From an uncultured Methanobrevibacter sp. (GTDB lineage: Archaea; Methanobacteriota; Methanobacteria; Methanobacteriales; Methanobacteriaceae): a stretch of DNA of 64,000 nt. This document shows positions 1 through 64,000 of this stretch, one piece after another (position 1 is the stretch's first letter; every line of letters starts with the position of its first letter). The DNA lies in contig OMVY01000002.1 of the NCBI GenBank assembly GCA_900314635.1, positions 61,881 through 125,880 of the forward strand. The letters are read 5' to 3'. A program made the position numbers and the translations under genes. The notes below the pieces were generated by a model that was given only the letters and a program-made list of their open reading frames with translations, did not search any database and was not told the DNA's origin.

Positions 1-114
1 CTGAGTTTGAACCGCATTTTTTCCATCAAAAAGGGATGCTGCCTTTCCAATAACAATACCGGTCATGATGACTCCCTGACCACCAAAACCGCCTATTCTA
101 ACTTCCTGTCTCAT
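1..114 (-). CDS. korC: 2-oxoglutarate:ferredoxin oxidoreductase gamma subunit, 5' part only
   Basis: Only the first 38 codons lie in the window; the rest continues past base 1. The minus-strand reading begins MRQEVRIGGFGGQGVI, the glycine-rich start typical of gamma subunits of 2-oxoacid:ferredoxin oxidoreductases. The ATG at 114-112 overlaps the korB stop by one base (TAATG), so the two are translationally coupled. As the last visible gene of korDABC it should belong to the four-subunit enzyme that links 2-oxoglutarate and succinyl-CoA to ferredoxin. The keto-acid specificity is inferred from operon order. Confidence 0.88.
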   Translation of the reverse strand, partial: MRQEVRIGGFGGQGVIMTGIVIGKAASLFDGKNAVQTQ

Positions 115-974
115 TAGAATTCCTCCCAGAATGCTGATTTAATAGCCAGTCCACCATCATAGTTTTCGTTGACCAAATCTTCCTCATTATCACACAATTC
201 CTTATGAGGCCTGTTTGCAAATTCACCAACTATGATTTTGCCGATAAGCTCCTCTTCAGACATTTTTTCAGATCGTCTTTTAGTAACGCTGTTTGCTTTA
301 AGATAGTCCATGCCTAAAACAGGAGTTTTAAGCTTGTTCTTACGACCATAATAAGTAGGACATTGGGAAACAGCTTCAATAAATGAGAATCCCTTGTTTT
401 CCAAACCTTTTGTGATTGCCTTTGCAAGCTGCATAGGGTGAGCTGTTGTCCATCTTGCAACATAAGAAGCACCGGCAGCTGTAACAAGACTTGCAAGGTC
501 GAATGGAACATCACGGGAACCATAAGGAGCGGTTGTTCCGAAACTGCCTTTAGGAGAAGTAGGGCTGATTTGACCACCGGTCATTCCATAAATATTGTTA
601 TTTATGCAGATTACAGTAAGGTCAATGTTTCTTCTTGCCGCATGAATCAAATGATTTCCTCCAATGGAAGCAGCATCACCGTCTCCAGTGAAAACAACAA
701 CATCCTGATTAGGATTTCCCACTTTTAATCCTGTTGCAAAGCTTAATGCCCTGCCGTGAGTAGTGTGGAGGGAATCGCATTTAACATAACCAGGGATTCT
801 TGAGGAACAGCCGATTCCGGAAACCATAGAAACATTATCAAAATCAACATCAGAGCCTTCGAGACCTTTAAAGAATGCATTCATGACAATACCGTTTCCG
901 CAGCCAGGACAAAAGATATGAGGCAGTCTGTCTTCTCTTAAATATTTTTTATAAGGGTTTTCTTTAACAGCCAT
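114..974 (-). CDS. korB: 2-oxoglutarate:ferredoxin oxidoreductase beta subunit
   Basis: 286 residues. The beta subunit binds thiamine diphosphate: the TPP motif GDGD is followed by a NNN cluster (INNNIYGMTGG), and an early CPGCGNG segment supplies cysteines for an iron-sulfur cluster. It is cytoplasmic and reductively carboxylates succinyl-CoA with ferredoxin in the incomplete reductive TCA branch of methanogens. The ATG at 974 sits behind a GGAGG site, two bases after the korA stop, and its stop overlaps the korC start. Related KGOR, VOR and POR beta subunits are similar; the separate small ferredoxin subunit upstream and the D-A-B-C order favour Kor. Confidence 0.93.
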   Translation of the reverse strand: MAVKENPYKKYLREDRLPHIFCPGCGNGIVMNAFFKGLEGSDVDFDNVSMVSGIGCSSRIPGYVKCDSLHTTHGRALSFATGLKVGNPNQDVVVFTGDGDAASIGGNHLIHAARRNIDLTVICINNNIYGMTGGQISPTSPKGSFGTTAPYGSRDVPFDLASLVTAAGASYVARWTTAHPMQLAKAITKGLENKGFSFIEAVSQCPTYYGRKNKLKTPVLGMDYLKANSVTKRRSEKMSEEELIGKIIVGEFANRPHKELCDNEEDLVNENYDGGLAIKSAFWEEF

Positions 975-976
975 GT

Positions 977-2122
977 TCAGTCCTCCTTTTTAGATGCAAC
1001 TTCCTTGATTTTCTCAAGTATTTCTTCCGGAGTGTGCAGGACTCCTCCGATTTTTCCAATCAGATGCACATTTGCATCCTTTCCAGCAACTCTTTCAAGC
1101 TCATGAACCATTTGTCCCAGATTCATCTCAGGCATGATGAAATCAGTTGCATTTTCAGCCAGTTTGGAGATTTCCTCATCAGGGAACGGCCATGGAGTGT
1201 CTATCTTCAAGGATCCTACCTTGATTCCTTCTTCACGTGCCTCCTTGACTGCTGTTAAAACAGAACGGTATGGAGAACCATAGGATACAACGACAATTTC
1301 AGCATCATCGCAGAACTCTTCCTTGTAAGAGCAGATTTTATCCTTGTTTTTCAAAATCTTATCACATAATCTTTCAACAAGATCAGTATGAGTTTCAGCA
1401 TCATTGGTATCAGGGTATCCCCTCTTGTCATGTGTCAAACCGGTTACATGGACATTAAAACCATCTCCAAAAGCAGGCATTGGTGTGACGCCGTTTTCAG
1501 GAGCATCATAAGGAAGATATTGTTCCCCTTCCTCCAATTCAGGTCTGACTCTCTTTACAATATCTACTGAATCAGGAATGATGAGCTTTTCCCTCATATG
1601 GCCGACAACCTCATCAGACATTACCAAAACAGGAACACGGTATTCTTCAGCCAGATTAAATGCCTTGATGGTGAAATCAAAGAATTCTTGAACTGAAGAT
1701 GGAGATAATGCTATGGTTTCATAATCTCCGTGTGAACCCCAGCGTGCCTGCATCATGTCTGATTGTGAACTCATTGTAGGCTGTCCTGTTGAAGGAGATC
1801 CTCTTTGAACATTTATAATAACTATTGGAGTCTCTGTTATAACACCGTATCCGATATTTTCCTGCATTAAAGAAATACCTGGTCCGGATGTTGCTGTCAT
1901 TGATTTGACTCCGCTCCAGCTAGCACCTATGATTGCTCCAGCTGAAGCAATTTCATCTTCCATCTGAACAAATGAACCTCCGTTTTTAGGAAGCAATACA
2001 GACATGTTTTCTGCAATTTCAGTAGAAGGAGTAATAGGATAACCTGCGAAGAACCTGCATCCTGCAGCTATTGCTCCAAGGGCGCAAGCCTCATTTCCCA
2101 AGACAAAACGTTCTTCAACCAT
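977..2122 (-). CDS. korA: 2-oxoglutarate:ferredoxin oxidoreductase alpha subunit
   Basis: 381 residues. It starts with GNEACALGAIAAGCRFFAGY followed by PITPSTE, the conserved opening of the pyrimidine-binding alpha chain of 2-oxoacid:ferredoxin oxidoreductases. The C-terminal third (SYGSPYRSVLTAVKEAREEG) fits the transketolase C-terminal-like domain. The ATG overlaps the korD stop by one base, and a GAGGTGG ribosome site lies inside the last codons of korD. It works with KorB, KorC and KorD. Normal family length; nothing odd seen. Confidence 0.93.
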   Translation of the reverse strand: MVEERFVLGNEACALGAIAAGCRFFAGYPITPSTEIAENMSVLLPKNGGSFVQMEDEIASAGAIIGASWSGVKSMTATSGPGISLMQENIGYGVITETPIVIINVQRGSPSTGQPTMSSQSDMMQARWGSHGDYETIALSPSSVQEFFDFTIKAFNLAEEYRVPVLVMSDEVVGHMREKLIIPDSVDIVKRVRPELEEGEQYLPYDAPENGVTPMPAFGDGFNVHVTGLTHDKRGYPDTNDAETHTDLVERLCDKILKNKDKICSYKEEFCDDAEIVVVSYGSPYRSVLTAVKEAREEGIKVGSLKIDTPWPFPDEEISKLAENATDFIMPEMNLGQMVHELERVAGKDANVHLIGKIGGVLHTPEEILEKIKEVASKKED

Positions 2123-2328
2123 TATTCCACCTCTCTATCCACATAAAGAGCTTGATCAGGACATGATATTTCACACAAGCCGCATTTGACACATGCTTCC
2201 TGATTTGCAGGATAAGGAACATAAACATCCTTGGAGTTTACTTCCTTTGATTTTGCATAAACATCCTTTGGACATACGCTTATGCAAATATCACAGCCTT
2301 TACAAAGCATAGAATCTATAATATTCAT
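2122..2328 (-). CDS. korD: 2-oxoglutarate:ferredoxin oxidoreductase delta (ferredoxin) subunit
   Basis: 68 residues with two complete 4Fe-4S motifs, CKGCDICISVCP near residue 9 and CVKCGLCEISCP near residue 46. This is the 2x[4Fe-4S] electron-transfer subunit that passes electrons between the TPP centre and ferredoxin. It is the first gene of the operon, and the promoter should lie in the A/T-rich gap just above 2328. It could be mistaken for a free ferredoxin, but the overlap with korA argues for a subunit. Confidence 0.92.
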   Translation of the reverse strand: MNIIDSMLCKGCDICISVCPKDVYAKSKEVNSKDVYVPYPANQEACVKCGLCEISCPDQALYVDREVE

Positions 2329-2746
2329 TAAATCAACTCACATAAATAATAGAAACTAAATAAAAACCAGCTAAAAACCATCAGATTAAACATCCTGGAG
2401 AAAATCATTACCAAATAGCTAATTTAGATATTTAGAATCTTTAAATACTTAAAATAAATCCTTAAAACATATTTTATGAAATTTAATTAATAAGAATTAT
2501 ATGATTATAGTTATGATTTTATTAATTTATATAATTTATTAAAGGAAAATCATGTGCCAACCCGTGAAAAAAGTTTAAAAAGATATTAAAAATATTGGAA
2601 AAACAACTAAATATGCAAGAGAAAAATATTCTAGAATGATAAAAGAATACTAAAAAACAATAAAATGCAAGAAAAAAACTAAAAAAATTAGAGAAATAAT
2701 AAAAAAATACTAGAAAAACAACTAAAAAAAAGAAAAATATAGAAGT
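2329..2746. other. A/T-rich gap between mptD and korD
   Basis: No coding frame or RNA gene is seen. The part near 2430-2450 carries A/T stretches that could be the korD promoter on the minus strand. From about 2560 to 2746 the plus strand is almost pure A with scattered C, G and T, so a minus-strand transcript leaving mptD would run into a long U-rich stretch, the usual archaeal termination signal. Confidence 0.5.
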
Positions 2747-3127
2747 TTACTCTATAATGTCTTCCACAAACATTAACGGATAATTGAGCTCTTCTATAAA
2801 CTTTATTCTAATAACCGCCAGAACATCATCAACTTTTGAATAAATCTTAATATCAAGCATGTCTCCATTTACGCAAGTATAATCAAAGCCGGTCATTACC
2901 TCTTCAAGCTTTTGTCTGTTTATTTTAGCTTCAACCTTTTCAATTGCTGGCTGCAATTCAAGAGATTCTTTCATTGCCTTCTCTAAACTCTCTACAGTAT
3001 CCCTGCTGATTGGAGTGCCAACGAATTGATGAAATAAAGCCCCCATTGTTATGGCTCCTTCAAAAATAGCTCTTTCCCTGCTTGTTATATTTGAAAAAAA
3101 TTCTTTATCAACATCCATATTAATCAC
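2747..3127 (-). CDS. mptD: Archaeal dihydroneopterin aldolase (MptD, DUF381 family)
   Basis: 126 residues, matching the length and pattern of the archaeal MptD family as I recall it (TSRERAIFEGAITMGALFHQ, then FVGTPISRDTVESLEKA). MptD cleaves 7,8-dihydroneopterin to 6-hydroxymethyl-7,8-dihydropterin and glycolaldehyde in methanopterin synthesis. It stands alone here, but gch3 at 16.9 kb makes early pathway intermediates. A GTGAT site precedes the first ATG closely; the ATG at 3118 (MDVDKEFF) is an alternative start. Assignment rests on recognised family sequence, not on a visible catalytic motif. Confidence 0.82.
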   Translation of the reverse strand: MINMDVDKEFFSNITSRERAIFEGAITMGALFHQFVGTPISRDTVESLEKAMKESLELQPAIEKVEAKINRQKLEEVMTGFDYTCVNGDMLDIKIYSKVDDVLAVIRIKFIEELNYPLMFVEDIIE

Positions 3128-3199
3128 ACATCAAAAATAAAAATTTAGAGAAAAAATATAAAATCCCTCTTAAAAGATTAAAATTATGATTTAAAACTC

Positions 3200-3958
3200 C
3201 TATGTCACTCCCATCCATGAATTCAATACTCCCAGCTTGTCAGCCCATACCTGAGAATCCATTGGGAAAATGCAGAAATAAATCAAAACAGCGGTTATTA
3301 TCAGCACAGTAGCTAGAATAACCATCCTGTTTGCACCTGAATAGAAATAGGAAACCACCAGACCAAATGCCAGGAATATGATTGCAATATACCATGCAAA
3401 GTTGGCTTGAGGATTCTCCTGCAATGCAGTCTCATTGATAAGGCCTGTGGAATTCAAATCAGCTATGCAGATCATTCTCTCAGCTGTTGAGCCTACAGGA
3501 TGGCATGTAATCAGGTATAAATCCTGCTGATGCATGTCTCCATTATGAGAATCATTAATTTGCAAATTGTATGTAGCTGGAACGATCTCAGTCCTGTTTA
3601 TGGTATAATTAACCTCTCCGATTCCAGGCCATTGAAGAGTGACCACATCTCCAGGCTTAAGCTCATTCAAGCGTAAAAATGGTGAACCCTGAAGTGTCCT
3701 ATGTCCAAACAAGACCACATCTCCTTGTGTTGGAATGTTTGAACTTGCATCAATATAGACTCCCTGGGAAATGGATACGTTATTGATTCTCTCAAAAACT
3801 CCGATAGATGGGATGCTCACTACAGAAGCATTATAATCCGCAGGTTCAGCCACATTCTTATAGGAAAAGTAGTTCACTTCCGTTACAGCATATAATCCTA
3901 TAATTATAAAAGCAATGACCACAACCACAGTTGTTAATCTAAAATCCTTTAAATCCAT
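3200..3958 (-). CDS. Sortase-family transpeptidase with C-terminal membrane anchors
   Basis: 252 residues. An N-terminal membrane segment (about 9-27) is followed by a sortase domain: the catalytic His is His86 in VVLFGHRTLQGSPF, the Cys is Cys152 in YLITCHPVG, and the Arg is Arg161 in STAERMI. Two further membrane segments lie near 187-206 and 212-231, an arrangement unlike the single anchor of many bacterial sortases. Sortases cleave a C-terminal sorting signal and transfer the protein to an acceptor outside the membrane. No sorting-signal substrate is seen in this window. The downstream DUF515-like gene lies on the same strand but 329 bases away. Class within the sortase family was not determined. 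Confidence 0.85.
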   Translation of the reverse strand: MDLKDFRLTTVVVVIAFIIIGLYAVTEVNYFSYKNVAEPADYNASVVSIPSIGVFERINNVSISQGVYIDASSNIPTQGDVVLFGHRTLQGSPFLRLNELKPGDVVTLQWPGIGEVNYTINRTEIVPATYNLQINDSHNGDMHQQDLYLITCHPVGSTAERMICIADLNSTGLINETALQENPQANFAWYIAIIFLAFGLVVSYFYSGANRMVILATVLIITAVLIYFCIFPMDSQVWADKLGVLNSWMGVT

Positions 3959-4287
3959 AAATATCGCCTAAGAATAATTTAAAAACCAAAAAAGGCCAGT
4001 AATAATTTCTTTTAAATGCTATTAAATATAGTATTAGTTTCTAAATGATTATACTTATATTTATCTTATAGCCAAACTGCAAGAAATAAAATTAAAAACA
4101 AGCAAGAAAAACAAACACAAAAAGAATAAAACAAGAAAAAACCAAAAAAAACAAACACAAAAAATAAATAAGAAAAAAGAAAGCAGAAAAAATAAAAACA
4201 AAAAGAAAACAGCTACTTAAAAAAAAAATATGCTAAAACTTTAATCTGCATTAAAAATAAAAAAAATAAATTAAGAAAAACTTAAAA
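3959..4287. terminator. A-rich plus-strand tract; probable U-rich terminator of the DUF515-like gene
   Basis: The stretch from about 4070 to 4225 is overwhelmingly A with some G and C and very few T on the plus strand. A minus-strand transcript running off the gene that ends at 4288 would be strongly U-rich, as expected of an archaeal terminator. The part nearest 3959 should hold the sortase promoter; just before its ATG a GGCGAT site is seen. No coding frame is visible. Confidence 0.45.
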
Positions 4288-6252
4288 TCAAAGCAAAGTC
4301 TCATTGTCTTGAGCTGTCAGTGCTTCATAATAAGTTTGACTTAATTCATTAGCCACCCAATCAGGTGCAAACTGTGTCGGAATAGTTAAAATCAAGTCAT
4401 CCATGTTGTTGATGATGAAATCAACATCATTTCTTGGAACTTCCAGAAGAATGATGTATTCACTATCCAGCTCGCCCAGATTAGACATTCTCTCATAATC
4501 TGACAATTTAACACCGTAACTGTCCAGATAAGATTCCAAAGCTCCGTTTCCACTATATGAACCAAAAGCTGAAGCCTTAAGCAATTCTTCAACATCTGTT
4601 GAAAAGGAGTTTGTTTTCTCCTTAGGGGTTGAAACATTTCCATTAACTTTCAGACTTGATCTGGAGAATTTGCTGTCCACCACTCCGCTCTCTTTGGAAC
4701 GTAAAATAGCAAGCACTGTAGCTCCACTGACATCCGGCCCTTTGTCAAAGTCCAGATTCTCATCACCAGAGGAATCATTTATAGAATCGGCGCCGGATTG
4801 CATGTCTTCTTGCGAAACCGGAATTGAGGATTCGTTTGACATGTTATCAGAGGAATTGTCCTGTGATTCGACACTTATCTCATCCGAACTGGAATCAGTC
4901 TGGGAATAGTCGAAAGTATCATTTTCATCCAGAGAATAGATGTCCACTATGGAGCCGACATATATCAGTCCGGCAGTAGCTTGAAGACGGGAAAGTGATA
5001 TTGGAACAATTACTGTATCGACTTTCCGGAATCTTACATTGGACAATACCTTGGCGTCATTATCCTTTACAAAGTCCTGGGCATCACCAACTGAGAGTAT
5101 TACATTCTTGGTATCATTGTCAGCATATGAAAGCATGACACGGCCGTAATCATCACGGCATTTCACTATGCAGCTCTTTTGATAAGTCTTCCAATCATCA
5201 GTCGCAGTTCGAAGAACATCTATTGACTTCAACTCTTCAATATCATGAGTCGATTCTATTTGATTTTTCAAAGCATATGCATTCTCATGAACTTCAAGAG
5301 GACCTTTATACAAAGCATTCAATTCATTAAGCTTTGCATTTCTCTCCAGATTCAATTCTTCCTGAAAGGGCTGATAAACCATAAAATAAAGCATTGAAGA
5401 TGCTAAAACCAAGAAAATCAAAACAAAAGCAATTTTTCCAAAACGGGTCTTGGATTTATCATCCTTTTTCAATAGCTCATTTTTAAAGTTTTTCAATGAA
5501 TCCTTCACTCCGGATTTTTCATTTGGAACCTCCTCATTGAAGAGTCCATCTGAAATACCATCACTAAAACGACTATCCATAGCAATTCCATCACTACGAT
5601 GACCATCATCAACTCTAAAAGAACCATTCGAAAAGTCCTCATCAAAACAACACTCAGAATAATTTGAATTCTCAGAAGACTTATGGCCTTTAATCGAATC
5701 ATGATATCTGCTGTTGAACTGGCCATCAAAATAAGTAAATCCTCCATCTTTTGAATTATTACCAGAATCACCCAAATTTTCACTGAAATTCAATTCATTC
5801 AAATACCTTTCTTTAGTATCATCCAATTCAGGATTCAAATATTTAGAGTACTTGCTTTCCAGTTCATCATCAAATGAATTGTTAATTGCATCCTGTTTAT
5901 TTAAATCATCAGAAAATTCATTAAAATCATGCTCCAACTTTTCATTAGAATGATTTTTAATATTTGAACCATTCAAGTCATCTGCAGAACCCTTATTGGA
6001 ACCATCATCAAGCAAAGAAGAACTCTCCCTAGAATCAACCAAAGGAGAACTGTCCAGAGATCCGCTGAAGTCTTCCACAACATAACCCTCGTTGTGTTCA
6101 GGAACTATGATATGATTCAAATTATAAAAATCATCATTTTTATCAGAGCTCTTTGAATTGAAATCAGGCCCTAATACAAAGTCATCAACTTTGGATGAAA
6201 AATTTTTTAATTTAAATCTGATCTTTTTAAATCGATTACCACGATTACTCAT
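4288..6252 (-). CDS. DUF515-like membrane protein with acidic cytoplasmic region and RcpC/CpaB-like segment
   Basis: 654 residues from the ATG at 6252 (MSNRGNRFKK). The frame is open 14 codons further to a TTG at 6294, but that start has no ribosome site. A basic N-terminus is followed by about 250 residues rich in Asp, Ser and Asn, then one membrane helix at about 283-303 (IAFVLIFLVLASSMLYFMV), then about 350 residues. In the C-terminal part, VIVPISLSRLQATAGLIYVG followed by SIVDIYSL resembles the SAF/RcpC domain of pilus protein CpaB. I recall DUF515 proteins as restricted to Methanobacteriales; the DUF number is from memory. Function unknown. It is followed on the same strand by a sortase gene and preceded by pssA, suggesting an envelope role. 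Confidence 0.75.
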   Translation of the reverse strand: MSNRGNRFKKIRFKLKNFSSKVDDFVLGPDFNSKSSDKNDDFYNLNHIIVPEHNEGYVVEDFSGSLDSSPLVDSRESSSLLDDGSNKGSADDLNGSNIKNHSNEKLEHDFNEFSDDLNKQDAINNSFDDELESKYSKYLNPELDDTKERYLNELNFSENLGDSGNNSKDGGFTYFDGQFNSRYHDSIKGHKSSENSNYSECCFDEDFSNGSFRVDDGHRSDGIAMDSRFSDGISDGLFNEEVPNEKSGVKDSLKNFKNELLKKDDKSKTRFGKIAFVLIFLVLASSMLYFMVYQPFQEELNLERNAKLNELNALYKGPLEVHENAYALKNQIESTHDIEELKSIDVLRTATDDWKTYQKSCIVKCRDDYGRVMLSYADNDTKNVILSVGDAQDFVKDNDAKVLSNVRFRKVDTVIVPISLSRLQATAGLIYVGSIVDIYSLDENDTFDYSQTDSSSDEISVESQDNSSDNMSNESSIPVSQEDMQSGADSINDSSGDENLDFDKGPDVSGATVLAILRSKESGVVDSKFSRSSLKVNGNVSTPKEKTNSFSTDVEELLKASAFGSYSGNGALESYLDSYGVKLSDYERMSNLGELDSEYIILLEVPRNDVDFIINNMDDLILTIPTQFAPDWVANELSQTYYEALTAQDNETLL

Positions 6253-6384
6253 ATCTACCAAACCCAATAGAATGAGATAAATAAAAATAGACAAATGGGT
6301 TTGTAAAAAGGGATAGTTAAAAGTAGTTATAAATAAGGAGCTTAAAAAAAATTATTAAAGGTTTAATTAAACTAAACCTTAATA

Positions 6385-7572
6385 TTAATCTTTTTTATCA
6401 GAATTCAATCTAACGCCATCGGCATTGTTAGAATCAATAACATATTCTTCAGAATCCTCACTTTCTTCCTCCAATGCTCCTTCATCTTCTTGAAGTTCAA
6501 CATCTTCAGACTCTTGAGGTTGCTCATCTGCAGATTCTTCATGAGAATCCACATCATGTTCCACTATGATTTCCTCGACTTCAGATTCCTCATCATTTTT
6601 AACTGATCTTTTAGGATATGCCGCTTTAATAGATCTTATAGCTTCTTCCTCAGGAGTTTCAGGAGTATAAGAAGCATTTGAGAAATTCATATTGCTCTCG
6701 TCAACTTCCTCCTTTCTGGATAAATCAGAGTTTGCAACTTGATTGACAGAATCCAATACATTATCAAACATGCCGCGAATAGAAGAAAATGAATCGCTTA
6801 TTTTGGAGCTGGTCAATTGCCTGACTTGTCCGACTTTTTGATTTGCTTCATCAGTATCGATGGAATCAACATCAATAAAGAAGTCCAGGAATACTTCAAA
6901 GATATAAACCAGACAGATTACGAAAATAATCAAAGCAGGAAGATTCACACCATATAAATAGATATTTATAGGGGAAATCAAAATCAGGATCATCAATGCC
7001 CCGATGCCAAGAAGATAAATATTATCAAATTTAGGGAATCTTATGGTACTAATCATCAAATAACTTGCAAATACCATCAAGATGCATGCAATTGTAATAT
7101 TGAACAGACCGCTTAAATAATAAGTGGATAAAATCAAAGCCGCAGCTGGTATTGGCAAGCCTATAAATCCTTTATATTGAATTCTATCCGCAATTACATT
7201 ATAACGTGCAAGTCTTAACATCCCGCAAACCAATACAATAAGACAAACAATAGTTACCAGATAACCAGACCAGTCAGACATTCCGGAACCTAGTGAATAC
7301 AGGATTGCCGCAGGGGCGGCACCGAAAGATACGACATCCGCAAGTGAATCCATGTTCTTTCCAAAGCTGAAATAATCCTTACGTTCCAGTTTTCTAGCTA
7401 CCCATCCATCTACAGAGTCAAAAACAAGTGCAACAAGTATGCATAATGATGCAAGTGTCAGATGGTTATCTATCACCATCAAAATAGCTAAAAATCCAAA
7501 TACTAAATTCAATAAAGAAATAGCATCAGGAATTGCCAAAAAATATCCCATTCCAGTACTTTTTAATCTCAT
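6385..7572 (-). CDS. pssA: Archaetidylserine synthase (CDP-alcohol phosphatidyltransferase) with long acidic tail
   Basis: 395 residues. The CDP-alcohol phosphatidyltransferase signature DSVDGWVAR, then FGKNMDSLAD, lies at about 52-79 with all the expected Asp, Gly and Arg residues. About six to eight membrane helices occupy residues 1-235. It should transfer serine onto CDP-archaeol to give archaetidylserine; the serine acceptor is inferred from family resemblance. Residues 240-395 are an unusual soluble tail, strongly Glu/Asp-rich (EEVDESN, EESEVEEIIVEHD, EDEGALEEESEDSEEYV) and absent from the minimal enzyme. GGAG seven bases before the ATG fixes the start. Confidence 0.85.
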   Translation of the reverse strand: MRLKSTGMGYFLAIPDAISLLNLVFGFLAILMVIDNHLTLASLCILVALVFDSVDGWVARKLERKDYFSFGKNMDSLADVVSFGAAPAAILYSLGSGMSDWSGYLVTIVCLIVLVCGMLRLARYNVIADRIQYKGFIGLPIPAAALILSTYYLSGLFNITIACILMVFASYLMISTIRFPKFDNIYLLGIGALMILILISPINIYLYGVNLPALIIFVICLVYIFEVFLDFFIDVDSIDTDEANQKVGQVRQLTSSKISDSFSSIRGMFDNVLDSVNQVANSDLSRKEEVDESNMNFSNASYTPETPEEEAIRSIKAAYPKRSVKNDEESEVEEIIVEHDVDSHEESADEQPQESEDVELQEDEGALEEESEDSEEYVIDSNNADGVRLNSDKKD

Positions 7573-8061
7573 AATTTGACTCCAATATTAGTTTTTTTAA
7601 ACTCCCTTATTAATTTTTTCTTAAAAACCTTGCTAATTTAGCCAATTGATAAATAAATTCCAAATCAATCTTATTTTTAGCAAATAATTGAAATAAATCT
7701 TTGAATTAGAAAATATTCCAACTTTAGAGTTTAATCGTCAATTTAGAAAATATTTCTGTTTTAAAAAGAAATTATTAATTTAGAAAATTTTCCCAAATTG
7801 TAACATTTTTCAAATCAATGCAAAATGTATTGAATTTAATTAAAAACAAGAATTTCACGATTAAAAAACTTAATAAGAATAATTTTTCCCATCTCTTCAA
7901 ATTTAAAAGATAAATTGCCCCATTTTTTCAATTGACTAAATAAAAACAATTCAATGTTTAATAAATTCCAGCATTTATATATGCTTTGAAAATTTCATAC
8001 TTAATACTTTCTTTTACTTATTAATTTATATTGCCAATAGTATTTAATTTATTCTATTGTT
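7573..8061. repeat. Divergent promoter gap with three 37-bp degenerate repeats
   Basis: The gap separates the minus-strand pssA from plus-strand genes. A degenerate unit beginning AATTTAGAAAATATT recurs at about 7703, 7740 and 7777, a spacing of 37 bases. The rest is A/T-rich with T-runs and no supported coding frame. Promoters for both directions should lie here but no single TATA box stands out. Confidence 0.45.
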
Positions 8062-8223
8062 ATGTTTTTTATAAAAAGCTCTCGAAATATGCTAAAAAAT
8101 AAAAAACCTGATAAAATGCTCAAATTTAAAAATAAACCTGGACAAAACAGAATTGCAAGTGTAATAATATTATTAAAAAAAATACTAACTAAAATTATAT
8201 ATTATACTAAAATCAAATATTAA
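8062..8223 (+). CDS. Candidate small basic protein (53 aa)
   Basis: An uninterrupted frame runs from ATG at 8062 to TAA at 8221. The product is Lys-rich, with a middle segment KFKNKPGQNRIASV followed by a short hydrophobic stretch IILLKKILTKI. The middle has higher G+C than ordinary gaps here. No ribosome site precedes the ATG, and the next gene starts 58 bases later on the same strand. It could be a real small gene, a leader peptide, or chance. Function unknown. Confidence 0.22.
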   Translation: MFFIKSSRNMLKNKKPDKMLKFKNKPGQNRIASVIILLKKILTKIIYYTKIKY

Positions 8224-8281
8224 CATACTAAAAAGTAAATTTTCCAAAGCAAAATCCAAGTAAAAATTTCGATGTGTCCTG

Positions 8282-8980
8282 ATGATTGAAGATAGAATAC
8301 AAATTTTAAGAAGAGCTGCTAGAATCTCTTCAAGAGAGAATAATGAAAAAGTCTGGTGTGTCATAGCAGGAAATGACCGTCTTCTAGACGATATTGCATA
8401 TAATGCAATAACAGCCAAGGACAGGGCAAAAATACTTTTTAGAGAAACAATCACACTCGAAGAGAAAAGGACATTGAAAAAATACGATTGCATCATGATC
8501 AAAGGCGAAGAACTTAAAATAAGAGAGCTCACAAATTATTCCAATGAAAGAGGTGGAGCATCCGTCCAATTCACCACAGAGCTTCTTAAAGAGAAGCCAA
8601 ACTTATTAATCTTAATCGGTCTTGAAGAACAAGTCATACATTTTACAGGAGATTGCAACAGGGCAAAATTAAGCATAGACTACTTATTGGAAGACCATAC
8701 AACAGGATTTATTAAAACCGAAATCAAATCAGGCTTTAGAATACCTAGTTTTTTAAAAACCACATTCACACCAATTTTAGATGTCAGCGATGTTGTTTTG
8801 ACAACCCTGCTCATTTCCGTTGAAAACGATGATGATGTGACCAAAGTCAAGAAGATAAGCAAAGACAACACATTATTTGGAATAGACTTAAAGAACACCA
8901 TTAAAAACGAATTAAATGAAAATGCCGATTCCGAACAGAATTCCGATGAAAAAGAAAAATCCGAAGAGGAAAACCAGTAA
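8282..8980 (+). CDS. Conserved archaeal hypothetical protein
   Basis: 232 residues, no signal peptide or membrane helix. The N-terminal half is mixed alpha/beta (KVWCVIAGNDRLLDDIAYNA; YDCIMIKGEEL), followed by LLILIGLEEQVIHFTGDCNR and, near 150-175, SFLKTTFTPILDVSDVVLTT. The last 25 residues are an acidic Glu/Lys/Asn tail. It may belong to DUF2121, but I am not certain. No good ribosome site precedes the ATG, so the message may be leaderless. It lies 405 bases ahead of mreB on the same strand; whether they are co-transcribed cannot be told. Confidence 0.72.
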   Translation: MIEDRIQILRRAARISSRENNEKVWCVIAGNDRLLDDIAYNAITAKDRAKILFRETITLEEKRTLKKYDCIMIKGEELKIRELTNYSNERGGASVQFTTELLKEKPNLLILIGLEEQVIHFTGDCNRAKLSIDYLLEDHTTGFIKTEIKSGFRIPSFLKTTFTPILDVSDVVLTTLLISVENDDDVTKVKKISKDNTLFGIDLKNTIKNELNENADSEQNSDEKEKSEEENQ

Positions 8981-9385
8981 GCGGAATCTTATGAATTATT
9001 TTTTAAACTTTTTGATTACTATTCAATAGTTAAAAAACACACCTTTAAAAATACACTAACACACCAAAAAAAGAATGAAAGATTTTTTTTAATTTACATT
9101 TTAAATAGAAACCTTTTAAAAAAATAGAAAAAAATTTTTTAAAATCAGACAATTTTTTATAGAACTGTTTTTAAAAATACAAAATATACATAAATTTATT
9201 ATTAATAAAAACAATAAATATATTATTATTATGATTTATCTCAATTGAATCGATTATCATTTTATTTCAATAAACGATTAAAAGCGTTTTAAAACAAATA
9301 AAAACAATAGTTCTACCAATAAGAACTAAAATAAATTGTTTCATTGAGATTAATTTGATATTCATACTTATATGGAGGAATGACT
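8981..9385. other. Gap ahead of mreB
   Basis: A/T-rich, no coding frame. T-runs at about 8999-9014, just after the upstream stop, could terminate that gene. The stretch 9170-9230 is nearly all A and T and could hold the mreB promoter. An imperfect repeat of a CGATTA-containing motif lies near 9249 and 9275. Confidence 0.35.
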
Positions 9386-10462
9386 TTGAGTATATTCGGA
9401 AATGAAGACGCTATTGAAATTGAACAGCCAACTGCAAGAGTTGTGAAAAATAGTTTAGGTATTGACTTAGGTACTTTAAATACTGTAATAGCCAAGCCAT
9501 CAGGAGACAAGTTTGACTTGTACCAGATTCCTTCTGTTGTTGCTGTTAAGAAAGACGACCCTTCAGCTGTCCTTGCTGTAGGAGAAGAAGCTAAAAAGAT
9601 GCTGGGAAGAACTCCTGAGGACATCGTTGCAGTAAGGCCTCTTAAGAAAGGAGTTATTGAAAACATAGCTCAGGCACAAGCTCTGCTTATAAGAGCAATG
9701 GAAATTGGAATCAACGAAGGAGAAATCGTAGGAAGAATCGTTATCGGAATTCCTGGAGACGCATCCGAAGTAGAGAAAAACGCAGCTGAGGAAATCGGAA
9801 GAAAAGCAGGTGCTGAAACCGTGCTTGTAGTCAGCGAAGGATTAGCTGCTGCAATCGGTGCAGGATTGCCAATTGCTGAGCCTAATGGAACCATGGTAAT
9901 AGACATAGGTGCTGGATCTACCGATTTAGTAGTCATCTCCCTTGGAGGCATCAATGATATTGAAACCGTAAGATTCGGAGGAGACGACATCGACCAGAGA
10001 ATCGTTGAGCTGATAGCTGAAAAATACAATGTAGCAATCAGCATCCACGATGCGGAAGCTGCTAAAATGGAAATAGGAATGGTCCACTGCAGTGCTGACT
10101 TTGAAAACCAGACTTATGAGGTAATTGGAAAGTCCCTGGAAACCAACAGACCTAAGAAAGTAGTCATAGATTCCATGCTTATAGCTGATGCAGCAGAACC
10201 TGTCATCAATGCAGTCATAGATGGATTGAACATAATCCTGGAAAGACTGCCTGCGGAATTGATGATGGGAGTCTACAAAAACACAGTTGCAGTAGGCGGA
10301 AGCTCAAGATTGAAAGGAATCAAGGAAAGATTCTTTGACGAATCCGACATCCCAATCACAATTTCAGATGATCCTATGACTGTAGTTGCTAAAGGAACTG
10401 CAATCGTAGCTGCTGAACCATTAGCTTTAGAACCTGAAGTACGTTTAAAGGCTATGAAATAA
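9386..10462 (+). CDS. mreB: MreB-like actin homologue
   Basis: 358 residues. Actin/Hsp70 ATPase motifs are all present: phosphate-1 loop GIDLGTLNTVIA near the N-terminus, VIGIPGDASEVEKNA in the middle, phosphate-2 loop VIDIGAGSTDLV, and the adenosine motif AVGGSSRLKGI near the C-terminus. MreB is known in pseudomurein-walled methanogens and presumably organises wall growth on the inner membrane face. A GGAGG site at 9374-9378 is only one base from the ATG at 9380 but seven bases from an in-frame TTG at 9386, so TTG (MSIFGNED) is the better start. The stop lies inside a stem-loop. Confidence 0.9.
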   Translation: MSIFGNEDAIEIEQPTARVVKNSLGIDLGTLNTVIAKPSGDKFDLYQIPSVVAVKKDDPSAVLAVGEEAKKMLGRTPEDIVAVRPLKKGVIENIAQAQALLIRAMEIGINEGEIVGRIVIGIPGDASEVEKNAAEEIGRKAGAETVLVVSEGLAAAIGAGLPIAEPNGTMVIDIGAGSTDLVVISLGGINDIETVRFGGDDIDQRIVELIAEKYNVAISIHDAEAAKMEIGMVHCSADFENQTYEVIGKSLETNRPKKVVIDSMLIADAAEPVINAVIDGLNIILERLPAELMMGVYKNTVAVGGSSRLKGIKERFFDESDIPITISDDPMTVVAKGTAIVAAEPLALEPEVRLKAMK

Positions 10463-10480
10463 GAAAAAGGATTTCATAGC
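10451..10480 (+). terminator. Stem-loop across the mreB stop codon
   Basis: GCTATGAAAT at 10451-10460 pairs perfectly with ATTTCATAGC at 10471-10480 across a 10-base loop. The mreB stop TAA (10460-10462) begins on the last stem base. A second small stem, ATTGTAT/ATACAAT, follows at 10509-10524. No long U-run follows at once, so this may be an mRNA 3'-end structure rather than a classic terminator. Confidence 0.45.
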
Positions 10481-10619
10481 GTTTCACACCTTACTAGAAG
10501 AAATATGGATTGTATTTATACAATTCATATAAATTCCTTTACCACTTTCAACACACCACAATAAAAACTGATTTTAAATCTTAAGATTTGTTAAAGTTTT
10601 AAAATAATTTTATTAAATT

Positions 10620-10745
10620 TTTTGTGCGGAAACTAAAAACCAAAACAAAAAATTTGAATTGCACAAAAACTAAATGCCAAAATAAAAAAATTGAATTGCA
10701 TAAAAATTAAATACCAAAAAATTTGAATTGCAGAAACTAAAAAAT
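10620..10745. repeat. Degenerate tandem repeat before rnhB
   Basis: The core TTGAATTGCA occurs at 10654-10663, 10691-10700 and 10733-10742, each followed by a similar A-rich stretch with AAACTAAA or AAATTAAA. A weaker copy starts near 10622. Spacing is 37 and 42 bases. No unique spacers of constant length are present, so it is not a CRISPR array. Confidence 0.55.
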
Positions 10746-10785
10746 AAATTTAAATTAAATGAAAAAATATAAGGAAAATAATACC

Positions 10786-11454
10786 ATGGACGTTTTAGGA
10801 TTAGATGAAGCTGGAAGAGGTCCTGTTTTAGGACCGATGGTTGTTGCAGGAGTTGTAGTGCCTGAAAAAATGATCAAGGTACTCGACAAGATGGGAGTCA
10901 AAGACTCAAAACGACTCACCCCTAATAGAAGAACAGTTTTATCAAGAAAATTAACCAAGATGTTCGATTATGAGATTGTTGAAATATCCGCCATGGAAAT
11001 AGACAAGCTGAGAGCTGACGGCGTTAACTTGAATGACATCGAAAAACTAGCTATGAAAAAGATTCTGAAAAACTTGAAAGCTGATGAAATCTACATCGAT
11101 GCCCTTGATGTCAAGGAAGGACGGCTTCAAGATGAAATGCAGGAGTTTGTAGGCTCAAAAAGCAAGGTGACAGCTGAACATAAGGCAGATGACACATATC
11201 TGGTTGTTGGTGCGGCTTCCATTATTGCAAAGGCAAGAAGAGATGAAGTAATGGAACAAATCAACAAGGATTATATGAGAGCTACTGGAGACGAAGATGG
11301 AATAGGTTCCGGTTATCCAAGCGACCCTAAAACAAAAGAGTTCCTGAAAAAATTCAAATATAATGAAATGCCTGAATTTGTAAGGCGCAGCTGGGCAACC
11401 GTTCAAAAAATCAAGGACGAAGAAAGCAATACAAGCCTTTTAGACTTTTTTTAA
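10786..11454 (+). CDS. rnhB: Ribonuclease HII
   Basis: 222 residues from the ATG at 10786 (MDVLGLDEAGRGPVLGP). The frame is open nine codons further to an ATG at 10759, but family members start close to the DEAGRG motif and AAGG lies between the two. Catalytic acids are visible in LDEAGRG, in YIDALDV and in KADDTYLVVGAASIIAK; the DSKRL motif follows the first. It removes ribonucleotides and RNA primers from RNA-DNA hybrids. Single-gene unit with repeats on both sides. Confidence 0.93.
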   Translation: MDVLGLDEAGRGPVLGPMVVAGVVVPEKMIKVLDKMGVKDSKRLTPNRRTVLSRKLTKMFDYEIVEISAMEIDKLRADGVNLNDIEKLAMKKILKNLKADEIYIDALDVKEGRLQDEMQEFVGSKSKVTAEHKADDTYLVVGAASIIAKARRDEVMEQINKDYMRATGDEDGIGSGYPSDPKTKEFLKKFKYNEMPEFVRRSWATVQKIKDEESNTSLLDFF

Positions 11455-11480
11455 ACAATCCAAACTTACTCTTAAATCCA

Positions 11481-11640
11481 TTTATTATCTATTTCCCATT
11501 TTTAAAAATCAACCCCAAAAACCATTTATCACCCATTACAAATTTTAAAAATCATCCCATAAAACTATTTATCACCCATTACAAATTTTAAAAATCATCC
11601 CATAAAACTATTTATCACTTATTTCACTTTTTAAAAAATT
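11481..11640. repeat. 43-bp tandem repeat after rnhB
   Basis: A unit starting TTTATCACCCATTACAAATT is present at 11525-11567 and 11568-11610 with near identity. A truncated third copy begins at 11611 and a diverged first copy at about 11481. Period 43 to 44 bases. Units abut without spacers. The array lies in the 409-bp gap between rnhB and the exbB-like gene, and the rest of the gap (to about 11850) is plain A/T-rich sequence that should hold the exbB promoter. Confidence 0.7.
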
Positions 11641-11863
11641 TTTATATTTTTAAATTATTAATTTTCTTAAATTCCCAATATCCCAAATAAAATAAATAAC
11701 AAACTTGTTTTATAAAAAACTAAAAATTAAGGCAAATTGATGAAATTTTACCTTAATTTAAGATAAATGATTAAATATTAAAAATAATAAATTAATAACA
11801 TATTATAACTTTTTAATAATAAAACGGATTATAATAAAAATATAATTATTTAATGTGATACTT

Positions 11864-12706
11864 ATGGATATTATCGGACCAATAATTGGAGGATTTGAAA
11901 TGATAATGGAAATGCTCCAAAGTGGAGGGGTAATAACTTATTTAATCCTTTTACTAGGAGTATATGGTCTTATCATTTCTATCCGGAAGATACTTTATCT
12001 AAGAAAAATCAGCAAAATTGATGCAACGGAGATCATGGGGACTGTAACTGCATCAATGGAAAAAGGCGGGGCCATTGAAGCCTTGAAAAACATAAGCCAT
12101 TACCGCAACCCTGTCTCAAAAATCATATCCGAAGCATTGAAAATAGGATATAAAAATAAAGTTGAAGTCGAAGAAAGTATGGAACAGATTTTCATTGTCG
12201 AAATGGGAAAGATGACTAACGGTCTCAATACCTTGAAGACAATTATCGAACTTGCTCCATTCATAGGATTAATAGGTACCGTACTTGGTATCTGGATGAC
12301 TTTTAAGAATCTGGGAATAGACCCAAGCGCCACTGCAATGGCAGAAGGTATTTACATAGCTCTCATTACCACAATCGTCGGATTGACAGTGGTTATCATA
12401 CTGCTCCCTCTTCACACTTACATCGAAAGTTTGGTTGAGATGGAAATGGACAAGATTGAACTCGCTACAAAAATGACCAACTGGAGCTACGGAGTCATAA
12501 AAATAAGAGTATATGAAAAAATGCCTTGTGTAATCGAAGCTTTGCAGGAAGCTGAAGGAATTGTGAATGTTCGTGAGATTACTGACCCATATTCCAATAT
12601 TCAAATATCCTTCAAGCCGAGCATGCTTGAAAAGAGTATAAGTAACATCATTCTGGAAAAATGTGATGTGAAATCCGAGATTACAGAAAGTAAACTAAGA
12701 CAATAA
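11864..12706 (+). CDS. MotA/TolQ/ExbB-type proton channel protein
   Basis: 280 residues. Three membrane helices are visible: about 25-45 (VITYLILLLGVYGLIISI), a second within LAPFIGLIGTVLGIWMTF, and a third within YIALITTIVGLTVVIILLP; helices two and three carry the family's small-residue proton path. With ExbD next door it should form a motor-like complex that uses ion flow. A C-terminal domain of about 65 residues after helix three (VIEALQEAEGIVNVREITD) is larger than in simple ExbB. A GTGAT site four bases before the ATG at 11864 favours this over the GTG at 11855. Confidence 0.85.
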   Translation: MDIIGPIIGGFEMIMEMLQSGGVITYLILLLGVYGLIISIRKILYLRKISKIDATEIMGTVTASMEKGGAIEALKNISHYRNPVSKIISEALKIGYKNKVEVEESMEQIFIVEMGKMTNGLNTLKTIIELAPFIGLIGTVLGIWMTFKNLGIDPSATAMAEGIYIALITTIVGLTVVIILLPLHTYIESLVEMEMDKIELATKMTNWSYGVIKIRVYEKMPCVIEALQEAEGIVNVREITDPYSNIQISFKPSMLEKSISNIILEKCDVKSEITESKLRQ

Positions 12707-12785
12707 TCAAAAGGATGATGCTCAAAAGGTTAAGATTTTGAAAAAAAAATTGTTTGCCCTTGAGCAATCTATTAAAGTGATGAAA

Positions 12786-13199
12786 ATGGCAATAGATATC
12801 AAGAATTATAGAAAAAAAGTCGGTAAAAGAAAACCAAACATCAATTTGGTTCCTTTTATTGATATTTTATTCACTCTTCTCATCTTTTTAGTGGTTACCA
12901 GCAGTTTCGGCGCCACATCAGTTGACGATGCCACTGATTCCGGAGGCACTGGAAAGCCAAACATGACTGATTCATCAGGAGACCAGGAGTACTATCTGAT
13001 TCCTGTAGCAGGACTGCAGAAAGTAACTGTAAACGGAGTGGACATGTCCTCTGAAATTAGTGGAAATGCGATAGGAGTCCATTCGAAGGTTATGGATCAG
13101 GGAGACATTCAAATTAAAACCCAGTCACATGAGATAATCATAAAGACGCCTCCTGGAATGAGTCCTCAGGAAGCTGTTCGAAGTCCTGAAAACCAGTAG
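12786..13199 (+). CDS. ExbD/TolR-type protein
   Basis: 137 residues from ATG 12786 (MAIDIKNYRKK). The single membrane helix LVPFIDILFTLLIFLVV carries the conserved proton-carrying Asp. The exported part has a Gly/Ser/Asp-rich linker and a small domain ending in KTPPGMSPQEAVRS. It should partner the ExbB-like protein 79 bases upstream. The frame extends upstream to a TTG at 12738, but GTGAT lies four bases before 12786, the same spacing as for its partner. No TonB, TolA or other client protein is seen nearby, so the client process is unknown. Confidence 0.83.
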   Translation: MAIDIKNYRKKVGKRKPNINLVPFIDILFTLLIFLVVTSSFGATSVDDATDSGGTGKPNMTDSSGDQEYYLIPVAGLQKVTVNGVDMSSEISGNAIGVHSKVMDQGDIQIKTQSHEIIIKTPPGMSPQEAVRSPENQ

Positions 13200-13306
13200 G
13201 ATAGTGAATCAATAATCATGTTCCATTTTAGAAAAATGAGAAAAAGCAGATTAAATTTTTTTATTTTCATATTAATTAATAAGTAAAATAAACATTCGGT
13301 GAGAAA

Positions 13307-13933
13307 ATGTATTTAGGCAGAATCATATCAGCAGGCAAAACTGAAAATGGACAACCATACGTATCTTACAGAGTTTCCAGCCGTTCTTTTCCAAACAGAC
13401 AGGTAAAAGCTCTTGAAGATGAAGCGGCAATCATTCCAAAGGAAGGCTTTGAAAAGGATATCTTTAAAAACACTTATATTGCATACAATTGTTTAAAACT
13501 CGTTGATGATATTGCAATTATCTCAAACGGTTCCCAGACAGATCCGATTGCAGATAAAATAGCCTTGGGAATGAACATCCGCGATGCAATGGCTTACTCC
13601 CTCATAACCATGGACTATGAAAAGGACGATTACAACACTCCAAGAATTGCAGCTGTTGTAAAAGGATCCGCAGATTCCTATGAAGCCTATATTGGAATAG
13701 TTACAGACAGCAAGGTGCTGGTTGAGAAAATAGAAGACGGCAAGGCGGAATTCATTTCAACTTATGAGAAGAACACTCCTGAAGAAGTGGCATATGCGGC
13801 TGAAGACCCAAAAGCTGCTTGCGACTTTATTTTCGACCAAGGAGCATTCGCTGAATTCGAACATCCTGTATGTTCAGTAGCTGCAATATTCAAAGACGGT
13901 AAATGGAACATAGCTGGATACAACCCTGAATAG
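13307..13933 (+). CDS. purO: Archaeal IMP cyclohydrolase (PurO)
   Basis: 208 residues beginning MYLGRIISAGKTENGQPYVS, the characteristic opening of archaeal PurO. It closes formyl-AICAR to IMP, the last step of purine synthesis, and replaces the bacterial PurH cyclohydrolase. GGTGAG five bases before the ATG supports the start. It lies 107 bases after exbD and may be read from its own promoter. A clear stem-loop with U-run follows. Confidence 0.93.
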   Translation: MYLGRIISAGKTENGQPYVSYRVSSRSFPNRQVKALEDEAAIIPKEGFEKDIFKNTYIAYNCLKLVDDIAIISNGSQTDPIADKIALGMNIRDAMAYSLITMDYEKDDYNTPRIAAVVKGSADSYEAYIGIVTDSKVLVEKIEDGKAEFISTYEKNTPEEVAYAAEDPKAACDFIFDQGAFAEFEHPVCSVAAIFKDGKWNIAGYNPE

Positions 13934-13946
13934 ATACTATTTTTTA

Positions 13947-13976
13947 TCATGGATTTTCATCCATGACTTTTTTTTA
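13947..13976 (+). terminator. Stem-loop and U-run after purO
   Basis: TCATGGAT at 13947-13954 pairs perfectly with ATCCATGA at 13959-13966 across a TTTC loop, followed by C and a run of T. The layout is that of a bacterial intrinsic terminator and lies 14 bases after the purO stop. Confidence 0.7.
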
Positions 13977-13985
13977 TTTTTCTAA

Positions 13986-14130
13986 TTTTTTCAAAAATCT
14001 AAAATATTACTACAATTTTTTCAAAATCGAAAACATTACTCCAACTTTTCAATCATCCAAAACACCACCTCAACTTTTCCAAAATCTAAAAATATTACCA
14101 CAACTTTTCCAATGATTTAAGATATTAAAA
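13986..14130. repeat. Five degenerate 30-bp tandem repeats between purO and cofE
   Basis: Units beginning with a CTTTTCC/TTTTTTC motif followed by AAAATCTAAAATATTAC start at about 13986, 14016, 14046, 14075 and 14105, so the phase is 29-30 bases. The units are diverged but keep register. No spacers. The remaining gap to 14289 is A/T-rich, with a possible TATA box (ATTTATATTC near 14259) about 28 bases before the cofE ATG, which has no ribosome site and may be leaderless. Confidence 0.6.
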
Positions 14131-14289
14131 TAAACTTTTTTTATATGGTAATTTAAAATAAAGCTCAATTAGCCATTATTTCTAATTTAAAGTAAAAATA
14201 TCAAATATTAAAGAAAATCAGATTAATAAAAATGAATTTTATAAAAATCAACAATAATTATTTATATTCACAATAATAAAAAATTACAC

Positions 14290-15054
14290 ATGACTTTAGA
14301 ATTATTTGGATTAAAAGAAATTCCTTTAGTAAAAAAAGGAGACAACATAGCAGAGATAATTAAAGAAGATCTCATAAAAGAGGAAATAGGCTTGAAAGAC
14401 GGAGACATCATACTTATCGCCGAAACCCTGATTTCAAAAGCAGAGGGAAATATCATTGAGCTGGACAAGGTCGAGCCAACAGAGGAAGCCATTGAAATCG
14501 CTGAAAAGTGCAAAAAAGACCCCAAAGTTGTTCAAGCTATTTTAGATGTATCACGAGAAGTCGTAAGAATAGGCCCTAATTTCATAATCACTGAAACCAA
14601 GCATGGTTTTGTAAGTGCAAATGCAGGACTTGACGAATCCAATGTGGAAGACGGACTTGCAACACCAATGCCTGAAGACCCTGATAAATCTGCAAGGAAA
14701 ATCAGAGAATATCTGGAGTCTGAGATGGATAAGGAAGTAGCTGTGATTATTACTGATACCCAAGGCAGAGCATTCAGATTCGGTGCTGTTGGAACCGCTA
14801 TAGGCTGTTCTGGAATTAAGCCCCTATGGAAGAGAGTCGGAGAAAAGGATTTATACGGCAGACCTTTGGAGACCACAGAAGTGGCTACTGCTGATGAACT
14901 GGCTTCTGCTGCATCATTGCTTATGGGACAAGCTGATGAAGGAATTCCTGTAGTTCTGATAAGAGACTTCGAAGCATTTGATATATTGAGAGACACAGAA
15001 TGCGGAATTTCACCTCTCATAATGCCTAAGGAATTCGATGTATTCAGAGATTAA
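14290..15054 (+). CDS. cofE: Coenzyme F420-0:L-glutamate ligase
   Basis: 254 residues. Conserved CofE blocks are seen: LFGLKEIPLVKKGDNI at the start, LISKAEGNII, then VIITDTQGRAFRFGAVGTAI and IGCSGIKPLW. CofE adds L-glutamates to F420-0 using GTP. F420 is the hydride carrier of methanogenesis. No ribosome site precedes the ATG, so a leaderless message is likely. It lies ahead of cofD with a small zinc-ribbon gene in between, all on the plus strand. Confidence 0.94.
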   Translation: MTLELFGLKEIPLVKKGDNIAEIIKEDLIKEEIGLKDGDIILIAETLISKAEGNIIELDKVEPTEEAIEIAEKCKKDPKVVQAILDVSREVVRIGPNFIITETKHGFVSANAGLDESNVEDGLATPMPEDPDKSARKIREYLESEMDKEVAVIITDTQGRAFRFGAVGTAIGCSGIKPLWKRVGEKDLYGRPLETTEVATADELASAASLLMGQADEGIPVVLIRDFEAFDILRDTECGISPLIMPKEFDVFRD

Positions 15055-15126
15055 ATGAACCATCAGTAATTTTAAATTCTTATTTTGAATGAAAAAATCT
15101 TAAATTCTTTTTTTGAAGGTAAAATA

Positions 15127-15597
15127 ATGAGCACTATAATCAATTTCAAATGCAGCAATTGCAATTTTGAATTTCAAGACAGGGATTTGATTTTCTACAT
15201 AGACAAAGATAATAATTTAAAAATCGAATCATTAAGCCTTGAAGTTTCAAAAACCATGTCAAAGTCCCCATTAAGCGGATTTTTATATGAAAATTGTTGT
15301 CCGAACTGCAATCAGCTGATAAGAACATTCGTCGTGGAAACCGATGACACTCAGCTTACAAGTGCGGAAATTGAAGAGAATTTATATGAATTCATAGAAA
15401 AAGAGAGAGAAAATAATTTAGATAAAAATAATATAAAATTATTATTCTTTGATTTTAAAAATACTTTTTATAAAGAGCGAAGATCTGTTTTAGAAAATAA
15501 TACATGTCCTAATTGTGAAAATGCAATGTCTTTAGTAATTTCTGAAAAAATACCATGTCCAAAATGTGGAGAGAAATTGGTAGAGACCTACAAATAA
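15127..15597 (+). CDS. Zinc-ribbon protein of unknown function
   Basis: 156 residues from ATG 15127 (MSTIINFKCSNC), preceded by AAGGT at good distance; the frame stays open to an earlier ATG at 15085 with no ribosome site. Four Cys pairs are visible: CSNC near the start, CCPNC near 62, CPNC near 126 and CPKC near 143, giving probably two zinc ribbons around a Lys/Glu-rich middle. Sitting between cofE and cofD suggests only shared transcription. The bases just upstream carry a 20-bp imperfect tandem duplication (TTTTAAATTCTTATTTTGAA and a second copy). Confidence 0.7.
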   Translation: MSTIINFKCSNCNFEFQDRDLIFYIDKDNNLKIESLSLEVSKTMSKSPLSGFLYENCCPNCNQLIRTFVVETDDTQLTSAEIEENLYEFIEKERENNLDKNNIKLLFFDFKNTFYKERRSVLENNTCPNCENAMSLVISEKIPCPKCGEKLVETYK

Positions 15598-15762
15598 TTT
15601 TTTAACAAACAATAAACAAAAAAGGAAAAACTAAAAAAAGAATTATCTCAAATGAAAAGCAAAGAAAAAATCATCCAGATTTTAAAGTCAAACAATACAT
15701 AACTATCAAAAAAAAAAAACAAATGAAATAAAACGCATTCTAAAAAAAATTGAAGTGATATG

Positions 15763-16668
15763 ATGATTACCATATTATCCGGAGGCACTGGAACTCCAAA
15801 ACTTATTCAGGGAATTAAAGAGATTTATCCTCAAGAAGAAATCAACGTAATTGTAAATACTGTTGAAAACGAATACTTTTCCGGAGGATACATAGCTGCA
15901 GACATCGACACTGTGATGTACACATTTGCAGACATGATCGATGAGAGATACTGGTATGGAATCAAAGGCGATACATTCCACATTAGAGAAAAGCTCATAG
16001 AACTGGGAACCGAAGAACTTTTAACAATAGGAGACCAGGACAGAGCCATCGAGATTCAAAAGGCAATCCTGCTTGAAGACCACACATTATCTGAAGTAGT
16101 GGAATTTCAAAAAAACCACTTGAACATAAAAGCAAAAATAATCCCTATGAGCGATGAGGATTCAGATATCAAGATAAACACCAAAGAGTATGGAGAAATA
16201 GAATTCCATGAATTTCTAATAAAATATGGTGGAGAGCCTGAAGTATTGGAAGTCATCTACAGTGATGTGAACCCATCTCCTGAGCTTATTGAAACCATTG
16301 AAAAGTCCGACAAGGTCATTATCGGCCCATCCAATCCAATCACATCAATCAGGCCGATAACCTCAATAAAAGGAGTTGAAGAGGCTTTGAAAGGCAAAGA
16401 AGTTATCGCCGTCTCACCATTCGTTGGAAATGATGCATTCAGCGGCCCTGCAGGTAAATTCATGACAGCATTTGGTTATGAAACCTCTTCAAAAGGAGTT
16501 GCTGAATTATACAAGGCATTTCTGAATACTTTGGTAATCGACAATCAGGATGCTCAAATGAAAGGAGACCTGGAAGAAATAGTGCCTGAAGTCATAGTGA
16601 CCAATACTTTCATGAACTCAATTGAAGATAAAATCAACCTTGCAAAAGTAGTTTTGAATATGGAATGA
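15763..16668 (+). CDS. cofD: 2-phospho-L-lactate transferase
   Basis: 301 residues. The opening ITILSGGTGTPKLIQGI is the nucleotide-binding start of CofD, and IGPSNPITSIRPITSIKGV near residue 186 is the conserved substrate loop. CofD joins the lactyl-phospho unit to Fo to make F420-0, the substrate that CofE extends. Two ATGs lie in tandem at 15760 and 15763 behind GTGAT; the second has better spacing. The gap before it is A-rich and the gap after it (16669-16881) is A/T-rich with the gch3 promoter. Confidence 0.94.
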   Translation: MITILSGGTGTPKLIQGIKEIYPQEEINVIVNTVENEYFSGGYIAADIDTVMYTFADMIDERYWYGIKGDTFHIREKLIELGTEELLTIGDQDRAIEIQKAILLEDHTLSEVVEFQKNHLNIKAKIIPMSDEDSDIKINTKEYGEIEFHEFLIKYGGEPEVLEVIYSDVNPSPELIETIEKSDKVIIGPSNPITSIRPITSIKGVEEALKGKEVIAVSPFVGNDAFSGPAGKFMTAFGYETSSKGVAELYKAFLNTLVIDNQDAQMKGDLEEIVPEVIVTNTFMNSIEDKINLAKVVLNME

Positions 16669-16881
16669 ATTTAAAAACAATTGAAGCTTTCTAAAAAAAT
16701 AAAAAATTGAACACTCGTAAAAAAAAATAAAAAAATAATTGAAAAAAAAAGGGAATCCATTTGAAAAAATCAGTTTTTAATAAAACAATGAATAAATCAT
16801 AGAAAAAAATCACTAAATAATATTAAAGTTTAAATAGTAATTTAGTTAAAACTAAATATATTCAAGATTAGGTGAAAATAT

Positions 16882-17640
16882 ATGATACAAATGACATTGA
16901 TACAAATCGATAACTATGGTCCATGGACTGTAACACCAAGGCCACGTACGGAATCAGACCTTCAAATTCTGCAAGCGGAATTATTCGCCGATGTTCAAAG
17001 GCTTATAGCTGCTAAAAAAGGTTTAGTGTTCTTTACAAGATTTGATAACATGTTAGCAATAACTAATGGTCTCGATGCTGAAGACCACATGAGAATTCAA
17101 AGATCCATTAAAAACAGATACCCTATTACCATAAGTATGGGTGTTGGAGCTGCTGAAACCGCACATGATGCTCAAAGACTCGCAACCGAAGCCCTTCAAA
17201 GAGAAGGAGGAGCACAATCTTCTGAGAGAAAGGAAATCCTTGCAATCGACAGTCTGGTTGATCCTGAAGACAGCTTCGTCCAAGTTGCACACATCGACAT
17301 CAACAGCGTAACCGAAACCTTGACTGACATCGAATCAGCCTTTGACACAAGTTTCATGGTAAACAGGGCACAACATTATTTAATGACCAAACTGCGCGAA
17401 CATAAGGCATTATTATTCTTTATAGGCGGAGACAATTTCATGTCCCCATGCAACGGCTTGAGCGAAGAAGAAATTCAAGACATTTTAATTGAAATTGACG
17501 AGGAAATCGGAATAGGCCTTAAAGCAGGTATTGGTAGAAGTCCAAATGCAGAAGATTCAGCCTACATGGCAGATATCGGACTTGAAATTATACGAGACGG
17601 AAATAACGAAAAATGGATAGAAGTTGTTGACAAACTTTAA
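16882..17640 (+). CDS. gch3: GTP cyclohydrolase III
   Basis: 252 residues built as two similar halves. [17 protein letters not shown] in the first half matches [18 protein letters not shown] in the second, the latter carrying the GGDN metal/nucleotide motif. The enzyme converts GTP to a formamidopyrimidine (FAPy), an early step in archaeal riboflavin, F420 and possibly pterin routes. AGGTGA lies seven bases before the ATG. The downstream neighbour is an MJ0144-type protein, the same pairing I recall from Methanocaldococcus (MJ0145-MJ0144). Confidence 0.93.
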
Positions 17641-17665
17641 GCAATCTTATTTTCACTTAAATCCA

Positions 17666-17709
17666 TTTTTTATTTTTTTATTTTACAGCTATTTTTTTAT
17701 TAAATTTTT
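17666..17709 (+). terminator. T-rich tract after gch3
   Basis: Consecutive T-runs, seven or more long, lie 26-69 bases after the gch3 stop without a stem. This fits an archaeal U-tract terminator. It would partly separate gch3 from the next gene, whose start follows closely. Confidence 0.45.
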
Positions 17710-17744
17710 AAAGATTTTCATTTTTAGGTCGTGTTAACATTAAA

Positions 17745-18464
17745 GTGCTTGCACCAATGGCAGGAATTACAAATGCGGAATTTGCAATGAAGCTGATACC
17801 CTACGGCTTTGATACTGTAACCATCGGAGGATACAATTTGGACGCTCCATCCATCGAAGCATGCGCTAAGATTATTGAAAGAGGTAGAAAAGAATTCAAT
17901 TATCCTCAAGACAAGGTAATAGGCCAGATAGAGCATGAAACAAAAACAATCAAAGAAAACTTTAAAGTCTGTGTAAGTGCTAATTTAAGGTCCACAGCCC
18001 CGGGCCCAGTAATAGAAGCAAGCCGAATTAGAGATCTGGATATTGTCGAGATAAACTGCCATTGCAGGCAGGAAGAGCTGACCCAAGTCGGATGCGGCCA
18101 GGCCATGCTTTTAAGAGATGATCTGGAGGATTACATCAGGGAAGTTGTGAAAAATGCAGATTCGATGGTATCCCTCAAGATGAGAGCCAATGTGGAAGGA
18201 GTGGACAATCTTGAAATAGCTAAAATCGCAGAAGATGCAAAAGTTGACTACCTCCATGTAGATGCCATGAAAAAAGGAGTATTTGATGCGGATTTCGACT
18301 TAATCAGACAATTAGCGGATGAAACTAATCTTTTCATAATTGGAAACAATTCAGTGAACTCAAGAGAACAAGCTCAAAAAATGCTTGATAGTGGAGCAAA
18401 AGGATTCTCAATAGCAAGAGCTGCAATAAAGGGAAAACTGGATTTTGACATCAGCGACTTATAA
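17745..18464 (+). CDS. MJ0144-type TIM-barrel protein related to tRNA-dihydrouridine synthases
   Basis: 239 residues. The start VLAPMAGITNAEFAMKLIPY is the first strand and FMN-site loop of the dihydrouridine synthase fold; IGNNSVNSREQAQKMLDSGA and KGFSIARAAIKG near the C-terminus fit the phosphate-binding end of the barrel. The C-terminal tRNA-binding domain of true Dus enzymes is missing. The only standard start in frame is the GTG at 17745, placed directly on strand one; the frame is open upstream to 17712 (RVNIKVLAPMAG), so a rarer start such as ATT at 17739 is possible. Substrate unknown; the gch3 neighbour hints at cofactor metabolism. Confidence 0.8.
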   Translation: MLAPMAGITNAEFAMKLIPYGFDTVTIGGYNLDAPSIEACAKIIERGRKEFNYPQDKVIGQIEHETKTIKENFKVCVSANLRSTAPGPVIEASRIRDLDIVEINCHCRQEELTQVGCGQAMLLRDDLEDYIREVVKNADSMVSLKMRANVEGVDNLEIAKIAEDAKVDYLHVDAMKKGVFDADFDLIRQLADETNLFIIGNNSVNSREQAQKMLDSGAKGFSIARAAIKGKLDFDISDL

Positions 18465-18805
18465 CAATTTTTGATAGAGAGAAAAATTATTGAAGAAATC
18501 CATAATAAAATATCAGTTTTAATTAAAAAAAATAACCCCTTAAACTAATTAAAACTAATTATTTTTATTTATTTAATCAATATGGAAATTTATAATTATT
18601 TATTACTTAAAAAAATACATTATAATCTTTTTTTATTAAATTAAAACTTACAAAATACTTATTTTATTATAAATGAAAGATAAAATTTATATAATATGTT
18701 ATGAATATATATTCATAATATGTGAAATTGATTTAAAATTCTTTTTTTAAATTCAAAATTTGAATTAATTCACTATTATATTTCAACAGCCCAAGGAGTA
18801 TAGAT
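18465..18805. promoter_or_regulatory. Gap with an 18-bp perfect palindrome upstream of a UPF0251 regulator
   Basis: TATGAATATATATTCATA at 18700-18717 is a perfect palindrome 89 bases before the ATG of the helix-turn-helix protein at 18806. The position fits an operator or promoter element for autoregulation. The rest of the gap is A/T-rich with no coding frame above 20 codons. Confidence 0.45.
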
Positions 18806-19486
18806 ATGGTCAGGCCCAAAGTACAAAGAAGAATTGTAAAAGAGCCGGAGCATAACTGCCTTAAACATGGCAAGATTGAAATTGAAGGACACAGCGAAAA
18901 CATTGAAATGAATCTTGATGAATTTGAGGCTATACGCCTTGGCGATTATCACAATATCAAGCAAAAGGAAGCGGCGGAGCTGATGGGCATTTCCCAGCCA
19001 ACATTCCATAGGATCTTGAATTCCGCACGAAAGAAAACTGCAATCTCTTTAATTGAAGGACGCCAAATCGAGATAAACAACTTGAATTTCAATGTAGAGG
19101 GAAATTCCTACAAATGTGGTTCCTGCGGATTTGAATGGCAGAATCCAGACAAGAACTATGAAGAATGCCCCAATTGCAGATCAAAATCAATTCAAGTAAT
19201 TGAAAACGGCAAGTCCGAAGACCCTGCCACATATTCAAACAGCAAGATAAGCGATGCTCCATTGAATATGCGCAAATCATTCGGAGGGTCTGGAAGTGGC
19301 AAAGGTCCTTCAAAGTCATGCATTTGTCGAAAATGCGGTTATCAGGCTCCTAAAATCAGGGGCTTCCCATGCAGGAACTTGAAATGTCCAAATTGTGGAA
19401 CCCCATTAAGTGGATCAAAAAAACTAGCCCAAGAGCTCAACACAAGCGAGGATGAATTGCTAAATTCTAAAAAAAGCGAAAAATAA
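18806..19486 (+). CDS. UPF0251 (DUF134) helix-turn-helix protein with zinc ribbons
   Basis: 226 residues. N-terminal region MVRPKVQRRI, then MNLDEFEAIRLGDY, then a helix-turn-helix at about 53-80 (QKEAAELMGISQPTFHRILN) is the pattern of the UPF0251/DUF134 family of predicted DNA-binding proteins. Two zinc ribbons follow: CGSCGFEWQNPD with ECPNC near 103-125, and CRKCGYQ with CPNCGTPL near 176-200. The C-terminal ribbons are an addition to the minimal family. AAGGAG lies eight bases before the ATG. Likely a transcription regulator; target unknown. Confidence 0.83.
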   Translation: MVRPKVQRRIVKEPEHNCLKHGKIEIEGHSENIEMNLDEFEAIRLGDYHNIKQKEAAELMGISQPTFHRILNSARKKTAISLIEGRQIEINNLNFNVEGNSYKCGSCGFEWQNPDKNYEECPNCRSKSIQVIENGKSEDPATYSNSKISDAPLNMRKSFGGSGSGKGPSKSCICRKCGYQAPKIRGFPCRNLKCPNCGTPLSGSKKLAQELNTSEDELLNSKKSEK

Positions 19487-19488
19487 AA

Positions 19489-19550
19489 CTAAAAGTTTTA
19501 AATTTGAATAATCAAAAAATAAAAAACTAAAAGTTTTAAATATTAAGTAA
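19489..19550. repeat. Imperfect direct repeat at the 3' end of the UPF0251 gene
   Basis: AAACTAAAAGTTTTAAAT occurs just after the stop (from about 19487) and again from about 19524, a spacing near 37 bases. Each copy contains the small palindrome AAACTAAAAGTTTT in part. It is one of many such short duplications at gene ends in this window. Confidence 0.5.
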
Positions 19551-19725
19551 TATCAAAAAAGCAAAAATGATGAAAAAATTAGAATCAAGAAATTCAAAAA
19601 ACAAATAAATAACATAGTTTTATTAATAATATTATAAAAATATATAAACATATTTTATTAATATATAAATAATTAAGATTTGATGATGATTATTATAAAT
19701 CAACTAACTGGATTAGGTGGACATA

Positions 19726-21336
19726 ATGTCTTTTATTACATTAAAAAATATTAATAAATCATTTAACGGAGAACCTGTTTTAAAAAATATTAATTTGGAG
19801 TTAAATGAAGGTTCTACATTAGGTATTTTAGGTAGAAGTGGTAGTGGAAAGTCTGTTTTGATAAACATGCTCAGAGGTATCAAAGAATATGCTCCCGATA
19901 GCGGAGAGGTAATCTTCAACATTGCCATGTGCGAAAACAAGGACTGTCTGCATGTGGAAACCCCTTCAAAAGCAGGTGAAAAATGTCCTGAATGCGGCCA
20001 TGAAATGAAAGCACGCGAAATCGAATTCTGGACTGCCGGAAGATTGGAGAAAGCTGCTATAAGAAGAAGAATCTCCATCATGCTTCAGAGAAACTTTGCA
20101 TTATACGATGAGGATACTGTTATCGACAACGTTTTAAAAGCCATGGGCGATGAAGGCAGATACGAAGAGGAAAACATCTACAAGGCTATCGAATTACTGG
20201 ACATGGTTCAGATGAGCCACAGGGTCACCCACATCGCACGTGACTTAAGTGGAGGAGAAAAACAGAGAGTTGTTCTTGCTAGACAGCTTGCAAAAGAGCC
20301 TGCTTTATTCCTGGCAGACGAACCTACAGGTACCCTTGATCCTCAAACAGCTGAAAAGCTTCACGCCACATTGGATGAAAGCGTTAAGGATAAAGGAATC
20401 ACAATGGTAATCACTTCCCACTGGCCTGAAATCATGGAAGACCTGGCAGATTATGTAATCTGGCTGGATGATGGTGAAATCTACAAAGAAGGTAATCCTA
20501 AGGAGATAGTAGATAAATTCCTTGAAACCGTTCCTCTTGCAGACCAGGTTGAAAGACATGAGCATAACGAAGAAGAAATTAAGATTGAAAACATTAAAAA
20601 GCATTATTACTCCATTGAAAGAGGAGTTGTAAAAGCTGTTGATGATGTAAGCATAACAATAAACAAAGGGGAAATATACGGAATAGTCGGCCTTTCAGGT
20701 TCTGGAAAAACAACCCTGACAAGAATGATGATTGGATTAACCGAGCCGAGCAGCGGAGAACTAAACATCAAGCTGGGTGATGATTGGATTGACATGAAAA
20801 AGGCAGGACCTTTAAACAGGGGACGCATAACTCCATATCTGGGTCTGCTTCACCAGGAATATTCATTATACCCTCACAGAGATGTTTTAGGCAACTTGAC
20901 TGATGCTATCAGTTTAAATCTCCCTGCGGAATTTGCTAAAATAAAAGCAGCTCATATCCTTGAAACAGTAGGATTTGAAAAGGAGAAGACCATGGGCATG
21001 TTAAACAAATGGCCTGATGAGTTAAGTGGAGGAGAACAGCACAGAGTAGCTCTTGCACAGGTTCTTATAAAAGAGCCTAACATAGTCATCCTTGACGAGC
21101 CTACCGGTACCATGGACCCTGTTACAAGAATCATAGTTACCAACTCCATTTTAAAGGCAAGAGACGAGCTGGACCAAACTTTCGTAATCGTTTCACACGA
21201 TATGGACTTCGTTCTTGATGTCTGTGACAAGGCAGCCCTCATGAGAAATGGAAAGCTCCTTAAAGTAGGAACCCCACAGGAAATCGTTTCCGAACTTACA
21301 GGTGAGGAAAAAGAAGACATGATTAGAGATCACTAA
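19726..21336 (+). CDS. atwA: Methyl-coenzyme M reductase activation component A2 (twin ABC ATPase)
   Basis: 536 residues. Two ABC ATPase domains are present. The first has Walker A GRSGSGKS, signature LSGGEKQRV and Walker [11 protein letters not shown]; the second has [17 protein letters not shown] and IVILDEPTG. Between Walker A and signature of domain one is a zinc-ribbon insertion (CENKDC, then CPECGHEM), typical of AtwA. There are no membrane segments, so it is not a transporter; AtwA uses ATP to help reductively activate Mcr in the cytoplasm. AGGTGG five bases before ATG 19726 decides the start over the GTG at 19717. Confidence 0.93.
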
Positions 21337-21344
21337 ATCCCACT

Positions 21345-21371
21345 TTTTAAATCGCCTTCGGCGATTTAAAA
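21345..21371 (+). terminator. 12-bp stem-loop after atwA
   Basis: TTTTAAATCGCC at 21345-21356 pairs perfectly with GGCGATTTAAAA at 21360-21371 across a TTC loop, eight bases after the atwA stop. A short U-run (GTTTTTA) follows at about 21383. Confidence 0.65.
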
Positions 21372-21801
21372 CCTGGACTAAAAGTTTTTAAAAAAATGTG
21401 ATTTTGAAAATAAAGAAAAAATATTTCTTTAAACTAAAAAATTATTGTAATTTCAAATTTAAACACAAGTTAAATCATTTGATTTAACTTATTTACTTAT
21501 TCTATTTTTTAAATTATTTTTGAGACTTTTTTTACTTTTAATTATTACTAATTTATAAATTAATTAATTAAAATTATTATTTTTTAAAAATAGAATAGCA
21601 ATAGATTTTTTTAAATCTATAAAAATCTTAAAAATAGTATAATTGAAAAGCAATAATTTTATTAATAGAAAAAATCTAACTTAATATATTATATAACTAT
21701 AAAGAATTAGGGCAGAAAAATAATAAAAAAATTCTTTTTTAATGCTCGAATTCTTTAAAAAAATAAAATTTATCAGATTATTTAAGAAATGGAGATTAAT
21801 A
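21372..21801. promoter_or_regulatory. Gap with two further inverted repeats ahead of marker 9
   Basis: AAGTTAAATCA/TGATTTAACTT at 21467-21490 is an 11-bp perfect inverted repeat with a 2-base centre. ATAGATTT/AAATCTAT at 21601-21620 is another, with a 4-base centre. T-runs lie between them (about 21505-21545). They may be back-up terminators for atwA or operators for the marker 9 gene. No coding frame is supported. Confidence 0.45.
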
Positions 21802-22293
21802 ATGGCATGGGATAATGCACCGTCACATATTTGTAGAGGAGGAGACCCAAGAGGTCTTGCATTTTGCTGTCCTCCTGTAAAACCTTGTCCTGTTATGAAC
21901 ACATTAAGGGAAATAGGATTAAGTCCTCAGGAATTTTTCGACATCAAACAGGAATTTGCTAATGAAACTAAACTTGGAGAAGGAGCACACACTTGTTTTG
22001 GATCACTGGTATGGTGTTGCAAGCCATCCAAACCTTGTCCTTTAAGAGATATGACTTTAAATCAGATTGGATTAAGCGTTGATGAATATTTGACACTTAA
22101 AAAGCAATTGTCTGAGAGAATACTTGCAGCTGCTCAAAAATCCACAGTGGAGCCTAACAGGGAAGCAATACTTGCTCTTTCCGCAACATTTGATATCAGC
22201 GAAGAAAATGCGGCACAAGTTCTTGCAGACTGCAACAATGATTTAAGACTTGCTGTTAAAACCATAAAGCTTAATGAACTCAAAGGGCAATAA
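21802..22293 (+). CDS. Methanogenesis marker 9 protein
   Basis: 163 residues from ATG 21802 (MAWDNAPSHICRGGDPRG), set by GGAG seven bases upstream; the frame extends 20 codons further without a ribosome site. Cys-rich motifs AFCCPPVKPCPV near 24 and VWCCKPSKPCP near 74 suggest bound metal or iron-sulfur clusters and fit the marker 9 family, a protein found only in methanogens as I recall it. The last 45 residues (ISEENAAQVLADCNNDLRLA) look like a small UBA-type helical domain. The biochemical role is unknown; the neighbour atwA suggests Mcr or coenzyme work. Confidence 0.85.
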   Translation: MAWDNAPSHICRGGDPRGLAFCCPPVKPCPVMNTLREIGLSPQEFFDIKQEFANETKLGEGAHTCFGSLVWCCKPSKPCPLRDMTLNQIGLSVDEYLTLKKQLSERILAAAQKSTVEPNREAILALSATFDISEENAAQVLADCNNDLRLAVKTIKLNELKGQ

Positions 22294-22323
22294 GATTATT
22301 TTTAATTATTAACGAGGAATTAT

Positions 22324-22944
22324 ATGGGAGTGACTCCGCTTTATCTGGAAGTTGAAGATAAAAACGTCTTTATTCTAGGAACTGGAGAAGTAGCTACAAG
22401 AAGAGCCAACCGTTTTCTTGACAAGGGAGCAAATGTTGTTTTAGTCGGAGAAAACATCAATAGCGAACTTCTGGAAAAGGGAGCCATACTCAAGCCATCT
22501 CAAAACCTTGAAGCACTTGTTGAATGGAGCGATTTTGTAATTCTCGCAAGCGGAGATAGGGAATTGTCAGATTACATTGCTTCAATTAGCCAGAACAAAC
22601 TGTTAAACAGGGCGGACGAGCCTGATAGTGGAAATCTGATAGTGCCTACAAGCTTTTTAATTGGGGACATAGAATTTTCCATTTATACAAACGGCAAAAG
22701 CCCCCTCATGGCAAAGGAGCTTCGAAAAAGAATTCAAGCCACAATAAGAAAAGAAGACATTCTGGAAATAGAGCTTCAGGATTATACAAGAACCATATTG
22801 AAAGAGAGAATTGAAAATCAAAAGGATAGAAAGGAAATTCTCTACCAGACATTGAATAATCCTAAAATACAAGAGCTTTTGAAAAATGACAAATTAGAGG
22901 ATGCGAAAAAGCTTGTTTGTGAAATGCTTGATAAAAATATATAA
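22324..22944 (+). CDS. Precorrin-2 dehydrogenase (siroheme synthase N-terminal type)
   Basis: 206 residues. A Rossmann motif NVFILGTGEVATRRANRFLD begins near residue 14, and PTSFLIGDIEFSIYTNGKSP near 109 is the conserved CysG/Met8 block. It oxidises precorrin-2 to sirohydrochlorin with NAD and may also insert a metal; sirohydrochlorin feeds siroheme, cobamides and F430. GAGG lies six bases before the ATG, 30 bases after the marker 9 gene. hemA follows after 188 bases, so this is a tetrapyrrole group. Confidence 0.9.
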   Translation: MGVTPLYLEVEDKNVFILGTGEVATRRANRFLDKGANVVLVGENINSELLEKGAILKPSQNLEALVEWSDFVILASGDRELSDYIASISQNKLLNRADEPDSGNLIVPTSFLIGDIEFSIYTNGKSPLMAKELRKRIQATIRKEDILEIELQDYTRTILKERIENQKDRKEILYQTLNNPKIQELLKNDKLEDAKKLVCEMLDKNI

Positions 22945-23132
22945 AAGCCCTTTTTTAAATTGATTATGAACCTGTTTTAACTAACTATTTTGACTAATAA
23001 ATAAAAATGAGTTTTATAATAATAAAATAATGATATTCACTAATAAAATGATTTTACTAATAAAATAATGATTTTTACTTAATTATACAAATTCACATTT
23101 ACAAAATTATAAAAATTATTCGGGGAGAAATA

Positions 23133-24341
23133 ATGATAATAAATATTCGCATTGACCATAAAATGGCAGATATTGAAACAATGGAAACAGTTTCAAAGGA
23201 TTTGAAAGAACTGTTTCTGAATTTGAAAAAAGCATTCGACATCAAGGAATATGTGGAAATCAACACCTGCAACAGATACGAATACTTTATCAATGCGGAT
23301 ATAGAGACTTACGACAACCCCCTCCTCGACCACAAAAACAAAAACATCCAAATCCAGTACGATGATGATGCCATCATCCACCTATTTAGAATGACTTCAG
23401 GTATTGAATCCATGATAATCGGTGAAGACCAGATTCTCGGCCAGGTAAAGGATGCAAAATTAAAAAGCGAAAAAGAGGAACATCTAGGAGCTATTTTAAA
23501 TACTCTTTTTACAAAAGCCATTCATGTTGGACAGGTTGTCAGAAACAAGACAAAAATCAATCAGGGCTCAATTTCAATAGGTTCTGCAGCAGTAGACCTT
23601 GCTGAAGAATACTTCGGAACCCTTCATGACAAATGCGTGCTTGTGCTTGGAGCAGGCAAAATGGGAACATTGGTTGCCAAGGCTTTGGCTGAAAAGAACT
23701 TGAAAGCTATTTTTGTTGCAAACAGAACTTATTACAAGGCATCAAGACTTGCAAAGGAACTGGGCGGAGAAGCTATTCTAATAGATGACATTAAAGATAA
23801 ACTAATTCATGCAGATTTATTAATCAGCGCCACTGGTGCTCCGCACCCTATTTTTACTAAAGAAAAAATGGAGGACATCTTCAATGGAGGTCCAAGCAAG
23901 GATCTTGTGATTATTGATATTGCAAATCCAAGAGACATAACAGAAGATGTTGAAGAGCTTGGAATTAAACTCTGCAACATAGACGACCTCAGGACAATAG
24001 CTGATAAAAATAAGAAGCTTCGTGAGAAGGAAGTTAAGGAAGCGGAAATCATCATAGAAGAAGAGTTCTTTTTACTTAAAGAATCCTTTAATTTAATTGA
24101 AATAAATGAAATACTTGGCAGTTTAAGGAAGTCTATGGAAGAAATAAGAGTAAGAGAATATCATAAAGCAATAAGCAAACTGGATGATGTAGATAAGAAG
24201 ACTAAAAAAACAATAAATGGCATGACAAAGTCTATTGTAAACAAAATATTCTATGACATCTCAGAAAATGTAAGAAATGCAAGCATTGAAAATGAAGATG
24301 ACATCCTTGAATTCTGCGAAGCTGTTTTAAAAAGAGAATAA
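23133..24341 (+). CDS. hemA: Glutamyl-tRNA reductase
   Basis: 402 residues. The catalytic Cys46 lies in VEINTCNRYEYF, the glutamate-recognition block is GIESMIIGEDQILGQVK near 90, and the NADPH Rossmann motif is VLVLGAGKMGTLVAKALA near 168. A C-terminal helical dimer domain completes the family layout. It makes glutamate-1-semialdehyde from glutamyl-tRNA, the first step to all tetrapyrroles including F430. GGGGAG six bases before the ATG supports the start. Its last codons are copied again at 24401-24420. Confidence 0.95.
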   Translation: MIINIRIDHKMADIETMETVSKDLKELFLNLKKAFDIKEYVEINTCNRYEYFINADIETYDNPLLDHKNKNIQIQYDDDAIIHLFRMTSGIESMIIGEDQILGQVKDAKLKSEKEEHLGAILNTLFTKAIHVGQVVRNKTKINQGSISIGSAAVDLAEEYFGTLHDKCVLVLGAGKMGTLVAKALAEKNLKAIFVANRTYYKASRLAKELGGEAILIDDIKDKLIHADLLISATGAPHPIFTKEKMEDIFNGGPSKDLVIIDIANPRDITEDVEELGIKLCNIDDLRTIADKNKKLREKEVKEAEIIIEEEFFLLKESFNLIEINEILGSLRKSMEEIRVREYHKAISKLDDVDKKTKKTINGMTKSIVNKIFYDISENVRNASIENEDDILEFCEAVLKRE

Positions 24342-24420
24342 AATGCAAGAAGATATCATTGATCCTAAAAGCTATTAAAAAAAGGACAATCTTATAAAAC
24401 AGTTTTAAAAAGAATAAAAT
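24321..24420. repeat. hemA 3' end duplicated downstream
   Basis: GCTGTTTTAAAAAGAGAATA plus AAAT at 24321-24344, which covers the last hemA codons and stop, recurs as AGTTTTAAAAAGAATAAAAT at 24401-24420. The two differ by a 2-base deletion and one leading base. Confidence 0.5.
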
Positions 24421-24461
24421 TAAAAAATTTAAGACACTATTTTTAATTATAACAGCCAATA

Positions 24462-25589
24462 TTACTCAAACATGCCTTTCACTTCGTCTTTTTTGACCTT
24501 AGTGACTTTCAATGCAAAGTCTATGTCTTCCATGGTCACAGTGTCATGGTCATTAATTATTGCATTGTGCAGAGCATTCTTAAGGATTTTATCCTTGATG
24601 TCCCTGCCGGACATTCTTTTTGTAAGCTTGACTATTTTTTCAACATTCAAATCGTATTCCATAGGGAAGGTAGCCAGATTAAGCTCTATGATTTTCTTTC
24701 GCTCATCATCATTCGGCAGCTTGAATTCTATTTCCTCTTCGAAGCGACTTCTAATCGCATAGTCGATTGAAGAAGGATTATTTGTAGCTGCAATAGTTAC
24801 AACTCCCTTGTTTTCTTGAATACCATCCATCTCTGTTAAAAGAGCATTTACAACCTCTGCCACATCTCCACGTAATGATTGAAAAGACCTGTGAAGTGCA
24901 ATCGCATCGATTTCATCTATGAAAATCAGTGCAGGTGCATTATGGCGAGCCATTTCAAACAATTCCTGTATTCTGCTTGCTCCATCTCCAACATGATCCC
25001 CAATCAGGCTGGTTGCCTTGACTAAAAAGAGCTTGACATCCAGCTCATTGGACAAAGCCTTTGCAAGCATGGTTTTTCCAGTTCCTGGAAGACCATAGAA
25101 CAAAACATTCTTTGGAGCCCATGGACCAAAGCTGTCAGGGTTTTTAAGATATTTTGCAATGAGCTTTGTTTTCTTTTTGGCATTCACTTGGCCGATTACA
25201 TCATCCATATGGATATCGCTGATGACAGACTTAGCCTGCTCCTTTTTTTCATCTTCCACAGCAGTTGTAACGATAGCTGTGTTTTCTGTGATGATTGAGT
25301 TGTTCGGATAAACAGCTACAACTCTGAATGCATAGTCTGGAAGAATCTTCTGATCAAATAAGTAAGAGCCTATTTCAACAACGGATCCAACCCATTGCTC
25401 CTTTGCATACTGTTCAAAAAGATATTTGTCAGATATTTCTATATTAGGACTCTCAAGCATTCCGAAACTAAAAGGATAACCTGCAGTTTCAAGAACCAAA
25501 ACCTTGGCTTCGTTTTCTCGCTCGAAATTGTTGGATTTGATTGAAATATTAGACTTTTTAACTTCATGACTTTTATTATCAGATTTCAC
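24462..25589 (-). CDS. AAA+ ATPase with single ATPase domain (CDC48/proteasome-ATPase-like)
   Basis: 375 residues from GTG 25589. The N-terminal part (about 1-120) holds a beta-rich domain ([33 protein letters not shown]). The ATPase domain has Walker [15 protein letters not shown], Walker [12 protein letters not shown], sensor [15 protein letters not shown] and arginine-finger region [10 protein letters not shown], then an alpha lid. It resembles archaeal one-domain AAA proteins acting as unfoldases or remodellers; substrate unknown. The frame extends to a TTG at 25646 with no ribosome site, while GGAAGTG lies six bases before the GTG. A 10-bp inverted repeat at 25672-25693 sits just upstream. 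Confidence 0.8.
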
Positions 25590-25671
25590 ATTCAGCACTT
25601 CCAGATAAATAAAATTAGATTTTAAAATTCTCGGAGTTTTTACCAAATTTTTAAATAATTATTTTTTTAAG

Positions 25672-25693
25672 TAAAGTAATATTTATTACTTTA
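25672..25693. promoter_or_regulatory. 10-bp inverted repeat upstream of the AAA+ gene
   Basis: TAAAGTAATA at 25672-25681 and TATTACTTTA at 25684-25693 are perfect arms around a TT centre. It lies about 83 bases before the favoured start of the minus-strand AAA+ gene and 30 bases after the end of the upstream gene, where a promoter or operator would be expected. Confidence 0.4.
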
Positions 25694-25722
25694 AAATATT
25701 TAAAGATATTGATAAAAGATTA

Positions 25723-26559
25723 TTAAATCAAACTGTCATACAATTGCTTCATTTTAAGGGCGTCCTGATCGAGCAACGGGGTTTCACAGATTATTGTGGC
25801 TTTCCAGCCGTTTTCTATCAAGTTCAGCAATAAATCCTTGATATGTGGGCCGTACTCATCGCTTTCATCTAGCGTATGGTGCTTTCTCTCACCGCCGTGT
25901 GCATATTCAATTGTAGTGAAATGACAGTGAAGCCTTTCAATATCCAGATTGTCCTCCAATTTGGAGAATATGCAGTTGTAATCCTCTTTCTTGTTCAATA
26001 TTCCTCGGCCTCTTGCATGAACATGAGCAAAATCGATTGTAGGCTCGAAATGGTCGAATGAAGCACACATTTCTATGATTTCATCCAAACTGCCAAGCTG
26101 GGAACGTTTGCCTGTAGTCTCAGGAGCAAATGTGAAGTTTTCAATTCCCTCCTCCTCGCAGCGTTCTAAAAGACGTGTGAATGCCTTCTTGGCAATATCC
26201 ATGCAAACTTCAGGCTTTCTGTTAGAATAGAATCCTGGATGGAACACCAGCCTGTATGCACCCATATATTCTCCAACTCTGGCACATTGCACCAGCCGTT
26301 CGATTGAGGCATCTATTTTTTCCTCTTCCTTGGAGCACATGTTTATGTAATAAGGCCCATGCATGGAAACCAGCACATCATTTCTTCGAGCTATATCCCG
26401 AAGAGTCAGAGAAGCTTCCTCTTTTATTCTAACTCCTCTGGTAGACTGATATTCAAAAGCATGTAAACCACGTTTCGCCAGATAATCAGGAGATTCAAAT
26501 GCTTTTCCCCTAAATTTAATAGGCTTGCCCGCCGGACCGAAAATAACTTTATCTTTCAT
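25723..26559 (-). CDS. Endonuclease IV-like TIM-barrel protein
   Basis: 278 residues from ATG 26559 (MKDKVIFGPAGKPIKF). Conserved metal-site blocks of the endonuclease IV/xylose isomerase-like fold are visible in order: SMHGPYYINM, LVFHPGFYSNR, FTFAPETTGKRSQLG, PTIDFAHVHARGRG and HCHFTTIEY, supplying His, Glu and Asp for the metal cluster. A role in abasic-site repair is likely but other activities of this fold cannot be excluded. The frame extends to a TTG at 26568 without better signals. The start region is tandemly duplicated. Confidence 0.85.
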   Translation of the reverse strand: MKDKVIFGPAGKPIKFRGKAFESPDYLAKRGLHAFEYQSTRGVRIKEEASLTLRDIARRNDVLVSMHGPYYINMCSKEEEKIDASIERLVQCARVGEYMGAYRLVFHPGFYSNRKPEVCMDIAKKAFTRLLERCEEEGIENFTFAPETTGKRSQLGSLDEIIEMCASFDHFEPTIDFAHVHARGRGILNKKEDYNCIFSKLEDNLDIERLHCHFTTIEYAHGGERKHHTLDESDEYGPHIKDLLLNLIENGWKATIICETPLLDQDALKMKQLYDSLI

Positions 26560-26600
26560 AAAAATCAACTAAAATAACCTTATCTTTATAAAAATCAACT
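26540..26600. repeat. 31-bp duplication of the start of the endonuclease IV-like gene
   Basis: The stretch 26540-26570, which covers the first seven codons, the ATG and the ribosome-site region, is repeated at 26571-26600 with three differences. The upstream copy has lost the ATG. Further A-rich sequence to 26720 follows and may serve as the U-rich terminator of the gap gene. Confidence 0.6.
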
Positions 26601-26722
26601 AAAACAATTACCTTTAAAAAAAAAATCAATGAAATAAACATGAAAAATAGAAAAAATAAAAATGGAAAAAATAAAAAAAGAATGAAAATAATTTTCTTGG
26701 CTGAAAAACCATGAAAATTAAT

Positions 26723-27739
26723 TTAGAAAATACCCATAGCCTTATTGGTTTTAACTATTGATTTTTCATTGTCTTTTTCCATTTCAAGCATGGACCTGAT
26801 AGCATCAACGTTTTCAGGTACCACATCTGATTCCTGGTGAACAGCCTGCATATAGAAGAGCTCTCCATCTACAATATTGATAGACTCTTTCCATACTGGT
26901 ATCTCATACAAGTCTGTTCTGCTTCTGCCTAAGTCCTTTGCATATTCAAGCAACTTGGCAGTTGAGCCTAAACCTTCTTCTGCTTCAACAAGCATTACCC
27001 TTGAACGTTTTTCAAGCACGTCGATACAATCATCAACGCTTACATCATTGTTGATTTCAGCCATGATATTGTGCTGGTGCATTAATGTAGTAGGCACAAG
27101 CAATGCCATGGTAGTGATATCAATACCTTTCATAACGGTTGCCACATCAGGACCGTGGTGGGAAGGTACTTTTGGAGGGTTTGGTACGATTGCATTGATA
27201 GGTCCTTTCTTATCATCGTTGGAATCAGCTCCACGGCGAACCATTACAGCACGCACTTTCTTGATGTCGCAGATTTTGTTGAGAGGGTATAAAGTACGGG
27301 TCAAACCTGTTGTATTGCATGATACTACTCTGGTGTAATCCGCACCGTATGATTCTTCATAGTTTGCAAATGAGTTGAAAGAACGGCCGGTTAAATCATG
27401 TGCCTCGCCACCTTGGTAGATTGCTTTCACACCTGCTTTCTTATACATCTCCATATTGGAGGCTCCGAATTTTCCAGGAGTACAGTCAACTACGATATCT
27501 GCAGCTTCAACCATGTCCTGCACGGTTCCAGCAATTTCAATTCCTGCTTCCTTGAAAAGTCCTTCATTTTCAGGTTTTCCAATGTATAAAGGATAACCTT
27601 TAATATCAACAGCAGTTTTAGCTTCAAAGCTAGGTCTTGTCTTACTTACTCCAATAACTTCCATATCGTCTTGAGCAGCTACTGCATCAGCCACTCTTTT
27701 ACCGATAGTTCCATATCCGTTAATAGCAACAGCCTTCAT
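26723..27739 (-). CDS. gap: Archaeal (type II) glyceraldehyde-3-phosphate dehydrogenase
   Basis: 338 residues. N-terminal Rossmann motif [16 protein letters not shown], catalytic Cys141 in [13 protein letters not shown], and the archaeal block [20 protein letters not shown] place it in the archaeal class II enzymes, which use NAD or NADP. It works in glycolysis and gluconeogenesis, mainly biosynthetic in a methanogen. GAGGAAG precedes the ATG. Stands alone; a typical length. Confidence 0.95.
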
Positions 27740-27974
27740 TTTTACTTCCTCAATAAAATATAATCTAATTAAATCTAAAACATTTAATTTATGTTTTAAA
27801 GTTTATAATTTAATCTATATATAATTTGATATTAAATTTTAGTTTAAATGAGTACAAATAGTTTTTAACTAGCCAAATAATACCTATTCAGCAATATAAA
27901 CAAAATTCATTCCACAATCTCATATAAAATATTTTAAAAAAAGAAGAAAAAAGAGTTTTATTAAAAACTCATAG

Positions 27975-28763
27975 CTATTTTCTGCCAAATAACAATGTTG
28001 AACCTTTAAGAGTTATTATTCTAGCTTCTTTAGGATTCATGAACATTCCTTCATCTGTTTTAATCAATTGAACATCTTCATAACCTGAGTCTCTCAGCTT
28101 TTGAGCGAATTCCTCCATATCGCCAAAGGCCCTGCCCATGATATCATGAATTGCAAAGCAGCCTCCCTTTTTTAAAACCCTGAGTGTTTCAAGCAACAGA
28201 TCCTGCTTGTCCACACTGTGTATGTTATGATAAACATAATTGCTTGTTACAGCATCGAAATATTCATCGGGAAAATCCAAGTTCACAGCATCTCCAGAAG
28301 AGAATTCTGTATTATATGCTCCTTCAGCACTTGCATTGTTCTCACATAACTCTTTGTTATATGAATGATATTCCTTTCCCCATTTGTCTATGCCAAACAT
28401 GAATCCCTGGGGATTTTTCCTTGCACAAGCAATAGTGAGAGCTCCGCTTCCACAGCCAACATCCAAACCTTTTCCCCCTGCAGGCAGATGCACATAGTCT
28501 GAAACTCCATCAATGATTTGCTTGGACATCTTGCGTCCTCCTTCATAAGAGAATGCTCGATAAGCATAGAAAGCCCAGATCACCGCAATAAGCAGAACAA
28601 GAGACAATATTCCAAATACATAAGTTAAAACAGTGCGGGTGAATCCACTTACAAAAAGACCCCAGATGCCAAATACATAATAGAGACTAAGTGCAACTAG
28701 AAATCCGCCTCCAATTGCAAGAACCATCCATAGAGGAAACCAATTTTTATAATTTGCTTTCAT
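27975..28763 (-). CDS. Membrane-anchored SAM-dependent methyltransferase
   Basis: 262 residues from ATG 28763 (MKANYKNWFPLW), fixed by GGTGA four bases upstream; the frame is open 21 codons further. Two membrane helices occupy about 8-30 and 38-64. A class I methyltransferase domain follows with motif I LDVGCGSGALTIACA, DAVNLDFPDEYFDAVTSN and VLKKGGCFAIHD. A substrate cannot be named; a lipid or membrane-bound quinone-like molecule would fit the anchor. Confidence 0.8.
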   Translation of the reverse strand: MKANYKNWFPLWMVLAIGGGFLVALSLYYVFGIWGLFVSGFTRTVLTYVFGILSLVLLIAVIWAFYAYRAFSYEGGRKMSKQIIDGVSDYVHLPAGGKGLDVGCGSGALTIACARKNPQGFMFGIDKWGKEYHSYNKELCENNASAEGAYNTEFSSGDAVNLDFPDEYFDAVTSNYVYHNIHSVDKQDLLLETLRVLKKGGCFAIHDIMGRAFGDMEEFAQKLRDSGYEDVQLIKTDEGMFMNPKEARIITLKGSTLLFGRK

Positions 28764-29132
28764 ATTTTCACCATATCTTAAAAATTGCATTATTAAATTA
28801 TAATTAAGGGATAAAGTCTTCGCCAAAAAACTTTAATTTGCTTTAAAACAATCAAAATAATTTAAAAACAAACAAAATAATTTAAAAATAATTTATTAAT
28901 ACAAATAAATATATGATTTCCGCATATTTAAATTTATAAAAATCAACAAAGGAAGATGAGTTTTATTTAAATACAATAATAAAATCGACAAATCAATAAA
29001 ATTAAAAGCAGCATATGTGAAATAATTGAGCATCATATTTTTTTAATGTAAAAAATATCGCCAAACAATACTTCAAATTTAATTCACATATGCCGCTATA
29101 TGGCGAAAATAAAAATCATCATTTAAAAAAAA
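28764..29132. promoter_or_regulatory. Gap with paired inverted repeats
   Basis: GCATATGTGAA at 29011-29021 and TTCACATATGC at 29083-29093 are perfect 11-bp inverted arms 61 bases apart. TCGCCA near 29058 and TGGCGA near 29101 form a second inverted pair offset from the first. They lie downstream of the P-type ATPase and upstream of the methyltransferase, both on the minus strand. They could be an operator pair or an mRNA structure. No coding frame is seen. Confidence 0.4.
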
Positions 29133-31016
29133 TCACATCTTGAATCTCATAAGCATGGAACAGTATATGATAACCACTACAGACCCAATATTATGCACCA
29201 AAGCCCCTCCAATTGGTCCTAAAAAACCAAACATGGCTAAAAACATTGCTAAAAAGTTCAAGCCCAGAGCAAATGCTATGCTTATATTGATAGTCTTTAA
29301 TGTCTTTCTTGAAATAGCTATCAAATGAGGGACATACCTTATGTCATCACTTACAAGACAGACATCAGATGCTTCAATGGATACGTCACTGCCTACACCA
29401 CCCATGGAAATACCTACATTAGCTTGTCTTAAAGCTGGAGCATCATTTATTCCATCTCCTATAACAGCTACCTGATGATGGGAATTTTGAAAATTGGATA
29501 CCGCGGAAATCTTATCCTCAGGAAGGCAGTTGTATTTATAATCTACAATATCCACTTCATGGGCAATATATTCTGCTGCTTTTTGATTATCGCCAGTTAA
29601 AAGAGTTGCATTAACACCCAGTTTACGAAGCTGGCGTATGACCTCGTTTGCATCTTCTCTTAAAACATCAGCCAGTACAACCACTCCCATAATTTCATCG
29701 TTAGAAGCCACAAATATTGGTGTTGCTCCTTCATCAAGGTAGGAATTCACTTTGGATGCAAGAAATTCCTTTTCAACAGTCAAATTATTAAGTTCCATAA
29801 ACTCAAGATTGCCTGCAAAAAGCATTGTTTCATTATTATCCAAATTTGCTTTTACTCCTTTTCCAATAATCATTTCAAAATTTGAGACATGAACTATTGG
29901 CCGTGAATAATTCTCCTTGTAAAAATTTAAAATCGCTCTTGCAAGAGGATGCTCTGACTGGCTTTCCAAAGAGGCGGTTAAATGAATAAGATCTTCAGCA
30001 CTTAATTTTTCATTATAAGGAATTACATCAACAACCTCTGGCTTTCCATATGTTAAAGTACCAGTCTTGTCGAAAATCATTTCATCCACTTTGGCTAATT
30101 TTTCAACAGTCAGACCTTCCTTGACTAATATTCCGACATTGGTTAAATTTCCAAGTGATGCCATGATAGCTGTTGGAGTAGCAAGGACCAAAGCGCAGGG
30201 ACAGAAAACAACAAGAATTGTAACCGCACGGATTATCTCTCCTGTGACTATCCATGTAGCAATTGCAGATACAAATGCAATTATCACAATCCATGTAGCC
30301 CAGCGGTCAGCCGCTTTAACTATCTCTGCATTATCCGGGCTTGCAGATTCAACCAGGCTGATCAATTTTTGAAGGGAACTATCCTCCCCTTTTTTAATTG
30401 CTTTCATATAGAATGAACCATAGAGGTTTATTGTACCGCTGAAGACTTCATCGCCTATTTGCTTATCAATAGGGATGGATTCACCAGTCATGACAGACTG
30501 GTCGATTGAAGTTTCACCTTTGATTATAACCCCGTCAACAGGCACAACTTCACCAGGCAGAACCTTTAGAATATCATCCACATCAATTGCATCCGCTTCA
30601 ATTTCGCTTTCTGCTTCTTCAGAACCACCATAGTTAGTTACCAGAGTCCCTTTTGTAGGGCTTAAATCCACAAGCTTTTCTATGCCTGTACGTGTTTTTG
30701 AGACTGTGTACTCCTCCAGGAACCCGCCAATTGCCATGATTAAAGCCACAACTCCTGCTGCAAAAATTTCGCCAATGATAATTGATGAGATGATTGCAAT
30801 GGTTACAAGAACATCTGCTTTAATATCAAATTCTTTTATAAGACCAATTGCCGCATCCTTGAATATTGGAATGCCGCAGAAAATTATTGATATCCATGCA
30901 AGGCTTATTCCATAAAAATCTATTCCAAACAGGCTGAGAATCATAAATATTAAAGAAACCAGCAAAGTGCTTACAGTCACTTTTTCTACATCATTGAATA
31001 ATTTTTTAAAATCCAT
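29133..31016 (-). CDS. Heavy-metal-translocating P-type ATPase without metal-binding head domain
   Basis: 627 residues from ATG 31016 (MDFKKLFNDVEK), preceded by GGTG; an ATG at 31028 lies inside that site. P1B features: actuator TGES, CPC at 272-274 (VVFCPCALVLATPTA), phosphorylation Asp316 in FDKTGTLT, SEHPLA in the nucleotide domain, TGDN and GDGINDAPAL. There is no N-terminal HMA or Cys pair. The last helix reads ALVHNIGSVVVI rather than the usual copper MxxSS pattern, so the metal is not settled. Two CsoR-like repressors lie upstream and a CsoR-type operator sits at 31048-31070, suggesting metal-induced efflux. Confidence 0.88.
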   Translation of the reverse strand: MDFKKLFNDVEKVTVSTLLVSLIFMILSLFGIDFYGISLAWISIIFCGIPIFKDAAIGLIKEFDIKADVLVTIAIISSIIIGEIFAAGVVALIMAIGGFLEEYTVSKTRTGIEKLVDLSPTKGTLVTNYGGSEEAESEIEADAIDVDDILKVLPGEVVPVDGVIIKGETSIDQSVMTGESIPIDKQIGDEVFSGTINLYGSFYMKAIKKGEDSSLQKLISLVESASPDNAEIVKAADRWATWIVIIAFVSAIATWIVTGEIIRAVTILVVFCPCALVLATPTAIMASLGNLTNVGILVKEGLTVEKLAKVDEMIFDKTGTLTYGKPEVVDVIPYNEKLSAEDLIHLTASLESQSEHPLARAILNFYKENYSRPIVHVSNFEMIIGKGVKANLDNNETMLFAGNLEFMELNNLTVEKEFLASKVNSYLDEGATPIFVASNDEIMGVVVLADVLREDANEVIRQLRKLGVNATLLTGDNQKAAEYIAHEVDIVDYKYNCLPEDKISAVSNFQNSHHQVAVIGDGINDAPALRQANVGISMGGVGSDVSIEASDVCLVSDDIRYVPHLIAISRKTLKTINISIAFALGLNFLAMFLAMFGFLGPIGGALVHNIGSVVVIIYCSMLMRFKM

Positions 31017-31047
31017 AAAAAACACCATATATTAATATAATAATAGG

Positions 31048-31070
31048 TATACCCCCATAGGTATATAGAA
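31048..31070 (-). promoter_or_regulatory. CsoR-type operator upstream of the P-type ATPase
   Basis: The 23-bp element starting TATACCCCCATAGGTATA recurs with a single C/T change at 31427-31449. Its core ATACC, six bases, GGTAT is an inverted repeat with a G/C tract, the style of CsoR-family operators. It lies about 30 bases before the ATPase start, where bound repressor would block transcription. Confidence 0.65.
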
Positions 31071-31075
31071 ATTTG

Positions 31076-31113
31076 AAAAAAAATATAAGCTTATGCATCC
31101 GCATAAACTTATA
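31076..31113 (-). terminator. Stem-loop with eight-U tail after the first csoR-like gene
   Basis: On the minus strand a 13-bp stem (31113-31101 with 31096-31084, one G-U wobble) closes on a 4-base loop and is followed at once by eight U (31083-31076). It begins one base after the stop of the csoR-like gene at 31115. This is a textbook intrinsic-terminator layout, so the ATPase likely needs its own promoter. Confidence 0.75.
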
Positions 31114-31114
31114 A

Positions 31115-31387
31115 TTATAATCTAGAGTAATATTCCAATATTGTAGAAACATCTGATAAAGCTTCGTCAGTATCTCCAGCTTCAATTGCCTCTTTAATGC
31201 AATGATTGAGATGTCCTTCTGCTATGATGTGTCCAACCTTATGCAAAGCAGACTTGGAAGCATTAACCTGCATCAGAATATTCTCACAAGGAACATCCTC
31301 GTCTATCATGCGATCAATAGCATTCAACTGCCCGATAATCTTCTTCAAACGCCTGTGAAGATTTTCAGAATCCATACATTTTTTCAA
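31115..31387 (-). CDS. CsoR/RcnR-family metal-sensing repressor, copy 1
   Basis: 90 residues, all helical. Metal ligands Cys34, His59 and Cys63 (PCENILMQ; EGHLNHC) match the x-Cys-His-Cys pattern of copper sensor CsoR. The family binds G/C-tract operators as tetramers and lets go when metal binds. The start is TTG at 31387 with GTGAT three bases before it; the internal ATG at codon 5 has no ribosome site. An operator copy lies 40 bases upstream, so it is probably autoregulated. Its 5' half is nearly identical to copy 2. Confidence 0.9.
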   Translation of the reverse strand: MKKCMDSENLHRRLKKIIGQLNAIDRMIDEDVPCENILMQVNASKSALHKVGHIIAEGHLNHCIKEAIEAGDTDEALSDVSTILEYYSRL

Positions 31388-31426
31388 GTTATCACGACCT
31401 AAATAGAAATTAATTTTGAGTTTACC

Positions 31427-31449
31427 TATACCCTCATAGGTATATAGAA
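31427..31449 (-). promoter_or_regulatory. CsoR-type operator upstream of csoR-like copy 1
   Basis: TATACCCTCATAGGTATATA plus GAA matches the site at 31048-31070 at 22 of 23 positions. Here the inverted arms ACCTAT/ATAGGT are also complete (31424-31441). It lies 40-62 bases before the TTG start of copy 1. No such site is seen upstream of copy 2. Confidence 0.65.
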
Positions 31450-31497
31450 TTTAATTATATATAAACCTTTGTAAAAAAAGTTGAAAAGATTTAAGCA

Positions 31498-31583
31498 TTT
31501 AAGATGTTGACATATTAGTCGCTGCAAAAAATAGCCGAAAACATAGGGTTCCTAAAAGAGTAGAAAAATTAGACCATCTTAAA
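31498..31583. other. GC-richer segment bounded by 9-bp inverted repeats
   Basis: TTTAAGATG at 31498-31506 and CATCTTAAA at 31575-31583 are perfect inverted arms around about 68 bases that are richer in G and C (for example GTCGCTGC, ATAGCCGAAAACATAGGG) than other gaps. The right arm overlaps the stop of csoR copy 2. It could be an RNA structure, the scar of a small mobile element, or gene remnant. No coding frame was established. Confidence 0.35.
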
Positions 31584-31851
31584 ATCGTGAATAATACTCC
31601 AGAATAGTTGAAAGATCTGATAAAGCATCATCACTATCCTTTTCGTCAATAGCTTCCTTAACGCAGTTATTAAGATGGCCTTCAACTATGATGTGTCCCA
31701 CCTTATGCAAAGCAGACTTGGAAGCATTGATTTGCATCAGAATATTCTCACAAGGAACATCCTCGTCAATCATGCGATCAATAGCATTCAACTGCCCGAT
31801 AATCTTCTTCAAACGCCTGTGAAGATTTTCAGAATCCATACATTTTTTCAA
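31579..31851 (-). CDS. CsoR/RcnR-family metal-sensing repressor, copy 2
   Basis: 90 residues with the same ligand set Cys34, His59, Cys63 (EGHLNNC). Residues 1-40 are the same as copy 1 except for one change near the end, while the last third diverges (VKEAIDEKDSDDALSDLSTI). The TTG start at 31851 has GGGGA seven bases upstream, confirming TTG for both copies. No operator of the CsoR type lies upstream, so this copy may be expressed constantly or sense under other control. Could also be a formaldehyde or nickel sensor relative, but the Cys-His-Cys set favours copper. Confidence 0.88.
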   Translation of the reverse strand: MKKCMDSENLHRRLKKIIGQLNAIDRMIDEDVPCENILMQINASKSALHKVGHIIVEGHLNNCVKEAIDEKDSDDALSDLSTILEYYSRF

Positions 31852-32058
31852 ATAAAATTCCCCAATATAAAAATTATTTTAAAAAAAATAAAAAATATTT
31901 TATTAATTAGCTTCAAGATTATATTTAATTTTAAAATATTTAAAATTTTCATAAAAAATAGAATAGGAATCAAGATTGAAATAATGATTAATATATGAAA
32001 ATTAATCAAAAAATCGAGCTCGAATTAAAAAAATAATTAGAGAAATTTAAAAAAAGAT

Positions 32059-32463
32059 TTAGTATCTGTTTCTATGCAGAAGCTCTTCCAAAAGAGTGAT
32101 GATTCTATCATTTTGCTCTATTAAAACATCCAGCTTCATATTCTGAGCCGCTTCAAAACGATTGTTTAACTTATCGGACTTGCTGATTCCTTCAGGAACA
32201 TAGAAATGGCCTATCTTATCAGCCAAAGCAGCTTCCAGCTTGTATTCCAAATCCTTGTTTTTCACATAGGACATGCGGTTTAAAACATAGTCCATATAGC
32301 TTCTGGCCTCATTTGTACCAGACCTTTTAGCTATGATAATTAAAGATTCCTTCAAATCCTTGATTGACTGGTTATCAAGAAATTCATTTAAAAAGGCATC
32401 ATGGTCTTTTATTAATTTATTAGCCAGTTCTTCTTCAGCACTGTTTTTAGATAAAAAGCTCAT
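32059..32463 (-). CDS. Hypothetical protein (134 aa)
   Basis: Not recognised. No signal peptide or membrane helix. A mostly helical protein: ELANKLIKDHDAFLNEFLDN at the start, a middle ARSYMDYVLNRMSYVKN, and a C-terminal coiled-coil-like helix QNDRIITLLEELLHR. GGAGG lies six bases before the ATG, which supports a real gene. It follows top6A after 183 bases on the same strand and might be co-transcribed. Confidence 0.7.
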   Translation of the reverse strand: MSFLSKNSAEEELANKLIKDHDAFLNEFLDNQSIKDLKESLIIIAKRSGTNEARSYMDYVLNRMSYVKNKDLEYKLEAALADKIGHFYVPEGISKSDKLNNRFEAAQNMKLDVLIEQNDRIITLLEELLHRNRY

Positions 32464-32646
32464 ACATATCCTCCAAACTTTTTAAAGTAATTATTATGGG
32501 ATTTTCAAGAATAAAATAAAAAAATTTAAAAATTTAAAAATTGGAAATAAAAAATTCCAATCAAATAGAAAAAATAGAAATAAAACGATTCCTATTAAAA
32601 AAAATAAGTTAGAGAATGAAATTCTCTAAAATTTTAAAAAACAGAT

Positions 32647-33735
32647 TTAATTCAAACCTAGTTTTTCCGGGAAGTATGTGTCTACAACATACTCAAGACC
32701 GTACTTGGAGAAAGATTGCTGCTCTGCTTTCTTACCCAGTTTGAGCATCTTCTTGATTTCAGTCTGCCAGAATGGAGTCTGATACCTTGGGTCTTTGGAA
32801 AGCTCTTTAAGTCTTAAAACATCAATATCTTTCAATGGGTCTGTTGGAAGCTCGTAGTTGATAATGTCGGATGCAGTTACTCCAATGAATTTGGCATTAG
32901 GAGTAGCAAGATCGTGGTTTACATGGGCAAGCTTTGCGCTTCCTGAAATAATTACCTGACCTATGTGGAATCCCCAAGGGTCTCCGTCGTTACAGATATA
33001 TACTGGAAGACCCATTTCTTCATTGAGTCTCTTAATGAATCTTCTTGTTGCACGAGCCGCCTGACCTTTAAGTCCGATAATCAGACAGTTGTACCTCTCA
33101 TGTGCGTTTTCCTGAACCAGTCTGTGGAACATTCCCATGGTTTCCACAGCTAAAACCCTTTCAGCGCCACATTCCAAAAGTTCCACCTGGTCGATGGTAG
33201 GTGAAATTGTATAACCTGACTTACCCGCTCTGGTTGCGTTCACTTCATAATCACCATCAAGCAGGGTAATGTCACCATAAACTGATGCACCGTCTTCTTC
33301 AGGCATCAAACCCAGGTCTTCACGAGTTACACCTAAAGCAACTTCCAGATCTTCTCCAACAGTGTTGGATTCTTGCTGTGTATTGAATTCAATACCCCAT
33401 CCTTCAGAGATATAGTACATTTCCCTGATTGTAGCTGTCTTATCCCTTTGAACCAGGTCTTTACAGAAATTAGCAGTATAAACCATCTGACCTAATTTTC
33501 TGATTTGCTTTACATTACCAAGGGATCTTCTACCAACTCTATCTCCTAAAACATAGTAGCGCTTGTCTCTGTCATAAACAAGATTTCCAGTTCCTCTAGA
33601 AGGAATTTTAAGATTTGGCACTTTATTTTTTTGAATTTCTTCAATGATTTCTTCACCAAAGCCTTTTAGCTTGTTATAAGTATATTGTCTTCTTTGCTCC
33701 TTGTGAGTATGCTCATGTTTAACTTCTTCAGCCAT
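32647..33735 (-). CDS. top6A: DNA topoisomerase VI subunit A
   Basis: 362 residues. The DNA-cutting tyrosine is Tyr107 or Tyr108 in [12 protein letters not shown]. The Toprim metal site has Glu198 in [10 protein letters not shown] and Asp250/Asp252 in [10 protein letters not shown]. It is the Spo11-like subunit that makes double-strand breaks with 5' links so that duplexes can pass, in a heterotetramer with Top6B. GGAGG precedes the ATG, 14 bases after the top6B stop. Downstream A-rich sequence (32480-32640) gives a U-rich transcript end. Confidence 0.97.
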
Positions 33736-33749
33736 TATAATTCCTCCTT

Positions 33750-35597
33750 TTATTCATCAAATAAAGTTGTTTGCTGGGATTTTTTAGAAGACCCTGACAT
33801 TTCTTGCTCTAATTTTTCCTCTTCTTCGAGTGCATCTTCAACTTCTTGTTCCTTGGATTTCTTGCCTTTTTTGGATTTCTTCTTAGGAGCTTCATCATCC
33901 TTAAATGCGTCATCCAAATCTGTTTCATAAACCCTGTTGCTACGTGCAGAATGCTCGGAATCTACTTCATGACCGAATTCATCAAGCTCTTCAAGGAAGT
34001 AGTCAATGTAATCCTCTTCTTCTTCATCATCCTCTATTTTCTCGCCTAAAAGTTCTGCCAATGCTCTTCTGGTTACCTTGGCAAGAACCGGCTTGTAATC
34101 AGGAACTTCTGTCTCAGCAAGATTTGCAGCCTCTTCAATAATAACTGGAACATAATCTTCAAAGATTTTAGATCTCATTGCCTTTTCCTTTTCAGCTCTT
34201 TTGGATCTTAAGTATTTTTGAAGCTTACGTGCGATTTTCATGGTAGCCTGTCTTACTTCATGAACAATTTCAGGTTCAGGAGCAATACTCTGCTTTCCTG
34301 TTGAAAGGTAAGGAATCTGAGTGGATACAATGTTTACAAATAGAGTAATAGGGGTGTTATCGAAATCCCTTAATCCATATCTTCTCCAGTCAATAGATTT
34401 TAAAGCTTCAGTAATAGCACAGGACCCCTGGTCGAAAGTCAAAGGAACCCTGTTTGCAAATCTTAATATTTCAGATTTTCTCTGTTCGTTTACAATTCTT
34501 CCTGCATCACCGCCATAAGCAATTCCTGCTTCAACAATAAATGCCACACCACCTTTATATGTGATTGGCTTTCTTGTAATGGTAGTGATGAACTCAGGTT
34601 TCAAAATCAATTTCATACCCTTTTCAATCTGTTCTTCACCAATAGGTATGAGTCCGTCGGTTGGAGGAGCCATGAACTTCATCTTGTCAAATGCTTCGAC
34701 AATAGCCTCAGCTTCTTCCCATTTCATGCTTTTCGGACGTTTTTTCATGTCAAGGCCTGTGATTTCAGCAAGTTCATTGATTTTCTTGCTGGACATTCTA
34801 GCCAGTGAACTAGTCAGCATGCTTTTGAAGTTTCTTTTATCAGTTGTCTTAGCCATTGTAATAATGTCGTCTGCAGTTACACCCTTTGGATGCGGCAGAA
34901 CTTCCTTAGGGAGAACAGGAACAATTTCCGCAGCTCTTTTAAAGATATACTGGTGTCCGCTAGGGTCTCTAAATGTGATCTTCGCATGAGGATTAGCAAT
35001 CATTGTTCTGCGTATGTATTCAAATGCTCCTTGCTCTGCTAAAGTGTAGGAAACCTCTTTAAAGTAAAGTTTTATGCATACTCCTGTGGTTTCAGGCTGG
35101 AAATATTCCTTGGATATCAAATCACCGACATTGTTTTTAACATCCATTTTGAATTTCATTTTGACTCCTTTAAGCTCGCCATGGTCCATGTAACTGGAAA
35201 TAACATGGGTGGCCTCACCAGTAGTCATTTGGGATAAAAGCACACAACCACTGCATCCAAGACCCTGTTGTCCTCTGGACTGGATGTTTCTGAATTTGGA
35301 ACCTGCAAACATCTGACAGTATACTTTCATTACGAAATCTTCAGGAATTCCAGGACCGTTATCAGTGTGAGTAAGCACATAATGGTCTTTGCCGAGTCTT
35401 TTCAAGTCGATTTTGATTTCAGGCAGTATTCCTGCTTCTTCGGCAGCATCAAAACTGTTTGTAATCAATTCGTGGAAAACAATGGTTAAAGATCTGATTT
35501 TACCTGAAAAACCCAGCATCTGTTTATTTTTTCTAAAAAACTCTGATGGAGTTAACTCATTAAAGTTTTCAAAAAGTTCATTAGCTTGTTGAGACAA
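33750..35597 (-). CDS. top6B: DNA topoisomerase VI subunit B
   Basis: 615 residues. GHKL ATPase motifs: [14 protein letters not shown] at 43-56, [10 protein letters not shown] from 79, and GQQGLGCSG from 109. The transducer domain follows. The last 80 residues form a charged Lys/Glu tail ([20 protein letters not shown]) beyond the usual fold. It drives ATP-gated closure of topoisomerase VI. The start codon is TTG at 35597 with GGAGG six bases upstream; there is no ATG alternative. First of the two-gene unit with top6A. Confidence 0.97.
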
Positions 35598-36213
35598 ATT
35601 AAACCTCCTTAATACTTATTGTCATTAATAATTTTAATGAAAAATGTAAAATTAAATAATATTTCAAATGTTCTAAATAATTAACCAAGCATTAATAACC
35701 ATAGCCCTGGCTAATGGAAATTAAGTGGCAATTTTTTAGATACGGTGAAAATTGATAAAATGTATTGAAAAAACAATACCCCTTTTTCATGCAAAAAATA
35801 TTATTAATTTATACAAAAATATACTAAAACTAGATATATCTTTCACTATATCTATATATGCTTTTCAATATATATAATACTTTTGTATTTAATTTAAGAA
35901 TTTTAATTGGAAATAGCAAAATTATAAAAATAATTTAAAATTTTACATATGTAAACATAATTTAATCAAAGTGGAGTATCAAACTTGATATAAAATTTTT
36001 TATTCATACATATATTCCAATTGCAAAACATCATTTTATCATGAAAATTTCAAAATTCAAAAAATTCAGTTTTGAAAATTAAAAATTTTAAAAAAAAGTA
36101 CAAAAAATAGTAGCTAATATTTGGAAAAAAATAAAAACTGAAAAAGATTTTTTCTAATATGAAAAAAAAACATTCAAGAAAAAAAATAAAAATAAAGAAT
36201 TTAAATGGAGTGG
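35598..36213. promoter_or_regulatory. 616-bp gap upstream of top6B
   Basis: A perfect 14-bp palindrome TTTACATATGTAAA lies at 35942-35955. TATA-rich sequence (35835-35885) should include the top6B promoter on the minus strand. A small stem GTATTG/CAATAC followed by CCCTTTTT lies at about 35762-35785. From 36085 to 36205 the plus strand is A-rich, matching a U-rich end for the KH gene. No coding frame is seen. Confidence 0.4.
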
Positions 36214-36831
36214 TTACTCCTCATCATCCACATCATCAAGGTCGTCACGAAGTTCGATTTTATCATCATCGATTCCGACAACCGCTTTAAACTCTTTCAT
36301 CTTACGTTCATTCTTCTTGTTTTCAAGGAATGAGTAGACGGACTTATGCCTTGATCCTTTGAGAATCATTTCAACAGCTTCTCTTGCAACCATGACGTTT
36401 TCAAGCTCACCAATGAGGGAAACTGTCTTGCCGTAAATAGCTATGTCCACTTCAGCCATGTCAACTATTATTTCTCTTGTCTTGCCGTCTTTTCCAATTA
36501 TTCTGCCTTTATATCTTGCCATTGCCTTTTTGGATTTGCCAACGAAGAGAGGTAGGCTGATAACTTCCAAGTAAATATCATCCTGATTCAATTTAAGTGC
36601 AATATAAGGATTGAATCCACGTGCAATGGCTTTAACGATATTATTTGCTTTCCAAACACCAAGAGGATCTTCCATATCCTTTTTCGGATAAATAGCTACG
36701 GTACCTTCTTCACTATCAATATCTAATTGAGTTTGAGTTGCATTTTCGATTTTCTTCTTTGTTTCTCCTTTTGTTCCGATTAAAACTCCCACTCTATCAG
36801 CAGGAACTTTGAGATAGTCAGTTTCCGGCAT
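36214..36831 (-). CDS. KH-domain RNA-binding protein, Dim2/Pno1 homologue
   Basis: 205 residues. Two KH domains: the first with [20 protein letters not shown] at about 8-28, the second with [20 protein letters not shown] near 105-125. The archaeal Dim2/Pno1 family acts in small-subunit ribosome assembly near the 16S 3' end. The C-terminus is acidic ([18 protein letters not shown]). It lies with rio1 and aIF1A, genes of the same 30S maturation and initiation theme. Confidence 0.9.
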
Positions 36832-37311
36832 TATTACACCTCAAATAATTATAACGAATCAATTTAATTCTTATCTTAAAATTTTACTTAAAAAATTTTT
36901 ACTTAAATATATTTTATAAATTATATTATTTAAAACCTAACAGATTTAATAAAAACCAAACCAGTTTAAATGAAAACCGAAAAGGTTTCAAGCATTAGCT
37001 CAAAGAGCAATTGGAATTGATATGACAACTCTAAAAAATGAAACTAAATTGCCTTATCAAAATCCATTTAAATTTTAATTTAGCAACTATCTCAGAACAA
37101 TAAAGATAGTTTATAAATATATTTAAAAATAGTTTGCCCAAGAGCATTTGAAAAGTAATATGTGAAATTACAAATGTAAACCATACATAAAATATGTGAA
37201 ATTACTAATGTAAACCCCGCATAAAAATGTTGAATTACAAATATAAACCATACATAAAATTCAGAAATTTAAAATATTAAAACGGTGATTAATTAATCGT
37301 CTTAATTCATT
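36832..37311. other. Gap with a possible gene remnant and 34-bp repeats
   Basis: On the plus strand a frame open from 36974 to TAA at 37076 reads coding-like (FQALAQRAIGIDMTTLKN) but has no start or ribosome site, so it may be a decayed gene end. At 37161, 37195 and 37228 a 34-bp unit beginning TGTGAAATTACAAATGTAAA is repeated in tandem. The gap upstream of the KH gene should hold its promoter. Confidence 0.4.
37161..37262. repeat. 34-bp tandem repeat, three copies
   Basis: Units start TGTGAAATTACAAATG at 37161, TGTGAAATTACTAATG at 37195 and TGTTGAATTACAAATA near 37228, each continuing TAAACC and CATAAAAT. They abut, with no spacers. The array sits between rio1 and the KH gene. Confidence 0.65.
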
Positions 37312-38271
37312 CTATTTCTTAATCAAACGTTGTGTCAAATCTTCAATGGAAGTGTCCACACCCATTTTTGAAAATTCAAAGCTTATGTTTTTAATGTCTC
37401 TCTCAAGCAGTTCTCCTGCAATGACATGATCCCTTACAACACTCTGTGAAACATCGATTATAACCGGCTTTTCATCATAATTGATAATATTATAACTTGA
37501 CAAATCACCATGGACCAGATTGGCTTTGTTTAGAAACAAGTCCATTTCGCGCACCAGCTTTTCATAAAAATCATTGGGATCACTTGGAGGAAGATTTTTA
37601 ACTGTAGGTGCGGGATTGCCCTCGCCATCACCGATGTATTCCATGATTAAAACATTATTCAGGGATGTTGAAGGTTCTGGAACATTTACTCCAGCATCCT
37701 TGAGGCGGGTCAGGTTTCTGAATTCCTTGTTGACCCATGCTTTTATCAGCTGCCTCTTATTACCCATGCGAACTTTGAATCTAGGATCGCCTGCAATATA
37801 ATACTGCATTTTTCTAAAATCAGATGTTGCTATCCTATATATTTTTACAGCAAGGTATGAACCGTCGTCTTTTACTCCTTTCAAGACATTTGCTTCCTTG
37901 CCTGTGCTAACTGCACCATTTAAAAGGTCCAGATAGCCCTGATTAGCTAATTTATAAAGTGTCTGCAATGTAAGCTTGTCAAAAATCTCACTGGCCACTT
38001 TCCTGTCTTCATCACCAGTCTGCCTTTTTTGGGAAATCAAATCCTGCATCTTCTTATCTGCTTTGGCGACTTTATGGCTTTCAACATTTGCCATATGGGA
38101 TTCATCCAGATATTGGGAGCCTTCTTGAGAATCATCTTCAAAATCAACAGAATCATCTTCAAAATCATTCAAATCAATAGAATCATTATCAAAATCTTCT
38201 AAAGAGCCAATAACATCATCTGAAAAATCTGCAGATTCTTCCTCGAAATCGGATTTTTGACTTCCATACAT
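37312..38271 (-). CDS. rio1: RIO1-type serine protein kinase
   Basis: 319 residues from ATG 38271 (MYGSQKSDFEEE), with GGTG six bases upstream; a TTG at 38283 lies ahead of that site. RIO motifs: nucleotide loop GAVSTGKEANVLKG, Lys in YLAVKIYRI, catalytic VHGDLSSYNII and metal Asp in VIIDVSQSV. The first 80 residues are an Asp/Glu/Ser-rich extension. Rio1 is an atypical kinase/ATPase in late 40S/30S maturation. It is 100 bases from aIF1A and upstream of the Dim2 homologue. Confidence 0.94.
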   Translation of the reverse strand: MYGSQKSDFEEESADFSDDVIGSLEDFDNDSIDLNDFEDDSVDFEDDSQEGSQYLDESHMANVESHKVAKADKKMQDLISQKRQTGDEDRKVASEIFDKLTLQTLYKLANQGYLDLLNGAVSTGKEANVLKGVKDDGSYLAVKIYRIATSDFRKMQYYIAGDPRFKVRMGNKRQLIKAWVNKEFRNLTRLKDAGVNVPEPSTSLNNVLIMEYIGDGEGNPAPTVKNLPPSDPNDFYEKLVREMDLFLNKANLVHGDLSSYNIINYDEKPVIIDVSQSVVRDHVIAGELLERDIKNISFEFSKMGVDTSIEDLTQRLIKK

Positions 38272-38371
38272 AAAAAACACCAAACAATGAAATTCAAAAT
38301 TAAATCAGTAAAAAAAAGCACCCGTAAGAATAAAATAAAAATAAGTAAAAAAAGTAATTAAAAATGTATGA

Positions 38372-38677
<306 letters not shown>

Positions 38678-39015
38678 AATTTGCCTCCTAACGCTTGCCA
38701 ATATAATTTTTATAATATAATATTTAAAAATAATTAATTAAAATCATTAAATGATAATTTTTTTAAAGCTTATTAATTTAAAATTTTAATTAAAATAATA
38801 AATATAATTTTTATAGTAAATATATAATATATTTTTCATTGTATATAAACAATTAAGTTTTTTAAAGTTTTTTACTGCATTTGGCTATCCAGTATAAAAA
38901 TCTCATGAGATACAGTAATATTATCATGAAAAAAAGCCATATGAAAAAATAGATTATTATATAAGTTATCAAATATTAATATAAACATATTAAAAAATTA
39001 GTTTCGAGGAATACA
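38678..39015. promoter_or_regulatory. Divergent promoter gap of aIF1A and moeA
   Basis: A perfect 12-bp palindrome ATCTCATGAGAT lies at 38900-38911, roughly 105 bases before moeA. TATA-rich sequence at 38805-38835 could serve either gene. No coding frame. Confidence 0.35.
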
Positions 39016-40260
39016 ATGGGAGTGGAATTTTTAAAAATAAAAGAATCCGAAGAAGCCAAAGAGATTATTCAGGAAAAATTTGATGAATTATACTCTCCTC
39101 AATCTGAAATCATAGATATTGCTGACAGTTATGAAAGAATCACATTCAGTGATATAAAAAGCAGAATCGATTTTCCACCATTCGACAGATCCCTGAAGGA
39201 TGGATTTGCAATCAATGCTAAAGACAGTTACGGAGTCAATGAAGAGAATCCGAAAAGGCTTAAGGTTATTGATTTTCTTGAAGCAGGATCATTTACCGAT
39301 AAAACTGTGGAACCGGGCACAACAGTTGAAATCAGCACTGGAGCACCTGTTCCAGATGGCGCCAATGCTGTGGTTATGGTCGAGTTTGCAAATAGAGAGA
39401 GCGACAATCCAGATCTTGCATCTGATGAGATTGAGATATTAACCAGCGTCACACCAAGTCAGGATATCGGAAAAAAAGGTTCAGATGTGCAGGCGGGACA
39501 GGTAATTCTTGAGAAAAACAAGTTATTGAATCCTCCAAAGATAGGAGTCATCGCCGCCCAGGGCATTGATACTGTGGAAGTGTATAAAAAACCTGTTGTA
39601 GGAGTCATATCTACTGGAAACGAGCTTTTAACAAACCAAGAGGAAATCAAACCTGGAAAGATATATGATGTAAACAGCGAAATGATAAAAGCCGGTGTTG
39701 AATCCTGCGGAGCAGAAGGCAAAACCCTTGGAATTGTAAAAGATGTCTACGATGACTTGAAAGCGAAGATTACAGAGTCCCTGAAGGAATGCGACATATT
39801 ATTATGCTCAGGGGGAACTTCAGCAGGAGTCGGCGATAACATCCGACAGATTCTGGATGAGATTGGAACAGTTTACATTCATGGAATCACAGTACAGCCT
39901 GGAAAGCCAACTATCCTTGGAGTTGTAGATGGAAAGATTGTCATTGGACTTCCTGGAAACCCTGTTTCAGCTATCGTGATATTTAATGTCTTTGTTGCCC
40001 CATCCATTAAGAAACTGGCAGGTTTTGTAGATGAGCAACCTCACAAGACCATCAAAGGAAAACTTGCTAGAAGAATACACTCACCTATAGGCAGAATGCA
40101 ATATCAACTGGTCAGAGTGGAAGACGGCATTGTTTATCCAATTTTCAAGGATTCAGGAGCCATCTTCTCACTAGCAAGCGCTGCAGGATATACCAAAGTT
40201 TCCAAACAGACAGAAATGGTTGAAGAAGGAGAAGAAGTGGAAGTCACTTTATTCAATTGA
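39016..40260 (+). CDS. moeA: Molybdopterin molybdotransferase MoeA
   Basis: 414 residues. MoeA blocks: FPPFDRSLKDGFAINAKD near 54, STGAPVPDGANAVVMVE near 110, LLCSGGTSAGVGDN near 262 and GLPGNPVSAIVIFN near 314. It inserts molybdate or tungstate into adenylated molybdopterin. In methanogens this serves formylmethanofuran dehydrogenase and formate dehydrogenase. GAGG six bases before the ATG supports the start. Single gene. Confidence 0.95.
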   Translation: MGVEFLKIKESEEAKEIIQEKFDELYSPQSEIIDIADSYERITFSDIKSRIDFPPFDRSLKDGFAINAKDSYGVNEENPKRLKVIDFLEAGSFTDKTVEPGTTVEISTGAPVPDGANAVVMVEFANRESDNPDLASDEIEILTSVTPSQDIGKKGSDVQAGQVILEKNKLLNPPKIGVIAAQGIDTVEVYKKPVVGVISTGNELLTNQEEIKPGKIYDVNSEMIKAGVESCGAEGKTLGIVKDVYDDLKAKITESLKECDILLCSGGTSAGVGDNIRQILDEIGTVYIHGITVQPGKPTILGVVDGKIVIGLPGNPVSAIVIFNVFVAPSIKKLAGFVDEQPHKTIKGKLARRIHSPIGRMQYQLVRVEDGIVYPIFKDSGAIFSLASAAGYTKVSKQTEMVEEGEEVEVTLFN

Positions 40261-40420
40261 TTAATAAACAAATTTTAGAAAAATTTATGCTTTAAGAAAA
40301 AATTAAAAAAAATGAAGCGGATTTATTAATTTATTAAAGTGAATTTTTCTAAAAAAAGATGTTAAAGAATAAAAATTTTATAAACAATAAAGATTATAGA
40401 AATTATTAAATGGTGAAAAT

Positions 40421-40894
40421 ATGGATATTGAAGATAAGATAGTTCCAGATCAGATGATTGCGGTCATTAAACACAAAGGACCTCTCAGCGATATCGGAGT
40501 ATTGACTGCACGATTGCTGGGATGGGTTGAAACAGAGGAGATTGAAACAGCCGGAGACGTTTTTGCAATTTATTACAATAATATAAAAAGATTCAAGGAT
40601 GCCGACGACGTCGTTTACGATTTGGGAATTCCAATAGCTGATGGTCAGGAAATAGATGAGACCCCACTGCTTACCGTTGAAAAACTTATAGAGCACAGGG
40701 TCTTGTCAGCAGTTCATAACGGACCTTTAGACAATATCAGAGCAATCTATGAAGAAATTGCGGAATTCGCTGATGAAAATCATTATGATATTATCGGTTC
40801 TCCTCAAGAAAACTATATCAAAAGCATATACGATGTGGAAAATCCTGAGGACATGGTAACAGAAATTCAATTGCCTGTTATTAAAATGGATTAA
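40421..40894 (+). CDS. GyrI-like effector-binding domain protein (tentative)
   Basis: 157 residues. The duplicated pattern AVIKHKGPLSDIGVLTARL in the first half and SAVHNGPLDNIRAIYEEI in the second fits the GyrI/SOUL-like small-molecule-binding fold, with IPIADGQEID between. There is no DNA-binding domain, so it is a free effector-binding or enzyme-like form. GGTGA four bases before the ATG. It lies 35 bases ahead of a coiled-coil gene. Confidence 0.7.
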   Translation: MDIEDKIVPDQMIAVIKHKGPLSDIGVLTARLLGWVETEEIETAGDVFAIYYNNIKRFKDADDVVYDLGIPIADGQEIDETPLLTVEKLIEHRVLSAVHNGPLDNIRAIYEEIAEFADENHYDIIGSPQENYIKSIYDVENPEDMVTEIQLPVIKMD

Positions 40895-40929
40895 TTCAGT
40901 TTTTTATTTTTCCAAAGGAGCTGTTTAAA

Positions 40930-41250
40930 ATGGCAAAAGAAAAGAAAACAGAGAAAGAGAAAAAACCTGCAGACCTTAATGAAAAGGAACTTAATGAAGA
41001 AATCGATAAAATACTCGAGAAGAATTTTAAAGATTACAAATCCCAGGAAGATCTTGATTCATTCATTGAGAAAACTTTCAACGAAAAAACTGAAAAATAC
41101 AATAAAGAATTAAAAAACAAGGAAAAACTGTTAAATAAGAAAATTAAAGAAAATGAAAAAAATGATAACAAGAAAATGAATAATAAAATCAAGGAAATGG
41201 ATAAAAAATTAGAAAATCGCGTTAAAGCCATTCTACGTGGAAATATTTAA
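40930..41250 (+). CDS. Lys/Glu-rich coiled-coil protein
   Basis: 106 residues, almost entirely Lys, Glu, Asn, Asp and Leu, predicted as one long charged helix or coiled coil (NKKIKENEKNDNKKMNNKIK). No Cys, Trp or membrane segment. AAGGAG precedes the ATG at good distance, supporting a real gene despite low complexity. Likely co-transcribed with the GyrI-like gene 35 bases upstream. Function unknown; the last residues LENRVKAILRGNI are the least repetitive. Confidence 0.65.
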   Translation: MAKEKKTEKEKKPADLNEKELNEEIDKILEKNFKDYKSQEDLDSFIEKTFNEKTEKYNKELKNKEKLLNKKIKENEKNDNKKMNNKIKEMDKKLENRVKAILRGNI

Positions 41251-41326
41251 TTCATTCCTTAACCATCTCTTTTTCTTTAAAATTAAAAATTATTTTATTT
41301 TTTTAAAAAATTAAATTTAAAAAAAA

Positions 41327-42634
41327 TTAATTGCCAACCACCCTTACATCACGAGCGAAAACCTTAGGAAGGATGAAAGATCCTTTTTGTTTTACTTCAG
41401 ACTTAAGAGCATCACAATTTGATAAGATATCATAAATATTTCCAGACATCATGGCCTTTTTAACCGGTCCGGCGATCTCTCCGTTTTCAATAGCAAATGC
41501 ATTGCTGCATTCAACTGAAAAATCACCAGTTATTGGATTAGCAGTATGGGCCCCTAAAACACTGGTGGTGAGGAATCCAGAATCAATTTCGGAAATATCA
41601 ATACTGTTTTTAAAGTCAAAAATGACATTTGATGAGCCTACAGAAGGAATTCCAGCATAGGAACCTCTGAATCCATTGGAAGTGCTTTCAACTCCATCCT
41701 TGTTAGCAGTGTAAATATCATACAGGAACCCTTTCAAAACACCATCTTCAACAAGAGTGGTTCTTTTTGATGCTGTACCCTCGCCATCGCAGACACCGGA
41801 GTTCAATCCCCCGTCTAGAGTCCCATCATCATAAATTGAAAGATTTTCAGTTGTAATCATTTCTCCTGTTTTTCCAATTAGCCTGGATCTTCCCCTTTGA
41901 ATGTTTTCCGCACTAAATCCAGTTAAAAAGTTTGAAAGAAGTCCAATTGCAGCATAATAATCTAAAACAACATCCATGTCTCCAGTTTCTATATGTTCTC
42001 CTCCAAGAGATGATTTTGCCAGATCACAAACTTCAAGAGCAAGTTTTTCTCCATCAAGGTCATATAAATTTGAAGATGTTGAATCGTATGCTGTTGACAG
42101 TTCATCACCATCAATTGCATTTATTGATACTCCGATTCCAAAACCTGTACCCTTGTCAAAGGCTTCCACGCCATTTGAATTAACAATCAGGTTTTCTCCA
42201 TAACTTGATGAAAATACTCCTGAAGATACTTGGCAGCCATTATCTTCAACAACGGCTAAAACGCTTTTCAAGGATTCGATAATCTCATCAAGCTCCAAAT
42301 CATCATATCTATTATCACAAGTATTCTTGACTACCGGCAGTTTTTCAGGAACTGCGAATGAGAAGTATTCATCAGCTACATTGAGCTTGGAGTTAGAGTA
42401 AGCATTTTCGGCAGTTTCAGCAATCCTGCTAACATCGGTTGTGAAAGCAAAGCCTAATCTGCCATCCTTGATGACCCTTATTCCCAGACCAATGTCAAAT
42501 TCCTCCTTTGCAAAATTCAAATCTGTTTTCTGGGAATCCAATTGCAATACTTTTCCACTGCTTAAATAAATCTCATAATCATCAGAGTATTTTGAAATCT
42601 CTCTTTTTGCTTCTTCAGCCAACTCATATAACAT
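41327..42634 (-). CDS. TldD/PmbA-family protein, PmbA (TldE) type
   Basis: 435 residues from ATG 42634 (MLYELAEEAKREI). The family layout is seen: N-terminal domain with GLGIRVIKDGRLGFAFTTD, then TTLVEDGVLKGFLYDIYTA and TGDFSVECSNAFAIENGEIA. The HExxxH zinc motif of TldD is absent, so this is the PmbA/TldE partner type. TldD/TldE are proteases that trim peptides. No tldD is next to it. The frame extends 21 codons upstream without a ribosome site. It follows the phosphatase gene after 127 bases. Confidence 0.85.
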   Translation of the reverse strand: MLYELAEEAKREISKYSDDYEIYLSSGKVLQLDSQKTDLNFAKEEFDIGLGIRVIKDGRLGFAFTTDVSRIAETAENAYSNSKLNVADEYFSFAVPEKLPVVKNTCDNRYDDLELDEIIESLKSVLAVVEDNGCQVSSGVFSSSYGENLIVNSNGVEAFDKGTGFGIGVSINAIDGDELSTAYDSTSSNLYDLDGEKLALEVCDLAKSSLGGEHIETGDMDVVLDYYAAIGLLSNFLTGFSAENIQRGRSRLIGKTGEMITTENLSIYDDGTLDGGLNSGVCDGEGTASKRTTLVEDGVLKGFLYDIYTANKDGVESTSNGFRGSYAGIPSVGSSNVIFDFKNSIDISEIDSGFLTTSVLGAHTANPITGDFSVECSNAFAIENGEIAGPVKKAMMSGNIYDILSNCDALKSEVKQKGSFILPKVFARDVRVVGN

Positions 42635-42761
42635 TAAATCATCTCTTAAACTCAAATGAGCAAATAATTTTAATAAACTAAAAATAATTAAGAACAAACT
42701 TTAGTTGGAAATTAACTAAAATAATTAAGAATTATCCTTAATTGGAAATTAAAGTAAAAAT

Positions 42762-43466
42762 TCATTCATTGTTAAAAACAAACTTTTCAATAGCTTCCTG
42801 GACGCCATCACCATACGGCTTCTCGCATACATAATCGGCGAATTCCTTAAGCTCGTCTTCAGCATTTGCAACAGCTATCTTAATCCCGACTTCCTTTAAA
42901 AAGTCAATATCATTCTCGCCATCGCCGACACCCATCACATTTTCTATATTGAATCCTGACAACTCGCATAATTTCCTCAAAGAGCTTCCCTTGTCCACCT
43001 CAGGATCGGTAAGGTGAATAGCAAATCCGCTGTCATAGACTTCTACATCCATGTCTTTCAAGGACTCCTTAATCGGATCCGCATCAAACAATTTATAGAC
43101 AGTTATTTCAGACAATCGAGCATCATCGTCTTCAGTTATTCTGAGAGGAATCTCATCGCCGAATTCCTGAACTAAAAAGTCATAAGCAGCTCTTCCCTTG
43201 TTAATATCTCCAAGAACAACCATGCGATTATCATTATATCCTTCTTTATAGATTGCTCCGCCATTTTCACAAACCATTCCTCCGCTTGTTCCGATCATGG
43301 TGGCAACCGCATATGTGAAGTGGGAAATATTTCCGGTTACAATGATTACAGGAATTCCTGCATCTTCAGCTTTTCTAAGAGCATCCAAGGAACTATGACA
43401 AAGTCTTCTTTTTTCATCGGTAATGGTTCCGTCGATATCAACTGCTATAGCTTCTACTTTTACCAT
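42762..43466 (-). CDS. Archaeal phosphoglycolate phosphatase (HAD family)
   Basis: 234 residues from ATG 43466 (MVKVEAIAVDIDG), with GGTGA four bases upstream. HAD motifs: nucleophile Asp10 in AVDIDGTITD, motif II VIIVTGN, Lys region ending DKGSSLRKL, and motif IV MGVGDGENDIDFL. The C2-type cap fits archaeal phosphoglycolate phosphatases (TIGR01487-like as recalled); a sugar or nucleotide phosphatase cannot be excluded. Confidence 0.85.
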   Translation of the reverse strand: MVKVEAIAVDIDGTITDEKRRLCHSSLDALRKAEDAGIPVIIVTGNISHFTYAVATMIGTSGGMVCENGGAIYKEGYNDNRMVVLGDINKGRAAYDFLVQEFGDEIPLRITEDDDARLSEITVYKLFDADPIKESLKDMDVEVYDSGFAIHLTDPEVDKGSSLRKLCELSGFNIENVMGVGDGENDIDFLKEVGIKIAVANAEDELKEFADYVCEKPYGDGVQEAIEKFVFNNE

Positions 43467-43621
43467 GGAATCACCTAAAATAATCACAAAAAATAATTAT
43501 ACATTATAAAGAACATTCAAAAATCCTTAAATCAATCATAAAATCATATATAAAAATTTTCAATCATGTTCCAAATATTAAATTAAATAAATCATCCATA
43601 AATTGTCAAACATTCTCCAAT

Positions 43622-44674
43622 CTATCTGGAATAACGATGAGCGATATTACAGGTTCCTTCCTTACTTACCATGCATGCACCAATCGGATGCATTGGATTG
43701 CATGCCTTTCTAAAGAGCTTGCAATCAGTAGGCTTGGCTATTCCCCGAAGGATAGGTCCGCAGATACAGCCTTTTGGAGCTTCTGTAACGTCCTTGACCT
43801 CGATGTCATAAATCTCTCTTGCATTGTATTGGGAAAACTCGTCATTCAATTCCAAAACGGAGTTAGGTATCTTAGGGAAACCTCTCCATTCCCTGCTTTC
43901 AACATGAAATACTTCATCCATCATTTCCTTTCCGACAACATTACCTTCTGTTCGCACTGCACGTTTGTATTCATTGTCAATACGTGGCTCTCCCTGGTCA
44001 ATCTGTCTTAAAATCATATAGACAGACATCAAGATATCCAGAGGATTGAATCCTGCCACTGCCTGAGGAATTCCATATTCAGTTGAGAATTTTTCAAAAG
44101 GTTCAGTTCCTAAAATTGTACAGACATGTCCAGGTTCGATTAAAGCATTCAAGTTTGTTTCACCGCTGGTGATAAGCCATTCAATTGCAGGAGGAATCAG
44201 CCTATGGCATGATACAATTGAGAAGTTTTCAGGAGGTTTGTTTAAAAGTTCGGCAGCAGTTGCAGGGGCGGTTGTTTCAAATCCTGCAGACATGAAGACC
44301 ACATCATTATCAACCTTTTTAGCAATCTCCACTGCATTTGGAATACCGTAAACAACTCTAACATCTGCTCCTTCAGCCTTGGCTTCAGCGAGAGAGCTGT
44401 TGGAACCTGGAACTCTTAGCATGTCGCCAAAAGTGGTTACAGTTACTCCTTTTTCAATCAATTGCAGACATTCGTCGATTTCCCTTGAAGGAACCACACA
44501 TACAGGACATCCGGGTCCTGCAACAATTTCCACTTCTTCAGGAAGAAGGGATCTTATTCCGTGTTCCATGATTGTATGCTCATGGGATCCGCAGACATGC
44601 ATGATCTTAACAGGAGTAGCCAAATCATTTATTCTTTTAATTAAAGTATCCGCCATTTCTTTCATACTTGACAT
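43622..44674 (-). CDS. hypD: Hydrogenase maturation protein HypD
   Basis: 350 residues from ATG 44674 (MSSMKEMADTLIK), set by GGTG five bases upstream. HypD signatures: KIMHVCGSHEHTIMEHGIRS, VAGPGCPVCVVP, and the C-terminal iron-sulfur region GCICGPILRG, CKLFRKACNP, GACMVSKEGTCNIAHRY. HypD with HypC assembles the Fe(CN)2CO unit of NiFe hydrogenases. Single gene here; other hyp genes are not in the window. Confidence 0.95.
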   Translation of the reverse strand: MSSMKEMADTLIKRINDLATPVKIMHVCGSHEHTIMEHGIRSLLPEEVEIVAGPGCPVCVVPSREIDECLQLIEKGVTVTTFGDMLRVPGSNSSLAEAKAEGADVRVVYGIPNAVEIAKKVDNDVVFMSAGFETTAPATAAELLNKPPENFSIVSCHRLIPPAIEWLITSGETNLNALIEPGHVCTILGTEPFEKFSTEYGIPQAVAGFNPLDILMSVYMILRQIDQGEPRIDNEYKRAVRTEGNVVGKEMMDEVFHVESREWRGFPKIPNSVLELNDEFSQYNAREIYDIEVKDVTEAPKGCICGPILRGIAKPTDCKLFRKACNPMHPIGACMVSKEGTCNIAHRYSR

Positions 44675-44950
44675 TATTACACCATAAATTTTATATTTCA
44701 AATAAATAGTTTTAATATTAATTAATAATATAATATAATTAGTTTGTCTTATTTAATATATTTTTACAGAAATTTAAATTTTCATATTAAAAAACTATCA
44801 TGATTTCAAAAAAGAAAAAATAATTTTATCATAAAATTTCCATATGCAAAAACCAATGCAATACTTTAAAAAAAGACAAAAATAATATTATAAAATTCAT
44901 ATTAAAAAGATTTCAAAATAACAAAACAATAGCTGAAAAAAGTGTTTAAA

Positions 44951-46687
44951 ATGTATAAAAATAATAAAATACTGGTTGTAATACCTGCAAGAGGAGGTTC
45001 CAAGGGAATTCCGCGCAAAAACATAAGATTGCTTGGAGGAAAGCCTCTTATTGCACATACAATAGAAATAACAAAAGCTTCCGAATATGTTGACGAGCTT
45101 GTTGTGACAACAGACGACAATGAAATAGCATTCGTTGCCGGAAAATTCGGAGCAAAAACCATAAAACGTGACGGCAAGCTTGCTGAAGATTCAATTCCTC
45201 TTGACCCTGTGATTTATGATGCGACAATCAAGCAGGAAGAGAAGGAAGGGGAAAAATATGATGTGGTAATCACAGTTCAGCCAACATCCCCCCTGCTTAA
45301 AACAAAAACTCTGGATTTGGCTATTGAAAAATTATTGGACATCGAAGAGGATAATGACGGGAATGAAATATCCTACGACACCATCATAAGCGTTGTTGAT
45401 GACAGACACTTAAGTTGGGGATGGGATGAGGAAAACAATAAGTATTATCCCCTTTACAAAGCCAGATTAAATAGGCAATACCTTCCAAAATCATATAAGG
45501 AAACTGGAAGCATTTTCGCAAGCAAAAGAAAATTCATATGCGAAAATTCAAGATTGGGGGATAATATAGGACTTATCGAAGTCTCCAAGCAGGAAAGCAT
45601 TGACATAGACAACTATGAGGACTGGTGGGTTGCAGAGAGAATCCTGAAGAAAAAGAAGGTCCTTATCAAAACCGATGCTTCCCATGACATAGGAACCGGC
45701 CATGTCTACCGCTCACTATCAATAGCTTCAAAACTTATAAACCATGAAGTGATATTTCTGCTGGATGAGGCCAAGCCTCTTGGAATTGAAATCGTAAAAA
45801 ACAACAATTATCCTTATATCACCCACAACACCCATCAAGCTGAAAGCGAAGAAGCAAATCAGGAAGCGAAGGATGAAGTGGTTGAAAAAATCGAAGCCTA
45901 CGGCCCGGATATTGTAATCAATGACATTTTGAATACCAAATCAAAATATACCAAGGCCTTGAGGGACAGAGGTTACTTCATAGTCAATTTTGAAGACCTT
46001 GGAGGCGGAATCAAGTACGCCCATCTCATCTTTGATGCATTGTATGAACATAAGATACCTCTTCAAAACCTTTATTCAGGCCATAATTTCTATATCCTGA
46101 AGGATGAATTCTATTACCAGTCTCCTAAGGAGATAACCGAAGATGTAAACAGGATTCTCCTAACATTCGGAGGAAGCGACCCCAACAACTTTACAGAGAA
46201 GGTTTTAGAATCCATTTTGAAAAGCAGTTATGAAAATGAGATAGAAATCATCCTGGGACTCGGATATTCTAATAAAAAAGAAATACAGGAAAAATATAAG
46301 GACAATGATAGAATTACAATATATGAAAATGTTAAAAACATGAGCGAGCATATGCACAGTGCTGATTTGATTTTCACATCTGCAGGACGAACAATGTATG
46401 AAATCGCATCTCTTGGAGTTCCATGTGTCTGCCTATGCCAGAATGAAAGGGAATTGTCCCACATTTTCGGCAATGTTGAAAACGGATTCATAAACCTTGG
46501 ATTAGGGGTTAATATAACTGAAGAGCAAATCCTGGAAACTTTGGAGTCATTATTGGACAATTATGAGCTCAGATGTGAAATGAGCAGAAGAATGAAGTCC
46601 ATAGACTTGAAACACGGCTTTGAAAACATTGCCAGACTTATCAAGAAAGGATATAAGGAATGGCAGATAGATAAAGCCGGAAAATGA
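44951..46687 (+). CDS. NeuA-PseG fusion: CMP-nonulosonate synthetase plus UDP-sugar hydrolase-like domain
   Basis: 578 residues from ATG 44951 (MYKNNKILVVIPARGG), with AAGTG nearby; a GTG at 44942 is the alternative. Residues 1-230 are a cytidylyltransferase of the NeuA type (IPARGGSKGIPRKNIRLLGG; TVQPTSPLLKT). From about 231 on, TDASHDIGTGHVYRSLSIA carries the catalytic His pattern of PseG, and LLTFGGSDPNNFT and FTSAGRTMYEIASLG continue that GT-B fold. PseG removes UDP from 2,4-diacetamido sugars in pseudaminate synthesis. The fusion points to a pseudaminic or legionaminic acid rather than plain sialic acid. Confidence 0.88.
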   Translation: MYKNNKILVVIPARGGSKGIPRKNIRLLGGKPLIAHTIEITKASEYVDELVVTTDDNEIAFVAGKFGAKTIKRDGKLAEDSIPLDPVIYDATIKQEEKEGEKYDVVITVQPTSPLLKTKTLDLAIEKLLDIEEDNDGNEISYDTIISVVDDRHLSWGWDEENNKYYPLYKARLNRQYLPKSYKETGSIFASKRKFICENSRLGDNIGLIEVSKQESIDIDNYEDWWVAERILKKKKVLIKTDASHDIGTGHVYRSLSIASKLINHEVIFLLDEAKPLGIEIVKNNNYPYITHNTHQAESEEANQEAKDEVVEKIEAYGPDIVINDILNTKSKYTKALRDRGYFIVNFEDLGGGIKYAHLIFDALYEHKIPLQNLYSGHNFYILKDEFYYQSPKEITEDVNRILLTFGGSDPNNFTEKVLESILKSSYENEIEIILGLGYSNKKEIQEKYKDNDRITIYENVKNMSEHMHSADLIFTSAGRTMYEIASLGVPCVCLCQNERELSHIFGNVENGFINLGLGVNITEEQILETLESLLDNYELRCEMSRRMKSIDLKHGFENIARLIKKGYKEWQIDKAGK

Positions 46688-46708
46688 TTAAATATTAAAA
46701 TCAGAATA

Positions 46709-46763
46709 ATTATTAAATTAAGCGGGAATTTATTATTAAATTAAGTTGGAATTTATTATTAAA
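46709..46763. repeat. 23-bp tandem repeat upstream of neuB
   Basis: ATTATTAAATTAAGCGGGAA plus TTT at 46709-46731 is repeated with two changes at 46732-46754, and a third copy begins at 46755. It lies directly before the neuB ribosome site. Confidence 0.6.
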
Positions 46764-46781
46764 AAAAATAACGGTGAGATA

Positions 46782-47852
46782 ATGAGCATATTCAATGAAG
46801 AACCTTTTTTAATAGCTGAAATTGGCGTAAACTATTATGATATTGCAAAAAAAGAAGGCATTTCCAATATGGAAGCTGCCAAATTAATGGTTAAAGAGGC
46901 TAAGGATGCAGGATGCGATGCAGTGAAATTCCAATCATACAAAGCAGACACAATAGCTTCTAAAAACTCTCCTGCATACTGGGATACAAATGAAGAACCT
47001 ACAACCTCCCAATACGAATTATTCAAGAAATTCGACTCCTTTGGAGAAGAGGAATACAAGGAAATAGCAGACTACTGTAAGGAAATCGGAATCCTATTTC
47101 TGTCAACACCTTTTGATTTCGCATCAATAGATTATCTTGACAAATTCATGGACATCTACAAGATATCCTCATCAGATTTGTCAAACATTCCATTTATCCA
47201 GAAAATAGCTCAAAAGGGAAAGCATATAATCATTTCCACAGGCGCTTCCACCCTAGATGAGATTAAACTGGCTATCGACACAATAGAAAATGAAAATGAT
47301 GATTATTTAAACGGCCAAGCGGAAATAGGAATCATGCACTGCGTTTTGTCTTATCCAACCGACAACAGCGATGCAAATCTCTTAATGATTAAAAACCTGA
47401 AGGATCTCTATCCAAACTATGACATAGGATATTCAGACCATACTAAACCTGATGAAAACATGCTCATTCTAACTACTGCTTATCTTTATGGAGCAACTAT
47501 TCTTGAAAAGCATTACACACTCGACAAGACCTTGACTGGAAACGACCATTATCATGCAATGGACCCTGAAGACATCAGGAAATTCAAGGAAAACATCAAG
47601 CTTATTAAAACAATCAACGGCCAGTATGACAAGGTTCCTCTTCCATGCGAAGCTGAATCAAGAAAACAGGCAAGACGCTCAATCATTGCAAAAGTCGATA
47701 TCAAAAAAGGAGAAGCAATCTCAAAGGACATGCTTACCTATAAAAGGCCTGGAACAGGAATCTCTCCAAGCGAAATAGCTAATGTAATTGGCAAAATAGC
47801 TAAAGAGGACATTAAAGAAGATGATTTATTGTCTTATGACGTTTTAGAATAA
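46782..47852 (+). CDS. neuB: NeuB-type nonulosonate synthase with SAF domain
   Basis: 356 residues from ATG 46782 (MSIFNEEPFLIAEIGVNYY), with GGTGAG three bases upstream. The TIM-barrel synthase shows CDAVKFQSYKADT, IYKISSSDLSNIPFI, GYSDHT and EKHYTLDKTLTGNDHYHAMD. The C-terminal antifreeze-like SAF domain is RRSIIAKVDIKKGEAI and RPGTGISPSEI. It condenses phosphoenolpyruvate with an N-acyl hexosamine to a nine-carbon sugar acid, which NeuA then activates. Acceptor type (ManNAc, Pse or Leg precursor) is not visible. Its 3' end is copied twice downstream. Confidence 0.92.
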   Translation: MSIFNEEPFLIAEIGVNYYDIAKKEGISNMEAAKLMVKEAKDAGCDAVKFQSYKADTIASKNSPAYWDTNEEPTTSQYELFKKFDSFGEEEYKEIADYCKEIGILFLSTPFDFASIDYLDKFMDIYKISSSDLSNIPFIQKIAQKGKHIIISTGASTLDEIKLAIDTIENENDDYLNGQAEIGIMHCVLSYPTDNSDANLLMIKNLKDLYPNYDIGYSDHTKPDENMLILTTAYLYGATILEKHYTLDKTLTGNDHYHAMDPEDIRKFKENIKLIKTINGQYDKVPLPCEAESRKQARRSIIAKVDIKKGEAISKDMLTYKRPGTGISPSEIANVIGKIAKEDIKEDDLLSYDVLE

Positions 47853-47923
47853 ATTAAGATGATTTATTGTCTTATGACGTTAGAATAAATTCATGCAATT
47901 TAAGATGATTTATTGTCTTATGA
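47818..47923. repeat. neuB 3' end present three times
   Basis: AAGATGATTTATTGTCTTAT plus GA occurs identically at 47818-47839 (inside the last neuB codons), 47856-47877 and 47902-47923. The second copy also carries ACGTTAGAATAAATT like the gene end. Only the first is within the coding frame. Confidence 0.75.
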
Positions 47924-47994
47924 AGTTTACATGCAAAATCAAAAACCCTATTTGTTTTTTACTATTCACTCATTAAAAAAATAAGAATGATACC

Positions 47995-49440
47995 ATGACA
48001 TTTACTGTAAAGGAAATCTGCGAGAGGATCTGGGAACTGGAAGAGAGATATGAACTCAACCACATGGAAATCCAAGGAACTTATCCATGGCTGATTATAA
48101 GGATGTATGTCTATTACGAGATAACAAGAAAGACCCAGGTATTCGAATCATCCCAGCAGGCCAGCCTTTCCTTATTTGATAAAGTCAAATCATTCACCCC
48201 ATTCATTAAAAACAGCCTCCTGAATAATCCTTTTAGCGGAGGCAAATGTGATGTTCTCATATTCGACCATCCGAGAAAAGTGATTTTCCAAAATGAATAT
48301 AAGGACATCTACAGTTATTTTCTGCCTCAAACTCTCAAAGAAAATGGAAAGAGTTTTGAAATAGTTGAATCTCCTTATTTAAACAAGCATTTCACTAGCA
48401 AAAGTTATCAGAAGAAAAACAATGTGAGATTTAATGATAGAATTCTTCTTGGATCATTTATCAACAAAAGCCGAAATCGTGGCAAGGTTCCATTTACAGA
48501 AGATGAGAAAAGCAGGATAGATCTTTTGAAAAAGGAGCTTGAAACTGCATTTTCCATTGAAATCGACTTGTTTAGAATAATCGAGGACCATATCCTCAAC
48601 TTCAAATATGATTACGAGAAATATCTTGAACTTTTAGAGAAGAAACAGCCAAAACAGGTATTTCTTGTTGTTGCCTATGAAAACAAGGCATTGGTTAGCG
48701 CCTGCCATGAAAAGAACATCGAAGTCATAGAACTTCAGCATGGAACCATCAGTCCATACCATTTAGGATACAGTTATCCAAAAGAAACATGTAAAAAAGA
48801 TGGAAAGTATAAGGAAATTGAATATTTCCCCGATAAAATACTAAGTTTCGGTGATTACTGGCAGAATGCTTGTCCGTTTCCAATAGAAAAAGATAACATA
48901 ATTTCCATGGGCTATCCATACTTTAATGAAAGCTCATTGGAATTCATGAAAATAGATAAGAATCACAATCAGATCATATTCATATCCCAGGGAGTTATCG
49001 GCAAGTATCTGTCTAAATTCGCATATGAAACAGCACGAAATCTGGAGGATTACAAAATCATATACAAACTCCACCCCGGCGAATATGCAACATGGAGAGA
49101 GAACTACGAATCTTTGGTAAAAGCTGAAAAAATGGATAATTTTAAAGTCATTGACAAAAGCGAGCCTCCATTGTATGAATTATTTGCAAAAAGCGAATAT
49201 CAAGTTGGAGCATTTTCAACAGCTATTTACGAAGGCTTGAGCTTCAACTGCAAAACATTCATCATAGATGCTCCGGGAATCGAGTATTTAGACGCCCTTT
49301 TTGATAAAGGCATTGTATTGAAAGTGGATGACAGCGATGATATGATAGAAAAGATGAAAGATTCCAATTTAGCGGAGTATGACAAGAATTATATCTTCAA
49401 ACCTTATGATAAAAGCGTTTTTGATAAGATTTTAAAATAA
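47995..49440 (+). CDS. Putative surface-glycan glycosyltransferase (GT-B type)
   Basis: 481 residues, no membrane helix. Two motifs stand out: IELQHGTISPYHLGYSYP near 250 and YKLHPGEYATWRENY near 360. Such HG-T and HPGE motifs occur in polysialyl- and capsule-type transferases (CDP-glycerol/TagF and GT52-like groups). A fold change to YEGLSFNCKTFIIDAPG near the C-terminus fits the GT-B nucleotide site. Placed right after neuA-pseG and neuB, it may transfer the CMP-activated sugar. The exact activity is a guess. Its last codons are duplicated downstream. Confidence 0.65.
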   Translation: MTFTVKEICERIWELEERYELNHMEIQGTYPWLIIRMYVYYEITRKTQVFESSQQASLSLFDKVKSFTPFIKNSLLNNPFSGGKCDVLIFDHPRKVIFQNEYKDIYSYFLPQTLKENGKSFEIVESPYLNKHFTSKSYQKKNNVRFNDRILLGSFINKSRNRGKVPFTEDEKSRIDLLKKELETAFSIEIDLFRIIEDHILNFKYDYEKYLELLEKKQPKQVFLVVAYENKALVSACHEKNIEVIELQHGTISPYHLGYSYPKETCKKDGKYKEIEYFPDKILSFGDYWQNACPFPIEKDNIISMGYPYFNESSLEFMKIDKNHNQIIFISQGVIGKYLSKFAYETARNLEDYKIIYKLHPGEYATWRENYESLVKAEKMDNFKVIDKSEPPLYELFAKSEYQVGAFSTAIYEGLSFNCKTFIIDAPGIEYLDALFDKGIVLKVDDSDDMIEKMKDSNLAEYDKNYIFKPYDKSVFDKILK

Positions 49441-49483
49441 AAAAATACTAAGCGCAATTGATAAGAATTTAAAATAAAAAAAT
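49412..49483. repeat. 3' end of the glycosyltransferase-like gene duplicated
   Basis: TTGATAAGATTTTAAAATAA plus AAAAAT at 49421-49446, covering the last codons and stop, recurs at 49458-49483 with one base change. The preceding AGCG is also shared, giving a period of 37 bases. Confidence 0.65.
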
Positions 49484-49615
49484 TATAAAAATAATTTTAT
49501 TCTAAAATTGAAAATATTTAGAGAATCATTGAGAATACTACAACAATTAAATTAATAAATAATTAAGAATATAAAAAATTTTAGAAAAATAATTCAAATA
49601 ACTAAGTGTGATCAA

Positions 49616-51058
49616 ATGGCAGATTATATCAAATTCATACAAAGAATAGGTCTCGTTGGAATTACAAATATTCTGATCTCACTTAGCAGCCTTATTTTCA
49701 TACCAGTAATTACAAAATCATTTACAACTGCAGAATACGGCATGTGGGCACAAGTAAACACAACAATAGCCCTTGTGCCGAACATAGCAAATCTGGGACT
49801 TCCATTTACAATGGTGAGGTTCCTTTCAGCCGAGCATGACAAGGCAAGAATCAGGGAATCATTCTATCCAATGATGAGCGTGACATTGATTTCAACACTC
49901 ATCATCTGCGGACTATTCATCCTGTTTGGAGGACAGATAGCAGATGCGCTTTTTAATGGAAGCATGCAGGTTCTCTATATTACTACCGCAATATCCTTTT
50001 TTGCCTGTTTAAACCTGATGCTTATCTCATACTTCAGAACCTTCCAGCAAATGAAGAGATACTCACTTTTCCTCGTATTGCAAAGCTATATCGGGGTTTT
50101 TGTAAGCATATACCTGACCTATGCGGGATATAATATAGAAACAGTGGTCCTCGGACTTTTAACCGGATATGTTTCAGTATTCATAATGATGGCATTCATC
50201 ATTGTCAGATACCTCGGCTTCGGACCGGTTAAATGGAGCAATCTCAAAGAGCAGCTGGATTTTGCCATACCTACCATTCCAAGCAATGTATCATCATGGG
50301 TTGTTGATTCAAGCGACAAGTATGTGATTGGAATTATAGCAGGATCTGTTGCAGTAGGATGCTACTCACCAGGATATGCTCTAGGAAGCATTCTTTTAAT
50401 GTTTCTCTCACCATTTGCAGTTCTCCTTCCTGCTGTTCTGCCGGAGCATTATGAAAAAGGAGAAATAGACCAGGTTGACACTTATCTTGGCTATTCGATG
50501 AAATACTACCTTCTTTTAACTGTTCCTGCAGCAGTTGGAATGAGCGTGCTTTCAAAACCTCTGCTGTATGTCATAACAACTCCTGAAATAGCACTTGGAG
50601 GTTATATGATTACTCCATTTGTCTGCCTGGGGGCATTGTTTATGGGAATGTATGGAATAACCAACAACATACTCATTCTTGAGAAGAATACCAGGGTACT
50701 TGGAAAGCTCTGGATAATAGTGGCTGTTGCAAACATAGCCCTTAACATATTGATGGTTCCTTATCTCGGAATTTTAGGAGCCGCTCTTGCCACATTGTTC
50801 TGTTATGTCCTGGCATTTGTCGTGACAGCTCATGAAAGCAAGAAGACAATGAGACTGCCGTTTAACATGAAAGAAGTTTTAAAAATATCTGTTTCATCAA
50901 TAATCATGGGTGCAGTGGTTTATATGATGAATGCAAATGATATCCTAAGCATTTTAATAGCTGTAGCAGTTGGAGTGATTGTTTACTTTGCCTGCATATT
51001 CCTATTTAAGGGAATTAGTAAAAAAGAAATAGAGATATTTAAAGGGTTGATCCAATAA
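49616..51058 (+). CDS. Wzx-like polysaccharide/oligosaccharide flippase
   Basis: 480 residues with about 12-14 membrane helices. The opening LVGITNILISLSSLIFIPVI and the middle PTIPSNVSSWVVDSSDKYVI are typical of the MOP-superfamily flippases. It should move lipid-linked glycan units across the membrane. GTGAT lies three bases before the ATG. It closes the nonulosonate unit on the plus strand, 175 bases after the glycosyltransferase-like gene. Confidence 0.9.
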   Translation: MADYIKFIQRIGLVGITNILISLSSLIFIPVITKSFTTAEYGMWAQVNTTIALVPNIANLGLPFTMVRFLSAEHDKARIRESFYPMMSVTLISTLIICGLFILFGGQIADALFNGSMQVLYITTAISFFACLNLMLISYFRTFQQMKRYSLFLVLQSYIGVFVSIYLTYAGYNIETVVLGLLTGYVSVFIMMAFIIVRYLGFGPVKWSNLKEQLDFAIPTIPSNVSSWVVDSSDKYVIGIIAGSVAVGCYSPGYALGSILLMFLSPFAVLLPAVLPEHYEKGEIDQVDTYLGYSMKYYLLLTVPAAVGMSVLSKPLLYVITTPEIALGGYMITPFVCLGALFMGMYGITNNILILEKNTRVLGKLWIIVAVANIALNILMVPYLGILGAALATLFCYVLAFVVTAHESKKTMRLPFNMKEVLKISVSSIIMGAVVYMMNANDILSILIAVAVGVIVYFACIFLFKGISKKEIEIFKGLIQ

Positions 51059-51178
51059 TTTATCTCGATAAAAAGATTGCACTAGTAACTGCTTTCAAGC
51101 TTATAGAACTTTTAAGATTTAATTTGAAAAAAATATCCATAGATTTAAATTTAAAAAAAATAGAATCAATAGGCGGAA

Positions 51179-51685
51179 CTAATGAAATCTGCCTTCTTTT
51201 TTTAGCTTTTCATAATGTTCAGCATTTCTGTACTTGAATACCTTAGCAGGATGGCCTCCTGCAATTCCATACTTCGGAATCTCTCCGACAACCACAGAGC
51301 CTGCTTGAATAATGGCTCCTTCGCCAATATGAGCTCCTGGCAGTATTATAACACGATTTCCAAGCCATACATTGTCTTCAATGACAATATCCTTAGATAT
51401 GACAGTTGAATCATAAGGAACAGCCTCCCCCTCGAAGTTATGACTGTCTGTAATCATCATGCATTCTATTCCAGAGTGGAAATTGTCTCCAATAATTACC
51501 TGAGCGCTGCCTTGAATCTTCATGCCATTGAAATTCACATTATCTCCCAAAACAGTGCCGGGGCTTACATAAGAATAATTATTAACAGTCAAATCCCTTC
51601 CCACGGATTTAGCTGTTCTTTTTACTCTGAATGTATAATAAGATCGCTTTATGCCTTTAAAAAAATTAAAAATCTTGGAAATCAT
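51179..51685 (-). CDS. Hexapeptide-repeat acyltransferase
   Basis: 168 residues. A left-handed beta-helix is shown by repeats such as VSPGTVLGDNVNFNGMKIQG and VIEDNVWLGNRVIILPGAHI, then EGAIIQAGSVVVGEIPKYGI and AGGHPAKVFKYRN. This is the CatB/maltose-acetyltransferase-like group. It probably acetylates a surface sugar, given the neighbours. GGTG five bases before the ATG. It converges on the flippase gene. Confidence 0.88.
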   Translation of the reverse strand: MISKIFNFFKGIKRSYYTFRVKRTAKSVGRDLTVNNYSYVSPGTVLGDNVNFNGMKIQGSAQVIIGDNFHSGIECMMITDSHNFEGEAVPYDSTVISKDIVIEDNVWLGNRVIILPGAHIGEGAIIQAGSVVVGEIPKYGIAGGHPAKVFKYRNAEHYEKLKKEGRFH

Positions 51686-51751
51686 AAATACACCTAAATA
51701 AAAAAAAGAAAAATAAGTTTAATCAATCGATTAAACCTTGAATTATGTTCC

Positions 51752-53065
51752 CTAACCGGAACAGTTAGCTGAATAGTGAGATAACAGCAATGCTATTTTT
51801 TCAATGGTCTGCTCGTCAAGTCTTCTTTGACCGTAGATTATTTTATGGAACAATTCATCCATGAACAAGTCCTCATTAGTTAAAATAACATTTAAAATAG
51901 CCAAATCATTATTAATAAAACCAAGAAGAGGCTCTATGTAGATTCCACTCATTCCATTTCTATCAAGGAAAATAGCAAGGTCTTCATTCAATTCCAGAGC
52001 TTTGCGTTTAACTTTGCTGTTATGGACAAAATGAATCTCCTCATTGCCGAATTGGAACCTTGTCTGATGGTCATCATAACCGTCTTGAAGTTCCAAAGTA
52101 TTCTTCTTATCAATGTAATCCTGAATGGAAGCTGAATCATTTACCATGCTGTCGGTTTCATTATCAGATTTTATCTTATTCTTGTATTCAGCAGGGTCAT
52201 ATCTTTTTGATATGATAGTGAATATACCTGTAGGACCTACAACTACATGATTGATAGCATCCTTAGATCCAGGCGGCTGAACTCCATAGAATACATAGAA
52301 AATCGGAGGAAGAGTCAATAATTTCTCACGTATGATTCTTCCACGGTTCACATAGCTCTTATAGCTGTATCTCAGATAAAGACCAATTATAAGCAGCAGA
52401 ATACCGACTGCAACAACAGCCAGAATATAAATTAATGAATTGATTGTAAGATAGTAAGCAAGTCCGACAATTGTAAGGAACAAACCTGCAATAATCAGTA
52501 TGTCTCCTGAAGCGGATTTTTTAGGCTCGTAGTTTCTATTTGGCATAGCCATTGTCTGAACCATCTCAGGACTTACCAGACTTTTGGAATCATCGTTTTT
52601 GAGATTTTCTCCTTTCTTGATTAAATTACGGATGGAACGATTGGAGAATTGACCCTCCAAGCCATTCAGGTATTCTTCTTTAAGAATATCCATCAGAGCA
52701 TTGTAATAATTTAATCTTGCAACCTTGTATGCTTCGTATTCTTCTGTGCTGTCAAAGACAAGTTGATTCTTGCCTTTTTCATATTTTTCTTTATCTTCCT
52801 TGGACAAGGTTTTTCTAGTTAAGGTTTGAACAGGAGCAGAGCCTTCAGGCATGTTTGAAACATCCACAAGATCTGATTCATCATCAACAACCTGAGGATT
52901 GTCATTGAAGCTATTGAATTGGAAACCCGCACTCACATTAGGAGAAGTGCGCTCGCGCCTCCTGTTTTCAGCATGGATAGGAATAATCTCATCTATGCCT
53001 GCAAAATTATCGTCTGCTATTTGATCATGGGCTGAAAAGTCATCCACATAATATCCCTCATCCAT
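51752..53065 (-). CDS. IIPIHAE-motif membrane protein, C-terminal part of a frameshifted gene
   Basis: 437 residues as an independent frame, but the frame is open upstream without stop into the 30-bp repeats and joins the reading of the next ORF if a 5-nt duplication at about 53264 is removed. Features: IDEIIPIHAENRRRE near the start, a helical region (YEAYKVARLNYYNALMDILK), two membrane helices near 191-230, then a NERD-like nuclease-related segment (FYVFYGVQPPGSKDAINHVV, VVGPTGIFTIISKRYDP). No ribosome site is evident before the ATG at 53065, so on its own this part may not be translated. Function unknown. Confidence 0.7.
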   Translation of the reverse strand: MDEGYYVDDFSAHDQIADDNFAGIDEIIPIHAENRRRERTSPNVSAGFQFNSFNDNPQVVDDESDLVDVSNMPEGSAPVQTLTRKTLSKEDKEKYEKGKNQLVFDSTEEYEAYKVARLNYYNALMDILKEEYLNGLEGQFSNRSIRNLIKKGENLKNDDSKSLVSPEMVQTMAMPNRNYEPKKSASGDILIIAGLFLTIVGLAYYLTINSLIYILAVVAVGILLLIIGLYLRYSYKSYVNRGRIIREKLLTLPPIFYVFYGVQPPGSKDAINHVVVGPTGIFTIISKRYDPAEYKNKIKSDNETDSMVNDSASIQDYIDKKNTLELQDGYDDHQTRFQFGNEEIHFVHNSKVKRKALELNEDLAIFLDRNGMSGIYIEPLLGFINNDLAILNVILTNEDLFMDELFHKIIYGQRRLDEQTIEKIALLLSHYSANCSG

Positions 53066-53133
53066 TGGAATGATATCTTCAGCATCGATTTCATAATCAA
53101 CTTCAGGGTATGTTTCGCTGTAAGGTTCATTTT

Positions 53134-53946
53134 CTATATAGGAATCCCCATTATCAAAGTCATCAATATATGAATACTCATCAGGAACATCTTCAACATA
53201 TGAATACTCATCAGGAACATCTTCAACATATGAATACTCATCAGGAACATCTTCAACATATGAATAGAATACTCATCAGGAACATCTTCAACATATGAAT
53301 ACTCATCAGGAACGTCTTCAATATGTGGATCTTCTCGGTAGGTATCCATATCATATGAGGATTCTGCATTGTCTTCTGCATGAATAGGAATTATTTCATC
53401 AAGACCTGATTCAACAGGAGCTGCCTCATCAACATAAGAAAAATCATCCACCAAATCAGACCCTTCAGCATGAACAGGAATTATATCATCATCAGAACCA
53501 GAATCATACTCCACATATGACTCATCGGCGTGAATCGGAATTATATCCTCATCGCTATCTTCAAAATAGCTTTCCATGGGAACTTCTTCCACATCTTCTG
53601 CTTGATAGCCGTTATCATATGCAATCTCTTCAGATTCCCTTATAACTTGGGTATCATCAGTTACATAATCCAGAGGACCTCCGCAACTTGTACATTCGAA
53701 TTCGCTAACGTCATCCTCGGCGTCAAGCTGATATTTCAAACCGCAGTCTTTGCAAAAAACGAGTACAGAGTTAGGATCTATTTCATAAGTATCATAATCA
53801 TAACCATAGTCTGATTCATGATCATCTGGAAAACTTTCAACTTCCTCCAGGATTCCAGCACAAACAGAACATTCAAATGCATTGATATCATCAGCATCAT
53901 CTAATTGATATTTCGCACCACAGTTCTGACACATTACTACTTTCAT
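53134..53946 (-). CDS. IIPIHAE-motif zinc-ribbon protein, N-terminal part of a frameshifted gene
   Basis: 270 residues as annotated, but the last 40 or so (IHMLKMFLMSIHMLKMFL) are the repeat read out of frame. Two zinc ribbons open the protein: CQNCGAKYQLDDADD with CSVC, and CKDCGLKYQLDAEDD with CTSC. An acidic region follows with DEDIIPIHADES, DDDIIPVHAEGS and LDEIIPIHAEDN. Then come ten-residue repeats DVPDEYSYVE. Joined to the downstream ORF it would give about 729 residues. Presumably an inner-membrane-associated scaffold; role unknown. Confidence 0.72.
   Translation of the reverse strand: MKVVMCQNCGAKYQLDDADDINAFECSVCAGILEEVESFPDDHESDYGYDYDTYEIDPNSVLVFCKDCGLKYQLDAEDDVSEFECTSCGGPLDYVTDDTQVIRESEEIAYDNGYQAEDVEEVPMESYFEDSDEDIIPIHADESYVEYDSGSDDDIIPVHAEGSDLVDDFSYVDEAAPVESGLDEIIPIHAEDNAESSYDMDTYREDPHIEDVPDEYSYVEDVPDEYSIHMLKMFLMSIHMLKMFLMSIHMLKMFLMSIHILMTLIMGIPI
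53158..53330. repeat. 30-bp coding tandem repeat with a 5-nt duplication
   Basis: About four and a half units with minus-strand sense GATGTTCCTGATGAGTATTC, then ATATGTTGAA, encode DVPDEYSYVE. The unit near 53250-53280 contains an extra TATTC (plus strand GAATAGAATACTC instead of GAATACTC), which shifts the frame. Confidence 0.85.
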
Positions 53947-54462
53947 CTTAATCCCTATTCATAAATTAACTAAATATAAATAATTCCTCAAAAATATTAA
54001 AAAATTTAATATTATACTTATATATTTATCTTATTTAATTTAAATATTACTCATTTTAAGCTAAAAATTATAAAAAATTACTAAAAAATATTCATAGATA
54101 AAATTAAAAAATTTAATTGTATAAAAATTGTTAACAATTAAAAAACAATAGGGATTTAAAAAAATAATGGAAAAAAATCACATAAATAAAAAAATACGAT
54201 GTAAAATTCAAAAAAATTTTGATTACAAGTAAAATTGATAATATCAAATCGGGAAAATGACATTAACATGAAAACTGGAAAAAAATGTGATATTAACAAT
54301 TTACATGTAAGATATTAACATCCAAAATTTTAATAAAAAAAGAAAAGCATCCCCTTAAAATTTTTTCAAAACCACCGGCAAAACTATACTCTTAAGATTT
54401 ATTTCTAAAACATCTGAAATACTATACTCTTAAGATTTCTCTAAATACCAGTGAAAAATAAA
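53947..54462. other. 516-bp gap with a 38-bp repeat
   Basis: ACTATACTCTTAAGATTT occurs at 54383-54400 and 54421-54438, a spacing of 38 bases, just after the end of the GT4 gene. GATATTAACA also recurs at about 54286 and 54312. The rest is A/T-rich; the promoter of the split zinc-ribbon gene should lie near 53950-54030. No coding frame. Confidence 0.45.
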
Positions 54463-55632
54463 TTATATGATGCTTTCATAAATATTGAGAATCTGTTCAT
54501 TGATCATATCCCAGTTATACTTTTCTTGAATTAACCTTCTGCCGTTCATGCCAAATTTCTTTGATAATTCCTCATCAAATAAGACCTCAGCCATTGCATC
54601 CTTCAAGGACATCTTGTCATCATCGCAGGCAAGCCCCACAGAACCATCCACCCAGTCATGAATATGATTGTTTTTAGTAAGAACAAGAGGTTTTCCACAG
54701 GCCATCGCCTCAAGGCCACTTGTTGTAAAAGATTCATACTTTGAAGGCATTACAAACAAGTCGCAGTCAACCAAAGCTTCCTGCTTCTCACTTTTGTACA
54801 ATGGGCCGGTTACAATCACTTTATCAGATAGGTCGCATTCTGCAATTCTCAGATTAAGGGCATCCATGTATCCATCATCAGGACCCACAATAGCTAATTT
54901 AACATCAGACTCGGAATCAGCCAATTCTTTAAAAGCATCGATTAATAAATCAAGACCCTTTATTTCATGAACCCTGCCTATGAAGATTATAAGCTTGTCA
55001 TCTTTGGATATATTGAATTTTTCTCTAAATATTCCCTCTTCCGGCAAATCTGAGTATTCTTCAATGTTTATTCCAAGAGGAACTATTTCAATCCTATCCT
55101 CTTCAACACCCATTTTCAAGTATTGCTCCTTTTCAACTTCGGTTAAAGCAAAGACCTTGGAGGCTCCATGAAGTATCTTGAAGCCGAAAACCTTATCAAA
55201 AATATTCTTCAATCCTTCCTTCTGGAAAAAAGGCAGAACTGAACCATGAGCCTGAACAACATATGGAATGCCGTATCTTCGTGCAAAATAGCATGCTATT
55301 ATCGAAAGAGTCTGCCTGTGCTCATGAACATGGACGACATCGAAGTCCCTTATCTGATTTTTTATTCTAAAAATAGCTCCAATAGGAGTATCAAGCATTG
55401 TAGCAAGCTTGAATCTGTTTGAAATGTTCTTGAAGTAATCAACTTTGATGCCGTCAATATCGACATCATATCGGCTCTCCTCAAACTTCAAGCGTTCCTT
55501 GCATGCATCGCTGCTTATGACTTTTACAGAATTGTCTCTTGCCTGCATCCTTGCAATTTGATAACTTGCATTGACTACGCCTCCAGCAGACAGACAAGGA
55601 TAAAAGAAATGAGCCACATGTAATATTTTCAT
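54463..55632 (-). CDS. GT4-family glycosyltransferase
   Basis: 389 residues. Start MKILHVAHFFYPCLSAGGVV is the GT-B N-terminal domain, and FIGRVHEIKGLDLLIDAF followed by MPSKYESFTTSGLEAMACGK is the donor-site E-x7-E region of GT4. No membrane helix. GGGGA five bases before the ATG. It lies opposite to the flippase group and next to a GT39-like gene, so it likely builds surface or lipid-linked glycans. Donor and acceptor are unknown. Confidence 0.9.
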   Translation of the reverse strand: MKILHVAHFFYPCLSAGGVVNASYQIARMQARDNSVKVISSDACKERLKFEESRYDVDIDGIKVDYFKNISNRFKLATMLDTPIGAIFRIKNQIRDFDVVHVHEHRQTLSIIACYFARRYGIPYVVQAHGSVLPFFQKEGLKNIFDKVFGFKILHGASKVFALTEVEKEQYLKMGVEEDRIEIVPLGINIEEYSDLPEEGIFREKFNISKDDKLIIFIGRVHEIKGLDLLIDAFKELADSESDVKLAIVGPDDGYMDALNLRIAECDLSDKVIVTGPLYKSEKQEALVDCDLFVMPSKYESFTTSGLEAMACGKPLVLTKNNHIHDWVDGSVGLACDDDKMSLKDAMAEVLFDEELSKKFGMNGRRLIQEKYNWDMINEQILNIYESII

Positions 55633-55800
55633 ATAATTCCCCGAGTATTAGATTTCCAGATTGAATTTAATTTTTTAAAATTTATTACAATAATTTATAT
55701 TTAAAGAATAATATAAATATACTCATTAATTTAAAAATCCTTTTAAAATGAATAATTCATAACTATTTTTATTAAAACAAACTAAAATGGAGATTTCTTG

Positions 55801-57591
55801 ATGTTAATCGAATTAAAAAGCAAATTAAGTGAGATTATGCATAAAGATAAATTTCCACTCTTTGCAGTGGTTGCATTCTCCATTTTCATATGTCTTGCAC
55901 TGATTATCATCAACAGCAGTTCGAACATACTCGGCCACAACTATCGTGATGCATACCTTTATCTGATTCAAGCATATCATTTTGCAGGAACCCCAATAGG
56001 AGGCTACGATTATGTGAATTATTATTCTCCTTTGATACCTTTCCTAACCTCACTATTATTCAGATTGGGTTTCGTAAGCGAGGCAAGCCTCTTTGCAGTT
56101 ACAGGACTGTTTTATCCAATAGCTGTAATCGGAATCTACTTCCTCCTTAATTTGAGATTTGACAAGTTCTACTCAATGCTTGGGGCCATCTTATATGGAA
56201 GCATGTCCATTAACCTGATGTGGACAGCCAATGGAACATTGGATATTCCATCAGTTGCATTATCCATCTGGGCCGTGTACTTCTTCATCAAAGGATTGGA
56301 AAGCAATCAGAAGTTCTTTTACCTGGCATTTCCTCTTTTAGTGCTTTCAGTCTTTGCCAAATATACAGGAGCCCTGACAATACTTGTAATGATGGTTTAC
56401 TTACTCTCAAAAAGGGATATTATTGGAAATTTTGTAAAATATATTAAAAATATAATCGGTGGAATAATAACAAGCTTCGTGTTCATTATTCCATTTCTAT
56501 CATATTATATCATAAACGGCCTGCCATTCGGATTCATCAATCAGGCAAGGGAGGTTTCAACAGAAACAATTTCCTCAAACACTGCCGCAGCTCCAGCTAA
56601 TGATTTGTTCTTCTATATTTCCAGTCTTCCAAGGTTCATATACAGCCCTCAAAAGATCTTAGGATATTTTATCTTACTTGTTGCAGCCGTCGGAGTAATC
56701 TATGGAATTTATAAACTAATCAATTATTTAAAAGAGCATTACAAAGATTCTGCAAACAAACTGGAGATTTCATTCTATCCTAAAATAAGATTGAATAAAA
56801 ACGTTTGCTTTATTGCATTGGCGGTTTCAATCATCATGATTATTTTAACATTTCTAACTGCCGGCATGACCTCATTCATAATAAGCGAATTGTTACTGCT
56901 TATTGGATTGGCAATATTTGCATCATGCTTCAACAGCATTTTCACAGATTTAGCAGACATCGATTATGTGAATGATAAGGAAACTTCAAGCAAATACAAG
57001 TATTTCAGATTTGATTTTGCAATGATCAGCTGGTTTTTAATCTATCTTGTTTTCTTCTCAAGCCATTTGATTAAAGCGGATAGGTATTTTACAGCACTTG
57101 TTCCAGGCTTCGTATTTATCCTGGTTTACAGCATAGAAAGAGTGACTTATCTCTTAAGAAATAATAATTCCAAATTCAATATCTCTAAAGAAAAAGCGGC
57201 GAAAGGATTTTTAGCAATGCTTTTGATACTGCTTTTAGCTGCAAGCATCGGATATCTTACAATAGACAGACATGACCCATTAGTTGATAATGAGATTGAA
57301 ACAGCCAAATGGATTGAAAGCAATGTGGATTATGAAAATATGACCATCTATGCAGACAGAGGACCGATTTATACATGGTATCTATCCAGCGAAGTCGATT
57401 ACTGTCCAAGCAGTGTAAATATAAGCGAACTTGGAGACTATCTCAATGAGCAGAATGCAAGTTATTATATAATGACTCCTCTTGAAGATAATGTGAATTA
57501 TGATTATTTCCAGAACAAAGATTCAATCGAAGGATTTACAAAAATAAAAACATTCGGCGAAGTCAAAGTTTACAAAAATAACGCCAAATGA
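55801..57591 (+). CDS. GT39/ArnT-like membrane glycosyltransferase
   Basis: 596 residues with about 11-12 membrane helices and a soluble C-terminal domain of about 90 residues. The first outer loop contains the acidic residue pattern expected of this group (HNYRDAYLYLIQAYHF; IGGYDYVNYYSPLIPFLTS). Such enzymes transfer sugars from polyprenyl-phosphate donors outside the membrane. The C-terminal part NVDYENMTIYADRGPIYTWY is outside. GGAG lies eight bases before ATG 55801; a TTG just ahead is less well placed. Substrate unknown. Confidence 0.82.
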   Translation: MLIELKSKLSEIMHKDKFPLFAVVAFSIFICLALIIINSSSNILGHNYRDAYLYLIQAYHFAGTPIGGYDYVNYYSPLIPFLTSLLFRLGFVSEASLFAVTGLFYPIAVIGIYFLLNLRFDKFYSMLGAILYGSMSINLMWTANGTLDIPSVALSIWAVYFFIKGLESNQKFFYLAFPLLVLSVFAKYTGALTILVMMVYLLSKRDIIGNFVKYIKNIIGGIITSFVFIIPFLSYYIINGLPFGFINQAREVSTETISSNTAAAPANDLFFYISSLPRFIYSPQKILGYFILLVAAVGVIYGIYKLINYLKEHYKDSANKLEISFYPKIRLNKNVCFIALAVSIIMIILTFLTAGMTSFIISELLLLIGLAIFASCFNSIFTDLADIDYVNDKETSSKYKYFRFDFAMISWFLIYLVFFSSHLIKADRYFTALVPGFVFILVYSIERVTYLLRNNNSKFNISKEKAAKGFLAMLLILLLAASIGYLTIDRHDPLVDNEIETAKWIESNVDYENMTIYADRGPIYTWYLSSEVDYCPSSVNISELGDYLNEQNASYYIMTPLEDNVNYDYFQNKDSIEGFTKIKTFGEVKVYKNNAK

Positions 57592-57701
57592 TAAGATAGA
57601 ATTAAAAATTCATAATGAAAAAAAGTTAAAAAAGGGAATTGATTGCATCCCCTAAGGAAATATTTAAAATACGCCCACAGAACCCAATACTAAAAAAACC
57701 T

Positions 57702-58571
57702 TTAAAATATACCAAAACTAAATGAACCCAATACAAATGCCAAAAAGCTAATCATCATAGCTATTTTCAAATATTTGGATACCTTGGCACAGGTCTCTTC
57801 AGGCGGATTTAATTTTAAAGAATATGCACTATATAAGAAGATTATAATCGGAACTACCATTATCACCATGTATAACATATTGAAGATATGATAAATATAA
57901 AGAATCGGACACATTAAAGTTGTTACCACAATCAGAATAATTGAGATGATTGAAGGAATCTTCTTGCCGTATAAAATCGGGAAAGTTCTTGCACCTTCAA
58001 GCTTGTCCCCTTCAATGTCCTCCATATCCTTAACAATCTCCCTTGCAAGGGTCATGAATGTTGCAAAAAGACCTAGGATAATGGACACATGCAAATAATA
58101 AGTGGAATCCAATGCAGCTGAAACAACAGTTCCCGCGATAACAAAGCAGAATCCTGTAAGCACTGCCACAGTAATATTTCCAACCAAAGGCATTGCCTTG
58201 AGATTTCTTGCATAGAAATACATTATTATACAGGCTATAACCACGATTACGGATATCCATATGCTGTTTATCATATAACTAACTATGAAACTTAGGATTA
58301 TTGCAATTGCAAAGAGGAAAAATGCATAATTTCTAGCATTCTCAACAGATATTCTCCCAGATGGAATCGGACGATGAGGCTTGTTGACTTCATCTATTTT
58401 CACATCAAAAACATCGTTGATAGTATTTCCAGCTCCAGTAGCAAAAAAAACAATTAAAGCGCATAGAATAATTGGCAGTTCATAATAATGCCCTACAAAC
58501 ATCATCAGGATTACTGCAATAGCTGCCATAACCGCATTTCCAAATCTTAGTATTTCCAAATAAGCATTCAT
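57702..58571 (-). CDS. Digeranylgeranylglyceryl phosphate synthase (UbiA family)
   Basis: 289 residues with about eight membrane helices. Prenyl-diphosphate motifs: NDVFDVKIDEVNKPHRPIPS at 52-71 and DMEDIEGDKLEGARTFPI near 182. It adds the second geranylgeranyl chain to make the archaeal ether-lipid core. GAGG precedes the ATG. The neighbour ino1 (60.5 kb) and pssA (6.4 kb) belong to the same lipid pathway. Confidence 0.92.
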   Translation of the reverse strand: MNAYLEILRFGNAVMAAIAVILMMFVGHYYELPIILCALIVFFATGAGNTINDVFDVKIDEVNKPHRPIPSGRISVENARNYAFFLFAIAIILSFIVSYMINSIWISVIVVIACIIMYFYARNLKAMPLVGNITVAVLTGFCFVIAGTVVSAALDSTYYLHVSIILGLFATFMTLAREIVKDMEDIEGDKLEGARTFPILYGKKIPSIISIILIVVTTLMCPILYIYHIFNMLYMVIMVVPIIIFLYSAYSLKLNPPEETCAKVSKYLKIAMMISFLAFVLGSFSFGIF

Positions 58572-58737
58572 GATATCCTCATTAAAATCTTTTTAAAATA
58601 TGATTATTTAAAATATTGGTCTGAAATTATATAAAACTTATTAATCCTAATCTAATAAAACTTCTTAAACCTCAACTAATGAAATAGTTCTGAAATCCAA
58701 ATAATAATCCACAAATCAATTAACAAATTCGTAAAAA

Positions 58738-60138
58738 TCAGGACAAATCATCTAGGAGTTTTGCAAATTTACCTGCCATGGTTTCCATGGAATATTCTTC
58801 AATATCCAAATTGGAATCTAAGTTGATGGCTCCTTTTTCCATAAATTCATCATAAAACTTCAATATGGCATTTTTTGTATCTTCAAGGTTAGCTACGTGA
58901 TAACCTATCCCTGTCTTGTCGATTAAATCTTTTAATGAGCCTGATTTATACCCTATTGAGAGAACCGGCTTGGCCAATGCAAAATATTCATAGATCTTGC
59001 CAGGTATGAACATCTGCTCATCGGGACTGTTCCATGAGATTAAAAGCAAAATATCGGACTGTGCTTCCTTTTCCAAAACCGTCTTATGAGGCACTTTTCC
59101 TCCGATATTTAAAATATCCGAAAGACCATATTCTCCGGCAATATCCAACAGGTTTCCACTGTCTCCATAAAAGCTAATATCCAATTTGGAAGAGTCTATT
59201 TTTTTCTCATTCTCCAGTTCCCTTATTGCCTTGAACAATAATGTAGGATCTCTTTTTCCAGAATACAATGACCCGGCATAAATGAATTTTAATTTAGCAT
59301 TATCTGGACTATCCTCTAATAAATCCTGAGACTTAGAACCACTTAGATTTTGATTATCCTCCAAAACAGGAGCCTTGCTTTCATTTAAAACTTCATCGAT
59401 TACCCTGAAGTCCTCCTTGCTATAGCCTGAAAGTATTGGAACTATTTTCTTATCAGGATGCAGTGTAGCTAATGTTTGAGCCGCAAGATCAGTTGTTACA
59501 GTTAAAACATCCACATCTTCAAATGTTTTCATCTCAAGATTGCGCTCAAAACGAGTTCTTATTGCTGTATGGGAAACATATGGATTCAAATTCCAGAGAT
59601 CCCTCAAATCAGCAATCCAAGGTATTCCATATTTTCGTTTAAGGTCTTTTGCAATGGTATGGCAGGTAATAGGCCATGAAGAGCTGATGATTCCTACAAT
59701 CTCCTCTTTTTCAATAATCTCACACGCCGCCTTGAAGGCGGGGTCATGCCAGTACTTCATGCCATCCGGATAAGCTAAAACCTCCCCTGCAAGTGAAATG
59801 GCTTTGGAAACTATCGGATTTCCTACAGAAATTGAATCCCTCAACTTGCTATTGGGAGCAGCGGATTCTTCAGCATGATTGGAATCTCCATCATTGGAGA
59901 GAGAAGAATTTTTCAAAGGGAATTTAGAAAGGTAATGGGAAAACATATCCTCATATTCAGTGGTAATTATGCAAGCATCCAAATCCTCATTTTCCGAAGG
60001 AGTAAAACCCAAGTCCGGCACGATAACAATCGGTTCATATCCGAAAGATGGGAGATATTCCGCCAAACCTCTCAAACGCTTGGAAGCTATTTCATTTACC
60101 TGATTAAAATAAAATGCTATAAGGATAACTTTCTTCAT
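58738..60138 (-). CDS. GT4-type glycosyltransferase
   Basis: 466 residues. The opening KKVILIAFYFNQVNEIASKR with RLRGLAEYLPSFGYEPIVIV, the centre FIYAGSLYSGKRDPTLLFKA, and the end MFIPGKIYEYFALAKPVLSI match sugar transferases related to wall/capsule GT4 enzymes. An inserted Ser/Asn/Glu-rich loop near 75-95 (SSLSNDGDSNHAEESAA) and another near 255-275 lengthen it. No membrane helix. Donor and acceptor unknown; it may act on inositol lipid or surface glycans. Confidence 0.85.
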   Translation of the reverse strand: MKKVILIAFYFNQVNEIASKRLRGLAEYLPSFGYEPIVIVPDLGFTPSENEDLDACIITTEYEDMFSHYLSKFPLKNSSLSNDGDSNHAEESAAPNSKLRDSISVGNPIVSKAISLAGEVLAYPDGMKYWHDPAFKAACEIIEKEEIVGIISSSWPITCHTIAKDLKRKYGIPWIADLRDLWNLNPYVSHTAIRTRFERNLEMKTFEDVDVLTVTTDLAAQTLATLHPDKKIVPILSGYSKEDFRVIDEVLNESKAPVLEDNQNLSGSKSQDLLEDSPDNAKLKFIYAGSLYSGKRDPTLLFKAIRELENEKKIDSSKLDISFYGDSGNLLDIAGEYGLSDILNIGGKVPHKTVLEKEAQSDILLLISWNSPDEQMFIPGKIYEYFALAKPVLSIGYKSGSLKDLIDKTGIGYHVANLEDTKNAILKFYDEFMEKGAINLDSNLDIEEYSMETMAGKFAKLLDDLS

Positions 60139-60481
60139 AATACCACCAAATTAAATCAAATCAAGATTGGCCATGAAAAATATTTCATTTATTAATGCCA
60201 TAAAAATTCCGCAAAGAAAAAATATTTTTTAAATCTACTGTTATAACGAAAAAATTCATCATAACCCAAGTAAAAAAAATATTTTTATATAGTATAATTG
60301 CAATAATTAATAATAGTATATAATTTTATTTATTAATTGTGCTATTAATTTTAATCCCCTTTAGAAAATTAATGGTTTGATTAACTAATCGAAAACAATT
60401 AATAATATGATTTATAACTTAAAGATTATTTTATAAAACATTAACTGACTATTTTAGTATTTTTTAAAAGATGGTGAACTT
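60139..60481. promoter_or_regulatory. Divergent gap upstream of ino1
   Basis: TTTTTATATAG at about 60282-60292 looks like an archaeal TATA box for ino1 with a leader near 165 bases; TATA-like stretches closer to the gene (60315-60330) are alternatives. GGTGA lies just before the ino1 ATG. No coding frame. Confidence 0.4.
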
Positions 60482-61576
60482 ATGAGTAAGATTAAAATAG
60501 CTATTGTAGGAATTGGTAACTGTGCCAGCTCCCTCATTCAAGGAATTTACTATTACGAAGATAAAAAACCAGAAGATGCCATTGGATTGATGCATTGGAA
60601 AATCGGTGATTGGGATCCAACCGACATCGAAGTTGTAGCAGCATTTGATGTCGATGAGAGAAAAGTTGGAAAAACTATCGATGAAGCTATTTTTGCAAAA
60701 CCAAACTGCACCACAATATTCCAGGAAGAAATTCCTAAATCAGATGTGAAAGTTTCAATGGGACATGTTTTAGATGGTGTTGCAGAACACATGCAGAACT
60801 TTGATGAAGATTACACATTTAAAGTATCCGATGCAGAACCGGTTGATGTTGTAGAGGTTTTAAAAGAAAGCGGAGCAGAAATGTTACTCAGCTACTTGCC
60901 TGTAGGTTCAGAAGAAGCAGCCAGATTCTATGCACAATGTGCACTGGATGCTGGAATAGGTTACATAAACTGCATGCCTGTGTTTATTGTAAGCGACCCT
61001 GAATGGGAAGCAAAATTCAGAGAAAAAGGCATTCCTGCAGTTGGTGACGATATTAAAGCTCAAATAGGTGCAACCATCACTCATAGAACCCTTGCAAACT
61101 TATTCAAGGAAAGAGGAGTTAAATTAGACAGAACATACCAAATCAACACTGGAGGAAACACTGACTTCATGAACATGCTCAACAGACACAGATTGGATTC
61201 TAAAAAAGTTTCCAAAACCGAAGCGGTTCAATCAGTTCTTGCTGAGAGAATGGATCCTCAAGACATCCACATCGGACCTAGTGACTATGTCCCATGGCAA
61301 AAGGATAATAAGATCTGTTTCTTGAGAATGGAAGGAAGGACCTTTGGTGACGTTCCAATGAACATCGAACTTAGATTAAGCGTTGAAGACTCACCAAACT
61401 CCGCAGGATGTGTTATTGATGCTATCCGCTGCTGTAAATTAGCTCTTGAAAGAGGAATCGGAGGACAATTGACTTCCATTTCATCATATACCATGAAACA
61501 TCCGCCAGTACAATTTACTGATGATGAAGCAGCTGCTAGTGTTGAAGCATTTATTAATGGTGAAATCGAACGTTAG
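60482..61576 (+). CDS. ino1: Inositol-3-phosphate synthase
   Basis: 364 residues. The NAD site is IAIVGIGNCASSLIQGIYYY at the start, and YINCMPVFIVSDPEWEAKF, VGDDIKAQIGATITHRTLA and TGGNTDFMNMLNRHR are conserved blocks of the short archaeal/actinobacterial-type enzyme. It converts glucose-6-phosphate to inositol-3-phosphate, the head group precursor of archaetidylinositol. GGTGA lies ahead of the ATG. The stop lies in a stem-loop. Confidence 0.94.
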   Translation: MSKIKIAIVGIGNCASSLIQGIYYYEDKKPEDAIGLMHWKIGDWDPTDIEVVAAFDVDERKVGKTIDEAIFAKPNCTTIFQEEIPKSDVKVSMGHVLDGVAEHMQNFDEDYTFKVSDAEPVDVVEVLKESGAEMLLSYLPVGSEEAARFYAQCALDAGIGYINCMPVFIVSDPEWEAKFREKGIPAVGDDIKAQIGATITHRTLANLFKERGVKLDRTYQINTGGNTDFMNMLNRHRLDSKKVSKTEAVQSVLAERMDPQDIHIGPSDYVPWQKDNKICFLRMEGRTFGDVPMNIELRLSVEDSPNSAGCVIDAIRCCKLALERGIGGQLTSISSYTMKHPPVQFTDDEAAASVEAFINGEIER

Positions 61577-61610
61577 AATTTTTATTCTAACTCTTACTTT
61601 TTTTATTTTA
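61572..61610 (+). terminator. Stem-loop and U-run at the ino1 stop codon
   Basis: GTTAGAAT at 61572-61579 pairs perfectly with ATTCTAAC at 61584-61591 across a TTTT loop, then a T-rich run follows (61598-61609). The stop codon TAG (61574-61576) lies inside the left arm. Confidence 0.72.
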
Positions 61611-61798
61611 AATATTTATCAAATATTATTCATTGAACTTTTTTTTATCCATTTACAGAAAACAATTTTTTTAATACAATATTTTACATTCTATCAATGA
61701 AAAAATGGATAACCCTTTTTTATTCAATTAATGTTTATCTTATTATCATTATTTGGTGATAAAAATCGTTAAGTTTTATTAGTATAATAAACAAAATA

Positions 61799-61809
61799 TA
61801 TTTATATAA
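61799..61809 (+). promoter_or_regulatory. Probable TATA box of pycB
   Basis: TATTTATATAA lies about 90 bases before the pycB ATG in a gap (61611-61898) that is otherwise A/T-rich with no coding frame. AGGTG before the ATG is the ribosome site. A second TATA-like stretch at 61835-61842 is possible. Confidence 0.4.
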
Positions 61810-61898
61810 TGTAAAATTTTATTCTTATATGTTAGAAAATAAATTTTCAATTATAATAATTAAAAATTCATCCAATTAAAGATTAGTGAGGTGTAAAA

Positions 61899-63608
61899 AT
61901 GGTACAACTTATGGAAACAGCTCTTAGAGATGCACATCAATCACTCTTAGCTACAAGAATGAGAACCCGTGACATGACTCCAATAGCCGAAGAAATGGAC
62001 AAAGTAGGTTATTTTGCAATTGAAGCTTGGGGTGGAGCAACATTTGATTCATGCATAAGATATTTAAATGAAGATCCTTGGGAAAGATTAAGAAGCATTA
62101 AGGAAAAACTCTCCAGAACTCCACTGCAAATGCTGGTCCGAGGACAAAACTTAGTAGGATACAAACATTACCCTGATGATATTGTTACTAAATTTATTGA
62201 AAAATCATATGAAAACGGTGTAGATAACTTTAGAGTATTCGATGCATTGAATGATGTAAGAAACATGGAACAATGCATTAAAGTTGCAAAACAGCAAGGT
62301 GCACATGTTCAAGGTACTTTAAGTTACACTATAAGCCCAGTTCATAATGTTGATACCTTTGTTGAAATAGCAAAGGAACTTGAAGCTTTGGAATGTGACT
62401 CACTGGCCATTAAAGATATGGCAGGCCTGATCACACCTGCAAGCGTTTATGAATTGGTTTCAAGATTAAAAGAAGAAACTGACTTGCTTATAGACTTGCA
62501 TTCTCATTGTACCAGCGGTATGACACCGGTAAGTTATTATGCTGCTTGTCAGGCAGGCGTGGATATTTTAGATACTGCAATCTCACCTCTTGCATGGGGT
62601 ACATCACAGCCACCGACTGAAAGTATTGTTGCAGCTCTTCAAGGAACAGAATTTGATACCGGTCTCGACTTGAAAGTATTAAACCAAATCAAGAAATACT
62701 TTGAGGACATCAGAGAGAAATACGGTTCATTAATTGATCCTATCAGTGAAAGAATCGATACTGATGTTTTATTATACCAGATTCCAGGAGGAATGCTTTC
62801 AAACTTAATTTCACAATTAAAAGAGCAAAACGCTCTTGACAGATACAATGACGTATTGGATGAAATGCCACGTGTGAGAGCCGATATGGGATACCCTCCT
62901 CTTGTAACTCCTACCAGCCAGATTGTAGGTATCCAATCAGTAATGAATGTATTGAGTGGAGAAAGATACAAGACCGTATCCAATGAAGTCAAGGAGTATA
63001 TGAAAGGAAACTATGGCCGTTCTCCTGCACCGGTTAACAGTGAAATCTACAAAAAAATCATCGGTGATGAAGAGCCTATCGAATGCAGACCTGCAGATCT
63101 TTTAGAGCCTGAATTCGACAAGTTTAAAAAAGAAGGAGAAGCCGAAGGACTCATCAAATGCGAAGAGGATGTCATTACCCTTGCGCTTTACCCTGCAGTT
63201 GCCAAGAAATTCTTGAAAGGCGAAGCTCAGGAAGAAGAACTCCTGCCTGCTCAACAATTAGTTGAAAGCAATCAATTAAGTGCAATTCCTACAGAATATG
63301 CTGTTGAAGTAGATGGAGACGTATTTGATGTTAAGATCATACCTACTGGATTCATGGAAATCGAAGAGACTGAAAAAGGTCCATTCACTCCTGTGGAAGG
63401 TGGAATTACTTCATCCATGCAAGGAATGGTTTTAAAAATCAAAGTAAACGTTGGAGACAAAGTTACTAAAGGTTCTGTTGTAGCAGTGCTCGAAGCTATG
63501 AAAATGGAAAACGACATCCAAGCTGAAAGCGATGGTGTTGTTGAAGAAATTTTCGTATCTGAAGGAGATACTGTTAATGCAGGAGACACCTTGATGGTAA
63601 TTAAATAA
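61899..63608 (+). CDS. pycB: Pyruvate carboxylase subunit B
   Basis: 569 residues. The carboxyltransferase barrel has METALRDAHQSLLATRMRTR, the catalytic Lys172 in SLAIKDMAG and DLHSHCTSGMTPVSY with metal His residues. A biotin carrier domain ends the protein with Lys535 in VLEAMKMENDI. It carries carboxyl from biotin to pyruvate, giving oxaloacetate that feeds the 2-oxoglutarate branch ending at KorABCD. Subunit A (biotin carboxylase) is not in this window. GAGGTG lies before the ATG. Confidence 0.96.
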   Translation: MVQLMETALRDAHQSLLATRMRTRDMTPIAEEMDKVGYFAIEAWGGATFDSCIRYLNEDPWERLRSIKEKLSRTPLQMLVRGQNLVGYKHYPDDIVTKFIEKSYENGVDNFRVFDALNDVRNMEQCIKVAKQQGAHVQGTLSYTISPVHNVDTFVEIAKELEALECDSLAIKDMAGLITPASVYELVSRLKEETDLLIDLHSHCTSGMTPVSYYAACQAGVDILDTAISPLAWGTSQPPTESIVAALQGTEFDTGLDLKVLNQIKKYFEDIREKYGSLIDPISERIDTDVLLYQIPGGMLSNLISQLKEQNALDRYNDVLDEMPRVRADMGYPPLVTPTSQIVGIQSVMNVLSGERYKTVSNEVKEYMKGNYGRSPAPVNSEIYKKIIGDEEPIECRPADLLEPEFDKFKKEGEAEGLIKCEEDVITLALYPAVAKKFLKGEAQEEELLPAQQLVESNQLSAIPTEYAVEVDGDVFDVKIIPTGFMEIEETEKGPFTPVEGGITSSMQGMVLKIKVNVGDKVTKGSVVAVLEAMKMENDIQAESDGVVEEIFVSEGDTVNAGDTLMVIK

Positions 63609-63612
63609 ATAT

Positions 63613-63655
63613 AGAGATTTTTATCTCTTTATTTTTTCTTTTTTTCTTTTTTTTC
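63613..63655 (+). terminator. Stem-loop and U-run after pycB
   Basis: AGAGAT at 63613-63618 pairs with ATCTCT at 63623-63628 across TTTT, followed by long T-runs to about 63655. It begins five bases after the stop. Confidence 0.68.
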
Positions 63656-63699
63656 AGTTTTATTTTCAATTTGAAACTTTAACATATAACTAATTTTCA

Positions 63700-63860
63700 C
63701 ATATTCACAAAATTGCTTACACTCACATATTTTAACAAATCCCCAAATATTCTCAGTATTGCTTACACTCCCATATTTTACATTTTACATATTATGCCAT
63801 TAAAAAATAGATTACACTCACATATTTACTATTTACATATTATGTCTTTAAAAAACTATT
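63700..63860. repeat. Interleaved imperfect repeats after pycB
   Basis: ATTGCTTACACTC then ACATATTTTA occurs at about 63713 and, with one change, at about 63765; a third TTACACTCACATATTTA is at about 63812. TTTACATATTATG then CATTAAAAAA occurs at about 63785 and 63832. Period about 47-52 bases. No spacer regularity of a CRISPR. Confidence 0.6.
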
Positions 63861-63933
63861 TTTAAAAAACAAATCAATAAGTATTAAAAGAGAAAAGCAT
63901 CTATTATAGTAGTTTACCAAACTTTTATTATAG

Positions 63934-64000
63934 ATGACTGACAAAAAGTATATTATGTCAGGAAAATCAAAAATTAATCTGGAAGAAATAATCACAAAAG
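63934..64000 (+). CDS. Start of a gene running off the window (tentative)
   Basis: From ATG 63934 the frame is open to the end: MTDKKYIMSGKSKINLEEII plus TK. KYIMSGKSKINLEEIITK vaguely resembles the start of pseudomurein-binding repeats of Methanobrevibacter surface proteins, but there is no signal peptide and 22 codons are too few. No clear ribosome site; a second ATG is at 63955. CATCTAT/ATAGATG arms at 63898-63904 and 63930-63936 bracket the start. Confidence 0.3.
   Translation, partial: MTDKKYIMSGKSKINLEEIITK

Follow-up and report, generated by a model that had tools for sequence, protein, structure and literature searches.

A probable slippage mutation in a coding minisatellite splits a predicted membrane-protein gene found across Methanobrevibacter

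A gene for a predicted membrane protein, present throughout the genus Methanobrevibacter, has probably been put out of frame in one uncultured member by a real and recent 5-nt slippage mutation, which would turn the full-length protein off. The gene lies in a window of 64,000 nucleotides, the whole stretch of DNA analysed here (G000:C22:61881-125880), from a genome of 2.29 Mb that is assembled in 36 contigs and is 96.8% complete. Counted as evidence for the slippage mutation are the sister units of the repeat that holds the break, relatives that carry the gene in a single frame, a control in which 46 of 47 window genes are unbroken, variation in linker length, and +1-frame products in databases. 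Counted against it is the consideration that a genus-wide gene might be expected to resist loss.

The split gene and its repeat array

The two frames of the gene were read separately, with the insert left in place and the halves not joined. On the minus strand, the N-part frame is open from 53946 to a stop at 53134-53136 (ORF 53134-53946) and encodes 270 amino acids, the first 226 of which are 100% identical to the intact database protein P0001 and the last 44 of which are out of frame. It comprises two zinc ribbons, an acidic linker, and the out-of-frame tail (53137-53268, minus strand), in which the repeats past the duplication are read as MLKMFLMSIH. The ribbons, at 53860-53937 (residues 4-29) and 53671-53760 (about residues 63-92), both score below Pfam cut-offs (24.9 bits against 30.3 for PF13717 in the first, and a sub-threshold HypA-type match in the second); their paired CxxC motifs were read directly. 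On the same strand, the C-part frame stays open for 506 codons (53272 to 51752), and its first ATG, at 53065, would give a protein of 437 aa. It encodes two hydrophobic, putatively membrane-spanning helices (52319-52513; C-part residues 185-207 and 211-249), the helices being taken from a model and the hydrophobicity judged by eye, as well as a NERD-like core motif, NHVVVGPTGIFTIISK (52205-52252, C-part residues 272-287), with its presumed catalytic acids replaced. The preliminary description of this DNA had proposed two intact frames, with zinc ribbons upstream and two membrane helices and a NERD-like segment downstream, and each of these features was recovered.

The frames, which overlap by ~135 nt, meet in an array of 5.1 units of a 30-nt coding repeat (53163-53321, minus strand; TRF score 259), for which TRF returned rows of 30 nt and 65 nt (30+35). 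In the assembled sequence, one of the five DVPDEYSYVE units carries a perfect, frame-breaking 5-nt tandem duplication (53262-53271, minus strand; GAATA twice as read on the plus strand). The pattern GA[CT]GTTCCTGATGAGTATTC occurs five times on the minus strand, with starts at 53316, 53286, 53251, 53221, and 53191; these are spaced 30, 35, 30, and 30 nt apart, the duplicated unit being 35 nt long instead of 30, and all five units read DVPDEYS. The sequence GAATAGAATACTC (plus strand, 53262) is found once in the window, and GAATACTC five times, every one within the array. Tandem duplications of 5 nt are not rare as such, with 142 that are not homopolymers in the 64 kb, and this one is considered an insertion because the four sister units lack it, which confirms the duplication first described in a single unit.

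Relatives and assembly controls

When the C-part was searched in 99 genomes, it was matched in 58, and in 49 of the 59 that belong to the same family. The genus is represented by 19 genomes, 18 of which match; the one without a match, G007, is 62% complete. Apart from the window genome, 17 of 18 genus genomes have the gene and 16 of the copies are spanned, the copy in G018 (L009) having been left out because it is cut by a contig end. Fifteen of these 16 are single-frame. With the window included, ribbons and C-part share one frame in 15 of the 17 spanned genus copies, the exceptions being the window itself and L016 of genome G006. The protein database has 203 relatives of the C-part, 120 of which were listed; in 113 of those 120, one chain carries the C-part together with four or more CxxC motifs within its first 150 residues, and three of the other seven keep two or three CxxC motifs. 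Named close relatives of the protein are from Methanobrevibacter. The closest intact proteins among the matches listed (P0001, P0002, and P0004-P0007) each form one chain, of 680-709 aa, and the C-part of the window is 99% identical to close intact proteins.

Judged by these comparisons of sequence, the halves in the window are one split gene and not two. The preliminary description had raised the question of whether all relatives carry two genes with their own starts; they carry one. Two separate genes were rejected on this single-frame arrangement and on the start signals, as AGGGAT precedes the ATG at the true start, whereas no such stretch was seen by eye before the ATG at 53065. It is also very unlikely that the halves of the split gene are now translated separately as two working proteins, the C-part by re-initiation at 53065. 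Both frames are intact, and a close strain has a C-only protein, P0003, of equal length, but the internal ATG has no ribosome-site-like stretch and stands ~70 nt beyond the upstream stop, and no other spanned genus copy is split once the error-rich G006 is set aside. Restoration of the full-length protein by programmed frameshifting during translation, for which the overlap of the frames might speak, is extremely improbable, given that intact relatives run through the linker in a single frame, so that there is no conserved site, and that inspection by eye showed no slippery heptamer. As in a pseudogene, orthologues are intact elsewhere and the gene is broken in the window, but decay after the break is missing; the event is likely recent because neither half shows stops or further breaks.

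As a control for assembly noise, 120 kb from genomes G012 and G009 were taken and the ORFs compared with the window. Matches were obtained for 92 of 116 reference ORFs (both strands), 87 of which were covered over at least 70% in one frame; three matched in more than one frame (two of them the split gene, the third at the window edge and treated as an antisense shadow), and two were only partial. Removal of matches below 38% identity and of antisense shadows left 47 sense intervals. Among these window genes with a colinear relative, 46 of 47 are single-frame and only the membrane-protein gene is split, and for this reason general assembly noise in the window genome is unlikely. An assembly or sequencing error in the array, in an organism whose own gene is single-frame, is distinctly improbable as well. 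The array presents about 160 nt of near-identical units, and another assembly of the genus, that of G006, has many breaks; set against this are the 46 unbroken genes of the window, the nature of the change, which is not a homopolymer error, and the expectation that joining of reads at multiple-of-three repeats would keep the frame.

Five control queries, all of them ORFs of the window genome (four from the window and one from contig C33), served to test the other genomes and not the window genome. Three of these five proteins are broken in G006, including one on the contig of L016; the fourth is whole, and the first was matched only as a 65-residue piece and was not judged. The G006 assembly (L016, L064) has many frame breaks in unrelated genes, and its breaks deserve little trust. 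The L016 break may be an assembly fault and is given little weight because that assembly is error-rich; no relaxed selection was seen in the L016 C-part, where dN/dS is 0.05-0.08 against close relatives and 0.05 among those relatives. In other genomes, the second control is split in G004 and the fifth in G012, and stops fall inside control matches in G003 (first control) and G014 (third and fifth). For the third control, many genomes show stops close to where the match ends. At this control (window positions 33750-35597), most genus homologues stop at about 596 codons and the 615-aa protein of the window seems longer-ended.

A hypervariable linker and out-of-frame products

The linker between ribbons and C-part is a hypervariable coding minisatellite. 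Tandem periods among the genus linkers listed are 9, 15, 30, 36, 39, 42, 54, 57, 60, 69, and 72 nt, in addition to the window's own 65, and no tandem repeat was returned for the linker of L005. Proteins longer than 500 aa were grouped at 98% identity over their last 300 residues by single linkage. The largest group holds 69 proteins of 19 lengths (567-669 aa), and the group closest to the window holds six proteins of four lengths (680-709 aa). In the second group, eight of nine proteins range from 565 to 615 aa in steps that are multiples of 5 aa, while the ninth, P0068, has 509 aa and no ribbons and is 100% identical to the 615-aa P0088 over 506 residues. Both length and frame of the gene thus differ among close relatives, which answers the call in the preliminary description for a comparison of unit-number and frame variants and supports its suggestion of a slippage-prone coding tract. 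Coding minisatellites of strain-variable length are similar in their in-frame gain and loss of units and their disordered-looking acidic linker, and the present locus differs from them in also giving out-of-frame products.

Slippage or mispairing between repeat copies would mostly give in-frame unit changes, because the units are multiples of three, and an occasional imprecise event would give an out-of-frame allele, as in the window. From such an allele, translation would yield the N-part as a fragment of two ribbons that ends in a foreign tail, with little or no C-part.

Two N-part searches (20 proteins, then 16 of which 6 were new) gave 26 short proteins, and the frame of each tail was called from the last 13 residues against 15 intact reference genes, with shuffled-tail controls. 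Five of the 26 (P0134, P0135, P0137, P0138, and P0143) end at linker repeats in the +1 frame of intact relatives; another 12 finish in frame, and 9 are unassigned. Longer tails also match the +1 frame, over 24/24 residues in P0137 and 49/50 in P0138. Intact counterparts by N-part identity are L006 for P0135 (99.3%) and P0137 (97.8%), L010 for P0138 (100%), P0020 for P0143 (99.2%), and L014 for P0134 (93.7%). P0134 is the product of L016 in the error-rich G006, and the other four are known as database proteins only. All five share the +1 frame with the window, in part through detection bias, because the third frame of the window units (frame +2) contains stops and the frame of very short tails is not assignable. 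The C-only protein P0003, of 437 aa like the C-part of the window and from the same internal ATG, suggests a second split allele in the window's group. It belongs to a close strain, differs from the window at several residues, and is represented by 14 members and 26 contigs (up to 158.7 kb); its N partner was not found in the N-part search of the protein database.

The preliminary description had suggested phase variation or a fresh mutation, and the fresh mutation fits better. Under phase variation, the linker would be a contingency site at which reversible out-of-frame slippage silences and restores the membrane protein in a fraction of the cells. We consider this unlikely, although the break does fall inside a tandem repeat, the 30-nt array, and several differing out-of-frame products have near-identical intact counterparts. 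Out-of-frame forms among close relatives amount to 5 of the 26 short proteins and the window, four of the five being known as protein only and the fifth coming from an error-rich assembly. The strong length variation, the glycan-synthesis genes nearby, and the lack of decay in either half would also suit a contingency site, but linker periods are multiples of three among the linkers listed, except for the window's 65-nt row, so that unit changes keep the frame and do not toggle it. The breaks, moreover, are of different kinds and at different positions, no allele was seen to revert to frame, ribbons and C-part stay in one chain in 113 of the 120 listed relatives, and the protein is not known as surface-exposed.

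Contingency genes subject to slipped-strand mispairing, as presented in the available text of PMC3711429 and PMC2831843, are alike in having a coding tandem repeat at the break and perhaps in on/off alleles among close relatives. They use short repeats or homopolymers in those texts, whereas the linker consists of long units of multiples of three whose number does not set the frame, and its host is archaeal. The GeneTack criteria for phase variation, in the available text of PMC3711429, are a repeat at the site, at least five frame-shifted genes, and a manual check of function; the locus has the repeat, and reaches at least five genes only at the protein level, with the window and L016 counted. 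Homopolymer tracts, another kind of tract than the linker, are the subject of the available text of PMC2831843, with 18 archaeal genomes included. Among the papers listed by literature searches on Methanobrevibacter phase variation, archaeal slippage, or the NERD-like protein, none deals with the locus, and none describes on/off variation driven by slippage in Methanobrevibacter. A contingency locus of new build in an archaeon, in which frequent slippage of a long-unit minisatellite would mostly retune the length of an acidic tether but also leave methanogen populations with OFF variants of a membrane pseudo-nuclease encoded near surface-glycan genes, is a speculative reading and a rather doubtful one.

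The protein and its genomic setting

The presumed catalytic residues of NERD domains are D and E-x-K. For NERD (PF08378), the window gene scores 15.4 bits and the genus 15.4-19.5, below the cut-off of 22.1, yet proteins of the same order that are matched by the C-part reach 72.6-90.7 bits. Six NERD relatives from the same order read DH[IV]V[VLI]GPTG..; D and E are present in 6/6 and E-x-K in 5/6. The NERD proteins of that order (L034-L040) share with the window gene the sequence of ribbon-like CxxC segment, hydrophobic segment, and NERD core; the family of the window gene differs from them in its long repeat linker and sub-cut-off score and in having N for D in 40/40 and L, I, or V for E in 40/40. 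Residue and profile evidence favours describing the product as a NERD-derived protein predicted to be non-catalytic and membrane-bound. In a fold search, the model of the C-part was weak (mean pLDDT 57.5) and Foldseek returned 0 PDB matches at E 0.001 or better, and the fold is therefore not used as evidence. SmdA of Staphylococcus aureus, in the available text of PMC9040797, is a membrane-anchored, NERD-like protein that lacks several conserved NERD residues and has a role in cell division; the likeness is that of a membrane NERD-like domain missing several conserved residues, and SmdA differs in having one helix and 302 aa. A similar cell-division role for the methanogen protein would be a guess by analogy. 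To our knowledge, SmdA has no zinc ribbons or repeats.

The split gene is flanked by a hexapeptide acyltransferase (51179-51685, minus strand; Pfam Hexapep) and a glycosyltransferase (54463-55632, minus strand; Pfam Glycos_transf_1), and other genes of the window match cytidylyltransferase, NeuB, flippase, glycosyltransferases, and acyltransferase. A surface-glycan link of the gene is possible. Window positions 44942-51685, which encode a cytidylyltransferase/glycosyltransferase fusion, NeuB, a flippase, and an acyltransferase, are likely a nonulosonic-acid surface-glycan region. Elsewhere in the window, two adjacent 90-aa ORFs (31115-31387 and 31579-31851) each cover almost the full profile of a metal-sensitive repressor family and are likely a tandem duplicate. 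A plasmid or viral origin was rejected, with no plasmid match and no C-part relative among viral contigs. A second broken gene in the window genome was likewise dismissed, as the 68% DNA match on contig C33 (L002) proved to be an unbroken ORF of 817 aa that contains acidic repeats. In G012 and G006, the homologue of this ORF (L002:674-3127), which has an acidic repeat tail in the window genome, is divided over two frames.

Gene callers will list the split gene as two proteins, and the length of its linker offers a ready strain marker. Even if the slippage mutation in the window is a mere accident, the allele still shows that a conserved gene can break. A genus-wide NERD-like domain without the presumed catalytic acids provides a natural test of the role of membrane NERD-like proteins in archaea.
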